Below are positions 1-48,256 of a DNA stretch of 48,256 bases, one piece after another; within the stretch, counting starts at the first letter, position 1, and each line of letters starts with the position of its first letter. The notes under the pieces are model-generated. The model worked only from the letters and a program-made list of their open reading frames with translations, was not told the DNA's origin and did not search any database. The stretch covers positions 1 to 48,256 of the forward strand of contig QCPB01000008.1 of the NCBI GenBank assembly GCA_003209795.1. The letters run 5' to 3'. The stretch is from Prochlorococcus sp. AG-436-C05 (lineage in GTDB: Bacteria; Cyanobacteriota; Cyanobacteriia; PCC-6307; Cyanobiaceae). The position numbers and the translations under genes were made by a program.

Positions 1-281
1 GATCAGGATTAACCGTTACAGTCGCTAAATATTTAACTCCCAATGGAATAGATATAAACAAATTTGGGATTAGGCCTGATATAGAAGTTAAAATGAATAC
101 CGATCAAATTCTTCCTAAAGAAATTGGAACTAGAAGAGATAAACAATATAAAGCGGCCGAGAAAGAACTCATTAAGACAATTCAAATTAAAAATAAGATA
201 AGTCAGTTTGATCCTAAGACTACTAATTTAAATGCCTTTATAAAAAATAATGAAAAAATCTTAGTATTTTCTCTTTATTAA
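1..281 (+). CDS. Carboxyl-terminal processing protease (S41), C-terminal fragment
   Basis: The window opens inside this gene; the frame runs from base 3 to the TAA at 279-281. The visible 92 residues start SGLTVTVAKYLTPNG and continue INKFGIRPDI, the strand pattern found just after the catalytic part of CtpA-like S41 proteases, where GLTVTVA-YLTPNG and the I-P-D motif are usual. The rest is a lysine-rich tail. CtpA-family enzymes act in the lumen or periplasm, for example in processing the D1 precursor. The PDZ domain and the Ser/Lys dyad lie upstream of the window, so the exact paralog cannot be told. The stop codon interlocks with that of the convergent nadA gene. Confidence 0.85.
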   Translation, partial: SGLTVTVAKYLTPNGIDINKFGIRPDIEVKMNTDQILPKEIGTRRDKQYKAAEKELIKTIQIKNKISQFDPKTTNLNAFIKNNEKILVFSLY

Positions 282-1192
282 TTACTCATATCTAACATTC
301 TTTTTATTGGGTTGTATGCGTTTTTAATTATTTCTGGATCTAGTTCAATTGATGGTGAATTATTTTTTAAACAATCAAGAATTTTTTCTAAAGTATTTAA
401 TTTCATATATGGACACTCATTACATTTGCATCCTTCTATGTCTGGAACTTCAATAAAGATTTTTTTAGGCTCTCTTTTTTTCATTTGATGTATTATTCCA
501 GGCTCAGTTAAAACCATATAAATTTTAGATTGATCTTTGCTAATGTAATCAAGTAATTTACTCGTTGATCCAATAAAATCTGAAAGTGCCAATAAATTTT
601 GACTGCATTCAGGATGAGCTATTACTTTTGCTTCTGGATTTTGATATTTCAATTTTAATAAAGCTTCTTCACTAAAAGTTTCATGCACAATACAGCTTCC
701 AGGCCATAGTTTAAGATTTCTTCCTGAATTTTTTTGCACCCATCTTCCAAGATTTTGATCGGGTGCAAATATTATTTTTTTATCTTTAGGAATTTTTTCT
801 ACTAATGAAACTGCATTGCTGCTTGTGCATATCAGGTCGCTCTGGGCTTTTACTTCTGCTGTGCAATTTATGTAACTTATGACAAAGTGATCTGGATTCT
901 CCTGTCTAAACTTTTGAAATTCATCTGCTGGACAATCGTCAGCCAATGAGCAACCTGCATCAATATCAGGTAATAAGACTGTTTTGTTTGGGCTAAGTAT
1001 TTTTGCAGTTTCTGCCATAAAGTGTACGCCGCAAAAAATTATTATATCTGCATTATTATTTGCAGCTTTTCTTGATAGATCCAAAGAATCCCCAATAAAA
1101 TCTGCAATATCTTGAATTTCTGGAGCTTGATAATAATGTGCCAAAATTATGGCATTAGCTTTTAAGCAACGCTCCTTTATTTCAGAAATCAA
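278..1192 (-). CDS. nadA: Quinolinate synthase NadA
   Basis: Condenses iminoaspartate with dihydroxyacetone phosphate to quinolinate in de novo NAD synthesis, using a 4Fe-4S cluster. Visible hallmarks are the LAHYYQ motif (residues 17-22), CGVHFMAETAK (54-64), an AGCSLAD segment with C81, GSCIVHE with C167, HPEC, and a C-terminal Cys cluster C255/C257/C260. By family knowledge C81, C167 and one of the last three should bind the cluster. There is no ATG: the frame opens after a TAA upstream, and the only usual start is TTG at 1190-1192, giving 304 aa, about the family length. An ATA codon at 1235-1237 would give MTSTAKKKS and could be a mutated ancestral start. The gene is divergent from the phosphoesterase gene. 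Confidence 0.95.
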   Translation of the reverse strand: MISEIKERCLKANAIILAHYYQAPEIQDIADFIGDSLDLSRKAANNNADIIIFCGVHFMAETAKILSPNKTVLLPDIDAGCSLADDCPADEFQKFRQENPDHFVISYINCTAEVKAQSDLICTSSNAVSLVEKIPKDKKIIFAPDQNLGRWVQKNSGRNLKLWPGSCIVHETFSEEALLKLKYQNPEAKVIAHPECSQNLLALSDFIGSTSKLLDYISKDQSKIYMVLTEPGIIHQMKKREPKKIFIEVPDIEGCKCNECPYMKLNTLEKILDCLKNNSPSIELDPEIIKNAYNPIKRMLDMSN

Positions 1193-1295
1193 AGAGTCTT
1201 CGTTTTGAATAGATTTCTTTTTGGCAGTAGAAGTTATACTGTTCAGGATTTAGAATATCTCTATATAGATTATATGCTTTTAAAGAGAAAAAATT

Positions 1296-2129
1296 CTGAC
1301 AAATTTAAAAATTGCTATTGTTGGTGACTGTCATGGTCAATGGTCTGAATTAGACTTAAAAATTTTATCGATTATTCAACCAGATATTGTTTTATTTATA
1401 GGGGATATTTCTGATGGTAGTATCAAAATAATAAAAAAAATAAATGCTATTAAAATCCCTACTTATGTAATTTTGGGTAATCATGATAGAGGTAAAGATT
1501 TTTCAGGAGAAACTCTTTTAAAGCAAATTCGTGTTCTTGGAGAAAAATACTGCGCCTGGGATTTAAGGGTTTTTAATAATCAAATAAATATACTATCGGC
1601 CAGGCCATGCAGTTCAGGTGGAGGCTATTATCTTTCAAAAGAGGTTAGAGGTGTTTATGGTCCTATAACTGAAAAAGAATCAGTTAGTAAAATGATAAGA
1701 GGTTCAGAAAAAACTATTAAAGAATTACCTTTAATAATTATTTCTCATGCAGGACCTTCTGGTTTAGGTTCAGAACCTGGAAGTATTTGCGGGAAAGATT
1801 GGAAATTGCCATCTTCAGATTGGGGAGATAGAGATTTGTCAGTAGCTATATCAGAAATCCAAAAGAAAAGAATAGTTAACCTAGTCATATTTGGTCATAT
1901 GCATAATCGTCTACAAAGAAACCTTGGTTTTCGAGAAATGTTCAAAACTGATAATAAAGGTACTGCTTATTTTAATACTGCTGTCGTCCCAAGATATCAA
2001 ATTAGTGAAGATGGAGAACTTTTAATAAATTTTTCATGGGTTGAGTTTGAAAACAATAAACTTAAACATGTTTCACATCGATGGTATTTAGAATCTGGAA
2101 AAGTTTATGAAGAGAAAAGATTTCTTTGA
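1296..2129 (+). CDS. Calcineurin-like metallophosphoesterase (TIGR04168-like)
   Basis: Binuclear-metal phosphoesterase of unknown substrate. The fold motifs appear in order: GDCHG (residues 10-14), GDISDG (36-41), GNHDR (61-65), SHAGPSG in the middle and GHMHNR near the end, which together build the two-metal site. A start at the TTG at 1473 would delete the first two motifs, so the true start must be upstream. The frame opens after TAA 1281-1283 and offers only ATT 1293 or CTG 1296. CTG gives M-T-N-L-K-I-A-I-V-G-D, a natural N-terminus, and 277 aa. CTG is a rare start, so this choice is uncertain. It resembles a family widespread in cyanobacteria and plants (TIGR04168); that assignment is from memory of the family. 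Confidence 0.85.
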   Translation: MTNLKIAIVGDCHGQWSELDLKILSIIQPDIVLFIGDISDGSIKIIKKINAIKIPTYVILGNHDRGKDFSGETLLKQIRVLGEKYCAWDLRVFNNQINILSARPCSSGGGYYLSKEVRGVYGPITEKESVSKMIRGSEKTIKELPLIIISHAGPSGLGSEPGSICGKDWKLPSSDWGDRDLSVAISEIQKKRIVNLVIFGHMHNRLQRNLGFREMFKTDNKGTAYFNTAVVPRYQISEDGELLINFSWVEFENNKLKHVSHRWYLESGKVYEEKRFL

Positions 2130-2152
2130 ATTTATTTTAAATGGATAAAATC

Positions 2153-2950
2153 TTAACTCTTTTTTGGTTGCTCATATCTTGAGAATATAGTTTGTGAAAG
2201 AATATATCCTGCAATCCCTGCTGCGGCAAAAGCTAGACCATTTTTTAATAAAGGTAATATATCAGTTGTTCTGGTAATTATTGGAGCTAATCCAAAGATT
2301 CCAAATAACATGCCCCATAATGGTGACAGAAGGGCTAAAAATCCAATAGATATGATTTGACCTTCTTTTCTTGGCGCAGCCGAAAATCCAGCTACTAATC
2401 CACCTAAAATAGAAGTACATAAAGTCCATATATATTGTTCTGTGGGTAAGCCTGGTACAACTTGACAGCCACCTCTATCCAAACAAACTTTTACTGAATT
2501 AATTGCATCTAAAACTGCACCATCTTCTCCGTGCTCTTTTACATAATATTGATTACCGAATCTTGTTTGAAGTTCAACCCAGAATAGTCTTGGCATAAAA
2601 GGGAAATATGCTTCTCCAACGTTAAAATTTAGTAAATTTCCCCCTCTTGGATCTGCAATGATTAACAAACTTGTATCATCTAAATCCCAGTAATCTTTTA
2701 TTGCAATTCCAGGGGCACTTTCGAATTGAGATAAATATTTAATTTTCCAACCACTTTCAAATTCTATTTTATTAAGATTTTCCTCTAAAGATCTTTTCTG
2801 GTTAGGGCTTAATGTTTTTGCTAAATCTATAACAGGTGTTTTTTCTTCTGGTAAAAGATCTGGATTATTTATAGCAAAAACGGGTTTATTAGAAATAAAA
2901 ATTACTAGAGATAGAAATATTCCCAATAAATAGTTAGTCTTTGAAGGCAT
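2153..2950 (-). CDS. TPM-domain membrane protein, Psb32-like
   Basis: 265 aa. Residues 1-26 form a signal peptide ending PVFA. It is followed by a TPM domain (about 30-170) with the typical opening P-V-I-D-L-A-K-T-L-S and an internal D-P-R-G-G-N-L-L strand. Two or three hydrophobic segments lie between about 175 and 255, and the C-terminus is basic. TPM proteins with this layout in oxygenic phototrophs include Psb32, linked to photosystem II repair and protection; TPM_phosphatase is another name for the fold. It is most likely exported to the lumen side and anchored by its C-terminal helices. The gene is transcribed away from the methyltransferase gene, 32 bp upstream. Confidence 0.8.
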   Translation of the reverse strand: MPSKTNYLLGIFLSLVIFISNKPVFAINNPDLLPEEKTPVIDLAKTLSPNQKRSLEENLNKIEFESGWKIKYLSQFESAPGIAIKDYWDLDDTSLLIIADPRGGNLLNFNVGEAYFPFMPRLFWVELQTRFGNQYYVKEHGEDGAVLDAINSVKVCLDRGGCQVVPGLPTEQYIWTLCTSILGGLVAGFSAAPRKEGQIISIGFLALLSPLWGMLFGIFGLAPIITRTTDILPLLKNGLAFAAAGIAGYILSQTIFSRYEQPKKS

Positions 2951-2982
2951 AGAAAAGTTTTTGTCTTTATATATTTTCGCCG

Positions 2983-4173
2983 ATGAATAGCTTACCCGTA
3001 AAGAATCCAGATTGGTTAATAAAAAAAATAATAAAAATGGGTGGATCTATAAGTTTTTATGACTATATGAATTTTGCTTTAAATGATCCTACTAATGGTT
3101 ACTATGGCAGTGGAAAAGCTGAGTTAGGTTTCCAAGGTGATTTTGTTACTTCACCTTCTTTATCAGATGATTTTTCTTTTTTTGTTGGTAAACAAATTGA
3201 AGAGTGGTTGATTCAGTTCAAAAGTAATCATTTATGTGATCAGAAATTATTTGTAATTGATTTTGGAGCTGGAGATGGAAGCTTTATGAGTGGACTTATA
3301 AAATATTTATTGGAAAGTAGTAATAATTCTTCAGAAGGAGTTTCTTTTGTAATTGTAGAACCTAACAAGGGAATGATAGAAAAACAAAAAATAAAATTGA
3401 AAGAATTTCTAAGCTTAGGTATTGATATTCTATGGAAAGGTTTGGAAGAAATAGAAGGAAATAATATTAATGGTATTTTTATAGCAAATGAAGTTTTAGA
3501 CGCCTTACCAGTAGAGAGAATCACTTTTTCTAAAGGAAAATTATTTCGACAAGCAGTTTCTGTAGACAAAAGATCTTGGAGATTATTTCTTGACGAACTA
3601 CCAATTACAAGAGAATTAGAAAAAAGTATTGAACTCGCTAAGAGTAAATTAGGAATTACTATTCCGCCCGACGATGCACCAGAAGGATGGACGACAGAAT
3701 GGCATTTAGACAACTCAGAATGGTTAAAGGGTATTTATGAAAAAATCAATAATGGAATTTTATTAATAATTGATTACGCTAAAGAAGCAAAGAAATACTA
3801 TGGACCTCGGAATTCCAATGGGACGATAATTTCTTATAAGAATCAAAAAACATCAAATAATATCTTAGAATCCCCTGGGAATTTTGATATTACCTCTCAT
3901 ATTTGTATTGAAACATTAATACATGATGCAGTAACTCTGGGTTTTAAGAATATTGGAATAACTAAGCAAGGAGAAGCTTTGTTGGCCCTTGGATTGGCAG
4001 AGAGACTTTATGAAATTCAGAAAGAGTTTAAGACAGATTTATCTAACGCACTGGCGAGAAGAGAGGCTTTATTGAGATTGGTTGACCCGATATGTCTGGG
4101 TGATTTCAAGTGGTTTGTTTTTCATAAGTTTAAAGACAATAAATTGAAAATAAATTCAACTTGTTTGCGTTAA
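2983..4173 (+). CDS. SAM-dependent methyltransferase, MidA/NDUFAF7 family
   Basis: 396 aa, matching the COG1565 family in length and motif order. The N-terminus has [19 protein letters not shown], followed by [19 protein letters not shown]. The SAM site is [14 protein letters not shown] (about 88-101), and [15 protein letters not shown] is a family signature. The eukaryotic member NDUFAF7 methylates an arginine of a complex I subunit, so a role in NDH-1 assembly is possible here, but that is inference. The 3' end shares TTAA (4170-4173) with the convergent aroB gene. Confidence 0.88.
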
Positions 4174-5261
4174 GAAAAATATTTTAAAAATAATGAATCC
4201 ACTATGTCATCATAAATATCAACTTCTCCAATTCCTTTAGGTAAAATAAACCTCATTTTGCCATCTCGGACCTTTTTGTCGCCCATAAGTATTCTTATAA
4301 CTTCGTTTTTATTTATTTTGGGAATCTTATTAGGAAGACTATAGCTTTTAAGAAGATTATCTTGTCTTATGAAGTCCTCTTTAGACCATAAACCTTTCTC
4401 AAGTGCTATATCGCCTGCAATTCTCATGCCGATAGATATCGCCTCACCGTGCAGAAATTCACCGTATCCACATAAGTTTTCAATAACGTGGCCAAAAGAA
4501 TGGCCATAATTCAATATTGCTCTAATTCCATGCTCTTTCTCATCCTCTGAAACAATGTAAGACTTCGTTTTAATTGAACTATTTATTATTTTAATTAAAT
4601 ATTCATTCTCGAGATTTATTAGTTTATTTTTGTTCTTCTCATTCTCTAAAAATTCAAAAAGTTCCTTATCTTTAATGATTCCATATTTTATAACTTCAGC
4701 CATACCAGCGTTAAATTCTCTTTTTGGTAAAGTTTTTAAAGTTTCCGGGTCAATAAATACAGCTTTTGGTTGATGAAAAGCGCCTATTAAATTTTTCCCT
4801 TTAGGATGATTAACAGCTGTTTTCCCACCTACCGATGAATCAACCATAGATAATAAAGTTGTGGGGATCTGAATATATTCGATACCTCTTAGCCAAGTCG
4901 CAGCGGCTAAACCAGTTATGTCTCCCACGATACCTCCTCCAAGGGCAATGATTAAGGAATTCCTGTCCAGGCCAAATTCAAAGGCAATGTTATAAATTTC
5001 ACTTAAGGTTTCTAAGTTTTTATGCGATTCTCCTGCCTTAATAAGGAATATTTGGGCTTGATAATTATTATCTTTTAAATTTTTTAAGAATTCTTCACTA
5101 TATAAATCCGATATTTCCTTATTAGAAATTACAAGTATTTTTCTATTATTTTTTACCCCAATTTTTAAAAGTTCTTGACTGATATTGTTTATTACTCCTG
5201 CTGCTATAGTTACTTCGTATGATTTATTGCCTAAAGGAACTAATATTTTGCTCTTATTCAC
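4170..5261 (-). CDS. aroB: 3-dehydroquinate synthase
   Basis: Second step of the shikimate pathway: DAHP to 3-dehydroquinate, with NAD+ and a divalent metal. At 363 aa the length is normal. NAD-binding [20 protein letters not shown] starts near residue 108, followed by [20 protein letters not shown]. The metal ligands are in [11 protein letters not shown] (Glu), [11 protein letters not shown] (His) and HGEAISIGM (His). The start is ATG at 5259-5261. Its stop interlocks with that of the methyltransferase gene. All key residues are present, so the enzyme should be active. Confidence 0.97.
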
Positions 5262-5384
5262 GATGAATTACCTATCTTTAATTTATAAATACTAAAATTT
5301 AATATTATATATTAGCAAAAGTTAAGCTCCAAAAATACTTCAAAATAAGTTGTTAAGAATTTAAAATCATAATAAAATCGTTTT

Positions 5385-6575
5385 ATGAGTTTTAAAACAA
5401 ATATAAACAATAGAAAAAAAAATTATTCTATAGGAATAATTGGTGGTGGCCAACTCGCATTAATGTTAACTGAAGCAGCAAAAAATAGAGGCTTAGAAGT
5501 ATGTGTGCAAACAAAATCTTCTAGCGATCCTGCGGGTTTAAAAGCTGCTTATGTAATAGAAGCGGATCCTTTAGATGTAAACGGTAATAAGTCCTTAATA
5601 AATGAGTGTGAAAAAATAATTTTTGAAAATGAATGGATAAAAATTGATAAATTAAATTTAATTGATACCAAAAACATTTTTATTCCAAGCCTTGATGCAA
5701 TTAAACCCTTAGTAGATAGGATTTCTCAAAAAAAATTAATAGATAGTATTAATATTCCTTGTCCAAAATGGATTTCTATTAAAGATTTTAAAATTCTCCC
5801 GGAAGAGGAAATTAAAAATTGGAGTTTTCCTCTTATGGCAAAATCAAATAAAGGGGGATACGACGGGAAAGGAAATAAAAAAATAAATACTAAAGAAGAA
5901 CTTGATTATTTCTTGAATGAGAATGATGTTGATGAATGGTTAATAGAGGAATGGATAGATTTTGAAAATGAGTTAGCTCTTGTAGGCTCCAGAGATCATA
6001 ATGGGGAGATAAGAGTATTTCCAATGGTAGAAACGTTCCAATCAAACCATGTTTGTGATTGGGTATTGTCTCCTGCCTCAACAGATTATGATTTAAATTT
6101 ATTCGCATTAAATATTTTTTCTTCAATAGTAAATCAACTTAACTATGTAGGAGTTTTGGGCATTGAATTTTTTTATGGTGTAAATGGCCTATTAATTAAT
6201 GAAATCGCCCCTAGAACTCATAATTCAGCTCATTTTTCTATTGAAGCTTGTTCTTCTAGTCAGTTTGATCAATATGTTTGTATTTCTTCTGGCATTAAAC
6301 CCCCTGAAATTAAAATGAACTGTGAAGGCGCAATTATGATAAATTTACTCGGTTTAAAAAATAATTTCCCAACCTCAATAGAAACAAGAATCAAAATGTT
6401 ATCTGCAATAGATGGTTCTAATTTGCATTTGTACGGTAAATCTCAGGAAACACCTGGAAGAAAAATGGCTCATATTACATTCTTGTTAAAGGGTAAAACT
6501 TATTTAGAAAGATATGATGAATCTAAAGAAATATTAACTAAGGTAAGAGACATATGGCCTTCTCCAAATGCATAA
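5385..6575 (+). CDS. purK: N5-carboxyaminoimidazole ribonucleotide synthase (PurK)
   Basis: ATP-grasp enzyme of purine synthesis that carboxylates AIR with bicarbonate and ATP. 396 aa. After a short polar leader, IGIIGGGQLALMLTEAA is the N-terminal nucleotide fold. The ATP-grasp loop KSNKGGYDGKGN lies near 152-163, with EEWIDFENELALVGSRD after it and NEIAPRTHNSAHFSIEAC as the metal and substrate loop. Start ATG 5385 is the first in frame; a start nearer the SIGIIGG segment is possible. The 6S RNA gene follows within about 20 bp, the arrangement known from other cyanobacteria. Confidence 0.96.
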   Translation: MSFKTNINNRKKNYSIGIIGGGQLALMLTEAAKNRGLEVCVQTKSSSDPAGLKAAYVIEADPLDVNGNKSLINECEKIIFENEWIKIDKLNLIDTKNIFIPSLDAIKPLVDRISQKKLIDSINIPCPKWISIKDFKILPEEEIKNWSFPLMAKSNKGGYDGKGNKKINTKEELDYFLNENDVDEWLIEEWIDFENELALVGSRDHNGEIRVFPMVETFQSNHVCDWVLSPASTDYDLNLFALNIFSSIVNQLNYVGVLGIEFFYGVNGLLINEIAPRTHNSAHFSIEACSSSQFDQYVCISSGIKPPEIKMNCEGAIMINLLGLKNNFPTSIETRIKMLSAIDGSNLHLYGKSQETPGRKMAHITFLLKGKTYLERYDESKEILTKVRDIWPSPNA

Positions 6576-6595
6576 AAATATAAGGTAAAGTTAAT

Positions 6596-6773
6596 ACACT
6601 GAGTCTTTGGTTAAGTTCTTCTTTATGTGCTCTGATCTGACTCTCTTTCGACATGTGGAAACTGTCGTGATGTGGTAGTAAACCGATCTTGCAATCGGAA
6701 ACGAAAGCTCACTTTGTTTCCTCTTCTGGCTTTTCCAGGTCGATGCAGCAGAGAACTGACGGGGATTCGGTGT
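6596..6773 (+). ncRNA. ssrS: 6S RNA (RNA polymerase regulator)
   Basis: No protein is encoded here, but the bases fold into the long rod of 6S RNA. The closing stem pairs 6596-6605 (ACACTGAGTC) with 6764-6773 (GATTCGGTGT), 10 pairs including two G-U. Further in are 6614-6619/6752-6757 (AGTTCT/AGAACT), then a large open bubble, then 6657-6662/6716-6721 (GGAAAC/GTTTCC), and an apical stem 6683-6687/6694-6698 (CCGAT/ATCGG). The length, about 178 nt, the central bubble and the position directly after purK all match cyanobacterial 6S RNA (called Yfr7 in Prochlorococcus). It mimics an open promoter and binds the housekeeping holoenzyme. End points are those of the closing stem and may be off by a few bases. 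Confidence 0.87.
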
Positions 6774-6823
6774 TACCTATCAAACTCCTTCTTATAGAAG
6801 GCATTTGGTAGGTAATTTTGTTT
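6773..6823 (+). terminator. Strong intrinsic terminator after 6S RNA
   Basis: TTACCTATCAAA at 6773-6784 pairs with TTTGGTAGGTAA at 6804-6815 (12 pairs, one G-U). It is extended by CCTTC 6787-6791 / GAAGG 6797-6801 around a 5-base loop, and the T-rich TTTTGTTTT follows. It should stop transcription from purK and 6S RNA. Confidence 0.8.
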
Positions 6824-6891
6824 TATGGAATAGGCTTGCAGGACAAAATGGTTGACAACATAAAACAAGACAACTATAAATAATAGTACAA

Positions 6892-6984
6892 ATGTATTAT
6901 CTATTAATGACTCTAGGGGATCTAATGTTTGGACTAATTTTTCTTAGTGTTATCATAATAAGTCACAAGTGGTTGGCTGCTTAA
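6892..6984 (+). CDS. Possible 30-aa membrane peptide
   Basis: Short frame ATG 6892 to TAA 6984. The peptide begins MYYLLMTLGDLMFGL and continues through IFLSVIII to end SHKWLAA. It would form one hydrophobic span with a short basic end, like many mini-proteins in picocyanobacterial genomes. An inner ATG at 6925 would leave a 19-aa peptide. No clear ribosome site was seen. There is no recognised family and the evidence is weak. Confidence 0.3.
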   Translation: MYYLLMTLGDLMFGLIFLSVIIISHKWLAA

Positions 6985-7089
6985 CCTCGATCGAAGCAGA
7001 TTAATTTTATTTGCAAAAAATAATAAATCTCCAAGAAATAATATCAGGATTTTTGCTCATACATATTATGTAAATGATATTGGACAACC

Positions 7090-7203
7090 ATGTCAATTAA
7101 ATCTTCAAGCCAAATGCACTTAGACGATGCTTGGAACAAATGACATGACCTTCAATTAGAAGGTTGGACTTTTGAGGAGCTTGAATTACCTAATAAACAT
7201 TAA
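7090..7203 (+). pseudogene. Small gene interrupted by one TGA
   Basis: The frame from ATG 7090 reads MSIKSSSQMHLDDAWNK, then TGA at 7141-7143, then HDLQLEGWTFEELELPNKH and TAA. The two halves join into a smooth 37-residue protein with a charged, amphipathic pattern, and the stop sits where a TGG (Trp) would fit. This looks like a recent nonsense mutation, or a sequence error, in a small conserved gene. No family is recognised. Confidence 0.5.
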
Positions 7204-7309
7204 AAATTTACATATAATTAGAAATAATTATTAAACAAGATAAGAAGTTATCTGTTTAAGATTTATATAGAATTTTCTGAATTTTTTAACGGTCTAGTTA
7301 TTGAAATTA

Positions 7310-7476
7310 ATGCAGAATATCCTTAAGAATCATAAAGAATTAGTAGATCAAGTTTCCGCATCTTTTTTATTCAAAGTGGAAAGATGGAGAGTAGGAGGTC
7401 ATTTTTGGCGATTACAAATTATATCGAACAATTAGATAGTGAACAACTTAAGGCCATGCTTAAAGAATCTGAATAA
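7310..7476 (+). pseudogene. Two overlapping short frames, possibly a frameshifted small gene
   Basis: ATG 7310 opens 41 codons beginning MQNILKNHKELVDQVS, ending at TAG 7433-7435. In another frame ATG 7384 opens 30 codons containing SFLAITNYIEQLDSEQLK and ending MLKESE at TAA 7474-7476. The second part is acidic, helical and protein-like, and its first third overlaps the other frame. One gene broken by a frameshift near 7384-7410, or two unrelated mini-frames, would both fit. Bases 7477-7596 hold nothing recognisable. Confidence 0.3.
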
Positions 7477-7596
7477 TTTAAGATTGTCAAAGATTATTTT
7501 TTTAACTAGTTTTTGAATTATGAGTATCTTCCTAAACTAAGTAAAAAATATCTAGATAAATCTTTTATTAAGGGGAAATTTGATTCAAGAGTTTAA

Positions 7597-8346
7597 CTAA
7601 TCTTTTATAGCTATTTGCCAATAAGGATAGTCTAGGTTTGATTTTTCTCTGATTAACTGTAATTTTCTAGAATTTATCTTTACAACAATTCCATCGGTTG
7701 GATATTCCTTAAACAACTTCCCTTCTAGCCATTTTTTTTTGAAGACTTTCAATTGGTTTGTGAAATTACAGGAAATATCTTTAGGGGTTGAGAAACCAAG
7801 CTTTGCAAGATGCTTTTTGGATTCATATTGGTTAAGTCTTGAATTAAGTATTTGGAAACTGCAAAAACTAAGACTTTCTCGAAACCCTTCTTTAGATCTT
7901 AGGAATCCAGACGCAATTCTTTGGGAAAAATTGGGAGCTTGATTGGGTGCATAAAGTTCACCTCGAACTTGGAATATTCCTCGAATAGGTATTTTGCTGG
8001 AAATGTCTTGAACTTTTGCAATTTTGCTTGTTACATCAGTTCCTGTTCTTGAGATTGCTTTCTCTAAAGAGCCATTTTTATATTGCAAAGCAATAGCACA
8101 ACCATCAATCTTAGGCTCAATTAACAATCGAGTATCTGGTAGTAAGCCTTTTAAAAACTTATCAATTGAATCCTTTTTTAATGATGGTAATACTAATTTA
8201 TTTTTCTTAGTAAAGTAATCACAATTATGATCAATTCTTAATAGATTTTTCTCAAGTTGATCAAACTGTTTATCAGAAATTAAAGCATTGCCATTTCTGT
8301 AGTTATAGTCATACCATTCAATTCTTTCCTCTAGATAACTTTTCAT
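7597..8346 (-). CDS. Stand-alone NAD+-dependent DNA ligase adenylation-domain protein
   Basis: 249 aa. Residues 8-32 (RIEWYDYNYRNGNALISDKQFDQLE) match part of LigA domain Ia, which holds nicotinamide mononucleotide. The nucleotidyltransferase motifs follow: EPKIDGCAIAL with the lysine that is adenylated (motif I), ISRTGTDVT, RGELYAP (III), DGIVVKIN (IV) and YPYWQIAIKD (V). The protein ends right after motif V, so the OB, zinc-finger, HhH and BRCT domains of a normal LigA (about 670 aa) are absent. The conserved motifs suggest it can still form a ligase-AMP adduct; DNA joining is uncertain. The ATG at 8344-8346 directly abuts the stop of the upstream 68-aa membrane-protein gene, so the two are probably one operon. 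Confidence 0.82.
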   Translation of the reverse strand: MKSYLEERIEWYDYNYRNGNALISDKQFDQLEKNLLRIDHNCDYFTKKNKLVLPSLKKDSIDKFLKGLLPDTRLLIEPKIDGCAIALQYKNGSLEKAISRTGTDVTSKIAKVQDISSKIPIRGIFQVRGELYAPNQAPNFSQRIASGFLRSKEGFRESLSFCSFQILNSRLNQYESKKHLAKLGFSTPKDISCNFTNQLKVFKKKWLEGKLFKEYPTDGIVVKINSRKLQLIREKSNLDYPYWQIAIKD

Positions 8347-8553
8347 TTAATAAGAAGGTTTTAAATTTTGTTTAGGTATCCAGCGTGGTTTATCTATAAT
8401 CCATTTTTCTCTTTCTGCGTCTTTAACTGTCCACAAAAGAAAAGAAGAAATTTGTTTCAATGATAGTCCAACTATATATCTTGTTTTTGGGCTGATGGAG
8501 ATAAAACCAACTAAAAATATTAATAGAATTAGTTTGAATATGCTTTTAATCAT
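8347..8553 (-). CDS. Small membrane-anchored protein upstream of the ligase-like gene
   Basis: 68 aa. One N-terminal hydrophobic span (about 4-22, SIFKLILLIFLVGFISI) is followed by a basic, Trp-containing tail ending WIPKQNLKPSY. It belongs to no family I recognise. The stop codon touches the start codon of the ligase-like gene, which implies translational coupling. A function linked to that gene is possible but not shown. Confidence 0.6.
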   Translation of the reverse strand: MIKSIFKLILLIFLVGFISISPKTRYIVGLSLKQISSFLLWTVKDAEREKWIIDKPRWIPKQNLKPSY

Positions 8554-8590
8554 TTAAAAATCATTTATCGGATAATTAGTAATAGCTTTA

Positions 8591-8845
8591 TTATATGCAA
8601 TTCCTATAACCTTCTATTTTCGCCAGATCTTTGATATCTAAACCAGTTTCGATTAAGAGTTTTTCTCTTATATTATCCTCATTAAATTTAGTTAAAGCAC
8701 CTTTTGATGAGAGCCTAATGCAGCTGTTCTTATATTTTGCCTCTTTAATAACTGGAGATAAATATAAACCAAATAAGATTATAAACACACCTAAAGTTAT
8801 GAAGCTTGTATGGTTTTTAAACCATTCATAAAATTTATTCGTCAC
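8591..8845 (-). CDS. Small single-span protein with paired cysteines
   Basis: 84 aa. A short basic N-terminus is followed by one membrane span (FITLGVFIILFGLYL, about 15-29) with a PVI at its end, then an outward segment with Cys in KNSCIRL and a terminal YRNCI. The layout (span, Pro-Val, Cys, about 30-40 residues, then Cys near the end) is shared with the proteins at 14208-14444 and 26605-27009, which end in CNGG. Function unknown. ATG start at 8843-8845. Confidence 0.6.
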   Translation of the reverse strand: MTNKFYEWFKNHTSFITLGVFIILFGLYLSPVIKEAKYKNSCIRLSSKGALTKFNEDNIREKLLIETGLDIKDLAKIEGYRNCI

Positions 8846-8887
8846 AAAAAAATTAATAATTAACTTTTATTCTAGATCTGCTGTCAA

Positions 8888-8939
8888 TGAATTTATCTTT
8901 AATGATTAAGTTCACTTTAAATTATTAAAGATAAATTCA
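8888..8939. repeat. 16-bp perfect inverted repeat with 20-base loop
   Basis: TGAATTTATCTTTAAT at 8888-8903 and ATTAAAGATAAATTCA at 8924-8939 are exact reverse complements. It lies just upstream of the 84-aa minus-strand gene. No T-run follows on either side, so it is not a plain terminator. It could be an operator, an mRNA hairpin or chance in AT-rich DNA. The rest of 8940-9149 shows nothing convincing. Confidence 0.6.
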
Positions 8940-9149
8940 GAAACTTTTGTTACTAGATTGATTTTCTGATTCAAAAAAATTCTTCCGAAAGATGATTATT
9001 TATTGTGATTATGAAAATAGTGATAAAAAAACAAATCTATATTTACTTCTTTACCATTTTAACTATTAAGCTAACTAGGACTAGATATTTATGTAAATAA
9101 AGCATTAATTTATACAACTTCAAAAATCATTCTATCTATCATAAAATTT

Positions 9150-9251
9150 ATGATTCAATTTTATTTCTCAATATTTTTATTAATTGTGCTTACATTTGTT
9201 GCGCTTTTATTGGATTCAACAGAATTAACTACTTTAATTAAAACTTTTTAA
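9150..9251 (+). CDS. Possible 33-aa membrane peptide
   Basis: ATG 9150 to TAA 9251. The peptide begins MIQFYFSIFLLIVLTF, continues VALLLDST and ends in a short polar tail. It is almost entirely one hydrophobic span. There is no clear Shine-Dalgarno and no known family. Its type is common in picocyanobacterial accessory DNA. Confidence 0.35.
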   Translation: MIQFYFSIFLLIVLTFVALLLDSTELTTLIKTF

Positions 9252-9407
9252 AAATTACTATTAAAGCATTATCTGAACTCTATTAATTTTTAGAAGATAT
9301 TTTCAAATTAATAATTTTAAGATATTTATCTTTTAATCAGCATTTTTACTGATTTACTTTAACTATCAATAAGGCTTATGTTTAAATTGTTGATTTGGAG
9401 GGATCTT

Positions 9408-9482
9408 ATGATTGACAGTCCACCAGAGAAGCTAAATAAAATAAATTTGATTATAAACTTCTCAGTAAGTGATATAAAATAA
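9408..9482 (+). CDS. Possible 24-aa peptide gene with good ribosome site
   Basis: GGAGGG sits about 6 bases before ATG 9408. The peptide reads MIDSPPEKLNKINLIINFSV and ends SDIK. A longer in-frame version starts at ATG 9378 (34 aa), but the ribosome site favours the inner start. A terminator-like hairpin lies about 30 bases after the stop, so the piece looks like a complete tiny transcription unit. No family recognised. Confidence 0.35.
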   Translation: MIDSPPEKLNKINLIINFSVSDIK

Positions 9483-9511
9483 TTTAAATATAGATAAAAC
9501 TAAGCTAAATG

Positions 9512-9546
9512 AGGAATGTTTCCTATATATGGGATTCATTCCTTTT
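9512..9546 (+). terminator. Probable intrinsic terminator
   Basis: AGGAATG 9512-9518 pairs with CATTCCT 9537-9543, followed by a short T stretch. It lies downstream of the tiny reading frame at 9408. Confidence 0.45.
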
Positions 9547-9859
9547 AAAATATAATATTCTTATCAAAATTTTTAAAAGGTAAATTTGTAATATCATTAA
9601 TTCAGAAAATAAAAAAATTAATGTTATTTCTTTGAGATTCACTTTAGAAAATTATATTCTAAATTTTACCCATATAGCATCTAATAATTATTTTTAATTC
9701 TTATTCTTATCCCTATTAATTTAAAATAGTATTTAATTAGCTTTTAATTTTCTTAATTTCAGGCATAATAATTTTCCTAAGATTTTATGATTATTTATTT
9801 AATTATCTAACAGTCGTTTTTAATTATATTTTTTATTTTGGTTATTAATAAAAATATTA
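9547..9859. other. AT-rich spacer without recognisable content
   Basis: About 310 bases, extremely AT-rich, with stops in all frames. I see no gene, RNA fold or repeat that I would defend. Confidence 0.5.
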
Positions 9860-10054
9860 TTAAACTCCATTGCAATTAAAGCCGCTGCAATTAAAAATTC
9901 TAATTATTTTTATTATAAAATCATGAAAACTATCATCGTAAAAAAAAGCCCAGGTTGTAAAGATAGCAAAACAAGAAACAGCAAATGCAGCATATTGAAG
10001 CCAATGAACTCCATAACTATCCAAACCATTTTTATCAAAATTTGAATTACTCAA
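9860..10054 (-). CDS. Small membrane protein, unknown
   Basis: 64 aa. A polar start (MSNSNFDKNGLDSYGVHW) leads into one membrane span (LQYAAFAVSCFAIFTTWAFF, about 19-38). A second, weaker hydrophobic stretch ends in a Cys-containing tail (FNCSGFNCNGV). It lacks the E-x-x-N-G-R motif of high-light-inducible proteins. It is probably a picocyanobacterial mini-protein; function unknown. Confidence 0.55.
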   Translation of the reverse strand: MSNSNFDKNGLDSYGVHWLQYAAFAVSCFAIFTTWAFFYDDSFHDFIIKIIRIFNCSGFNCNGV

Positions 10055-10125
10055 TTGTTTTTTATTTTATGAAAAGAATTTTTAATTTAAATAGAGATTT
10101 TTAATAGAGAATCAAATCTCCTTAA

Positions 10126-10245
10126 TTAGTCATCCTTTATTTCAGGAAGGTAAAAATTATTTCCTAATGTATAGCCTATAGATATAAGTACGAAACCAAT
10201 CAGTTGAGGTAAATGAGAATTAGCTAAGGAGATTTTTTCAATCAT
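10126..10245 (-). CDS. 39-aa membrane peptide
   Basis: ATG 10243-10245 to TAA 10126-10128. The sequence starts MIEKISLANSHLPQLIGF, has a hydrophobic core (LIGFVLISIGYTLG) and a polar end LPEIKDD. One membrane span is likely. It follows the same strand as its neighbours in a row of tiny genes. No family recognised. Confidence 0.5.
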   Translation of the reverse strand: MIEKISLANSHLPQLIGFVLISIGYTLGNNFYLPEIKDD

Positions 10246-10302
10246 TTCTCAATATATAAAATATTATAATAATAAAAAATTTATTTTTTCGTAAGAAATA
10301 TC

Positions 10303-10470
10303 TTAGCTTAATTCTTCAATCTCACCAGATTCTTTAAGAGAATTAAAAAGTCTCTTATTCTCAGTTTTTAGATTTTCTAATGCAGATTTTGTGAATTGCT
10401 CTTTTGCTTCAAACTTTGCTGAGGTTATGATTTTTTTATTTGGAATTTGCTTCTTTCGTTCTGGCTTCAT
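10303..10470 (-). CDS. 55-aa charged helical protein
   Basis: ATG 10468-10470 to TAA 10303-10305. The protein begins MKPERKKQIPNKKIITSA and is followed by a heptad-like helix (KFEAKEQFTKSALENLKTEN), ending GEIEELS. GGAAT before the start is a modest ribosome site. It is strongly charged and has no membrane span. Function unknown. Confidence 0.5.
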   Translation of the reverse strand: MKPERKKQIPNKKIITSAKFEAKEQFTKSALENLKTENKRLFNSLKESGEIEELS

Positions 10471-10573
10471 TTTGTATTCCTTTTATAAAAATATTAGTAG
10501 ATATATTTCATTAATTAAGTATGAATTTTTACAGAATTTTGGTTCATAATATTTATTTACATAAGAATCTCGA

Positions 10574-10780
10574 TTATTCTTTTGGAATCCTTAACCACCC
10601 ACTACTCCATTCAGATTTTAGTTTCGTCCATGAAATCCTTGTAATATCTTTTTTGTGTTTTGTAGGAAATATATCTACCCATCTATTTTCATTCTTGCCA
10701 CCATAGGTTTTAACTTGAAAATGACGATTACCATTTATTGTCTTTGGTGCTGTCCAACAAGAAGTAGGAGGCCATTTCAT
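10574..10780 (-). CDS. Trp-rich small conserved protein (TIGR02450-like)
   Basis: 68 aa with six tryptophans at regular positions: MKWPPTSCWTA, NRWVDIFP, RISWTKLKSEW and SSGWLRIP. This fits the small Trp-rich family TIGR02450, found in cyanobacteria and some proteobacteria, with W-x-K near the centre. Function is not known. The N-terminal MKWPPTSCW supports the start at 10780. The opposite-strand frame over this gene is a shadow. Confidence 0.75.
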   Translation of the reverse strand: MKWPPTSCWTAPKTINGNRHFQVKTYGGKNENRWVDIFPTKHKKDITRISWTKLKSEWSSGWLRIPKE

Positions 10781-10815
10781 AACAAAATTATAAATTTTTT
10801 AAAATTAAAATTATT

Positions 10816-10902
10816 TTATAGACTGCTATGACCAGTTAAAGCTAATCCATAGTATGCAATAGTACCTAGAATTAAAACTATACCTAATATACGAATAATC
10901 AT
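10816..10902 (-). CDS. Possible 28-aa membrane peptide
   Basis: ATG 10900-10902 to TAA 10816-10818, reading MIIRILGIVLILGTIAYYG then LALTGHSSL. One basic residue at the N-terminus is followed by a clean hydrophobic span. This resembles the one-helix peptides of picocyanobacteria, but no named photosystem subunit fits. Confidence 0.45.
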   Translation of the reverse strand: MIIRILGIVLILGTIAYYGLALTGHSSL

Positions 10903-10942
10903 TTTTATTAAGATAATTAATTTAAGATTATATTCAGGATAT

Positions 10943-11017
10943 TTAAACTATGTAAGAACACTTTAACTTTTTATATAAATTATGTTCTTGAGTAGGAGTC
11001 CAATTTTTATTTTCCAT
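10943..11017 (-). CDS. Doubtful 24-aa peptide
   Basis: ATG 11015-11017 to TAA 10943-10945: MENKNWTPTQEHNLYKKLK then CSYIV. It is protein-like but very short, and may be a remnant or truncated copy of a longer gene. No ribosome site was seen. Confidence 0.25.
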   Translation of the reverse strand: MENKNWTPTQEHNLYKKLKCSYIV

Positions 11018-11029
11018 TATTTGTTTTAT

Positions 11030-11200
11030 TTAATTATTTTCTACAATATCGTAATAAGTTGTATCTTCATAATCAGAGTCCGAACAACATAAATTCCCGT
11101 ATATTTTTTCTAGTAAGTCGTATGCTTCTGAATAATTTTCAAAATAATAAGATGTAATTTTGTCTTCTTTGCCATCAAGTCTAATTATTTTGTAACTCAT
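11030..11200 (-). CDS. 56-aa acidic protein, unknown
   Basis: ATG 11198-11200 to TAA 11030-11032. It opens with an S-Y-K-I-I-R-L-D-G strand pattern, then SYYFENYSEAYDLLEKIYG and an acidic tail with CCSDSDYEDTTYYD. The pattern of strand, helix and acidic tail suggests a small folded domain. Function unknown. Confidence 0.55.
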   Translation of the reverse strand: MSYKIIRLDGKEDKITSYYFENYSEAYDLLEKIYGNLCCSDSDYEDTTYYDIVENN

Positions 11201-11238
11201 AAAAAATTTAAATTGATTATTTGAAAGATTAAAAGATT

Positions 11239-11442
11239 TTATTTAAGAGTTTTTGGATATAGCTTTTCAATTTTGTTTTTTTGAATTTCTATTTTTCTTT
11301 TCTCATATTTTTCTGACATGATTTTCCTAATAAGTAATTGTGGAACAAGCCAAATTAATGCTATAGATATAGCCATGAAAATAGGATTTTGCCACGTTAA
11401 CCTAAGTATTTCTTGAGTTAACTCTTGTTTAAGAATTGCCAT
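11239..11442 (-). CDS. Small membrane protein with basic coiled tail
   Basis: 67 aa. Residues 1-18 are polar, followed by a hydrophobic span (PIFMAISIALIWLVPQLLI, about 20-38), then a highly charged helix (KIMSEKYEKRKIEIQKNKIE). The likely topology is one span with the tail in the cytoplasm. No family recognised. Confidence 0.6.
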   Translation of the reverse strand: MAILKQELTQEILRLTWQNPIFMAISIALIWLVPQLLIRKIMSEKYEKRKIEIQKNKIEKLYPKTLK

Positions 11443-11623
11443 AAGAATTATTTAGATGATATCAATATAGGAACTCACCTTTTTGAACTTTTACTAGAAG
11501 ACATTCGAAATTATAACCTTATTTAAGAAAATTTTATATGTTTTAATTTATAACTCTTTTTTTCATTAATTATTTTGGATTTCTTATATAAAGAGTAAAA
11601 TTATATTTCTAATATTCAAAAAA

Positions 11624-12289
11624 ATGTCTACTTACCTTATCACAGGCTCAAATAGAGGAATTGGATTGGAATTATGTAATCAAATTCATAATAGGGGTGA
11701 TGAGGTGATCGCAACTTGTAGGAGGGCCTCCGCAGAACTAATTAATTTAGGGGTAAGAATTGAAGAGAATATAGATATCTCTTCTGAAGAGGCAATAACT
11801 AATTTAGCTAAAAAACTATCTGGAGTTAATTTAGATTGCATAATACATAATGCAGGAATTTATGAATTTAATCCTTTAGAAGATTTCCAAAAAAAAAGTA
11901 TTTTGCGCCAATTTGAAGTAAATGCATTGAGCCCTATTATTATGACTCAGTCTCTTAGGCATCTTTTAAAAAGGTCCTCTAAAGTTGCTTTCATTACAAG
12001 CAGAATGGGATCTATTGGAGACAACTCATCTGGAAGTTCTTACGGCTATAGGATGTCCAAAGTAGCATTGTGTATGGGAGCAAAATCACTCTCAATAGAT
12101 TTATTAAAAGAAGAAATTTATGTTGCTATTTTGCATCCTGGATTGGTAAGTACCCGTATGACAGGCTTTACTCGAAATGGAATCAATACTGAAGAATCAG
12201 TAAATGGTATTTTAAAACGAATTGATTCTCTAAATAAAGAAAATTCAGGCACTTTTTGGCATACTAATGGACAGGTTTTGCCTTGGTAG
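11624..12289 (+). CDS. Short-chain dehydrogenase/reductase
   Basis: 221 aa classical SDR of unknown substrate. The NAD(P) fold has TGSNRGIGLE (residues 7-16), the nucleotide-stabilising HNAG lies near 75, and the catalytic Ser is in FITSRMGS with the Tyr-x-x-x-Lys motif YGYRMSK. PGLVSTRMTG follows as usual. A basic residue after the Gly motif (CRRA) hints at NADP preference. The start at 11624 precedes STYLITG directly. It stands alone between accessory mini-genes, so context gives no hint to its substrate. Confidence 0.92.
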   Translation: MSTYLITGSNRGIGLELCNQIHNRGDEVIATCRRASAELINLGVRIEENIDISSEEAITNLAKKLSGVNLDCIIHNAGIYEFNPLEDFQKKSILRQFEVNALSPIIMTQSLRHLLKRSSKVAFITSRMGSIGDNSSGSSYGYRMSKVALCMGAKSLSIDLLKEEIYVAILHPGLVSTRMTGFTRNGINTEESVNGILKRIDSLNKENSGTFWHTNGQVLPW

Positions 12290-12427
12290 TATTTATTCTT
12301 TATTATTAATTTCTAATTATTAGAATAATTTGATTTGTTAAAAGAATTTTAAATTTTTATCTAATTTCTTCCCTTATCGAATTGATTTAGTTATGTTAAA
12401 AAAAACATTAGTAAAGGAGGTGATTCA

Positions 12428-12550
12428 TTGTCGTATCTACCGAAAAATGCGGTTAATAAAGAGGCCATGGATTCAGGATCTTCATCGATTTCGGTGGTCT
12501 CTTTTTCTTTAATTAAGAAAAAAGGTTTTATAATTAATAGATTTATATAA
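12428..12550 (+). CDS. 40-codon frame with near-perfect Shine-Dalgarno, TTG start
   Basis: AAAGGAGGTGA (12413-12423) matches the 16S rRNA tail over 11 bases, with 7 bases between GGAGG and TTG 12428-12430. Most genes here have weak or no such site. The peptide begins MSYLPKNAVNKEAMDSGSSS, continues ISVVSFSLIKKKGF and ends NRFI. Codons in the first half are richer in G and C than in the neighbouring DNA. Inside the frame, GAGGCCA 12461-12467 can pair with TGGTCTC 12495-12501, followed by TTTTTCTTT. It may be a leader or regulatory RNA rather than a peptide gene. The opposite strand is also open across this region, but has no ribosome site. Confidence 0.45.
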   Translation: MSYLPKNAVNKEAMDSGSSSISVVSFSLIKKKGFIINRFI

Positions 12551-12568
12551 ATAAATCTAATATTGCTT

Positions 12569-12608
12569 AAAAAGGCTTTGCATTTAATGAAATCGTAAAG
12601 CCTTTTTT
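12569..12608 (+). terminator. Intrinsic terminator
   Basis: AAAAAGGCTTT 12569-12579 pairs with AAAGCCTTTTTT 12597-12608 around a 17-base loop and ends in a T-run. It lies 19 bases after the small frame at 12428-12550. The A-run and T-run make it work in both directions. Bases 12609-12840 beyond it show no gene. Confidence 0.75.
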
Positions 12609-12840
12609 ATTGCCAACTATGAATTTAAATTTGTTTAATAATGCTATATATTTTCTATCCAAAACTTATTAAATCTAACAAGGATAATTTAATTAACAAA
12701 TAATTAGATAATAATTTGTTTAATATTTGCTTCAAACGTATTCTATATTATTTAGAGTTTTTTTCTGATGACTTAATTATTTCAGAGAAAATTACTAATG
12801 AGGAAATTAAGAAAATTAAAAGGATGTAGGTTATGTTCAT

Positions 12841-12933
12841 TTATTGAGAAATCCTTATTGCTAAAAATATAGTTCCCATTACTATTGCAACAATAGCTTT
12901 AACCAATGAAAGAATATTTTTTCTAGGAGCCAA
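12841..12933 (-). CDS. 30-aa membrane peptide, TTG start inside the upstream gene
   Basis: AAGGAGG lies about 8 bases before TTG 12931-12933. The peptide reads MAPRKNILSLVKAIVAIVMG and ends TIFLAIRISQ: a basic start and one clean membrane span. It ends at TAA 12841-12843. The ribosome site and first third lie within the 3' part of the 54-aa gene at 12882-13046, in a different frame, so the two would be read from one mRNA as overlapping genes. The span and strong ribosome site make this more convincing than the tail of the longer frame. Confidence 0.5.
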   Translation of the reverse strand: MAPRKNILSLVKAIVAIVMGTIFLAIRISQ

Positions 12934-13046
12934 ATTGTTAAACCTCCTTCTAGAAATGCTAACCAGTACATCCCATAGTCAGATAAACCCATTTGTTCTT
13001 TTACCGTTTTTATTAAATTTTTGTGAGCCTGAATAAGATTTTTCAT
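12882..13046 (-). CDS. 54-aa protein overlapping the downstream mini-gene
   Basis: ATG 13044-13046 to TAG 12882-12884. The protein starts MKNLIQAHKNLIKTVKEQMG, continues LSDYGMYWLAFLEGGLTIW and ends KIFFHWLKLLLQ: a basic helix followed by a hydrophobic segment. The last 50 or so bases overlap the 30-aa gene in another frame. The true C-terminus in relatives may be shorter if an indel has changed the frame. No family recognised. Confidence 0.5.
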   Translation of the reverse strand: MKNLIQAHKNLIKTVKEQMGLSDYGMYWLAFLEGGLTIWLLEKIFFHWLKLLLQ

Positions 13047-13066
13047 TTATGAAAATAAATGTGAGT

Positions 13067-13306
13067 TTAGTTAATTAAGTAGCCTTTCCCATAACAAGAT
13101 AGACATGTTCTCGTCTCATCTAATGAAACTCTTAAATAACCAGCTCCATTACATCGATAGCAAGCTATCTTGGTTTTTGAGTAGATTTTGGATTTAATAT
13201 TAGCAGCTCGATTTAAATAAAAAACAGTTTCTTTACGACCATTTGCTTGGACTGCTTTGCTTAAAAGCTTTTTGTATTTAACTTTCAGTTCTTGAGTATT
13301 CATCAC
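13067..13306 (-). CDS. Small DnaJ-type zinc-finger protein
   Basis: 79 aa. The C-terminal half holds two C-x-x-C-x-G-x-G units, CYRCNGAGYL (about 49-58) and CLSCYGKGYL (about 68-77). This is the zinc-binding element of DnaJ and of several small chaperone-like or photosystem-assembly proteins. The first 45 residues form a basic helix. No J-domain is present, so it is not a chaperone partner of DnaK by itself. It could help fold or assemble a protein or bind nucleic acid. Confidence 0.75.
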   Translation of the reverse strand: MMNTQELKVKYKKLLSKAVQANGRKETVFYLNRAANIKSKIYSKTKIACYRCNGAGYLRVSLDETRTCLSCYGKGYLIN

Positions 13307-13552
13307 TTTGTATTAAGCTAAGTTTAGATAAAAGATAATAAGATTACTTAATAATTCAAATAATTCCAAGGAATTTACGAATGATATTTCTAATTTGATC
13401 TCTTTTGAGATGTCAATAATATAACTATTATTTTTACTAAATGACTGCCCTAAACCTAATGAAGGTTTTTATTTAATAGAAATTTATATTTGAAGAATAT
13501 AAATAGATAACCTTCCTAAAGTATTTAAATCTTTTTCAGAGGCTTTAAAAGA

Positions 13553-13678
13553 TCATCCAGGTTTATTTAAATTTCTGACTAATAGTTCATTTTCTTGAGT
13601 TAAAAGTTCAATCTTCGATTTTTGCTTTTCTTTTTTAATCTCAGAAGCCAAATCATTTTGTACTTTTATTGTTTTCAT
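13553..13678 (-). CDS. 41-aa coiled-coil peptide
   Basis: ATG 13676-13678 to TGA 13553-13555. The sequence MKTIKVQNDLASEIKKEKQK runs on as SKIELLTQENELLVRNLNKP, with leucines and isoleucines in heptad spacing. It is probably a short coiled coil, perhaps a dimer. No partner is obvious. Upstream, 13307-13552 contains only a weak hairpin (AAACC 13452-13456 / GGTTT 13464-13468, then T-rich) and no gene. Confidence 0.4.
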   Translation of the reverse strand: MKTIKVQNDLASEIKKEKQKSKIELLTQENELLVRNLNKPG

Positions 13679-14207
13679 TTAAAAAAAATAATTTTTAAAT
13701 AATTTAAAAAAATATTACCGACTACAAAATAAAACTGTTGTGTATTTAAACAAAAAAAGATTATATTTTATTTTGCACATAGATCCTTAAATTAATTCAA
13801 CAGATTGTGGAAAAACCTGTTGAAAAAACAATAAAAAGTGGATAACTCGCTGGGAGCAGCGTCAAAACAGGGTTTTATTAATTATTTCCTAAGTATTAAT
13901 ACTTTACTAGTTTAATTAAAAGTATAGATATTAAAGCCATATAATCAATTGTTATAACTATGGGCTCATTACTTTTTTTATGAAATTAATTATTTCTCTT
14001 TAAAATCTATCTTGAAGGAATAAGCAATATTTTTCTATTCGAGCATGTTTCAAATTGAAAATTAAAGTAAAGAAAAATAAATAAAAAATCAAAATTAAAT
14101 AAATTTTCTTGCCAATCTTGCTTAAAAACGTTTTTCGGTTTTTTCTATATATAATTTTTTCAAATATAAAATAAACTGAATAGATTGATTTTTTATTTAA
14201 TAGCAAA
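13679..14207. other. Non-coding stretch with DnaA-box-like sites and hairpins
   Basis: TGTGGAAAA at 13806-13814 is the reverse complement of TTTTCCACA, a cyanobacterial DnaA-box form, and AGTGGATAA at 13837-13845 differs by one base from the classical box. The first lies in the loop of an 8-bp inverted repeat, TTCAACAG 13796-13803 / CTGTTGAA 13817-13824. A tight GC hairpin follows (CGCTG 13848-13852 / CAGCG 13857-13861), and an exact palindrome lies at 13891-13904. From 13905 to 14207 I see only AT-rich DNA. A minus-strand frame there (14000-14206) is too biased to trust. Confidence 0.4.
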
Positions 14208-14444
14208 ATGACAAAAGCAAAAAAGGAATCTCAGAAATGCTCAGGTAATAAGAAAATTATGTTTGCTTATGGTTTTATTCAGTTAGGATCTAGCTTTATT
14301 TCTGCTCTAGCCTTAGCGGCAATAGCATTTGGGTTTTGTTCAATTAAGAAAGAATCTAAACTTTTCAATAAATGTGTTTCTGAAGTAATTGAAAAGGGTA
14401 GTAGTTCTTCTGAGGCTGTTAGATATTGCAATGGTGGTAAGTAA
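14208..14444 (+). CDS. Small single-span protein ending in CNGG
   Basis: 78 aa. The N-terminus is basic (MTKAKKESQKCSGNKK), one membrane span follows (about 18-45, with SSFISALALAAIAFGF), then an outer segment with NKCVSEVIEKG and a terminal AVRYCNGGK. The two outer cysteines are 17 residues apart. The CNGG ending and layout match 26605-27009 and loosely 8591-8845. It is probably a picocyanobacterial protein family with disulfide-capable outer parts; function unknown. Confidence 0.65.
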   Translation: MTKAKKESQKCSGNKKIMFAYGFIQLGSSFISALALAAIAFGFCSIKKESKLFNKCVSEVIEKGSSSSEAVRYCNGGK

Positions 14445-14465
14445 ATTGTTTAGAAATATAATTAA

Positions 14466-14759
14466 ATCAATTCGACAGAAGAGTTTTTAATTGATTCTTT
14501 TCAAGAAAAGCCTATTGGCAATACTGATCACTTTACATTGGTTATTACATATATTGGAGTGGTAGCATTATTTTAAGAAGTAAGAAATTATGAAATCTAT
14601 AATTCAAATTTTGAAATAGAGGCAAATAATATAGCTTTGGTCATAACCAAAGAAGAAAAAGAATATCTACAAATTAACGAAAAAGACTTTTCTTATCTTA
14701 GTTTAAATAAGATTATTAGATTTAGAATGATGGCTCGAGATTATATGATGGCTCTTTAA
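14466..14759 (+). pseudogene. Decayed gene, no start codon and one internal stop
   Basis: One frame is protein-like over 97 codons but has no start codon at the beginning and a TAA at 14574-14576. Before the stop it reads NSTEEFLIDSFQEKPIGN then DHFTLVITYIGVVALF. After it come EVRNYEIYNSNFEIEANN, ALVITKEEKEYLQINEKDF, and the end RDYMMAL. Composition looks like a real protein, so I read it as a degraded gene. No family recognised. The 3' 38 bases overlap the convergent 64-aa gene. Confidence 0.45.
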
Positions 14760-14916
14760 TATCTTTTTCACTTATTCTTTCATAAGTTAGTTCCTCTTTG
14801 AGAGCATTTATATAAGATGTATATAATTTATCCCAAACAAATTCAAAGTCATCTTTACTTAAATTCTTAAAAAGAAGTTCTCCTTTGAAGTAAATGTGAT
14901 AAGAATCAATCATCAT
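14722..14916 (-). CDS. 64-aa protein with YFKGE motif
   Basis: ATG 14914-14916. The sequence MMIDSYHIYFKGELLFKN is followed by a helix, FVWDKLYTSYINALKEELTY, and a polar tail. The opening strand Y-H-I-Y-F-K-G-E is echoed by the Y-Y-V-Y-F-E-G-E of the short plus-strand frame at 14969. It may be a small alpha-beta domain. Function unknown. Confidence 0.5.
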   Translation of the reverse strand: MMIDSYHIYFKGELLFKNLSKDDFEFVWDKLYTSYINALKEELTYERISEKDIKEPSYNLEPSF

Positions 14917-14968
14917 AGAAAATTATTCTTTCCTTTTTTAACGCAAATCTTTATTTAGGTCGTATTAC

Positions 14969-15046
14969 ATGATACTAAAAGATAATTATTATGTTTACTT
15001 CGAAGGAGAATTTAAACAATACGAGTATTCATTTTTTGTTTTTTGA
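14969..15046 (+). CDS. Doubtful 25-aa frame resembling the neighbour's N-terminus
   Basis: ATG 14969 to TGA 15046: MILKDNYYVYFEGEFKQYEY then SFFVF. The first 14 residues resemble the opening of the 64-aa protein at 14722-14916. It overlaps the 3' end of the DUF3303 gene on the other strand. It may be a truncated paralog rather than a working gene. Confidence 0.25.
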   Translation: MILKDNYYVYFEGEFKQYEYSFFVF

Positions 15047-15323
15047 ATAATCCTACTGTTTCATTAAGATCCATACATGGCTGAATATTTATATCCATTA
15101 ATCTTCTCCAAGGATGCCATTGTTTCCATATTGTCTCAAGAGAATCTGCACTTACTACCGAATGACCAATTCCATTCTGTACCATAAAAACCCAAGAATG
15201 AACTTCATAATTTTCGGGTCTGTTTTGAGGCCCTCCTGATTCATACCAATTTATAAGCATTTCTGCACCTTCTTCTTGATCCTCTCCATCAGCAAATTCG
15301 TAGGAAATTAAATACCTTTGCAT
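15012..15323 (-). CDS. DUF3303-like protein
   Basis: 103 aa. It opens QRYLISYEFADGEDQEEGAE, contains a Trp-rich middle (SWVFMVQNGIGHSVVSADS), and has WKQWHPWRRLMDINIQPCMD, typical of the DUF3303 ferredoxin-like fold in marine picocyanobacteria. It is soluble, without signal peptide. Biochemical role unknown. ATG at 15321-15323. Confidence 0.7.
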   Translation of the reverse strand: MQRYLISYEFADGEDQEEGAEMLINWYESGGPQNRPENYEVHSWVFMVQNGIGHSVVSADSLETIWKQWHPWRRLMDINIQPCMDLNETVGLFKKQKMNTRIV

Positions 15324-15489
15324 TTAAATGCATATTTAAATAATTTACTTATTCTAGTCCGACAATAAAATATTGCATTTTAATTTTATGAATGCTAAAA
15401 AATTTATATAAATAATTTTTTAAATGATTCAAATAAGTGTAAGCAATAAAAAAAATATTTTAAGTAATATTTTATTTATAAAGAAAAGA

Positions 15490-15584
15490 ATTTTGGAATA
15501 TTTCCAAAATCATGACCTTTTCGTATGAATTAAAATTATTAGAAAATAATATTAACTAATTTTATATAACTAATAAAATTAGTT
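15490..15584. repeat. Two inverted repeats upstream of a membrane-protein gene
   Basis: ATTTTGGAA 15490-15498 / TTCCAAAAT 15502-15510 is a 9-bp hairpin with a 3-base loop. AACTAATTTTAT 15554-15565 / ATAAAATTAGTT 15573-15584 is a 12-bp exact inverted repeat, ending 26 bases before the ATG at 15611. The second is well placed to be an operator or to hide the start of the mRNA. Both are AT-rich. Nothing else is visible in 15324-15610. Confidence 0.5.
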
Positions 15585-15610
15585 ATCATAAGCTTCTCCA
15601 AATAAATTTT

Positions 15611-15994
15611 ATGGTAAATAAAAAAGATAATCTTGATCCAATAGATAACTTAGAATATGAAAAAGTTCTTGAAGAAGAAATAATTAATTCATTTGAAAAT
15701 CAATTCCAAAGTGATTTTGAATCTGATAAACATAATATTAAATTCTACAGACTTAAAAGGACAATATTAGAAGTCTCTAATAGGTTATTTTTCTTTTGTT
15801 TCATTGGAAGTTTTTTATTTTCTTTCTTTTTAGCTTTTTCAGAAAATAAGGTTTGGTTCATACTTTACTTAATCAGCTGTTTCTCATGTATTTTTTATAC
15901 GCCTAATAGAAAAGCACTTAAGGAATTTATAGCAGCCTGGCCCAATATAGAAGATCTGATTAAAGGTAGAAGTTTATTAAGAAAAAGAAAATAA
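15611..15994 (+). CDS. 127-aa two-span membrane protein, unknown
   Basis: Residues 1-50 are acidic and polar. They are followed by two adjacent hydrophobic spans (LFFFCFIGSFLFSFFLAF near 59-76 and VWFILYLISCFSCIFY near 81-96) and a basic tail ending LLRKRK. A hairpin of two helices with both ends in the cytoplasm is likely. No family recognised. Confidence 0.65.
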   Translation: MVNKKDNLDPIDNLEYEKVLEEEIINSFENQFQSDFESDKHNIKFYRLKRTILEVSNRLFFFCFIGSFLFSFFLAFSENKVWFILYLISCFSCIFYTPNRKALKEFIAAWPNIEDLIKGRSLLRKRK

Positions 15995-16124
15995 AAAATC
16001 TAAAAATTTAGATATTTTGTTGAGAAAATTTTTATTAAGATCCTTCTATACTTATAGTTATTTATATTTTTGCTCTCACTTTGTATGAGTAATTAGTTAG
16101 AACATATAAATACGTTGCAAAAAG

Positions 16125-16478
16125 ATGGTTTTATCTACTCAAGGTCTTGCTCCAATAACCAATCCTTTAAATAGTGTCTTAATAGAAAAGGAACTAGAAA
16201 ATATAGATCAAAAATTTGATCAACTTGTTTCTTTAGCCGAAGGATTACCTCGCACAGAATTTGTTGAAAGTAGTAAAAATTATTGGAGAGGTATTTGCAG
16301 GAGCTTGATTTTTAGATTTCCAGATGATCTTGAAATTTTAAAACTGGAAGGAAGAGGTCTTGTAAATAGATCCAAAGGCATAATTCAAATAAGATCTGCT
16401 GCTAGATTAGGTCAATCAGATTTGGGAGTTAATCTAAGAAGAGTTCAATATTTGTTTAATAACTTAGAGAATTTGTAA
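16125..16478 (+). CDS. Conserved-looking 117-aa soluble protein
   Basis: No membrane span. It contains SVLIEKELENIDQKFDQLVS (helix) and RTEFVESSKNYWRGICRSL, and ends RRVQYLFNNLENL. It is helical and Leu-rich, with better codon variety than the mini-genes around it. I do not recognise a named family. It is probably a picocyanobacterial protein of unknown role. Confidence 0.65.
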   Translation: MVLSTQGLAPITNPLNSVLIEKELENIDQKFDQLVSLAEGLPRTEFVESSKNYWRGICRSLIFRFPDDLEILKLEGRGLVNRSKGIIQIRSAARLGQSDLGVNLRRVQYLFNNLENL

Positions 16479-16554
16479 AAAACTGATTTTTATAAAATTA
16501 AGGTTCTTTTTACTAGATAGTTGTGCTTTAATTCATAGGAATATTAGAAATACC

Positions 16555-16686
16555 ATGGTGAAAATAATTTTAGTTGCAATTATTGTCGCTCTTGTATACT
16601 CTCAGCCTGATCTTCGTCTTACAGTCGCTGATTGGTTAAGGACAGCTTCCGATTTGTTAATTGAATCTGTACAAGTTAAACCTTGA
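16555..16686 (+). CDS. 43-aa membrane-anchored peptide
   Basis: ATG 16555 to TGA 16686. MVKIILVAIIVALVYSQPD is a hydrophobic anchor or uncleaved signal. The rest, LRLTVADWLRTASDLLIE and SVQVKP, is an amphipathic helix. The clean layout of anchor plus amphipathic helix and the spacing to both neighbours argue for a real gene. Function unknown. Confidence 0.6.
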   Translation: MVKIILVAIIVALVYSQPDLRLTVADWLRTASDLLIESVQVKP

Positions 16687-16869
16687 ATAGATTTTTAATA
16701 AATAACTAAATAAAACCTGAAATACTAATCATCTGTTTAATGCAAATATCTACGAAAATAAAAATGATTATTCTGCTAAAAATATATTTCACTTGAAAAA
16801 TAAATAGTTTTAGCCACAATAATAGGAAAATTCTTTGAAATTTTTGAATAGTTAACGATAATAGGAAAT

Positions 16870-17925
16870 ATGAAGCTTAGATTATTTGAATTCTATTTTC
16901 TAAAAGACTATTTAAGGCCTTGGCTAGGTCTTATTTATTCTTTATTCTTCCTGTTTTTTTTAGGTGCAATAGGCTATCGAATAACGGAGGGATGGGAATG
17001 GAGTGACAGCTTATGGATGGTTCTCATAACAATAACCACAATTGGTTTTGGAGAAGTGCAACCTTTAAGCCCTGAAGGCAGAATCATTACTGTTTTGATA
17101 ATTGTTGGCGGATTGATATTTATTCAATTTACCTTTCAGAAAGCTGTAAGATTATTCGAATCCGGCTATTTTCAAAGAGTAAATGAATTACGTTTTAAAA
17201 GAATTCTTAGAAAAATGGAAAATCATGTAATTTTGTGCGGTTATGGGAGGGTAGGTCAGGAAATATCTAACCAAATAAAAACACAAAAAATCCCTATTGT
17301 TGTTGTAGAAAGTGACGAAGGTAGAATAAAAATTGCGCAAGAGAATGGTTTAGAAGCGCTTTGTGCCGATGCAACTCTAGATGAAACCTTAAAACTAGCA
17401 GGATTAGAAAAATGTAAAAGTTTGGTTGTTACCTTACCTAATGATGCTTCTAATTTATATGTTGTTTTAAGTGCAAAAGGGATAAGAAGTTCTATTAGAG
17501 TAATTGCAAGAGCTGGAACTGAAGAGGCTGCAAGTAAATTAAGATTGGCTGGCGCAAGTATAGTTGTAAGTCCTTATATTGCGGCAGGAAGAGCAATGGC
17601 ATCAATGGCTTTAAGACCAATAGCAATTGACTTTCTTGACTTGCTCGCAGGAAGTGAATGTGAAATTGAAGAATTTGAACTAAGTAATGATATTAACCTT
17701 TTTGAAACTGCAGAGAAAAGATCACTTTCTGAACTTGGAATAGGTAAAAAAAGTGGAGCAAAAATATTAGCCATTAAGGAAAATGAAAAGTTAGTAACCA
17801 ATCCTGGAGGTGATTTTATACTGCAGCCAGGACAGGTATTAATTGCATTTGGTAGTAAAGAACAGCTAAATATTTTGAACGGTTTATTAGGTGGCTTTGT
17901 TGTATCAGTAGAGCCTCTAAAATAG
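16870..17925 (+). CDS. Potassium channel with RCK (TrkA-N/TrkA-C) domains
   Basis: 351 aa. Two membrane segments (about 15-36 and 71-92) flank a pore loop with the selectivity filter T-I-G-F-G-E in ITITTIGFGEVQPLSPEG. A cytoplasmic RCK domain starts at HVILCGYGRVGQEI (about 118-131), with GxGxxG and the acidic VVVESD for NAD binding. A TrkA-C domain follows, with GAKILAIKENEKL and PGQVLIAFGS. MthK-like channels of this type let K+ pass and are gated by ligands at the RCK ring. The filter has Phe in place of the usual Tyr, as seen in other prokaryotic channels. The gene is single, 117 bp before pstC. Confidence 0.93.
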   Translation: MKLRLFEFYFLKDYLRPWLGLIYSLFFLFFLGAIGYRITEGWEWSDSLWMVLITITTIGFGEVQPLSPEGRIITVLIIVGGLIFIQFTFQKAVRLFESGYFQRVNELRFKRILRKMENHVILCGYGRVGQEISNQIKTQKIPIVVVESDEGRIKIAQENGLEALCADATLDETLKLAGLEKCKSLVVTLPNDASNLYVVLSAKGIRSSIRVIARAGTEEAASKLRLAGASIVVSPYIAAGRAMASMALRPIAIDFLDLLAGSECEIEEFELSNDINLFETAEKRSLSELGIGKKSGAKILAIKENEKLVTNPGGDFILQPGQVLIAFGSKEQLNILNGLLGGFVVSVEPLK

Positions 17926-18042
17926 ATATTTTAAGAAAATCACATCAAAATATCCTGATATATTGATTTTTAGATTTTTTATTTTTTTTTGAAAGTTTTT
18001 TTACTTATTTAGTAGTAGATTTATAGAGATATTCTTTTTTTA

Positions 18043-18990
18043 ATGGAAGAGAAATTAATTCTTTTCAAGAATCGTAAAAGATTCGGGATTGAAAAAAATA
18101 TAGACGTCATCTTTAAAAATACAACCCTAGTCTTGTCTAGTCTTGTCGCAATAGTACTATTTGGGATTATTCTAGTAGTCTTTTTCCAGTCATTAGAATC
18201 CTTTTCAAGGTATGGCTTGAATTTTCTTGTAACTTCTGAATGGAATCCAGTAAAAGATGAATATGGAGCTTTTACTGCAATATATGGGACATTAGTTACT
18301 TCTTTTCTTTCATTATTGATAACTATTCCTGTAGGCGTTGGAACTGCGATATTTATTACAGAGGATTTTGTTCCGAAATTTGTCAGAGAAATAGTAGGTT
18401 CATTTGTTGAATTACTAGCAGCCATACCATCTGTTGTATTGGGATTATGGGCAATATTTGTATTGGAACCTTTTTTTAGAGAATTTTTTGTCTTTCTACA
18501 TAATTTCTTTGGTTGGATTCCTTTATTCAGTTCGGATCCTACAGGTCGGAATTCACTTTTAGCGATAATAATTTTAGTGGTAATGCTTTTGCCAATAGTG
18601 ACTTCGATAGCTAGAGATTCTCTTAATCAAGTTCCCAAAAAGCTTAGAAATGCAGCCTATGGAATTGGTGCAAGTAGATGGAAAACAATATTTTCAGTAA
18701 TTTTGCCAGCTGCATTATCAGGAATTATGGCAGGTATTCTATTGGCTTTAGGCAGAGCCATGGGAGAAACTATGGCTGTAACAATGATTATCGGAAATTC
18801 CAATGCATTTAGTTGGTCACTATTATCTCCTGGATATACCATTTCCTCTATGCTTGCAAACCAGTTTGGTGAAGCCGATGGTAGTCAGGTTTCATCACTT
18901 TTCTATGCAGCCTTTGTACTTATGATCCTTTCTTTACTGGTCAATATCTTTGCACAATTGCTAGTTAAGAAGTTTAGTCTCAAATATTAG
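18043..18990 (+). CDS. pstC: Phosphate ABC transporter permease PstC
   Basis: 315 aa inner-membrane protein with six predicted spans. The PstC signature lies in AAIPSVVLGLWAIFVLEPF, the ABC-permease EAA loop is AAYGIGASRWKTIFSVILPAA, and LGRAMGETMAVTMIIGN follows. It forms the channel with PstA. First of three genes; pstA starts 6 bp after its stop. The leader (17926-18042) is AT-rich, and I could not make out a convincing pair of Pho boxes. Confidence 0.95.
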   Translation: MEEKLILFKNRKRFGIEKNIDVIFKNTTLVLSSLVAIVLFGIILVVFFQSLESFSRYGLNFLVTSEWNPVKDEYGAFTAIYGTLVTSFLSLLITIPVGVGTAIFITEDFVPKFVREIVGSFVELLAAIPSVVLGLWAIFVLEPFFREFFVFLHNFFGWIPLFSSDPTGRNSLLAIIILVVMLLPIVTSIARDSLNQVPKKLRNAAYGIGASRWKTIFSVILPAALSGIMAGILLALGRAMGETMAVTMIIGNSNAFSWSLLSPGYTISSMLANQFGEADGSQVSSLFYAAFVLMILSLLVNIFAQLLVKKFSLKY

Positions 18991-18996
18991 ATAATT

Positions 18997-19890
18997 ATGA
19001 ATTCACTTTATTACCAGAAAAGGTTATCAAGAAATGTAGGAGATAAATTCTTTACTTATTTATCAGTCTTTTGTGCACTCATTTCAATACTTCCTTTGAT
19101 TTTTTTGGTTACATATATTCTTATTAAAGGGGGAGCTCAGATAAATGCTGATCTCTTTATTTTAGAACCAAATCCTCCTGGAGATGATTTAGATGCAGGA
19201 GGCATTAATCCTGCATTAATTGGGACACTTGTAATTACAACTATTGCTTCAATTATTGCAATACCTGTAGGTGTTGGAGGCGGGATATATCTGGCTGAAT
19301 ATTCAAAAGGAGGACCTTTCTCAAGATTTATTAGATTTGGAGTCAACGTTTTAGCGGGTGTTCCTTCAATAATTGCAGGTGTATTTATTTATGCCTTAAT
19401 CGTTTCAACAAAAATTATATTTGGCAGTATGTACAGTGGTTTTGCTGGGGGTATCGCTCTTTCAATATTGATGTTGCCTACAGTTATAAAAACTACTGAT
19501 GAAGGTTTAAAGTTAGTACCAAATGAATTAAGGTATGCTTCCCTAGGAATAGGAGCAAGTATGTATACAACAATATTAAAAATAACTTTACCCTCAGCAT
19601 TTAGATCTATTGCTACTGGTGTTTTGCTTGGAATCGCAAGAGCAGCAGGCGAAACCGCACCTTTGATCTTTACAGCTTTATTCTCTTACTACTACATAAC
19701 TGGTTTTGGAGACTTGTTTTATGAGATGGGGTCTTTGGCTGTATTGATATACAACTTTGCCCTTGAACCCTACGACGCACAGAATAAGCTCGCATGGGCA
19801 GCTTCCTTTATTCTTGTTATGTCGATACTTTCAGTTAACATATTTTCAAGGATATTAGCTGCTTTTACTGAAAAAACTAAGAGAATTTAA
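18997..19890 (+). CDS. pstA: Phosphate ABC transporter permease PstA
   Basis: 297 aa. The N-terminal span is followed by GGINPALIGTLVITTIAS, PVGVGGGIYLAEYSKGG, LAGVPSIIAGVFIYA and the EAA loop ASLGIGASMYTTILKITLPSA, ending in ARAAGETAPLIFTALF. This is the typical PstA order. It pairs with PstC, and pstB starts on the next base after its stop, so the three are one operon. Confidence 0.95.
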   Translation: MNSLYYQKRLSRNVGDKFFTYLSVFCALISILPLIFLVTYILIKGGAQINADLFILEPNPPGDDLDAGGINPALIGTLVITTIASIIAIPVGVGGGIYLAEYSKGGPFSRFIRFGVNVLAGVPSIIAGVFIYALIVSTKIIFGSMYSGFAGGIALSILMLPTVIKTTDEGLKLVPNELRYASLGIGASMYTTILKITLPSAFRSIATGVLLGIARAAGETAPLIFTALFSYYYITGFGDLFYEMGSLAVLIYNFALEPYDAQNKLAWAASFILVMSILSVNIFSRILAAFTEKTKRI

Positions 19891-20700
19891 ATGATTAAAA
19901 ATACTAAAAAAACACCAAAAAATATCATTTTATCTCTTGAGAATGTTTTCATTAGTTATGGAGCTTTTGAAGCCGTAAGAAATGTTTTTTGTAATTTCAA
20001 AAAAGGAGATATAACTTCTCTCATCGGACCTTCTGGTTGCGGCAAATCGACTGTTCTTAGAGCTTTAAATAGAATGAACGATTTAATCCCTAATTGTTCA
20101 CTGAAAGGGACTGTAATGTTTAATGGAACTAATATTTATGACACACGAGTAGATCCAGTTGAAGTAAGAAGAAGAATCGGAATGGTTTTTCAACAACCTA
20201 ATCCTTTTCCTAAATCTATATATGAAAACATTGCATTTGGGGCAAGAATCAATGGATTCACTGGAGATATGGATTATTTAGTCGAAAGTTCGCTAAAAAA
20301 AGCTGCTTTATGGGATGAGTGCAAGGATAAACTTAATGATAGTGGTTATTCGTTGTCTGGAGGACAACAGCAGAGATTATGTATTGCGAGAACGATTGCA
20401 ATTGAGCCTGAAATAATTTTAATGGATGAACCTTGTTCAGCCTTGGATCCAATCTCCACTTTGAAAATAGAGGAAACTATGCATGAACTTAAGAAGAATT
20501 ACACAATAATAATCGTTACTCATAATATGCAACAGGCTTTAAGAGTTAGTGATATGACTGCATTTTTCAATGCAATAGAACATAAAGAGGGAGATGGCGG
20601 TAAAGTTGGCTATCTTGCAGAATTTAATTCGACAAAGAAAATTTTTAATTCTCCCAAGGAAAAAACTACTCAGGAATATATATCTGGTAAATTTGGCTAA
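19891..20700 (+). CDS. pstB: Phosphate ABC transporter ATPase PstB
   Basis: 269 aa ABC ATPase. Walker A is [10 protein letters not shown]-loop [20 protein letters not shown] (a PstB hallmark), signature [13 protein letters not shown], Walker [14 protein letters not shown], and the switch His is in [10 protein letters not shown]. It drives phosphate import through PstC and PstA. No binding protein (PstS) or phoU follows; the next plus-strand content is a tiny gene. In Prochlorococcus pstS often lies elsewhere. Confidence 0.97.
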
Positions 20701-20750
20701 GCATCTTTTTTTGTAATTCTTCAAAAAAAAATTAACTGCAGGAGAGCAAA

Positions 20751-20788
20751 GGTAGACAAAAGGTATAAATACCTATATAGTAATTATA
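20751..20788 (+). promoter_or_regulatory. 38-bp element, copy 1 (inverted twin at 21841-21878)
   Basis: GGTAGACAAAAGGTATAAAT begins the element; it continues ACCTATATAGTAATTATA. The reverse complement of 21841-21878 agrees at 36 of 38 bases. The core AGGTATAAATACCT is itself a dyad with 6-base arms. It sits 16 bases before the TTG of the peptide gene at 20805. The TATAAAT and TATATAGT parts could serve as -10 boxes, and the dyad could be a regulator site. What binds it is unknown. Confidence 0.6.
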
Positions 20789-20804
20789 AATTTTAGGTAT
20801 TGAT

Positions 20805-20894
20805 TTGAAAAAAATCCCCTTACTACCTTTCTTGATTTTCGCAGGTGCTATAATTACAACTGCCACAATAGGTCTACCAGTTTTTTCTTCATAA
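20805..20894 (+). CDS. 29-aa membrane peptide behind the 38-bp element
   Basis: TTG 20805-20807 to TAA 20892-20894: MKKIPLLPFLIFAGAIITTA then TIGLPVFSS. Two lysines followed by a hydrophobic span and small residues look like a signal peptide or one-helix protein. TTAGG lies about 8 bases upstream. The close spacing to the 38-bp element suggests the element drives it. No family recognised. Confidence 0.4.
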   Translation: MKKIPLLPFLIFAGAIITTATIGLPVFSS

Positions 20895-21089
20895 TCTTAA
20901 TGATTATTTGATTTAATGTAAAACAATGATTTTTAGAATAAAAAAGATTTAATTGGAAGTCCTAATAAAACAATAATAAATCAATATTTATTTGACTTTA
21001 TAAAAAATAGAGAGAATATTAATATGTGTGTGATTGAGAAATTTGCTTTTAAAACCACTTCTAGTGTGTTTTTTGAATTAAATTTTTTT

Positions 21090-21236
21090 ATGGATAAAAC
21101 TAAAGAACAGTTAGAAAAACTTAGAGAAGTCGCTGAAGCTTCTTTAACAAAGACAGATGAACTTCAGAAAGTGCTTGCACAAATTGAAGCTCTAATGTCC
21201 AGGGAAGAATCAAAAACACTATTAAAGAAAAAATAA
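21090..21236 (+). CDS. 48-aa coiled-coil protein
   Basis: A frame is open from ATG 21024, but residues before the inner ATG at 21090 look like random AT-rich translation. From 21090 the protein MDKTKEQLEKLREVAEASL and onward (LTKTDELQKVLAQIEALMSR, ESKTLLKKK) is a regular charged heptad helix. I therefore chose 21090. It is probably a small soluble coiled coil. Function unknown. Confidence 0.5.
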   Translation: MDKTKEQLEKLREVAEASLTKTDELQKVLAQIEALMSREESKTLLKKK

Positions 21237-21308
21237 AGACTTAATTACATATTTTTTTGTGCTTCTTATTACATCTTCTCAAGATAATCATTGTTATTAA
21301 TTAAATTA

Positions 21309-21380
21309 ACAGAACCCGTTCCAAAGTTTTCTGTTAGGTCTCTAGGTCTTACCTTCTTTATGTAAAAGACCTCTTTAATT
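21309..21380 (+). terminator. Paired hairpins, possible terminator or small RNA end
   Basis: ACAGAA 21309-21314 pairs with TTCTGT 21329-21334. AGGTCTT 21344-21350 pairs with AAGACCT 21366-21372, followed by CTTTAATTTGTTTT. It lies downstream of the coiled-coil gene ending at 21236. Both hairpins together could be the end of a transcript or a small RNA. Confidence 0.35.
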
Positions 21381-21423
21381 TGTTTTAGTTTATTTTTTTA
21401 TTTTATAAAGATATTATTTCAGA

Positions 21424-21729
21424 TTAGTTAAAAACCTTATTGACTTCCTTCTTGCAAATATTCACATCAAATGATTCAGTATTTACAATCTCAAGCCCTG
21501 TTGTTTCTGTAACTTTAACAGTAGCATTGCATTCATCCTGTTTAAGAGCCATATAGCTTGGTTTCTTATTCTTTAAATCTAATTCAATTTCTGTTTCCTC
21601 ATTATTCTTTTTATATTGTTCCATTACAAGTGTCAGAGCCTCTATCTCAACAGAAAAGTTATCATTGGCTTTTAAAACAAAAGGAGTAAAAAGTATTTGA
21701 AATAAAATAAAGGGTATTAATTTTTTCAT
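21424..21729 (-). CDS. Secreted 101-aa protein, unknown
   Basis: A signal peptide (MKKLIPFILFQILFTPFVLKA, cleavage likely near residue 21) is followed by a mature part of about 80 residues. This includes KKPSYMALKQDECNATVKV, TTGLEIVNTESFDVNICKKE and two cysteines able to form a disulfide. It is probably periplasmic. Copy 2 of the 38-bp element lies 112 bases upstream in the same orientation. No family recognised. Confidence 0.6.
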   Translation of the reverse strand: MKKLIPFILFQILFTPFVLKANDNFSVEIEALTLVMEQYKKNNEETEIELDLKNKKPSYMALKQDECNATVKVTETTGLEIVNTESFDVNICKKEVNKVFN

Positions 21730-21840
21730 TTCTACAATATATGTTTATTTTTTTTATAACGTAGATTTTCTGATATAGAAAGATTCATAGCATAGATTTG
21801 TTTATTCTTTTGACAAAGAGTTTAATATGATTTATTAAAA

Positions 21841-21878
21841 TATAATAACTATATAAGTATTTATACCTTTTGTCTACC
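21841..21878 (-). promoter_or_regulatory. 38-bp element, copy 2
   Basis: Reading the minus strand from 21878, the first 22 bases (GGTAGACAAAAGGTATAAAT, then AC) are identical to copy 1. After one C-to-T change and one A-to-T change the rest matches too. It points at the secreted-protein gene 21424-21729. Some similarity continues beyond the 38 bases (ATTATA, then T- and A-rich). Confidence 0.6.
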
Positions 21879-21916
21879 CTTGGAAGTAAATAGTTTCTAT
21901 TCCTTGTTTAGTTAAT

Positions 21917-22204
21917 TCAAGATTTACCTATAAGTCTATTTGGGAAATAACTTTGTTTTGTTTTGGGTTCAATTTTTTTTGATTTAGTCTTTGTTTTTAA
22001 ATTATTTTTGTTTATATCAATTATTTCTTGAGAAACGTTTTTTCCGTTTTCGAAATAACTTCTTACTCTTGCTGAATCTTCTTTATTTAATCGTTTAGTT
22101 GCTCCTTTTGCATTTATTCCAAGAGTCTTGCAAGCTAGCATAACTTTATTACTATCGATGTTAAGTTCCTTTGCTATAGCATAAATAGGAGTGTTTAAAG
22201 ACAT
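21917..22204 (-). CDS. Small IF-2 N-terminal-domain protein
   Basis: 95 aa. Residues 6-50 (PIYAIAKELNIDSNKVMLAC, KTLGINAKGATKRLNKED) match the IF2_N domain, a helical module found at the front of bacterial IF-2 with the pattern Y-x-L-A-K-E-L-x-x-x-x-K-x-x-x-x-x-L-G. A lysine-rich tail follows. There is no GTPase domain, so this is a free module that may bind RNA or the ribosome. The first ATG fits well. Neighbouring gene order gives no further hint. Confidence 0.7.
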   Translation of the reverse strand: MSLNTPIYAIAKELNIDSNKVMLACKTLGINAKGATKRLNKEDSARVRSYFENGKNVSQEIIDINKNNLKTKTKSKKIEPKTKQSYFPNRLIGKS

Positions 22205-22303
22205 TATTTCATCATAGAAACTCTTTATATTATATCTTTACTGATTAATAAATCATTAAAGATGCAATTATTTTCAAATTATTATTTTCTTAATTTAATA
22301 TTC

Positions 22304-23614
22304 TTAATGTTCTAAAGTATTTAAATCATTGAATTTTTTCTTCATAGTAGAATTATTTTTAGTTAACTTTTTAACTGTTAAGTCTTGTGACTTACTATCT
22401 GCTGATAGGAGGTGTTTTTTTGATAAAAGTAATGCTTCTTTAGTTTTCTGTAAATGGGTTATTGATTTATCTATTTCAGAGATTGCATCATTAAATCTGT
22501 CTTGAGCTAGTGAAACATTTTTGCCTACTGCATTTTTAAATTGTGCAAGAGTACTTTCAAAATTTGTGATGTCATAATTCTCCCGTTTCATCAATTCTAT
22601 TTGAGATTTGTATTTTAAAGATTTCAAAGAAGCATTTCTAAGTAGAGAAATAATTGGAAGGAAGAATTGAGGCCTAATAATATACATCTTTGGGAATCTA
22701 TGAGAAACATCAACAATACCAGCATTGTATAAATCGCTATCTGGTTCGAGTAATGAAACCAATACAGCATATTCACATGACTTTTGTTTTCTATCTTTAT
22801 CTAATTCTTTTAGAAATTCTTCGTTCTTTCTTTTATGATTACTATTGCTAGTTTCATTCTTCATCTCAAACATTATAGATATAATTTCAATTTTATCTTC
22901 ATCAAATTCCCTAAATATGTAATCACCTTTACTTCCTGAAGAGACATCATTATCTTTTTCAAAATATGAGTTTTTAAATGCGCTAGAACGATTAAGATTA
23001 AACTGTGTTTCACAATGAATTTCTAGTGATTCGCCAATCATCTTTGTTGATAATTTTGATTTCATGTCTCTTAGCTCTTGAATTGTTATATCTCTTTCAC
23101 TTATTTTGTTTTTAAACTTTTCTTCAATTAATTTTTCATTAATTGATTGTTCTAATTTCAACTTTTCTATTGAGTTTATTAAGGAAGAGTTTTCTTTCTC
23201 CAAATTAGTTACTGCTTCATTCAGTTTGTTTTTTAAAGACAATTCAGAAATTACAGATTGCTTTGCAATATCTTCTCTTAATTTATTGAGTTCGTTATTA
23301 AGTAAATTGATTTTGTTTTTTGACTGATTATTTAATTCATTTAGAGCGTTTAGTTTCTGCTCCTCTGCAAAATTTAACTTAGATTCAAGGGTTTGGATTT
23401 TTTTTTCTTTTATACTATTTTGTTCTAATAATTTCAACTTTAATTCTTGTTTTAAGATCTCTATTCCTTTTTTATTATCCTCTTCAGCTAATAGAAGTCT
23501 TTCTTGTATTTGTTTATTAAATTCTTCGTTTTTTATTTGGCCAAGTATTTCTTGAAAGCTGCTTGGATCTATTCCAAAGGTTTTGCCGCATGATGGGCAT
23601 TTTATCTCTTTCAT
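22304..23614 (-). CDS. DUF2130 coiled-coil protein (COG4487)
   Basis: 436 aa. The N-terminus MKEIKCPSCGKTFGID carries one C-x-x-C knuckle. Residues about 25-190 form a long charged coiled coil. The DUF2130 domain follows, with LSTKMIGESLEIHCETQFN, SGSKGDYIFREFDED, IISIMFEMKNE, and a later part with FLKELDKDRKQKSCEYAVLV. The order GDY ... E-M-K is like a PD-(D/E)xK nuclease core, so a DNA-cleaving or DNA-binding role is possible, but no function has been proven to my knowledge. A second helical stretch ends the protein. Confidence 0.85.
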   Translation of the reverse strand: MKEIKCPSCGKTFGIDPSSFQEILGQIKNEEFNKQIQERLLLAEEDNKKGIEILKQELKLKLLEQNSIKEKKIQTLESKLNFAEEQKLNALNELNNQSKNKINLLNNELNKLREDIAKQSVISELSLKNKLNEAVTNLEKENSSLINSIEKLKLEQSINEKLIEEKFKNKISERDITIQELRDMKSKLSTKMIGESLEIHCETQFNLNRSSAFKNSYFEKDNDVSSGSKGDYIFREFDEDKIEIISIMFEMKNETSNSNHKRKNEEFLKELDKDRKQKSCEYAVLVSLLEPDSDLYNAGIVDVSHRFPKMYIIRPQFFLPIISLLRNASLKSLKYKSQIELMKRENYDITNFESTLAQFKNAVGKNVSLAQDRFNDAISEIDKSITHLQKTKEALLLSKKHLLSADSKSQDLTVKKLTKNNSTMKKKFNDLNTLEH

Positions 23615-23747
23615 TTTTTAATTACAAAATTTATATTTAGAAATGATTTAATATTCAATTTGTTTTTAAAAGAATATAGTTCTTGAATCAAGATAAACAA
23701 TTATTAAAGATAATGCATAAAAAATACAATAACTTCTAACCACTAAG

Positions 23748-24116
23748 TTAAATTAAACCGGATTCTTTTAGAATATTAATCTTGTTAGCTAACTCAATAT
23801 CGGAAGAAGAGATAGAACGATCTAAATTTTTGTTTGAAGAAATTGTATATCCGCTATCATCAACAAATTCGTCTTCTGAATCTCTCAAGTTTTTTTCTTT
23901 TGATTGAACATTTGCATAATTATCATATTTGAATTGTTTTGGTTTATTTAAATTGCTATATCCGAAATTTATTATACCCCTTGCATCTAATGCTTCTTCA
24001 ACTAATAATCCAACAACTTTTGATCTGCTTATGGATTCATTCTTAGATATTTGATCTATTATTTCAAGGACCCTTTTTCTAGGTAAATAGCCGATTCTCT
24101 TGACTTTTTTTTCCAT
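23748..24116 (-). CDS. 122-aa protein with possible ribbon-helix-helix N-terminus
   Basis: Residues 3-50 (KKVKRIGYLPRKRVLEIIDQ, ISKNESISRSKVVGLLVEEA) form a short strand, a helix, a turn with Ser-x-Ser and a second helix, the order of CopG/RHH DNA-binding proteins. The rest is acidic and disordered, with a final helix ELANKINILKESGLI. If the reading is right it is a small transcription regulator, possibly of its own gene. I cannot name a family with certainty. Confidence 0.6.
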   Translation of the reverse strand: MEKKVKRIGYLPRKRVLEIIDQISKNESISRSKVVGLLVEEALDARGIINFGYSNLNKPKQFKYDNYANVQSKEKNLRDSEDEFVDDSGYTISSNKNLDRSISSSDIELANKINILKESGLI

Positions 24117-24329
24117 AAAGAATACTCATATGACACTATTGTAACACTTCTGTCAACACGAGATTCTCAAAGATACCTTATTGATTAATGGTTAAGTAAT
24201 GCAAAAAAATAAAAAATTTAAAGATCTTTTATTGTAGTTTATTTTTTAATAAAAAAATATTTGCTAGGCATTATTTAATTGCCTTTTTAGATTCATTTTT
24301 AAACTATTTAAGCTAAATTATTACTTTTC

Positions 24330-24533
24330 ATGAAAGATAAAACTTATGATAACGCTGATAGTTTTGCTATATCATTTGATGAAGAATGGCAAAAAGTTAG
24401 CTGCGATGATTTGAAAATCAAGATAGACAAAGTAATCGACCATATGTCTAATCACCCCTTTGTATCTTCCAACCCAGAAAATGCGAGAAAAATTGCCGAA
24501 TTTAGAATTTTCTCATTAAAAAAATTCCAATAA
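24330..24533 (+). CDS. 67-aa soluble protein, unknown
   Basis: The sequence SFAISFDEEWQKVSCDDLKI is followed by KIDKVIDHMSNHPFVSSNPE and a terminal helix AEFRIFSLKKFQ. It is compact, mixed in charge and without signal or span. ATG 24330 is the only plausible start. Not recognised. Confidence 0.55.
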   Translation: MKDKTYDNADSFAISFDEEWQKVSCDDLKIKIDKVIDHMSNHPFVSSNPENARKIAEFRIFSLKKFQ

Positions 24534-24591
24534 TTTATTTTAAAGAGGATAATTGCAATTGTTTATTATTTTTAAATTTAATATTTTTAAA

Positions 24592-24738
24592 CTAGATATT
24601 TGGAGAATTAAAAAATCCTTTAATATACAAAAAAATTATTATCCCAATTATTGGTCCTATTCCAAATATAAATAAAACTAATTTGGCGGTATTTTTTTCC
24701 CCAAGTACGTTATTTTTTTTAGATTGTTTGTTCTTCAT
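24592..24738 (-). CDS. 48-aa membrane protein
   Basis: ATG 24736-24738 to TAG 24592-24594. The N-terminus is basic and polar (MKNKQSKKNNVLGEKN), followed by one long hydrophobic span (LVLFIFGIGPIIGIIIFLYI) and the end KGFFNSPNI. The many positive charges before the span predict that the N-terminus stays in the cytoplasm. No family recognised. Confidence 0.5.
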   Translation of the reverse strand: MKNKQSKKNNVLGEKNTAKLVLFIFGIGPIIGIIIFLYIKGFFNSPNI

Positions 24739-24877
24739 AAGTATTATTTTACATCTAAATTATAAATATTTTTAATTCATCCATTAAATTTTTCGAATTT
24801 CATAAGTTGGTTTATTTTCTAATCTGATATATATAAAATTCGTAATATTGTATAATAAATTATGTTGAAAAGCTTAT

Positions 24878-25084
24878 ATGAGTGCATCTAAGAGAGAAGA
24901 AGTTATTTCTCACCTTCGATATATAAGGTTAGAGCTAAGAGAGATGCATCAAATGCTTATTCAAGATGATTTAATTCCAGACTTAAATGAAGCCAAAGAA
25001 GTTCATGCACAACTTGGTGCTCTTCATGAATTATTAGTAAATAAAGGAAATAAAAAGATAAAGATTGAATTTACTGAGTATTAA
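24878..25084 (+). CDS. 68-aa helical protein, paralog of 26352-26528
   Basis: ISHLRYIRLELREMHQMLIQ is followed by DDLIPDLNEAKEVHAQLGAL and HELLVNK: an all-helical, amphipathic protein. The core H-L-x-x-x-R-x-x-L-x-E-M-H, then an acidic turn with L-I-P and a helix with L-x-x-L-L, recurs in the 58-aa gene at 26352-26528. ATG 24878 follows a weakly A-rich leader. Function unknown. Confidence 0.6.
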   Translation: MSASKREEVISHLRYIRLELREMHQMLIQDDLIPDLNEAKEVHAQLGALHELLVNKGNKKIKIEFTEY

Positions 25085-25103
25085 ATTCACTCTTTTTATT
25101 AGA

Positions 25104-25298
25104 TTAGAAATGATTAGTTTCAGATTCTATTTCTTTTCGATTATCATGCATTATTTCTAACTTATTATATATCTCCTTTATTTGGCTTTGTAGAAGATCA
25201 GTTGAATTGATATTACTTAAGGATTCCATTGCGGATAAAAGACTATCCTTAGCTTCAATCAGATGTCTACATTCTTTACTTCCTGCTTCGTATGACAT
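25104..25298 (-). CDS. 64-aa helical protein, unknown
   Basis: The sequence SYEAGSKECRHLIEAKDSLL continues as SAMESLSNINSTDLLQSQIK and EIYNKLEIMHDNRKEIESET. Two charged helices with a turn at residues 27-34 are likely. It is convergent with the 68-aa gene, 19 bases apart. Not recognised. Confidence 0.5.
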   Translation of the reverse strand: MSYEAGSKECRHLIEAKDSLLSAMESLSNINSTDLLQSQIKEIYNKLEIMHDNRKEIESETNHF

Positions 25299-25646
25299 GA
25301 TTTTAAAAAATTTTATTATTACAAATATAATGGGTAAAGTTCAGTATTGTTTGATACTCTTATCAAATGAATGCTTGTTAACGTTACTTGTTATACAAAC
25401 TAGCATTAATCCTTCAATAAAATAAATATCAAAAGCATAGAAAGCAATAACTTAAATGATTCTGAATTTGTTATTAACTAGTTATGAGATATATGAAAAA
25501 AGAGAATTTAATTATTAGACAGTTCTTATATCAAATATGTATTAAAGAAATATAAAGAACGAATAAATAATTGTGTAAATTTTTAATTAGCTTACTTTCA
25601 TGGTAGGAGACAATTATTTATAAATAATTTTAGTGTTTATTTGTTT
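25299..25646. other. Spacer, only an AT palindrome visible
   Basis: About 350 bases with no believable gene; a plus-strand frame running in from 25207 is antisense to the helical gene and looks random. The one structure is an 18-base perfect palindrome, AATTATTTATAAATAATT, at 25612-25629. Confidence 0.45.
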
Positions 25647-25742
25647 TTAATTATTAATCTTGGTAGTTATTTTATATAAGAAATAAAGACTAACTATAAA
25701 TACTATTACTAGAGCAATAGTTAATGATGAAAAATTATACAT
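25647..25742 (-). CDS. 31-aa membrane peptide
   Basis: ATG 25740-25742 to TAA 25647-25649: MYNFSSLTIALVIVFIVSLY then FLYKITTKINN. One membrane span with a basic tail. Of the same type as the other one-helix peptides in this window. No family recognised. Confidence 0.4.
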   Translation of the reverse strand: MYNFSSLTIALVIVFIVSLYFLYKITTKINN

Positions 25743-25941
25743 TTTTAGTAAAATATTTTATTTAAAAATGCTAACAAATTCTAATTATAAATAAATTGGA
25801 ATTTAATTATTTTTTATAAGAAATAAAAAAAACTTTTTAAATTCAGTTTTTTTTAAATTGATTTTTTTTGTTTTGATATTTTTTAATTTTTTGAAAATCT
25901 TTTCTATTAAATATTCTGATTTGGTACTCATTATATCTAAG

Positions 25942-26292
25942 TTATCTTTCTAATAAATAAATTTTTTCTTTACCAATTTTATCAGGTTTGGTTATTTTAC
26001 ATCCTTTATCTTTTTCCATGTCGCAATCTTTTGTAGCAGCGACTGATTTCCAAGTACATATTTTTTCTTCAGTATATTCTTTTACGACAACCCAACCATT
26101 ATCAGTATATTTTGATATACCATCTTCCCCACAGGAGAATCGTATTTCAAGTTGATTATTTTCTAAGCTAGAACTTTTTTTGATATTTTCTTTGGATTCA
26201 TCTATAAATGTATCTTTATTAGTTAATGTTTTACATGAACTTATTATTAGTAAACCAACCAATAGAGGAAAAAACTTTATTATATTTTTCAT
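25942..26292 (-). CDS. Lipoprotein, unknown
   Basis: 116 aa. The signal MKNIIKFFPLLVGLLIISSC ends in the lipobox I-S-S-C, so Cys20 should carry lipid. The mature part contains IRFSCGEDGISKYTDNGWVV and KEYTEEKICTWKSVAATKDC, then KDKGCKITKPD, with several cysteines that could make disulfides. It is probably attached to the periplasmic face of the inner or outer membrane. Not recognised beyond this. Confidence 0.65.
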   Translation of the reverse strand: MKNIIKFFPLLVGLLIISSCKTLTNKDTFIDESKENIKKSSSLENNQLEIRFSCGEDGISKYTDNGWVVVKEYTEEKICTWKSVAATKDCDMEKDKGCKITKPDKIGKEKIYLLER

Positions 26293-26351
26293 TGTTTATG
26301 GAGTTTTTAAATTAATTCTTGAAATTTTAAATTAACTAAACTAATTATAGT

Positions 26352-26528
26352 TTATTTTGATTCTATTACCTTTAAAAGTTGATCCATTTTATACATTAGT
26401 GTTTTAACATCATCTGGCTTTGGTAATATTAATTCTTCTGTAACTGCAAGATGCATTTCTTTTAAGTTCTGCCTCAATTCCTTTAAATGCATTTTTACAT
26501 TTTCTTTCTTTTCTCTTATTTCAGTCAT
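26352..26528 (-). CDS. 58-aa helical protein, paralog of 24878-25084
   Basis: ATG 26526-26528 to TAA 26352-26354. The sequence MTEIREKKENVKMHLKELRQ continues NLKEMHLAVTEELILPKPDD and VKTLMYKMDQLLKVIESK. The H-L-K-E-L-R-x-x-L-K-E-M-H core, the acidic E-E-L-I-L-P turn and the final helix line up with the 68-aa protein at 24878-25084. Both are small all-helical proteins. Function unknown. Confidence 0.55.
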   Translation of the reverse strand: MTEIREKKENVKMHLKELRQNLKEMHLAVTEELILPKPDDVKTLMYKMDQLLKVIESK

Positions 26529-26604
26529 GGTTAATAATTTAACAGCATTTCAAAATGAAAGTCCTAATTATAATAGGTTTTGTTTTTTTTGAATATAAAG
26601 TTTC

Positions 26605-27009
26605 TTATCTTTTTATATTTTTAATTTCATAAATTTCCTCTCCTCCATTACAAAGATTGGTTGATAACATCCTTAACTCTTTCCTGGTGATTTTGATAAG
26701 ATCTTTATTTTCACTAATATAATCTTTAGCAATGGTTTGACATTCTATTTTATTTTTTGATTGTCTAACTACCGGATAGAAATAAGCCAGAACTATTAAA
26801 AAAAATAAAAATGTAACTATTGATTTCGTATCATTTTTGATAAAATCTTTTAGCTTTTTGTTGCTTTTTAATATAGTTATCAGAAACTTATCTGGCAATC
26901 CTATTTGAACGAATAATAATTCTACCCACCAAGGAAGTGATTTATCTTTTTGAATATTCGTTTTTGCGGAATTTTTCAGTTTTTTGTCTTCAAAGCTTTG
27001 ATTTTTCAT
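26605..27009 (-). CDS. 134-aa single-span protein with CNGG
   Basis: Residues 1-60 are basic and polar with an amphipathic part, PWWVELLFVQIGLPDKFL. The span is SIVTFLFFLIVLAYFYPVV (about 63-81). The outer part has KIECQTIAKDYI, a helix and LCNGGEEIYEI. The span with P-V-V, then Cys, then CNGG follows the pattern of 14208-14444, here with an added N-terminal domain. Function unknown. Confidence 0.6.
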   Translation of the reverse strand: MKNQSFEDKKLKNSAKTNIQKDKSLPWWVELLFVQIGLPDKFLITILKSNKKLKDFIKNDTKSIVTFLFFLIVLAYFYPVVRQSKNKIECQTIAKDYISENKDLIKITRKELRMLSTNLCNGGEEIYEIKNIKR

Positions 27010-27177
27010 ATCTTTTGCATTATTTTATTCTTTTGTCTCCATTTAATGAAATGACTTATTTGGAATATAGTGGTTTTATTTTGATTTGAAAACTATATTT
27101 TTATTTTTTAAGTTTTAATTTAATTTATCTATCAATTTGATTATTGTAAATTTATAGTTTGAATATATCAGTTATTA

Positions 27178-27447
27178 ATGGCAAAAAAAAGAAGAAAGCT
27201 AAATAAAGATTTCGAGAAGAAAATATATTCCTCAAAAAAAAATGTTGAATTGGTTTTAGCCAAGATTTATGACATTGATGATGAAGAAATACAGAAGGAG
27301 TATTTTAGCTCATTTAATAAAGTTGTTTATTTATTTCAGAAGTTAAAGGATGATTATGAGTCAATAGGATTTAATAATGATTCTGAAAAATTGATGGCCA
27401 ACTATCAGAATTCTTTTCTTCTATTTGAATCAGAGTTTGAAATTTAA
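27178..27447 (+). CDS. 89-aa charged helical protein
   Basis: A lysine-rich start (MAKKRRKLNKDFEKKIYSSK) is followed by helices, NVELVLAKIYDIDDEEIQKE and FNKVVYLFQKLKDDYE, and an acidic end. The charge split, basic front and acidic rear, suggests nucleic-acid contact by the front part; this is inference. No span or signal. Not recognised. Confidence 0.55.
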   Translation: MAKKRRKLNKDFEKKIYSSKKNVELVLAKIYDIDDEEIQKEYFSSFNKVVYLFQKLKDDYESIGFNNDSEKLMANYQNSFLLFESEFEI

Positions 27448-27458
27448 AATTTAAACTA

Positions 27459-27662
27459 TCATTTAAATGGTATTACGGGTATTTTTATTCTTTTGCCTTT
27501 TAATAAATTAATATTTTTTTCTTTCAAATTTTTGATACAAGCTGTTTTTTTTCTTTCCTTTTTACAAATTTTTCTTATTTCATAATCATTAAGAGAATAT
27601 ACTTTATTCTCATTTATAAAAAATGGCAACAAAAATAAAAATGTAAATAATAAATATTTCAT
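27459..27662 (-). CDS. Small secreted basic protein
   Basis: 67 aa. A signal peptide (MKYLLFTFLFLLPFFI, cleavage likely after about residue 22) is followed by a mature part of about 45 residues with IRKICKKERKKTACIKNLKE and KRIKIPVIPFK. The mature peptide is strongly basic with two Cys 11 residues apart. It could be a periplasmic binding protein for a negatively charged partner, or a secreted peptide; no evidence decides. It is convergent with the charged gene upstream, 12 bases apart. Confidence 0.5.
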   Translation of the reverse strand: MKYLLFTFLFLLPFFINENKVYSLNDYEIRKICKKERKKTACIKNLKEKNINLLKGKRIKIPVIPFK

Positions 27663-27694
27663 TAATTATTTTATAAATTGTTCACTTTTTAATA

Positions 27695-27973
27695 TTAACT
27701 TCGATTATAAATGTCTAAAAGATTTTTTAATTCATCTTTACTTAAGTCTGTTGAAATAAAAACTTCTTGAGCTGTTTTACCTTTCCTAGCAATTGCTTTA
27801 TATCCACTGATGGTTTTTACTGATAATCTTATAATTAGTTTAGATGATCTTCCTTTTACTCTTGAAATTATTGCTGGAGTAACTGTCCTAATATTTATAT
27901 TTAAGGCAAGCTTCTTAAGAATTGGAATTAAACCTTCGATATTTGAGCTATGATTTAATACTAATCTTCCCAA
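27695..27973 (-). CDS. DUF2103 family protein
   Basis: 92 aa. The opening MGRLVLNHSSNIEGLIPILK, then TVTPAIISRVKG, and a later SGYKAIARKGKTAQEVFIST match the DUF2103 pattern (R-L-V-x-x-H-S, E-G-L-I-P, G-Y-K-A-I-A-R-x-G). The family is described as a predicted metal-binding protein of unknown role; the conserved His8 is a possible ligand. The start at ATG 27973 fits the family's N-terminus. Confidence 0.82.
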   Translation of the reverse strand: MGRLVLNHSSNIEGLIPILKKLALNINIRTVTPAIISRVKGRSSKLIIRLSVKTISGYKAIARKGKTAQEVFISTDLSKDELKNLLDIYNRS

Positions 27974-28097
27974 AATTATTACTCTTTAAATTTACATACT
28001 AATTTACTAAATTAATTTTTGAGAAATTAATTTTAATTTAGAATTTATAAAAAGTTTTTGAAGTTCTGGTATATTTAATATCAATAATTTAACTCTA

Positions 28098-28199
28098 ATG
28101 ATTTTTCAAATAGGTTGGGCAGCTTTAGCCGCAATTTTTACTTTTTCAATTGCCATGGTTGTTTGGGGAAGAAATGGTGATGGCTCTATTGATATCTGA
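28098..28199 (+). CDS. petN: Cytochrome b6f complex subunit VIII (PetN)
   Basis: 33 aa, too short for many gene callers. The sequence [20 protein letters not shown] continues [13 protein letters not shown]. The Gly-Trp-Ala near the start, the single span with FTFS and the ending VVWGRNG are the marks of PetN, which is needed for a stable b6f complex in the thylakoid membrane. The last residues extend a little past the usual GRNG end. Its 3' end overlaps the next gene by 20 bases. Confidence 0.93.
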
Positions 28200-28338
28200 T
28201 TTTTCTTTTTTTATAAACGAAATTAATTTAAATAATTTTCTTATTTTTGCATCATTTATTTTACTTATACTTATAACCATTGCAGTGATTTATATTTCTT
28301 ATGTTTCTTGGAAAGATAAGAAAAGGATAGGTAGATAA
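28180..28338 (+). CDS. 52-aa membrane protein overlapping petN
   Basis: A start at ATG 28180 gives [20 protein letters not shown], then the span [20 protein letters not shown] and a basic end [12 protein letters not shown] 28174 in the same frame is an alternative. The frame is open to 28150, but everything before 28174 lies inside petN in another frame. The overlap of 20 bases suggests coupled translation with petN. One or two spans with a basic cytoplasmic tail. Function unknown; a b6f link is only a guess from position. Confidence 0.6.
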
Positions 28339-28353
28339 ATTTAAATTTTAAAA

Positions 28354-28959
28354 TTACTTATTTTGTTTCTTATTTTTTATTTTAAGTTCTTCAAGTAGTT
28401 CTTTAGCTTGCGCCATCTTTTTTATGCTTGCTTTATAAATTCCAATTTCTTTTTCTGCTTTTTTAACTGGCAGATTTAAATTTACAAATATATCAGAAAT
28501 TATTTTATTTTTTTTAGATTCACTAGTCCCTTCAAAGTCAGTAGAGTTGGCAATAGTTATATATACTCCTAAATTAAGTATTCTCGAGGGGTAATGATTA
28601 GTCCTACTTTTATCTTTTAATAAATTTTGAATATCTTTTGATGATTTATTTTTTAATTCTTGAAATGACTTTTTTGAAGTTTCTTTGATTTTTTTTGAAT
28701 CAAAATTACTAGAACTACATAACGAATCAAAAAGAAGATCTAGATGTTCTTCAGGATTGTAATCTTTCATAAGTTCCTTGAAGATTTCTGTAAGACCAAG
28801 ACAAAACAAATAATCCAGACTGAAGTCACTTTGATGGCTTAAAAGATTAAGTTCCACTAGAAGCTCATCAACTATTGTTTTATATAAACCTGGAATCACG
28901 TAAGGGAACTTCTCATGAAATAACATTTTGCTATCTGAGACAGTCAATTTTTCTTTCAA
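28354..28959 (-). CDS. thf1: Thylakoid formation protein Thf1 (Psb29)
   Basis: 201 aa. TVSDSKMLFHEKFPYVIPGL is followed by YKTIVDELLVELNLLSHQSD, FSLDYLFCLGLTEIFKELM and YNPEEHLDLLFDSLCSSSNFD, the classic conserved front half of Thf1/Psb29. The back half is a lysine-rich helix that is variable in the family. Thf1 works in photosystem II biogenesis and supports FtsH-dependent repair. ftsH lies 0.7 kb downstream. ATG start at 28957-28959. Confidence 0.95.
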   Translation of the reverse strand: MKEKLTVSDSKMLFHEKFPYVIPGLYKTIVDELLVELNLLSHQSDFSLDYLFCLGLTEIFKELMKDYNPEEHLDLLFDSLCSSSNFDSKKIKETSKKSFQELKNKSSKDIQNLLKDKSRTNHYPSRILNLGVYITIANSTDFEGTSESKKNKIISDIFVNLNLPVKKAEKEIGIYKASIKKMAQAKELLEELKIKNKKQNK

Positions 28960-29041
28960 TTTTTTTTATATGTAAACCTTAATAACCATAGCGTATGTTG
29001 ACTCAAAATCGTTAGTATCTAATAGAGGAATAAATATTATT

Positions 29042-29632
29042 ATGATCCCTTTAGTTTTAGAAGAATCCGGAGGAAGTGAAAGAGTCTTTGATATTTATTC
29101 AAGACTACTTAGAGAGAGGATAATCTTTCTAGGAGAACAAGTTACGAGTGAAACTGCTAATAGAATTGTAGCTCAATTGCTTTTTTTAGAGGCAGAAGAT
29201 CCTGACAAGGATATTTATATGTATATAAATTCCCCAGGAGGGTCAGTTTATGATGGATTAGGTATTTTCGACACAATGCAACATGTGAAACCTGATATTC
29301 ATACTGTTTGTGTTGGACTTGCCGCTAGTATGGGAGCTTTTTTATTATCTGCAGGCACTAAAGGGAAAAGAAGCAGCTTAAGGCATTCAAGAATAATGAT
29401 ACATCAACCTCTTGGTGGGGCTAGAGGACAAGCTAGTGATATAAGAATTCAGGCCGATGAAATATTATTTTTAAAAGAACGCTTAAATACAGAATTATCA
29501 GAAAGAACTGGAAAAGATTATGAGACTATAAAGGAAGATACTGATAGGGACTTTTACATGTCACCACAAGAGGCGGTTGAATATGGATTGATAGACTTGG
29601 TATTAGATAAAAAACCAATTATTAATACTTAG
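29042..29632 (+). CDS. clpP: ATP-dependent Clp protease proteolytic subunit
   Basis: 196 aa serine peptidase that forms the barrel of Clp protease. The catalytic triad reads as Ser96 ([10 protein letters not shown]), His121 ([10 protein letters not shown]) and Asp170 (DTDRDFYMS). The [19 protein letters not shown] segment forms the substrate cleft. All triad residues are present, unlike in the inactive ClpR paralogs. Cyanobacteria carry several ClpP copies; which number this is cannot be said. The stop interlocks with ftsH (TTAG at 29629-29632). Confidence 0.96.
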
Positions 29633-31542
29633 TTGAGTAATTGAGGTGTTCTCTCTTTCTTGGGTATAGAAGTGTATTTGGATAGTATCTCAACAAATTC
29701 ATTTCCATCTAAAGTCTCTTTTTCAATTAAAATATCAACTATTTTATCCATTGCTTCTCTATTTTTACTAACTAAAGAGTAAGTCTCTTTATAGCAATCT
29801 TTTACCATAACTCTTACGCTTTTATCAATTTGTTTCGAGATTGAGTCAGAAACCTCACTTCTTGTCATTAGATCTCTTCCAACAAAAACTTCCTGATTAC
29901 CTCCTTCAAGAGCTATAGGCCCTAAATCACTCATGCCAAATCTCGTAACCATTTGTCTGGCCATAGAGGCAACTTGTTGAAAATCTCCACCTGCGCCAGT
30001 TGTTACTTCTCCTTTTCCAAAAACGACGTCTTCAGCTGCTCTTCCTCCAAGAGCACCCATTATCCTTGCTTTTAACTGTGCCCTGCTAACAAGAGTTTGC
30101 TCATCATCAGGAGTAAACCAAGTCAAACCTTTAGCTTGACCTCTTGGAATCACTGTTACTTTTTGAACTGGATCGTGAGCCTTAACTAATGAACCTATTA
30201 GAGCATGACCAACTTCATGATAAGCAATTAATCTTTTACTTCTTCCATCAGTCAACGGAGTACCCTCCATTCCAGCAACAATTCTGTCCACTGAATCATC
30301 TATTTCAGCAATGCTTATTGAGTCCTTTCTTCTCCTCGCCGTTAAAATTGCAGCTTCATTGAGTAAATTGGCTAAATCTGCGCCAGTAAAACCAGGAGTT
30401 CTTCTAGCAATACTTTCCAAAGTTAGGTTCTCTTGGAGTTTTTTGTTTCTTGAGTGAACCTCAAGTATAGATAATCTACCCTTAATATCAGGAGCATCTA
30501 CTGTTACTTGCCTGTCAAATCTTCCAGGCCTCATCAAAGCAGAGTCTAAGACATCTGGTCTGTTTGTTGCTGCAATTATTATTATTCCGCTATTACCCTC
30601 AAATCCATCCATTTCTGTTAGTAATTGGTTAAGAGTCTGCTCTCTTTCATCGTTTCCTCCTCCAATACCAGCCCCCCTTTGTCTACCTACAGCATCAATC
30701 TCATCAATAAAAATTAGACATGGACTATTCTCTTTGGCTCTCTTGAAAAGATCTCTTACCCTACTGGCTCCAACTCCAACAAACATTTCAACAAATTCTG
30801 AACCTGAAAGAGAGAAGAATGGTACTCCCGCTTCTCCAGCAATAGCCTTCGCTAAAAGAGTTTTTCCTGTTCCAGGAGGGCCTACTAATAAAACTCCTTT
30901 TGGTATTCTCGCACCAACTGATGTAAATTTTTCAGGCTTTTTTAAAAAAGTAACAACTTCCTCTAAGTCTTCTTTTGCTTCATTAACTCCGGCCACATCA
31001 TCAAAGACAACACCTGTTTCAGCTTCCATTGCAAATCTAGCCTTTGTTTTGCCGAATTGCATTGCTTGGCCAGGCCCTCCAGGCATTCCATTCGATCTTC
31101 TAGCTAATAAGATTAATCCTCCTATTAATAATGCTGGAAAGAGAAGATTTCCTAGGATCCCTAAGGCTGGAGGAGCTGTTTTAACTGGATGTACATCAAA
31201 ACTTATGCCTTCATTCTTTAATTTATTTATTAGTTCAGGAGTTAACCCTGGTAAATCTACTCTCAACCTTTGTACTTTATTATCTAAATCAGAATCTATG
31301 GTTTCTACAACTGCGTTTCTTCCTCCCTCAAAAATATCAACTGAAGTTACTCGTCCTGAATTAATATAATCTAAAAATCTTCCATAGCTAACCCTTGCCA
31401 CAGCAGAATTTCTAGGGGCAACTATTGAACTATTTGATGTTGATGAATCACTATTGGTTGAGGATATAAACTGATACGAAAGTGCAATAACTAATATTAT
31501 AGGTAAAGCCCATAGAATTATTGTTTTAAATTTTGGGTTCAT
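29629..31542 (-). CDS. ftsH: ATP-dependent zinc metalloprotease FtsH
   Basis: 637 aa. The N-terminal span (9-26) and a second at about 129-147 flank the lumenal part. The AAA+ domain has Walker A GPPGTGKT (221-228), Walker B LIFIDE (276-281), and RPGRFDR as arginine finger region. The zinc peptidase site is HEVGH (442-446). It degrades membrane proteins, including damaged D1 in photosystem II repair; cyanobacteria have several FtsH forms. It is convergent with clpP, so the two proteases share a 3' end. Confidence 0.97.
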
Positions 31543-31645
31543 TAATTTATTTCAATTATTATTTACAATTCTAGAATGAATTCATTCGTTTCGTTGATAT
31601 TCCATCTAATATTATGATTACTATCTCTTCGTATAATATTAATTA

Positions 31646-31855
31646 ATGAAATTAGAGATTAAAGATAAAGTTAAGTTAATTGCGCCACTATCTTATCTAA
31701 AGACCTCGGATAATATGCCAATGCTAAGGCCTCCAGATTTAGTTGCAATTGATGAGGTAGGTGAAGTTGTATCTATCAGATCCCCTAAAACTGTAGAAAT
31801 AAGGTTCAGGAGAGGGTCCTTTTTAATTGATATTGATAAAGTTGAAAAAATCTGA
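31646..31855 (+). CDS. sipA: SipA-like regulatory protein (DUF3148)
   Basis: 69 aa. It opens with a strand-rich part, KLEIKDKVKLIAPLSYLKTS, followed by MPMLRPPDLVAIDEVGEVVS and KTVEIRFRRGSFLIDIDKVE. The P-M-L-R-P-P-D-L-V and R-F-R-R-G-x-F-L-I-D motifs are those of SipA, a small SH3-like protein that binds the sensor kinase NblS and modulates stress signalling in cyanobacteria. The role here is by analogy. Its stop abuts that of the convergent peptidase gene. Confidence 0.85.
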   Translation: MKLEIKDKVKLIAPLSYLKTSDNMPMLRPPDLVAIDEVGEVVSIRSPKTVEIRFRRGSFLIDIDKVEKI

Positions 31856-33073
31856 TTAAAAATTCTTTATCCACTTATTTTTTATATCATTACAAATTTT
31901 TTTATCACCACTAATACTTAAGAAAGGGTTGGCGAAATATTTATTAGTTGATTTTTGTATATCTTTTGCCGATATTGCTTCAATTTTTTTTAAATCATAA
32001 TCTTCGAAACTTGGAAACATTCCATAGCTAATTAACTGAATATTTCTTTGTAAAATTTCATCTAAAGATTGATTCCTGATAAGAAAAGAACTTTTCAATT
32101 TTTCTTTAGCTAAGTATATTTCTTTATCCGATATTAATGAAAATAATAATTCTTTCCACAATTTATCTAAAAGTTCAAATGCAATTATTGCGTTTTTATT
32201 GGAAACAGAAAAATAAATTAAAAAAGGAGCATTCTCTTTTCTGATGGGATTAAAAACTCCTACTTCATAAGTTAAACCATTTTGTTCTCTAAAAAGTTTA
32301 AAGAGAATAGAACTCATGCCAAATGAAAGATGCGACTCAAGGATTTTTAATGGCCAATATTCAATACTTTTCCTAGAACAAGTTTGGTTACCCAACATTA
32401 GGATTAATTGATTTGATTTGTTATATGAGCTAACAAATCTAGATTCTGGACTTGGATCGAAATTTGTGGAAATTATTTTTTCTTTAAAAGTTTTTTTGTT
32501 AAAATCTTTTGAGGCATTTTCATTTATTTTTACATTGTTTGAAATTAGATATTTTTCTCTGCTATTAAATTTTTTATATTCAGATAAAATATCACTATAT
32601 TTTATGCTTAAAACATCTTTTTCATAACCACCACAACTAAAAGCATATGGATGTTGTGAGTAAACAATCTTCCTCCATTTCTCAAAAGAAATATTAAACG
32701 GGTTCTCCTTATCTTTTTTTATTGAATTTAATGTTGATTTTTTAACTATTTGAAATTGACCTTCTTGAAGAAGTGGCTTATTAATTATTAGATCTAATAA
32801 AGGAAATAATTTATTGAAATGATCATCCAAGGATTTGAGACTCATAAGCATTCCATCTTCAAAAACTTCGTGATTTAATTCTGCTCCATGAGATTCTATG
32901 AAATCAGAAAGTTCTAAATTATCAAATCCCTCGCATCCTCTTGTAAGCAATGAACAAAGAAGCATATTTATGCCCTTTTTCCCATTAACATCTAAAGTAC
33001 TGCCTCCATTTATCCAGATCATCGCAATCGAGAAATTTCTATTTATACCATTCTGAAAATATCTTTTTATCAT
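31856..33073 (-). CDS. M16 peptidase-like subunit without zinc motif
   Basis: 405 aa of the insulinase (M16) fold. The start (INGGSTLDVNGKKGINMLLC) keeps the fold's first strand and helix, but the position of H-x-x-E-H reads LLCSLLTRGCEG, with no zinc ligands. The C-terminal half keeps the R/Y pattern (LFREQNGLTYEVGVFN) that binds peptide. In two-gene M16B systems one partner is catalytic and the other, like this, supplies the substrate site. It overlaps the upstream M16 gene by one base (TAATG), so they are co-translated. Confidence 0.85.
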   Translation of the reverse strand: MIKRYFQNGINRNFSIAMIWINGGSTLDVNGKKGINMLLCSLLTRGCEGFDNLELSDFIESHGAELNHEVFEDGMLMSLKSLDDHFNKLFPLLDLIINKPLLQEGQFQIVKKSTLNSIKKDKENPFNISFEKWRKIVYSQHPYAFSCGGYEKDVLSIKYSDILSEYKKFNSREKYLISNNVKINENASKDFNKKTFKEKIISTNFDPSPESRFVSSYNKSNQLILMLGNQTCSRKSIEYWPLKILESHLSFGMSSILFKLFREQNGLTYEVGVFNPIRKENAPFLIYFSVSNKNAIIAFELLDKLWKELLFSLISDKEIYLAKEKLKSSFLIRNQSLDEILQRNIQLISYGMFPSFEDYDLKKIEAISAKDIQKSTNKYFANPFLSISGDKKICNDIKNKWIKNF

Positions 33074-34335
33074 TAATTGGGTGTTGCAAGAAGGATAAAA
33101 TTTTCCTTTGATAAAAAGTTGATAATTTCTTGAAAATTATTTAAATTTTGCCAGTATTTAAGATGACCATCTAAATTTTTTATAGTATTTTTTCTTCCCC
33201 ACAGAAGTTCATTGCCAAAATATGAAGAAATTTGCGTGGATGTTTCTAGATTAAATACATAATTGCTCTTTACAATATTGGTACCTTTTCTAATTTCATC
33301 GAGAGTTAAGTTTTCATAGTCTGAAATTTTATATATTATTTCATTAATTTCTTTCTCTACACGTTTTAAATCTTCTTTTTCACAACAAGCTTCAATAATT
33401 AAAAGTCCACCTAATTCTCCAGCATTTACATCTACATATACTGATTCCACAAGATTCTTTTCTTCTTTCAACACTTTTACTAATCTACTGTTTTTCCCTA
33501 CTGAAAGTATGGATGCTAAGATTTCGAATCCAATAATTTTTTTTTGATCTTTTAGGCTCGGTATGCTCCAGGCCATAAATATTCTTGAAAATTCCAAATC
33601 GTCAAAAATAATCTCCTCTCTTCCCGTTCTTGCTAAAACATTATTGGGATTCTTTTTGTCAATTTTAAAATTTGAATCTCTATTAGACTCTTGCCTGATT
33701 ATTCCTGGAAAATCTATATCTTCAAAAGCTTTATAAGTATCTTTACAGAGATTACCAGCAATTGAAAAACAAATTCCTTCATTTAAATAATGCTTCCTAT
33801 GGAAGTTCTCCAGATCATTTATCTCCATTAATTTGATACTTTCTTCAGTTCCTAGGATTGATTTAGAGTAATTATCACTTTGCCATACTCTTTCTAGAAA
33901 ATAATTAAACAGTTTCTCTTCAGGTTGATCATTTTGTTGCTTTATCTCATCAATAACTACACTTTTTTCTTTATAAAATTCATTAATGTTAATCTTTGGT
34001 GATAGAACAATATTTGTCAAAAGACCAAGTGATTCTTTAAAGTTACTTTGAGGTATGAGTACGTAGTAATGTACATCATCATATCCTGTGGATGCATTGC
34101 TCATTCCACCAAGTGATTCAATTTTGTGATCAAATTCACCTGGCATTATATTGCTAGTTCCCTTAAAAATCATATGTTCTAGAAAATGAGCTGTTCCATT
34201 CTTATCAACATCTTCAAATGAAGATCCAGCCTTACACCAAATATCTATGCTTATTAAGGGTAATTCCTTATTATCCACAAATACACATTTAGTATTGTTT
34301 GAATTGGTGTAATAGTGAATTTCTCCTAAATTCAT
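33073..34335 (-). CDS. M16 zinc peptidase, catalytic subunit
   Basis: 420 aa. The inverted zinc motif H-x-x-E-H is HFLEH in GTAHFLEHMIFKGTSN (about 43-58), and the third ligand Glu is in VVIDEIKQQNDQPEE about 75 residues later. It resembles PqqF/YmxG-type M16B processing peptidases with their typical GxxHFxEHMxFKGT. Substrate unknown. It is the first gene of a two-gene unit with the zinc-less partner. Confidence 0.93.
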   Translation of the reverse strand: MNLGEIHYYTNSNNTKCVFVDNKELPLISIDIWCKAGSSFEDVDKNGTAHFLEHMIFKGTSNIMPGEFDHKIESLGGMSNASTGYDDVHYYVLIPQSNFKESLGLLTNIVLSPKININEFYKEKSVVIDEIKQQNDQPEEKLFNYFLERVWQSDNYSKSILGTEESIKLMEINDLENFHRKHYLNEGICFSIAGNLCKDTYKAFEDIDFPGIIRQESNRDSNFKIDKKNPNNVLARTGREEIIFDDLEFSRIFMAWSIPSLKDQKKIIGFEILASILSVGKNSRLVKVLKEEKNLVESVYVDVNAGELGGLLIIEACCEKEDLKRVEKEINEIIYKISDYENLTLDEIRKGTNIVKSNYVFNLETSTQISSYFGNELLWGRKNTIKNLDGHLKYWQNLNNFQEIINFLSKENFILLATPN

Positions 34336-34376
34336 TAAAAATCTCTCCTTAATCTTTATTTTGTACCTTTTTAATC

Positions 34377-35102
34377 TTGTTGTCTGATACTTTAAGCAAA
34401 ACCAAATTAACAGATTCTTTTATTTTGGACTTGTTACAAAATATTAGAGGGCATAGGTCTATGCTGGAAAAACTTAAATGTATGAAAATTGATCCAAGGC
34501 TTTCAAATATCATTTCTAATGAAAAAGACAGAGAACTATATATAGAAAACGAATTTCATAAAGCAAAAGGGTTTAGAAAGTTGCACATTGAAGTGGCGGA
34601 ATTCTCAAGAAATCTAAAAATTCTACATTGTGTTTTTTTTCCAGATCCAAAATTTGATATTCCAATTTTTGGTTTGGATTTAGTGAAAATAAATGAGATC
34701 GTCTCGGCCGCTATTGTTGATTTATCTCCTGTATCTAAAAGTCAGGAGAAAAAGTATGAAGACTTTTTATCTAAAGTTGATAAAAGTGGTTTCGCCTCTT
34801 TAAGGGAAATTCCAAGCTGGGGAAGTATTTTCTCGAAGAATGTATTTTTTGCTTCTTTAAAAAATGAATCTGAAAAGAACTCTTTTTCCAAGGTTGTTGA
34901 TAAATATCTTTCCATTCTAATTAAATTAAGCAGTGAAGCTAAACCTGATTTAGATAAGAAAGTCATTCAAGAAAGAATAGATTTTCAAAAAAATTATTGT
35001 GTTCAACAAATGAAAAATGACAAGACAAGGATTGTTCTTTTAAAGTATTTCGATGAACAATGGGTAGATGATTATATAAAAAAAGTATTATTTGATTTTT
35101 GA
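34377..35102 (+). CDS. pcyA: Phycocyanobilin:ferredoxin oxidoreductase
   Basis: 241 aa, the usual length. It reduces biliverdin IXa to phycocyanobilin with four electrons from ferredoxin. The core is [40 protein letters not shown] and SAAIVDLSP, which holds the catalytic Asp and His neighbourhood of the family. The C-terminal helix ends YCVQQMKN and YIKKVLFDF. The start is TTG 34377 (a second TTG follows at once); no ATG lies before residue 33. High-light Prochlorococcus keeps pcyA although it lacks normal phycobilisomes. It overlaps the start of the exporter operon by one base. Confidence 0.95.
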
Positions 35103-36004
35103 TGAATAGAAAAAAGTATCAAAATCTAATTATTTATTTATTATTATTTTCCCCTATATCTATTGGGATTGTTTCTTGCTCAAATAATAATAAATTCAAT
35201 GAAGAAATAGTTGAAGATTCTATCCCTCCTATTCAAGCAGTAGCTGCATTAGGTCAACTTTCACCCGAGGGTGAAATTAGGCAATTGGCACCACCTATAG
35301 GCCAGTTTGGTTCATCCCCAAGAATAAATGAACTTTTAGTAAATGAAGGAGATTTTGTAAAAAAAGGAACTATTCTTGCGATTTTCGACAATAGAGAAAA
35401 ATTATTAGCAGACCTTGAAAAAATAGATAAGCTGATTAATACTATTAATCTTGAAATAGCATTAAAGCAAGATCAAATAAAAAGATACGAATTAGCTTTA
35501 GAGAAGGATGCTTATTCTTTCGTGAAATTATCTCAGAGGAAAGATGAATTATTGAAGTTACAAAAACAAAAAATAAATAATATTGGTGATAAAAGAAATA
35601 TTGAGATAGATCTCTTTAATTCAAAACTTAGAAGCCCCATCGATGGTTATATCCTATCAATCAATACAAGAGTTGGAGAGAGGGCTAAAAATGAAGGAAT
35701 CCTAGATATTGGATCTAGCCAGAATATGGAAGCTCTTATAGAAGTTTATGAGTCGGATATTGACAGAGTCTTCATTTCTCAGAATGTTGAATTAAGTAGT
35801 GAAAATGGGGGATTCAAAAAAATACTAAATGGTAAAGTAATTAGAATTAGTCCGCAGGTTAAACAAAGGAAGGTTTTATCAACTGACCCAACTGGTGATG
35901 CTGATTCACGGATTATTGAGGTACTTGTACAACTAAATAAGGAATCGATAATGTTGGTTCAAAATTATGCGGGAATGAAGGTAATCGCAAAATTTTTACC
36001 CTAA
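35102..36004 (+). CDS. devB: DevB-type membrane fusion protein of an ABC exporter
   Basis: 300 aa. The hydrophobic start [20 protein letters not shown] ends in a possible lipobox, GIVSC. RINELLVNEGDFVKKGTILA is the lipoyl-like half, then a coiled hairpin (KIDKLINTINLEIALKQDQI), then LRSPIDGYILSINTRVGER as the second lipoyl half and a beta-barrel end. This is the order of HlyD/DevB adaptors that link an inner-membrane pump to an outer-membrane channel. I chose ATG 35102 rather than the TTG three bases before. Its stop overlaps the devC start (TAATG). Confidence 0.9.
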   Translation: MNRKKYQNLIIYLLLFSPISIGIVSCSNNNKFNEEIVEDSIPPIQAVAALGQLSPEGEIRQLAPPIGQFGSSPRINELLVNEGDFVKKGTILAIFDNREKLLADLEKIDKLINTINLEIALKQDQIKRYELALEKDAYSFVKLSQRKDELLKLQKQKINNIGDKRNIEIDLFNSKLRSPIDGYILSINTRVGERAKNEGILDIGSSQNMEALIEVYESDIDRVFISQNVELSSENGGFKKILNGKVIRISPQVKQRKVLSTDPTGDADSRIIEVLVQLNKESIMLVQNYAGMKVIAKFLP

Positions 36005-37176
36005 TGAATTTTTCTTTTTTAAAATTTAGAAAAATCCCTTTGGCTTGGTTGTTGCTAACTAGACAACCATTAAGACTAATAGTGGCGATTGCAGGAATAA
36101 GTTTTGCTGGAATTTTGATGTTTATGCAATTAGGGTTTCGAGATGGATTATTTGATACTAGTGTAACTATTCATAAACTTTTAGATGCTGACCTTGTATT
36201 AATAAGTCCTAGATCAAAGAGTTCTATCAGTATGAGTGGATTTCCTAAAAGAAGACTGATTCAAACTCTTGCTTTAGATGAAGTAGAAAAGACTGCTCCT
36301 GTTAACTTGAATTACCTACTCTGGAGAAATCCAGAAAATCTTAAAACTCGATCGATACTAGCTTTAGGATTTAATCCTTCTGATTCTCTTCTATTAAATG
36401 ATGGATTTACAAGAAAGGCTTATTCACTGAATAATCCAGGAAGAGTATTATTTGATAAACTTTCTAGACCTGAGTTTGGACCAATTGAAGAATGGTTTTT
36501 GTCTGGTCAGAAAATTGAAACTGAGGTTGCAGGCAAAAGAGTAATCGTCGCAGGCCTTGTTGAGTTGGGACCTTCTTTTGGTGCTGATGGGAACTTAATA
36601 ACAAGTCGAGAAACATTCTTAAGGCTTTTCCCTTCGAATCCAAGCGGAAGTATTGAAATTGGATTGGTCAAGCTTAGAAAAGGATCTAATCCTGAATTTG
36701 TTTCTAAAATCTTAAATAATTCTCTCCCAAATGATGTACGTGTTCTGACAAAAAATCAATTTATAGAATTCGAGAAGAATTATTGGAAAAATAGTACAGC
36801 AATAGGTTTTATTTTTAGTTTGGGAGCTTTGATGGGTTTCGTAGTTGGGTGTGTTGTTGTTTATCAAATTCTATATAGTGACGTTACAGATCATCTCCCT
36901 GAGTATGCAACTTTATTGGCTATGGGTTATAAATTAAATTCTCTTTTCTTTGTTGTAGCCAGAGAAGGATTTTTATTGGCATTGTTTGGTTATTTACCTG
37001 CTTATTTTTCTGGACAAATACTTTATTCAATTATAAGACGATCAACTAGGCTACCAATAATAATGGATGCTGATAAGACTATTTTAATTTTCATATTAGT
37101 TCTGATTATGTGCATGGGATCTGCTGGTATTGCTATGCGAAAATTAGTTGATGCAGATCCTGCAGAGATTTTTTAA
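36004..37176 (+). CDS. devC: DevC-type ABC exporter permease
   Basis: 390 aa. The first span follows LAWLLLTRQPLRLIVAIAGI; then comes a large outer domain (about 45-265) with SSISMSGFPKRRLIQTLALD, and three C-terminal spans from about 265 (FIFSLGALMGFVVGCVVVYQ). DVTDHLPEYATLLAMGYK is the MacB/FtsX-like cytoplasmic loop. In heterocyst formers DevBCA exports glycolipids; in unicellular cyanobacteria the cargo is unknown. Middle gene of the devBCA operon. Confidence 0.9.
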   Translation: MNFSFLKFRKIPLAWLLLTRQPLRLIVAIAGISFAGILMFMQLGFRDGLFDTSVTIHKLLDADLVLISPRSKSSISMSGFPKRRLIQTLALDEVEKTAPVNLNYLLWRNPENLKTRSILALGFNPSDSLLLNDGFTRKAYSLNNPGRVLFDKLSRPEFGPIEEWFLSGQKIETEVAGKRVIVAGLVELGPSFGADGNLITSRETFLRLFPSNPSGSIEIGLVKLRKGSNPEFVSKILNNSLPNDVRVLTKNQFIEFEKNYWKNSTAIGFIFSLGALMGFVVGCVVVYQILYSDVTDHLPEYATLLAMGYKLNSLFFVVAREGFLLALFGYLPAYFSGQILYSIIRRSTRLPIIMDADKTILIFILVLIMCMGSAGIAMRKLVDADPAEIF

Positions 37177-37193
37177 TATTTCGATAACTAAAT

Positions 37194-37925
37194 ATGGTTA
37201 AAAGTAAAAATAAAGCTAGTAATAAAATTAATTATTCAAAGACTGTTTTAATAAATAATTTGAGTCATTTTTATGGAAGAAATGAAAACAAAAAACAAGT
37301 TCTTAATAATGTAAATTTAAGTATTCAGAAAAGCGAATTAGTTCTTTTAAAAGGTCCCTCAGGATGCGGTAAAACAACTCTTTTAACTCTAATTGGTGCA
37401 TTAAGAACATGCCAATGTGGAAATTTAACGGTTTTAAATAATCAATTGAATGGAGCATCAAGAAAAACAAGGCAGAAACTTAGAAGAAGTATCGGGATGA
37501 TTTTTCAGGGACATAATCTACTCAGATGTTTAACGGCTGAGCAAAATGTTCAAATGGGAGCAGATTTAATAAAAGGCTTATCTTATTTACAAAGAAGAGA
37601 AATTGCCAGAAATTGGTTGTCTGCTGTCGGTTTAGATGAACATTATAAGAAATTACCTAGTGATTTATCTGGTGGTCAGAAACAGAGGGTTGCAATAGCA
37701 AGAGCATTATCTGCAAATCCAAAATTATTACTTGCTGATGAACCTACTTCTGCATTAGATAGCGTTACAGGAAGAGAAATAGTTATTCTTTTGAGAAAAT
37801 TAGCAAAAGAGCAAAGCTGTTCTGTATTTATGGTTACGCATGATCCAAGGATTTCTGATATGGCAGATAGGATATTAAATATGGAAGATGGTAAAATATT
37901 TAGTACTCATAGTGAGCTAGTATAG
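37194..37925 (+). CDS. devA: DevA-type ABC exporter ATPase
   Basis: 243 aa. Walker A is GPSGCGKTTLL, the Q-loop is GMIFQGHNLLRCLTAEQNV, the signature LSGGQKQRVAIARALSANP, Walker B LLLADEPTSALD and the switch His in FMVTHDPRI. It belongs to the LolD/MacB/DevA group. It follows devC by 17 bases and completes the exporter. pcyA-devB-devC-devA look like one transcript. Confidence 0.93.
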   Translation: MVKSKNKASNKINYSKTVLINNLSHFYGRNENKKQVLNNVNLSIQKSELVLLKGPSGCGKTTLLTLIGALRTCQCGNLTVLNNQLNGASRKTRQKLRRSIGMIFQGHNLLRCLTAEQNVQMGADLIKGLSYLQRREIARNWLSAVGLDEHYKKLPSDLSGGQKQRVAIARALSANPKLLLADEPTSALDSVTGREIVILLRKLAKEQSCSVFMVTHDPRISDMADRILNMEDGKIFSTHSELV

Positions 37926-37944
37926 TTATAAGTTATATTTTTTT

Positions 37945-38097
37945 ATGTCTAAGAGAAGGAATCTAAAAAAAGAAAAGCAAGAAAGGAATCGTGCATATTC
38001 TAGAAAGTTTAAAAAAAGAAAACTTAGAACTGATGGCAGACCAGATGGTGGTGGGAATGTAACAGGTACAGCAAGTAATGGCGGTGCAGCAGATTAG
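37945..38097 (+). CDS. 50-aa highly basic protein
   Basis: ATG 37945 to TAG 38097. The first part MSKRRNLKKEKQERNRAYSR, then KFKKRKLRTDGRPDGG, is almost all Lys/Arg. The end GNVTGTASNGGAAD is Gly/Ala-rich and flexible. The codon pattern and the clear start and stop 19 bases after devA argue for a real gene. Such a charge pattern fits RNA or ribosome binding; that is inference. Confidence 0.65.
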   Translation: MSKRRNLKKEKQERNRAYSRKFKKRKLRTDGRPDGGGNVTGTASNGGAAD

Positions 38098-38157
38098 CTT
38101 ATAAATCTAATTTCTTATATTCCTGCTTTTTTTTTACTGCTCAGGTAATAGATCATT

Positions 38158-39093
38158 ATGAATGTCAGTATTGTTATTCCAACGTACAACAGAAAACCCA
38201 TACTGGAGAAATGTCTTAAAGCACTAGAAAATCAGAAATTAAATAAAAATGTTGGTAATTATGAAATTATTGTAGTTGATGATGGTTCAACGGATGGTAC
38301 AAGTTCTTGGATAAAAAATAATAGGGCCATTCTTCCTCATGTCGTTTTGTATGAACAAGAACACGGGGGACCTGCATTAGGCAGAAATCTTGGAGTAATT
38401 AAGTCCAAATATGAAATTATTATATTTATTGATAGTGATCTTATAGTTTTAGATGATTTTATAATTAGGCATATTGATAAATTACTCATTTATTGGAGTA
38501 AAAATAACAAAAAGTGTTTTACTTATGGATCAGTTATTAATACTTCTGATTTTGATAACCCGCAGAGTGAAAAATACAAACTATTGGACACTTCATTTGC
38601 TTACTTTGCTACTGGAAATGTTGCCATATCAAAAGAATTAATTTTAAGTGTTGGTTTGTTTGATACCTCTTTTAGCCTTTATGGTTGGGAGGATTTAGAA
38701 TTAGGAGAAAGATTACAAAAAGTTGGTACAAAATTAATTAAATGCCCAAAGGCAGTAGGCTTTCATTGGCATCCTCCATTTAATTGCGAACAGATTGAAT
38801 CATTAATAGCTCAAGAGAAGGAGCGAGCAAGGATGGCACTTGTGTTTTTTAAGAAACATCCTAATTTAAGGGTTAGATTTATGATTCAATTAACGCCTCT
38901 CCATAATTTGCTTTGGCAAACCCTTTGTTTAGGAGGTCTTATAAGTATTGAGAGAATATTACCATTATTAAAATTTCTAGTTAATTCGAAAAGAGATAAG
39001 ATTGCACTTGAGATTTTAAGGATACCTCTAAATTTGATTTACATTAAATACCTATACAAATTAAAATCAAATACTTTTAGAAATACCTATTAA
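38158..39093 (+). CDS. Glycosyltransferase family 2
   Basis: 311 aa GT-A enzyme. It starts VSIVIPTYNRKPILEKCLKA, with YEIIVVDDGSTDGTSSWI and the metal-binding I-D-S-D (DxD) in IIFIDSDLIVLDDF. Acceptor-side motifs are TGNVAISKELILSVGLFD and YGWEDLELGERLQKVG. The C-terminus carries a hydrophobic stretch near 250-290 that may touch the membrane. Donor and acceptor sugars cannot be told. It ends 5 bases before the -10 box of rpsB. Confidence 0.92.
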   Translation: MNVSIVIPTYNRKPILEKCLKALENQKLNKNVGNYEIIVVDDGSTDGTSSWIKNNRAILPHVVLYEQEHGGPALGRNLGVIKSKYEIIIFIDSDLIVLDDFIIRHIDKLLIYWSKNNKKCFTYGSVINTSDFDNPQSEKYKLLDTSFAYFATGNVAISKELILSVGLFDTSFSLYGWEDLELGERLQKVGTKLIKCPKAVGFHWHPPFNCEQIESLIAQEKERARMALVFFKKHPNLRVRFMIQLTPLHNLLWQTLCLGGLISIERILPLLKFLVNSKRDKIALEILRIPLNLIYIKYLYKLKSNTFRNTY

Positions 39094-39097
39094 TTGA

Positions 39098-39103
39098 TAT
39101 AAT
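39098..39103 (+). promoter_or_regulatory. -10 box of the rpsB promoter
   Basis: TATAAT is an exact consensus -10 box. It starts right after the glycosyltransferase stop. Transcription would begin near 39110, giving a leader of about 85 bases before rpsB that holds the helices described next. No clear -35 was found. Confidence 0.6.
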
Positions 39104-39122
39104 ATTAAAAATTAAAACCACA

Positions 39123-39186
39123 CATCTGACTGTTTCGGGTGATTTAAACTTATAAATTTCCCGTCAGATGGAGGCTAACCCGAAAC
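39123..39186 (+). promoter_or_regulatory. Structured rpsB leader: interleaved helices (pseudoknot)
   Basis: Helix 1 pairs CATCTGAC 39123-39130 with GTCAGATG 39163-39170 (8/8). Helix 2 pairs GTTTCGGGT 39132-39140 with ACCCGAAAC 39178-39186 (9/9). Their order 1-2-1'-2' makes an H-type pseudoknot. A competing hairpin pairs CGGG 39136-39139 with CCCG 39160-39163, extended inward by ATTTA 39142-39146 / TAAAT 39153-39157; it excludes the pseudoknot. GGAGG at 39170-39174 lies between the two 3' strands, 21 bases before the ATG. This suits autoregulation by protein S2, known for rpsB leaders in other bacteria. Confidence 0.75.
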
Positions 39187-39195
39187 TACTGAATT

Positions 39196-39900
39196 ATGGC
39201 TGTTGTATCACTATCTGAAATGATGGAAGCTGGTGCCCACTTTGGGCATCAAACTAGACGTTGGAACCCCAAAATGTCTAAATATATATATTGTGCGAGA
39301 AATGGGGTTCATATTATTGATCTAGTTAAAACTGCATTATGTATGAATAATGCATATAAATGGACAAGAAACGCCGCTAAAAGTGGGAAAAGATTTCTCT
39401 TTGTAGGAACAAAAAAACAAGCATCAGATGTTGTTGCTCAAGAGGCAACCAGGTGCGGAGCTGCATATGTTAATCAAAGGTGGCTTGGAGGAATGCTTAC
39501 AAATTGGACAACCATGAAAGCTAGGATTGAAAGATTGAAAGATCTAGAAAGAATGGAAAGTAGTGGTTCTATCGCAATGAGACCTAAGAAGGAGGCGGCT
39601 GTATTAAGAAGAGAGTTAGAGCGTCTACAAAAGTATTTAGGTGGGCTGAAGGATATGAGAAGATTGCCAGACGTTGTCGTTTTAGTAGATCAAAGAAGAG
39701 AGTCTAATGCCGTTCTTGAAGCTAGGAAATTAGATATTTCATTAGTATCAATGTTGGATACTAACTGTGATCCCGATTTGTGTGAAGTTCCTATTCCATG
39801 TAATGATGATGCTGTTAGATCTGTTCAACTTATATTAGGAAGATTAGCAGATGCAATAAATGAGGGAAGAAAAGGTTCTAGTAATGATAGAAAAAATTAA
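39196..39900 (+). CDS. rpsB: 30S ribosomal protein S2
   Basis: 234 aa. It opens [20 protein letters not shown] with [20 protein letters not shown], both S2 hallmarks. [20 protein letters not shown] and [19 protein letters not shown] follow, and [20 protein letters not shown] near the end is typical. S2 joins the small subunit late and helps dock S1. There is no Shine-Dalgarno at normal distance; the leader structure may place the GGAGG instead. tsf follows 43 bases later, the usual operon. Confidence 0.98.
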
Positions 39901-39943
39901 TTTCAAATTCAAAGTTTACAAATTACTATTATTTATTAATTAA

Positions 39944-40600
39944 ATGGGAAACATCACAGCAAAACTTGTAAAAGATCTTAGAGATCAGACTGGAGCAGGA
40001 ATGATGGATTGCAAAAAAGCTCTCAAAGAAACAGATGGGAATGTTGAAAAGGCTCTTGAATGGCTAAGAAAAAAAGGTATAGCTAGTGCCGAAAAAAAAT
40101 CAGGTCGAATTGCAACTGAGGGCTCTATAGGCAGCTATATTCATACAGGATCTAGGGTAGGAGTTCTTCTAGAATTAAATTGTGAAACTGATTTTGTAGC
40201 CAGAGGAGATATATTTCAATCTCTCTTAAAAGATGTTTCTATGCAAGTAGCAGCTTGTCCTAATGTTGAGTACGTATCAATTAATGAAATCCCTTCAGAT
40301 GTAGTCGAGAAAGAAAAACAGATTGAAATGGGTAGAGATGATTTATCTGGAAAACCAGAACAAATTAAAGAAAAAATTGTAGAAGGAAGAATATCTAAAA
40401 GACTTAACGAGTTAGTATTGCTCTCTCAGCCATATATAAAGGATAGTTCTATCACCGTAGAGGATCTTGTGAAGCAAGCAGCCGCAAAAATTGGAGAAAA
40501 TATTCAAGTAAGACGTTTTACTCGATATACTTTAGGCGAAGGTATTGAAAAAAATGAAATGGAATTTGCTGACGAAGTCGCATCACTACAATCAAAATAA
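39944..40600 (+). CDS. tsf: Translation elongation factor Ts
   Basis: 218 aa, the short cyanobacterial form. [20 protein letters not shown] is the EF-Tu-contacting N-domain with [20 protein letters not shown], then [20 protein letters not shown] and [20 protein letters not shown] for the core domain. It exchanges GDP for GTP on EF-Tu. It forms an operon with rpsB. The next gene begins five bases after the stop. Confidence 0.97.
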
Positions 40601-40604
40601 AAAC

Positions 40605-41687
40605 TTGAATAAATTGATTAATGATTTAGAACTAGAAAAAATAATTTCCCAGATACGTCGTGCAGAAGTTAATAAAAATAAATTACTAGAGAATATTTAT
40701 AAGGAATATGAATCTTATCTTAAAGTTGTTAGGGATTTAATTTTTACTTCAGTCGAAAAAACTATTTATGGATTTTACTCTGACTTTTCCATAAATGATA
40801 ATAATATAAATACAAAAGAATTAAGCAACAGTTTAGAAAATAAAATAAGTTTTTTAATTAATTCACAACTCCCTTTAATAACTATTGAACAATTAAAAAT
40901 TAATGATTCTATTAATAACGAAAATCAAGAGAAAAAATTTAATGTTTCCAGAGAATTATTTTCATTAAAAGATTATGATAAAGTCCATATGAATTTTGAA
41001 GAGTATTTATTTTCTAATGAATCTCTTCAGTTTAATATCAATAAAGATATTTCTAATAGTAATGAATATTATCGGTTACTAAATAATGAACAGTTTTCAT
41101 CTATAGATTTAGATTGCAGTGATGATATAAATGATTTTCCAAAACTTAATTCAATTAAAAAGCTAGATTCAGAAGACCACAATTTTTCCTTTTTTCTTGA
41201 AATAATTGAAGATTCTAGTGATAATAAATTTAAAGATTATCAAAATTTAAATAATCAATATAAAGAATTATCGCCTTCGAATCAAATCCTTAATTGCTTT
41301 GATTTAATAGATAATTCACTAGCTAATTTATTACTTAATCTTTCTTATAAGATTAATTTAGAATTATTCGAATCAAAACTAATTAAAAAAATAATTTCAA
41401 AAAATAGTTTTAAATTTCTATCTAATAATAAGTTTATAATAAAGCATCCAAGTCCTTTTGTTATAGAATTCGACCTTAATAATATAAATAAATCATTTAC
41501 TGATGGTGTGAAATTACCAAGTATTTACATGTTGAATATTAGTACTGTTGAATTGGAATTTAAAAATTTAAACCTTTCAATCCATAGGAATAAAATAAAT
41601 GAATTAAAAAATAAATTTCAACTTTTAGTTAAAAAGGAAAAATACTGGAGACAAAAAGAAATAAACTTAAATAAAATAACTAGATAA
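40605..41687 (+). CDS. 360-aa unknown protein, Asn/Ser-rich
   Basis: The frame is open from inside tsf (ATG 40545), but that part would be a shadow of tsf. TTG 40605-40607, five bases after the tsf stop, gives MNKLINDLELEKIISQIRR and a helical front (about 1-65). The middle (about 110-230) is Asn-, Ser- and Asp-rich and likely flexible. The end forms another helical, basic domain (LSIHRNKINELKNKFQLLVK, KKEKYWRQKEINL). No family recognised. Its position between tsf and recG suggests a core-genome protein that diverges quickly. Confidence 0.7.
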   Translation: MNKLINDLELEKIISQIRRAEVNKNKLLENIYKEYESYLKVVRDLIFTSVEKTIYGFYSDFSINDNNINTKELSNSLENKISFLINSQLPLITIEQLKINDSINNENQEKKFNVSRELFSLKDYDKVHMNFEEYLFSNESLQFNINKDISNSNEYYRLLNNEQFSSIDLDCSDDINDFPKLNSIKKLDSEDHNFSFFLEIIEDSSDNKFKDYQNLNNQYKELSPSNQILNCFDLIDNSLANLLLNLSYKINLELFESKLIKKIISKNSFKFLSNNKFIIKHPSPFVIEFDLNNINKSFTDGVKLPSIYMLNISTVELEFKNLNLSIHRNKINELKNKFQLLVKKEKYWRQKEINLNKITR

Positions 41688-41709
41688 ATATATTTTTACT
41701 TTTTCTAAT

Positions 41710-44166
41710 GTGACCAATAGTGATGAATATATTAAATTAATCAAAGACTGGATAAGACCTCTTCAAAAGTCTTTAACAATAGAAACCGAAAGTAATTTTA
41801 CTAATGTTTTAGGAAGGCAAAGGTATTTTAATGATTATTTATATGAATCATTGACGAAACTGGAAAATCTAAATCTTACAGATGAATATCTCAGACTATT
41901 CAATGATTTTTCTAAAAAATACTATGAATATAATAAATTAGATTTTAATCAAAGAAAAAGATTAATAATTGATACTAGAAAAACGTTATATAAACTTGTA
42001 AAAAAAATAGATATAATTCAATCTGGTGATATTTCGAAAGAATGTTTTCCTAATATAATTGATTCTAGTTTGTCTCTTGATTCGGATATTTCATTAATAA
42101 AAAATGTTGGCAAAGTTTATAAAAATAAACTTAATGAATTAGGTGTTTTTAATATAAAAGACTTAATTAATTATTTTCCAAGAACATATTTAGACTATAC
42201 GAATAGAGTTAAGATAATAAATTTAAAACAAGATAATTTATATACGTGTATAGCCAATATTAAAAGATTTTATATTTATAAGAGCAAAAAGAATATTAAT
42301 TTATCAATAATGAATTTTGTAGTTTCTGATGAAACTTCTTCAATAAAGGTTACAAAATTTTTTTTAGGAAGGAGATTTAGATCTTATTCCTTCTTCGCAT
42401 CTCAAAAATCTTTGTATACTCCTGGAACTAAATTAGCAATATCAGGTAAGGTTAAATTGACTGAGTATGGCAAAACTTTTGTAGATCCTCAGATTGAAAT
42501 TCTTAAGGATAATAATGATAATTATAATTTCTCTGGAAGAATATTACCCTTGTACTCATTATCTGAAGCATTATCAAATATGAGCTTTATCAAGCTCATT
42601 AAAAAGGTACTAATTTATGCAAAGCAATATCCAGAAATTTTAAACCAAAAGCAACTTGATTCATTATCTTTATTATCTAAAGGAGAGTCTTTGATTAATA
42701 TTCATTTACCACCAACTCAACAGGCACTTATTGAGTCAAAAAAACGTTTGGTTTTTGATGAGTTGTTCTTACTGCAGATAAAGTTCCTACTTAGAAAAAG
42801 AAAGACGAATAAAAATATTGTTGCAAAACAATTACCTCAAAAAAAATCTTTACTAAAAGAATTTTTAAATACTTTTCCTTTTAAATTAACAAATTCTCAA
42901 GGCAAAGTTTTAAATGAAATTAAGAAAGATTTATCCAATCCCGTACCAATGTCGAGATTGCTTCAGGGAGATGTGGGAAGCGGTAAAACTATAATTGCAA
43001 TAGCATCTCTTTTAATTGTTATTGAAAAAAATTTACAAGGTGCTTTTATGGTTCCTACTGAAGTATTGGCAGAACAACATTATAAAAATTTATTAAAATA
43101 TTTGGACCCACTTTTAGTCTCTGTGGAACTTCTTACTGGTAATACTACTCAAAAAAAGAGAAAAGAAATCCTCTCCAATTTGAATAATGGACAAATTGAT
43201 ATCCTCGTAGGAACTCATGCATTATTTGAAGATAAAGTTATCTTTAATTCATTAGGGATGGTAGTAATTGATGAACAACATAGGTTTGGAGTTACTCAAA
43301 GAAATAGATTACTTAATAAAGGGGATAATACTAACTTGTTATCAATGACAGCAACACCAATTCCAAGAACTCTTGCACTATCTATTTATGGTGATTTAGA
43401 TGTTAGTCAAATTACAGAACTTCCTCCTGGAAGAGTTCCTATAACAACAAAAATAATTTCAGAAGATGATTTAATTAACTTGTTCAAGATTGTTGAAGAT
43501 GAGATCACTAAGGGAAGGCAAGCTTATGTAATTTTGCCACTTATAGAAGATTCAGAAAAAATGAATTTAAGTTCAGCAAAGAAAACATTTAAACATTTAT
43601 CAGAAGAGGTCTTTTTTAAGAAAAAAGTTGGATTATTACATGGCAAATTAAATTCACAAGAAAAGAACGAAGTGATTAATTCTTTTTTAAATAATGAAAT
43701 TAATATATTGGTTTCAACTACTGTAATTGAGGTTGGAATTGATGTGCCTAATGCCACAATTATGATTATTTATAATTCGGAAAGGTTTGGATTGTCTCAG
43801 CTACATCAATTAAGGGGGAGAGTTGGTAGGGGATCAACTAAATCTTTTTGTTATCTAGTAACCTCAGATAAAAATGGATTAGAAAATAAGCGATTATGTG
43901 TTTTGCAAAAATCTAATGATGGTTTTTATATTGCCGAAAAAGACTTGGAGCTTAGAGGTCCAGGCCAAATTTTAGGATATAAACAATCTGGATTGCCTGA
44001 TTTTGTACTGGATAATTTACCAAACAATAAATTTCTAATTGAAAAGGCTCGTGAGGAGGCTGTTAAGGTTATTAGTAATGATCCAGATTTAAAAGAAAAT
44101 ATAGTTTTAAGGAATATACTAATTGACAATTCTGATAATAAATTCATTCATGATTTCTTGAATTGA
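41710..44166 (+). CDS. recG: ATP-dependent DNA helicase RecG
   Basis: 818 aa, with a longer N-terminal extension (about 130 aa) than the E. coli enzyme, as usual in cyanobacteria. The wedge domain starts at VGKVYKNKLNELGVFNIKDL with YFPRTYLDYTNR. Helicase motifs: Walker A GDVGSGKT, DEQH in VVIDEQHRFGVTQR, TATPIPRTLAL and VEVGIDVPNATIMIIYNSER, then QLRGRVGRG. It remodels stalled forks and Holliday junctions. The GTG start is supported by position 22 bases after the unknown gene. Confidence 0.97.
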   Translation: MTNSDEYIKLIKDWIRPLQKSLTIETESNFTNVLGRQRYFNDYLYESLTKLENLNLTDEYLRLFNDFSKKYYEYNKLDFNQRKRLIIDTRKTLYKLVKKIDIIQSGDISKECFPNIIDSSLSLDSDISLIKNVGKVYKNKLNELGVFNIKDLINYFPRTYLDYTNRVKIINLKQDNLYTCIANIKRFYIYKSKKNINLSIMNFVVSDETSSIKVTKFFLGRRFRSYSFFASQKSLYTPGTKLAISGKVKLTEYGKTFVDPQIEILKDNNDNYNFSGRILPLYSLSEALSNMSFIKLIKKVLIYAKQYPEILNQKQLDSLSLLSKGESLINIHLPPTQQALIESKKRLVFDELFLLQIKFLLRKRKTNKNIVAKQLPQKKSLLKEFLNTFPFKLTNSQGKVLNEIKKDLSNPVPMSRLLQGDVGSGKTIIAIASLLIVIEKNLQGAFMVPTEVLAEQHYKNLLKYLDPLLVSVELLTGNTTQKKRKEILSNLNNGQIDILVGTHALFEDKVIFNSLGMVVIDEQHRFGVTQRNRLLNKGDNTNLLSMTATPIPRTLALSIYGDLDVSQITELPPGRVPITTKIISEDDLINLFKIVEDEITKGRQAYVILPLIEDSEKMNLSSAKKTFKHLSEEVFFKKKVGLLHGKLNSQEKNEVINSFLNNEINILVSTTVIEVGIDVPNATIMIIYNSERFGLSQLHQLRGRVGRGSTKSFCYLVTSDKNGLENKRLCVLQKSNDGFYIAEKDLELRGPGQILGYKQSGLPDFVLDNLPNNKFLIEKAREEAVKVISNDPDLKENIVLRNILIDNSDNKFIHDFLN

Positions 44167-44223
44167 AAACTATTATTGTAATTTTTAGAATATATGCAAA
44201 TATAAATCAAATGCAAATTTGAA

Positions 44224-44907
44224 TTGAAAATTTGGAATAAAATACCAATTAAAGAGAATGGAGATAAATTAATAGCTATACCTAGCTACTTAAAACTTTT
44301 AGATCCCCACCCTTACTTTCATTTAGGAGCACCCTACAAAGATAAAGCTTCTATTTGGAAATTAAGAAAGGAGGTTGTAAATAGATTAGTAAAAGTAAAT
44401 GATTATTTGATATCAAAGAATAGCTTTTACCTTTTAATTTATGACAGTTGGCGTCCTTTAGAAGTCCAAGAATTTATGTTTAAAAGAGCATTTTTATCAG
44501 AGTGCGAAAAATTGGATATTGATGCTTCTATAAAAAACATGAAATCTTATCCATCTATTTTAGGAAAAGTTGAAAAGTTTTGGGCATATCCTTCTTTCGA
44601 CTCTAGCTGTCCTCCACCTCACTCAACTGGGGGAGCTTTGGATGTTTGTTTATCAGATAAACACGGAAATCTTGTTGAAATGGGAAGCAAAGTTGATCAA
44701 ATGGATGAGACTTCAAATCCTGATTTTTACGAAAATTTAAAGAATGAAGAAGCAATTATTTGGAATAGCAGAAGAAATTTATTAAAGGAAATTATGTCTA
44801 AATTTGGTTTCGCTCAACATCCATATGAATGGTGGCATTTTAGTTATGGTGATCAATTATGGGCTTGGAAAAATAAAAAAGCAAATGCCCTTTATGGAAA
44901 AATTTAG
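44224..44907 (+). CDS. D-alanyl-D-alanine dipeptidase (VanX/DdpX family, M15D)
   Basis: 227 aa zinc peptidase. The family pattern is YDSWRPLEVQEFMFKRAFL, then the zinc site S-x-H-S-x-G-x-A-x-D, here PPPHSTGGALDVCLSD, and the last ligand in YEWWHFSYGDQLW, with Glu as catalytic base beside it. VanX-like enzymes cleave D-Ala-D-Ala; in free-living bacteria they help recycle wall peptides. No signal peptide, so it is cytoplasmic. The start is TTG 44224-44226. Other members of the M15 family cannot be excluded. Confidence 0.9.
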   Translation: MKIWNKIPIKENGDKLIAIPSYLKLLDPHPYFHLGAPYKDKASIWKLRKEVVNRLVKVNDYLISKNSFYLLIYDSWRPLEVQEFMFKRAFLSECEKLDIDASIKNMKSYPSILGKVEKFWAYPSFDSSCPPPHSTGGALDVCLSDKHGNLVEMGSKVDQMDETSNPDFYENLKNEEAIIWNSRRNLLKEIMSKFGFAQHPYEWWHFSYGDQLWAWKNKKANALYGKI

Positions 44908-44910
44908 ATT

Positions 44911-46698
44911 CTATTGAATTTCATTTAGCAAATTCAAAATATAACTTTCATCTTGCGTATTTATAAAATCCCCGAAATCTAAATCTGAACTACTTTTCCA
45001 ATAATCAAATAATGGTTGAAGAGTCTTTTCTAAATCGTTTAGTTCCACTCTTTGTAAGAATGGTTTGGCCAACCTTTGAAGATTTTTACTTCCCCCCAAC
45101 CATAATTGGTATTTGTTTTGCCCACTTCCTACAAGTGCTAATTCCGCCATGTACGGTCTTGTACATCCATTCGGGCAACCTGTCATTCTAAATAATATTG
45201 TCTTTTCTATTTTTAGATCTAATAGTAATTTTTCAATCCTTTTAAGTACATCAGGTAAAACTCTTTCTGCTTCAGTCATCGCAAGACCACAAAGTGGTAA
45301 AGCTGGGCATGCCAAGGCATGCCTTTGTATTTCATTAATGCCATCTAAATTTTCGTATCCAATTTTTGATAGAGCTTTTTTAACTGCACTTTTGTTTTTA
45401 TTAGCGATATCACAAAGTAAGATATCTTGATTAGGTGTAAGTCGTAAATTAAGATTATATTTTTTCACGATACTAGTAATGGTTTTCTTCTTTTCTCCGG
45501 ATAATCTTCCTGATAATAAAGGTAACCCTACGAAATATGAGGTCTTATTTTGTTTATGCCAACCTAGATAATCAATAAGAACTTGATTCGGTTCTTTTCT
45601 AATTTCTTTAATTTCTTTTTTGAAGTACTTTTTTAGAAGCAAGTTTTTGAACCATTTAATACCTTTTCTATGCAGAAGGTATTTCATTCTTGAATTTTTT
45701 CTTGATTTTCTGTCACCATAATCTCTTTGAATAGCCACAATACTTTGTATTAATTCATAAATATCTTGTTGTTCAACATATCCAAGCGGATCTGCAATTC
45801 TGGCGAAAGTTTCTTCATTATTATGTGTGCGTCCCATGCCGCCTCCAACATAGAAGTTGCACCCCTCTAAGTTTCCATCTTTTGAAGTAAAGGCAACTAT
45901 TCCAATGTCATTAGTAAGAAGATCAACAGAATTATCTCCAGGAACTGTAACTGCGCATTTGAATTTTCTCGGTAAATAAGTTGAACCATAGAGAGGCTCG
46001 TCTTTTATCCCACTAAAAACTTTATCTTTAAATTGAAGTTTCCTAATAGTTTCAATATCTTTATCAGGCTTTATTGTATATTCTAAATCCCCATCAGCCC
46101 AAAGCTCTAAGAAAGTACCTTGTCCAGCTAAAGGGGTGAGAAGGTCTGCAACTTTTTTTGCCAATGCTCTTGCAATAATGTAATCCTGCGAATCAAATGG
46201 AGCCGCTGGAGCCATTACGTTTCTATTTATGTCTCCACATGCAGCTAATGTTGAGCCCATTGAATTTACAATTGTTTGAATCACTTCCTTTAGATTCTCC
46301 TTTCTAATTCCATGCATTTGAAAGGCTTGTCTTGTAGTTGCCCTAAGTGATCCATTACCTAGTTTGTCAGACAATTTATCTAATGCTAAAAATAATTTCC
46401 CAGGAATTTCTCCTCCTGGACTTCTTAACCTAAGCATCATTTGCCAATCTTTACTTTTGCCAGGCTTTCTATTCTCCCTGTTATCTTGTTGATAACTACC
46501 ATGAAATTTCAATAACTGAACTGCATCATTAGTAAAATGATCACTTTCATTACTTAATTCAGTAGCAAGTGGCTCTTTAAGAAATTGGCTATTTTTTTTA
46601 AAATTTTCAAATTTAGATACTTCTAATCCATTCGCTAAACAAACAGTTTCTTCTTTAGCGGCATCTTTTTTCTTTTTCACTTTCACAACCTTGATCAA
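44911..46698 (-). CDS. sir: Ferredoxin-sulfite reductase
   Basis: 595 aa. It reduces sulfite to sulfide with six electrons from ferredoxin, using siroheme and a 4Fe-4S cluster. The cluster motif is C-x5-C ... C-x3-C: ALACPALPLCGLAMTEAE and FRMTGCPNGCTRPYMAELAL. Siroheme-binding RLRSPGGEIPG and LRATTRQAFQMHGI precede it. The KDWQMMLRLRSPGG start region is typical. The presence of Trp-Gln-Met and of RK-rich substrate loops favours sulfite over nitrite reductase. It is convergent with the dipeptidase gene, three bases between stops. Confidence 0.93.
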   Translation of the reverse strand: MIKVVKVKKKKDAAKEETVCLANGLEVSKFENFKKNSQFLKEPLATELSNESDHFTNDAVQLLKFHGSYQQDNRENRKPGKSKDWQMMLRLRSPGGEIPGKLFLALDKLSDKLGNGSLRATTRQAFQMHGIRKENLKEVIQTIVNSMGSTLAACGDINRNVMAPAAPFDSQDYIIARALAKKVADLLTPLAGQGTFLELWADGDLEYTIKPDKDIETIRKLQFKDKVFSGIKDEPLYGSTYLPRKFKCAVTVPGDNSVDLLTNDIGIVAFTSKDGNLEGCNFYVGGGMGRTHNNEETFARIADPLGYVEQQDIYELIQSIVAIQRDYGDRKSRKNSRMKYLLHRKGIKWFKNLLLKKYFKKEIKEIRKEPNQVLIDYLGWHKQNKTSYFVGLPLLSGRLSGEKKKTITSIVKKYNLNLRLTPNQDILLCDIANKNKSAVKKALSKIGYENLDGINEIQRHALACPALPLCGLAMTEAERVLPDVLKRIEKLLLDLKIEKTILFRMTGCPNGCTRPYMAELALVGSGQNKYQLWLGGSKNLQRLAKPFLQRVELNDLEKTLQPLFDYWKSSSDLDFGDFINTQDESYILNLLNEIQ

Positions 46699-46785
46699 AG
46701 GACCAAAACATATCTCTTTTTATACATTAGCGAAAAGCTTATTTAACCGGTAGTAAATTATAGTTGTATTAGTCATAATTTTTTC

Positions 46786-48256
46786 TTGTCTAAATATCTA
46801 CTTGAGATAGGAACAGAAGAGTTGCCAGCAAATTTTTCTCATTCTGTTCTTAATCAATTTAAATCTCTAATAGAATATGAATTTGATAAAAAACTTATCA
46901 AATTCAACCGTATTGTTTGTACTTCTACTCCAAGGAGAATAGTCCTGCTTTTAGAAGGATTGGTTGATCATGCGGAAGATAAGATCATTATAAGAAAGGG
47001 TCCTAAAGCAATCTCGGCATTTTTAAATGGAGTCCCAACAAATGCTGCATTAGGTTTCGCTAATAGTTTAGGTATAAATGTAGATGATTTAGAAATAAAA
47101 AATACAGAAAAAGGTGAGTTCGTTTTTGGTAAGAAAGTTGAGAAAGGAGAATCTACAATAGAATCCTTGTCTTTGATAATTCCAAAAGTAATAAAGAATT
47201 TACAGGGCCCCAGATTTATGAAATGGGGCTATGGTAACTTTAAATTTTCAAGGCCTATTAGGTGGGTTGTCTCACTCTACAATGATGAAATTCTTGACTT
47301 TGTATTGGATGAATGTGATCCTAAAATTTTAGTAGGCAATAAATCAAAAAGTCACAGACTAATTAATCAAGAAATTGTAATTCATAATCCTGATAATTAT
47401 TTTGAATTAATGTCTGAAAATAGTGTTCTAGTTAATCGAAAAGAAAGAAAAGAAAAAATTATAAGTCTTATAAATAACTCATCTGAATTAATAGATGTAC
47501 ATCCAGATCTTTCTGAGGAATTACTCAACGAATTAACAGATTTAGTTGAATCGCCAGATTTAATTATTGGTAAATTTAGTGAAGAATTTCTTGATATACC
47601 AGTTGAAGTACTTTCAACAGTGATGAAGACTCATCAAAGGTATGTTCCACTTTTTCATAAAGATAAAACTTTTTCTAAATTAGACTTAAGCTCTGAAAAA
47701 ATATTAAGTACAAATTTCTTCGTAATCTCAAATGGTCTTAGTGAATCTAAAAAGAATATTGCTAAAGGTAATGAGAAAGTATTAAAGGCGAGATTCTCTG
47801 ATGCAAAGTTTTTCGTAGAAAGTGATAAGAAAGTATCTTCCAATGACAGAAATGAAAAACTTAAATCTGTTTCTTATTTGAAAGGGATGGGCAATGTTTC
47901 GCAGAGAGTGGAGAGAATTGAGGCTGTGACAGGAATGGTTCTTAAATGCTTAAATGATAAATCTTTAGATATTAAAAAAGTATTAGAAGCTGCTAAATAC
48001 TGTAAGAACGACTTATGCAGTGAAATTGTCTATGAATTTCCAGAGTTGCAGGGAATGATGGGAGGTAAATATCTAAAAAATGAGGGGTTTAGCCAAGAAG
48101 TGTGTTTGGCTGTAGCAGAACATTATTTACCTTCTTTTTATAAAGATGTTTTGCCTTCTACAAGATATGGCGCAATTGTTTCTATTGCAGATAAGATTGA
48201 AACTTTAATAAGTATTTTTATTTCTGGTAAACGACCAACTGGATCTTCTGATCCTT
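46786..48256 (+). CDS. glyS: Glycyl-tRNA synthetase beta subunit, 5' part
   Basis: Runs off the window end; 490 codons are visible. TTG 46786 gives SKYLLEIGTEELPANFSHSV, the standard glyS start with L-x-E-I-G-T-E-E-L-P. Later come RRIVLLLEGLVDHAEDKIII, GRKVEKGE-like blocks and MKTHQRYVPLF. The visible end is DKIETLISIFISGKRPTGSS, then DP. The beta subunit works with GlyQ to charge tRNA-Gly in bacteria with the two-subunit enzyme. The upstream gene sir is divergent; the 87-base gap carries both promoters. Confidence 0.96.
   Translation, partial: MSKYLLEIGTEELPANFSHSVLNQFKSLIEYEFDKKLIKFNRIVCTSTPRRIVLLLEGLVDHAEDKIIIRKGPKAISAFLNGVPTNAALGFANSLGINVDDLEIKNTEKGEFVFGKKVEKGESTIESLSLIIPKVIKNLQGPRFMKWGYGNFKFSRPIRWVVSLYNDEILDFVLDECDPKILVGNKSKSHRLINQEIVIHNPDNYFELMSENSVLVNRKERKEKIISLINNSSELIDVHPDLSEELLNELTDLVESPDLIIGKFSEEFLDIPVEVLSTVMKTHQRYVPLFHKDKTFSKLDLSSEKILSTNFFVISNGLSESKKNIAKGNEKVLKARFSDAKFFVESDKKVSSNDRNEKLKSVSYLKGMGNVSQRVERIEAVTGMVLKCLNDKSLDIKKVLEAAKYCKNDLCSEIVYEFPELQGMMGGKYLKNEGFSQEVCLAVAEHYLPSFYKDVLPSTRYGAIVSIADKIETLISIFISGKRPTGSSDP

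Follow-up and report, generated by a model that had tools for sequence, protein, structure and literature searches.

Why does one Prochlorococcus genome carry two nearly identical copies of a short element in inverted orientation, and what might the element do? The question was addressed for a stretch of 48,256 nt of Prochlorococcus sp. AG-436-C05 (contig QCPB01000008.1, positions 1 to 48,256), which is called the window throughout.

Two inverted copies of a promoter-like element

The original prediction had described a 38-base pair of sequences, and 20751-20788 and the reverse complement of 21841-21878 indeed agreed at 36 of 38 positions. Ungapped extension lengthened the pair to 42 nt: 20747-20788 and the reverse complement of 21841-21882 are identical at 39 of 42 positions (93%), and the inverted copies lie 1.05 kb apart. 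A related 20-mer is expected only 0.02 times in shuffled versions of the window. The genome-wide core search that had been proposed returned the two copies as the sole matches of the 20-mer core in the 1.14 Mb assembly, with up to three mismatches allowed. It was also correct that each copy is aimed at a small ORF. The features are:

19891-20700, plus strand: pstB, the upstream neighbour of copy 1
20747-20788, plus strand: element copy 1, promoter-like, with -35 TAGACA at 20753-20758, a 17-bp spacer at 20759-20775 and -10 TATAGT at 20776-20781
20761-20774, no strand: dyad AGGTATAAATACCT in the copy 1 spacer, a possible operator (genus core GTATAAATAC), from sequence and per-column conservation
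20805-20894, plus strand: gene for a predicted 29-aa single-span membrane protein, TTG start (MKKIPLLPFLIFAGAIITTATIGLPVFSS)
21424-21729, minus strand: gene for a 101-aa secreted-type protein downstream of copy 2, ATG at 21729, signal-peptide-like N terminus
21741-21762, minus strand: conserved proximal block ACGTTATAAAAAAAATAAACAT, probably the 101-aa gene's own promoter, present with or without copy 2
21841-21882, minus strand: element copy 2, inverted, private to the AG-436-C05 genome, with -35 TAGACA at 21876-21871 and -10 TATAGT at 21853-21848

Both copies contain hexamers of the sigma-70 type in front of a gene and within the 16-18 bp spacing range (TAGACA-17-TATAGT, 10/12), with the same spacing in copy 2 on the minus strand as in copy 1, and this arrangement is invariant across relatives. 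A scan for the -35/-10 consensus by itself did not exceed shuffled sequences, which yielded equally many promoter-like sites, and therefore the case for a promoter rests on conservation. The dyad had been thought to overlap the -10 sequence, but AGGTATAAATACCT lies within the 17-bp spacer between TAGACA and TATAGT of the best-fitting promoter. Folding of the copy 1 DNA revealed no special structure (z -0.9), and no copy of the element was found in a viral contig collection.

Elsewhere in the window, 6S RNA (RF00013, 6593-6777) and Yfr17 (RF02365, 13706-13962) were recognized above the Rfam gathering score.

Conservation of copy 1 across the genus

A 29-mer of the element was found, with at most three mismatches, in 208 of 266 genomes of the genus, and the reversed control gave 0 matches. 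Those relatives that bear a name are Prochlorococcus. Each carrier genome contains one element, with the exception of AG-436-C05, which has two. In every locus that was read, copy 1 is situated between pstB and the TTG-started 29-aa ORF, just upstream of the ORF, and the distance from the end of TATAGT to the TTG is fixed, mostly at 24 nt.

To avoid the bias of pattern-based fetching, 80 loci were retrieved by protein alone. In this set, which leans to one part of the genus because the loci are the best protein matches, the element was present within three mismatches in 80 of 80 loci and exact in 73. The mean pairwise difference in the 80 loci was 0.008 for the element, compared with 0.330 for fourfold sites of pstB and 0.321 for the 40 nt immediately upstream. 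Conservation reached 95% or more at 32 consecutive positions, and the spacer turned out to be as invariant as the hexamers. The dyad itself is short, and its ends vary without clear compensation. The proximal block of the 101-aa gene at the same locus has a conserved run of 19 nt; conserved promoters are thus not rare at this locus, though the run of copy 1 is longer. In a more diverged genome (G026), TGGACATACAGTATAAATACCTATATAGT is kept before the 29-aa gene.

Co-occurrence was scored in 66 genomes of the genus: the element and the 29-aa protein were both present in 60 and both absent from 6. The six also lack pstB and the 101-aa gene, so that the whole locus is missing, by loss or by an assembly gap, and they are not a test of the element alone.

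The 29-aa gene and its occurrence in a second genus

Variation of the 29-aa ORF is concentrated at third codon positions (gene diversity 0.254 versus 0.038 and 0.013), the frame is kept, and 86% of the codon differences are synonymous, compared with 26% expected. The ORF is under selection at the protein level. Its product has one hydrophobic span; the sequence is strongly conserved within the genus, and P, PF, F and TAT-GLP-F do not vary. Searches of Pfam, NCBIfam and PHROGs retrieved no family match, and a literature search found no paper that discusses the product and no mention of the element, supplementary files being outside its reach.

Strong matches to the 29-aa protein are confined to two genera. 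In the second genus, the ortholog starts with ATG and sits among hypothetical genes, not behind pstB. Its promoter region reads RGTATAAATACYTAGTATGGTATAATTACCTATA and contains a related core, and AGTAAAATTACTTATAAG stands before a paralog of the 29-aa gene. The first part of RGTATAAATACYTAGTATGGTATAATTACCTATA overlaps the 3′ end of the preceding ORF, and therefore may be kept for two reasons. Whole-genome scans in the second genus with RGTAWAAWTACYTATAAG yielded matches with at most one mismatch only at promoters of the ortholog or the paralog.

Searches for a regulon

The suggestion that the element serves a small regulon was not supported, as other genomes carry one copy each and relaxed searches remained at background. 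A relaxed 19-mer gave 83 matches in ten genomes, versus 80 for the reversed control. A pattern of -35 plus dyad found the known sites only, one per genome and two in AG-436-C05; a multi-gene operator was not recovered. As to the original promoter-operator claim, there is good support for reading copy 1 as a promoter that contains an operator-like dyad, given its genus-wide presence at a fixed distance from a coding ORF, but not for its sharing by a regulon. A supposed link to the pst genes came down to neighbourhood: the element lies downstream of pstB and is devoid of the CTTAACCT repeats that have been described for the Pho box (PMC1906773).

Two sites elsewhere were observed in passing. A promoter-like site, GTATAGAAACTTATATACT, is conserved in several genomes of the genus upstream of a cysteine-synthase-like gene (cysK; loci L123, L124 and L127 in G012, G019 and G000 contig 26) and resembles the element core at 16 of 19 positions. 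It is a weak lead towards a regulon, and the resemblance may be due to chance. A long, near-perfect intergenic palindrome was noted around GTATAAATACTTAGATGGT (locus L140, around position 493; G349 contig 1, about 728.4 kb).

Operator or plain promoter

An operator in the spacer appears most likely because the spacer varies no more than the hexamers do, its dyad core recurs in a second genus, and the unit followed the gene to a new neighbourhood and to a paralog. The most serious alternative is a plain strong promoter that has no dedicated regulator, in which the spacer would be kept for promoter strength and the dyad would be incidental. This would fit the outcome of the searches, which found neither a regulon nor a candidate regulator, and the presence of another promoter with a conserved run of 19 nt in the same locus. 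However, it would have to account for an invariant spacer within 32 conserved positions and for the core before both the ortholog and the paralog in another genus. We consider the plain promoter rather unlikely, but it deserves to be taken seriously.

Origin of copy 2

Copy 2 was not found in any other of the 266 genomes of the genus. The original prediction had named the absence of the two copies from close relatives that keep both genes as evidence against it, and copy 2 is absent there. In the nearest relatives, the 101-aa gene and the gene for an IF2_N-domain protein are retained on the two sides, with 75-100 nt of unrelated DNA at the site of copy 2. The 3′ flank WATTATA is common to copies 1 and 2 and missing in the relatives, which indicates that one copy was derived from the other inside the AG-436-C05 lineage; copy 1 sits at the ancestral position, which makes copy 2 the derived one. 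Judged from these flanks, copy 2 arose in this lineage by local duplication of copy 1 in inverted orientation. The 101-aa gene retains its own conserved block ACGTTATAAAAAAAATAAAC, and therefore a promoter in copy 2 would come in addition, from further upstream, and would give a leader of about 110 nt. It probably gives the 101-aa gene an extra putative promoter beyond the conserved proximal one.

An artefact of assembly or amplification could produce such a private copy, and the copy is known from one assembly, which is 72% complete and consists of 40 contigs; many of the relatives are single-cell genomes. But the copies differ at 3 of 42 sites, which argues against fresh amplification, and both sides of copy 2 are orthologous to the relatives, so that a chimera would need two switches. 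An artefact is accordingly improbable.

Even less credit can be given to the idea that the element forms the 5′ portion of a conserved gene for a small RNA or an RNA-peptide and is not a DNA signal. Prochlorococcus does have many small RNAs, some of them with short ORFs (PMC2518516). Against this stand the downstream variation, which falls on third codon positions, the lack of a match to any Rfam covariance model and thus to a known ncRNA family, and the finding of no terminator-like site. Furthermore, the ncRNA table of MED4 (PMC2518516) has no entry near 688.6 kb, the position of the element in the 1,657,990-base genome taken as MED4. An inverted pair 1.05 kb apart could also mark the ends of a mobile unit, as had been proposed, or of an invertible segment. 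For the genomes sampled this can be dismissed with near certainty, because relatives that have just one copy show the intervening genes in synteny and unchanged orientation, the stretch between the copies contains no recombinase gene, and copy 1 occurs alone throughout the genus.

Further observations were made on the genes around copy 2. In AG-436-C05 and its closest relatives, the gene for the 95-aa protein with a stand-alone IF2_N domain (window 21917-22204) adjoins the 101-aa gene, but it is about 7 kb away from that gene in many other genomes of the genus, which places a breakpoint close to copy 2. Most relatives have a conserved ORF, about 49 aa long (MDKTKEQLEKLREVAEASLTKTDELQKVLAQIEALMSREE..., window 21090-21236), between the genes for the 29-aa and 101-aa proteins; its start is extended upstream to 21024 by mechanical ORF calling. 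A single-sequence structure model of the 101-aa protein was poor. The alignment-based model (pLDDT 74) has one helix and four strands, and Foldseek searches with it gave no convincing match (best E 0.085 in the PDB and 0.0067 in BFVD).

Proposed explanation

Taken together, we think it probable that copy 1 is a promoter with an operator in its spacer and that copy 2 is a local inverted duplicate that adds a promoter to the 101-aa gene. Copy 1 would be the promoter of an overlooked gene of Prochlorococcus for a single-span membrane protein of 29 aa. A housekeeping-type sigma factor would direct RNA polymerase to TAGACA and TATAGT at their 17-bp spacing, with transcription beginning about 17 nt ahead of the TTG. 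The invariant spacer, which contains the dyad GTATAAATAC, would most likely be an operator for a putative regulator that binds between the hexamers. Copy 2 would have displaced the sequence that stood about 110 nt ahead of the convergent gene for the 101-aa secreted protein.

A more far-reaching version can be offered only tentatively. A Prochlorococcus-specific regulator might bind RGTA-N4-TACY between the -35 and -10 of one gene family, the promoter-operator and the 29-aa protein might have travelled as a unit (into different neighbourhoods in two genera, with a core of the same type at a paralog), and in one lineage a neighbour gene might have come under the same control via a 42-bp inverted duplication.

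Regulators are few in Prochlorococcus, and intergenic DNA is scarce. When a probable promoter of about 30 bp stays almost the same amid flanking sequence that diverges by a third, it singles out a gene for which control is important. The private copy 2 resembles a recent promoter duplication in a streamlined genome and is useful for asking whether new control links arise in this way. The parts are of known kinds throughout; the overlooked small gene and the possible regulator stand out, and the two copies have two histories, one old and nearly frozen, the other new and private.

Comparison with known systems

The element resembles sigma-70-type promoters with a spacer operator, in the geometry of the MerR family or of simple repressors, in that the hexamers are 17 bp apart and a dyad is centred between them. 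Spacers of MerR-type promoters are typically 19-20 bp. The element differs from these promoters in that its regulator is putative and that it is tied to one gene family. A dyad of GTA and TAC half sites is shared with the NtcA site, GTA-N8-TAC. However, GTATAAATAC has the form GTA-N4-TAC, with a gap of 4 and not 8, and occupies the spacer instead of being placed at the NtcA distance upstream of the -10; an NtcA site was thus rejected.

The SphR/PhoB Pho box of cyanobacteria is likewise found next to pst genes, and its published sites, upstream of pstS and pstC, consist of CTTAACCT-like repeats (PMC1906773). In contrast, the element follows pstB and does not precede a pst gene, and in a comparison with the published sites it lacked the tandem CTTAACCT-like 8-mers with 3-bp linkers, so that it was not accepted as an SphR site. 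The 29-aa protein, finally, equals TisB, a small protein mentioned in PMC2518516, in its length of 29 aa, and it shares one hydrophobic span with TisB-like small hydrophobic single-span proteins. It differs from these in that no sequence match to them was found and no conserved promoter for an antisense RNA was observed among the relatives, and in that the protein is strongly conserved throughout its genus.
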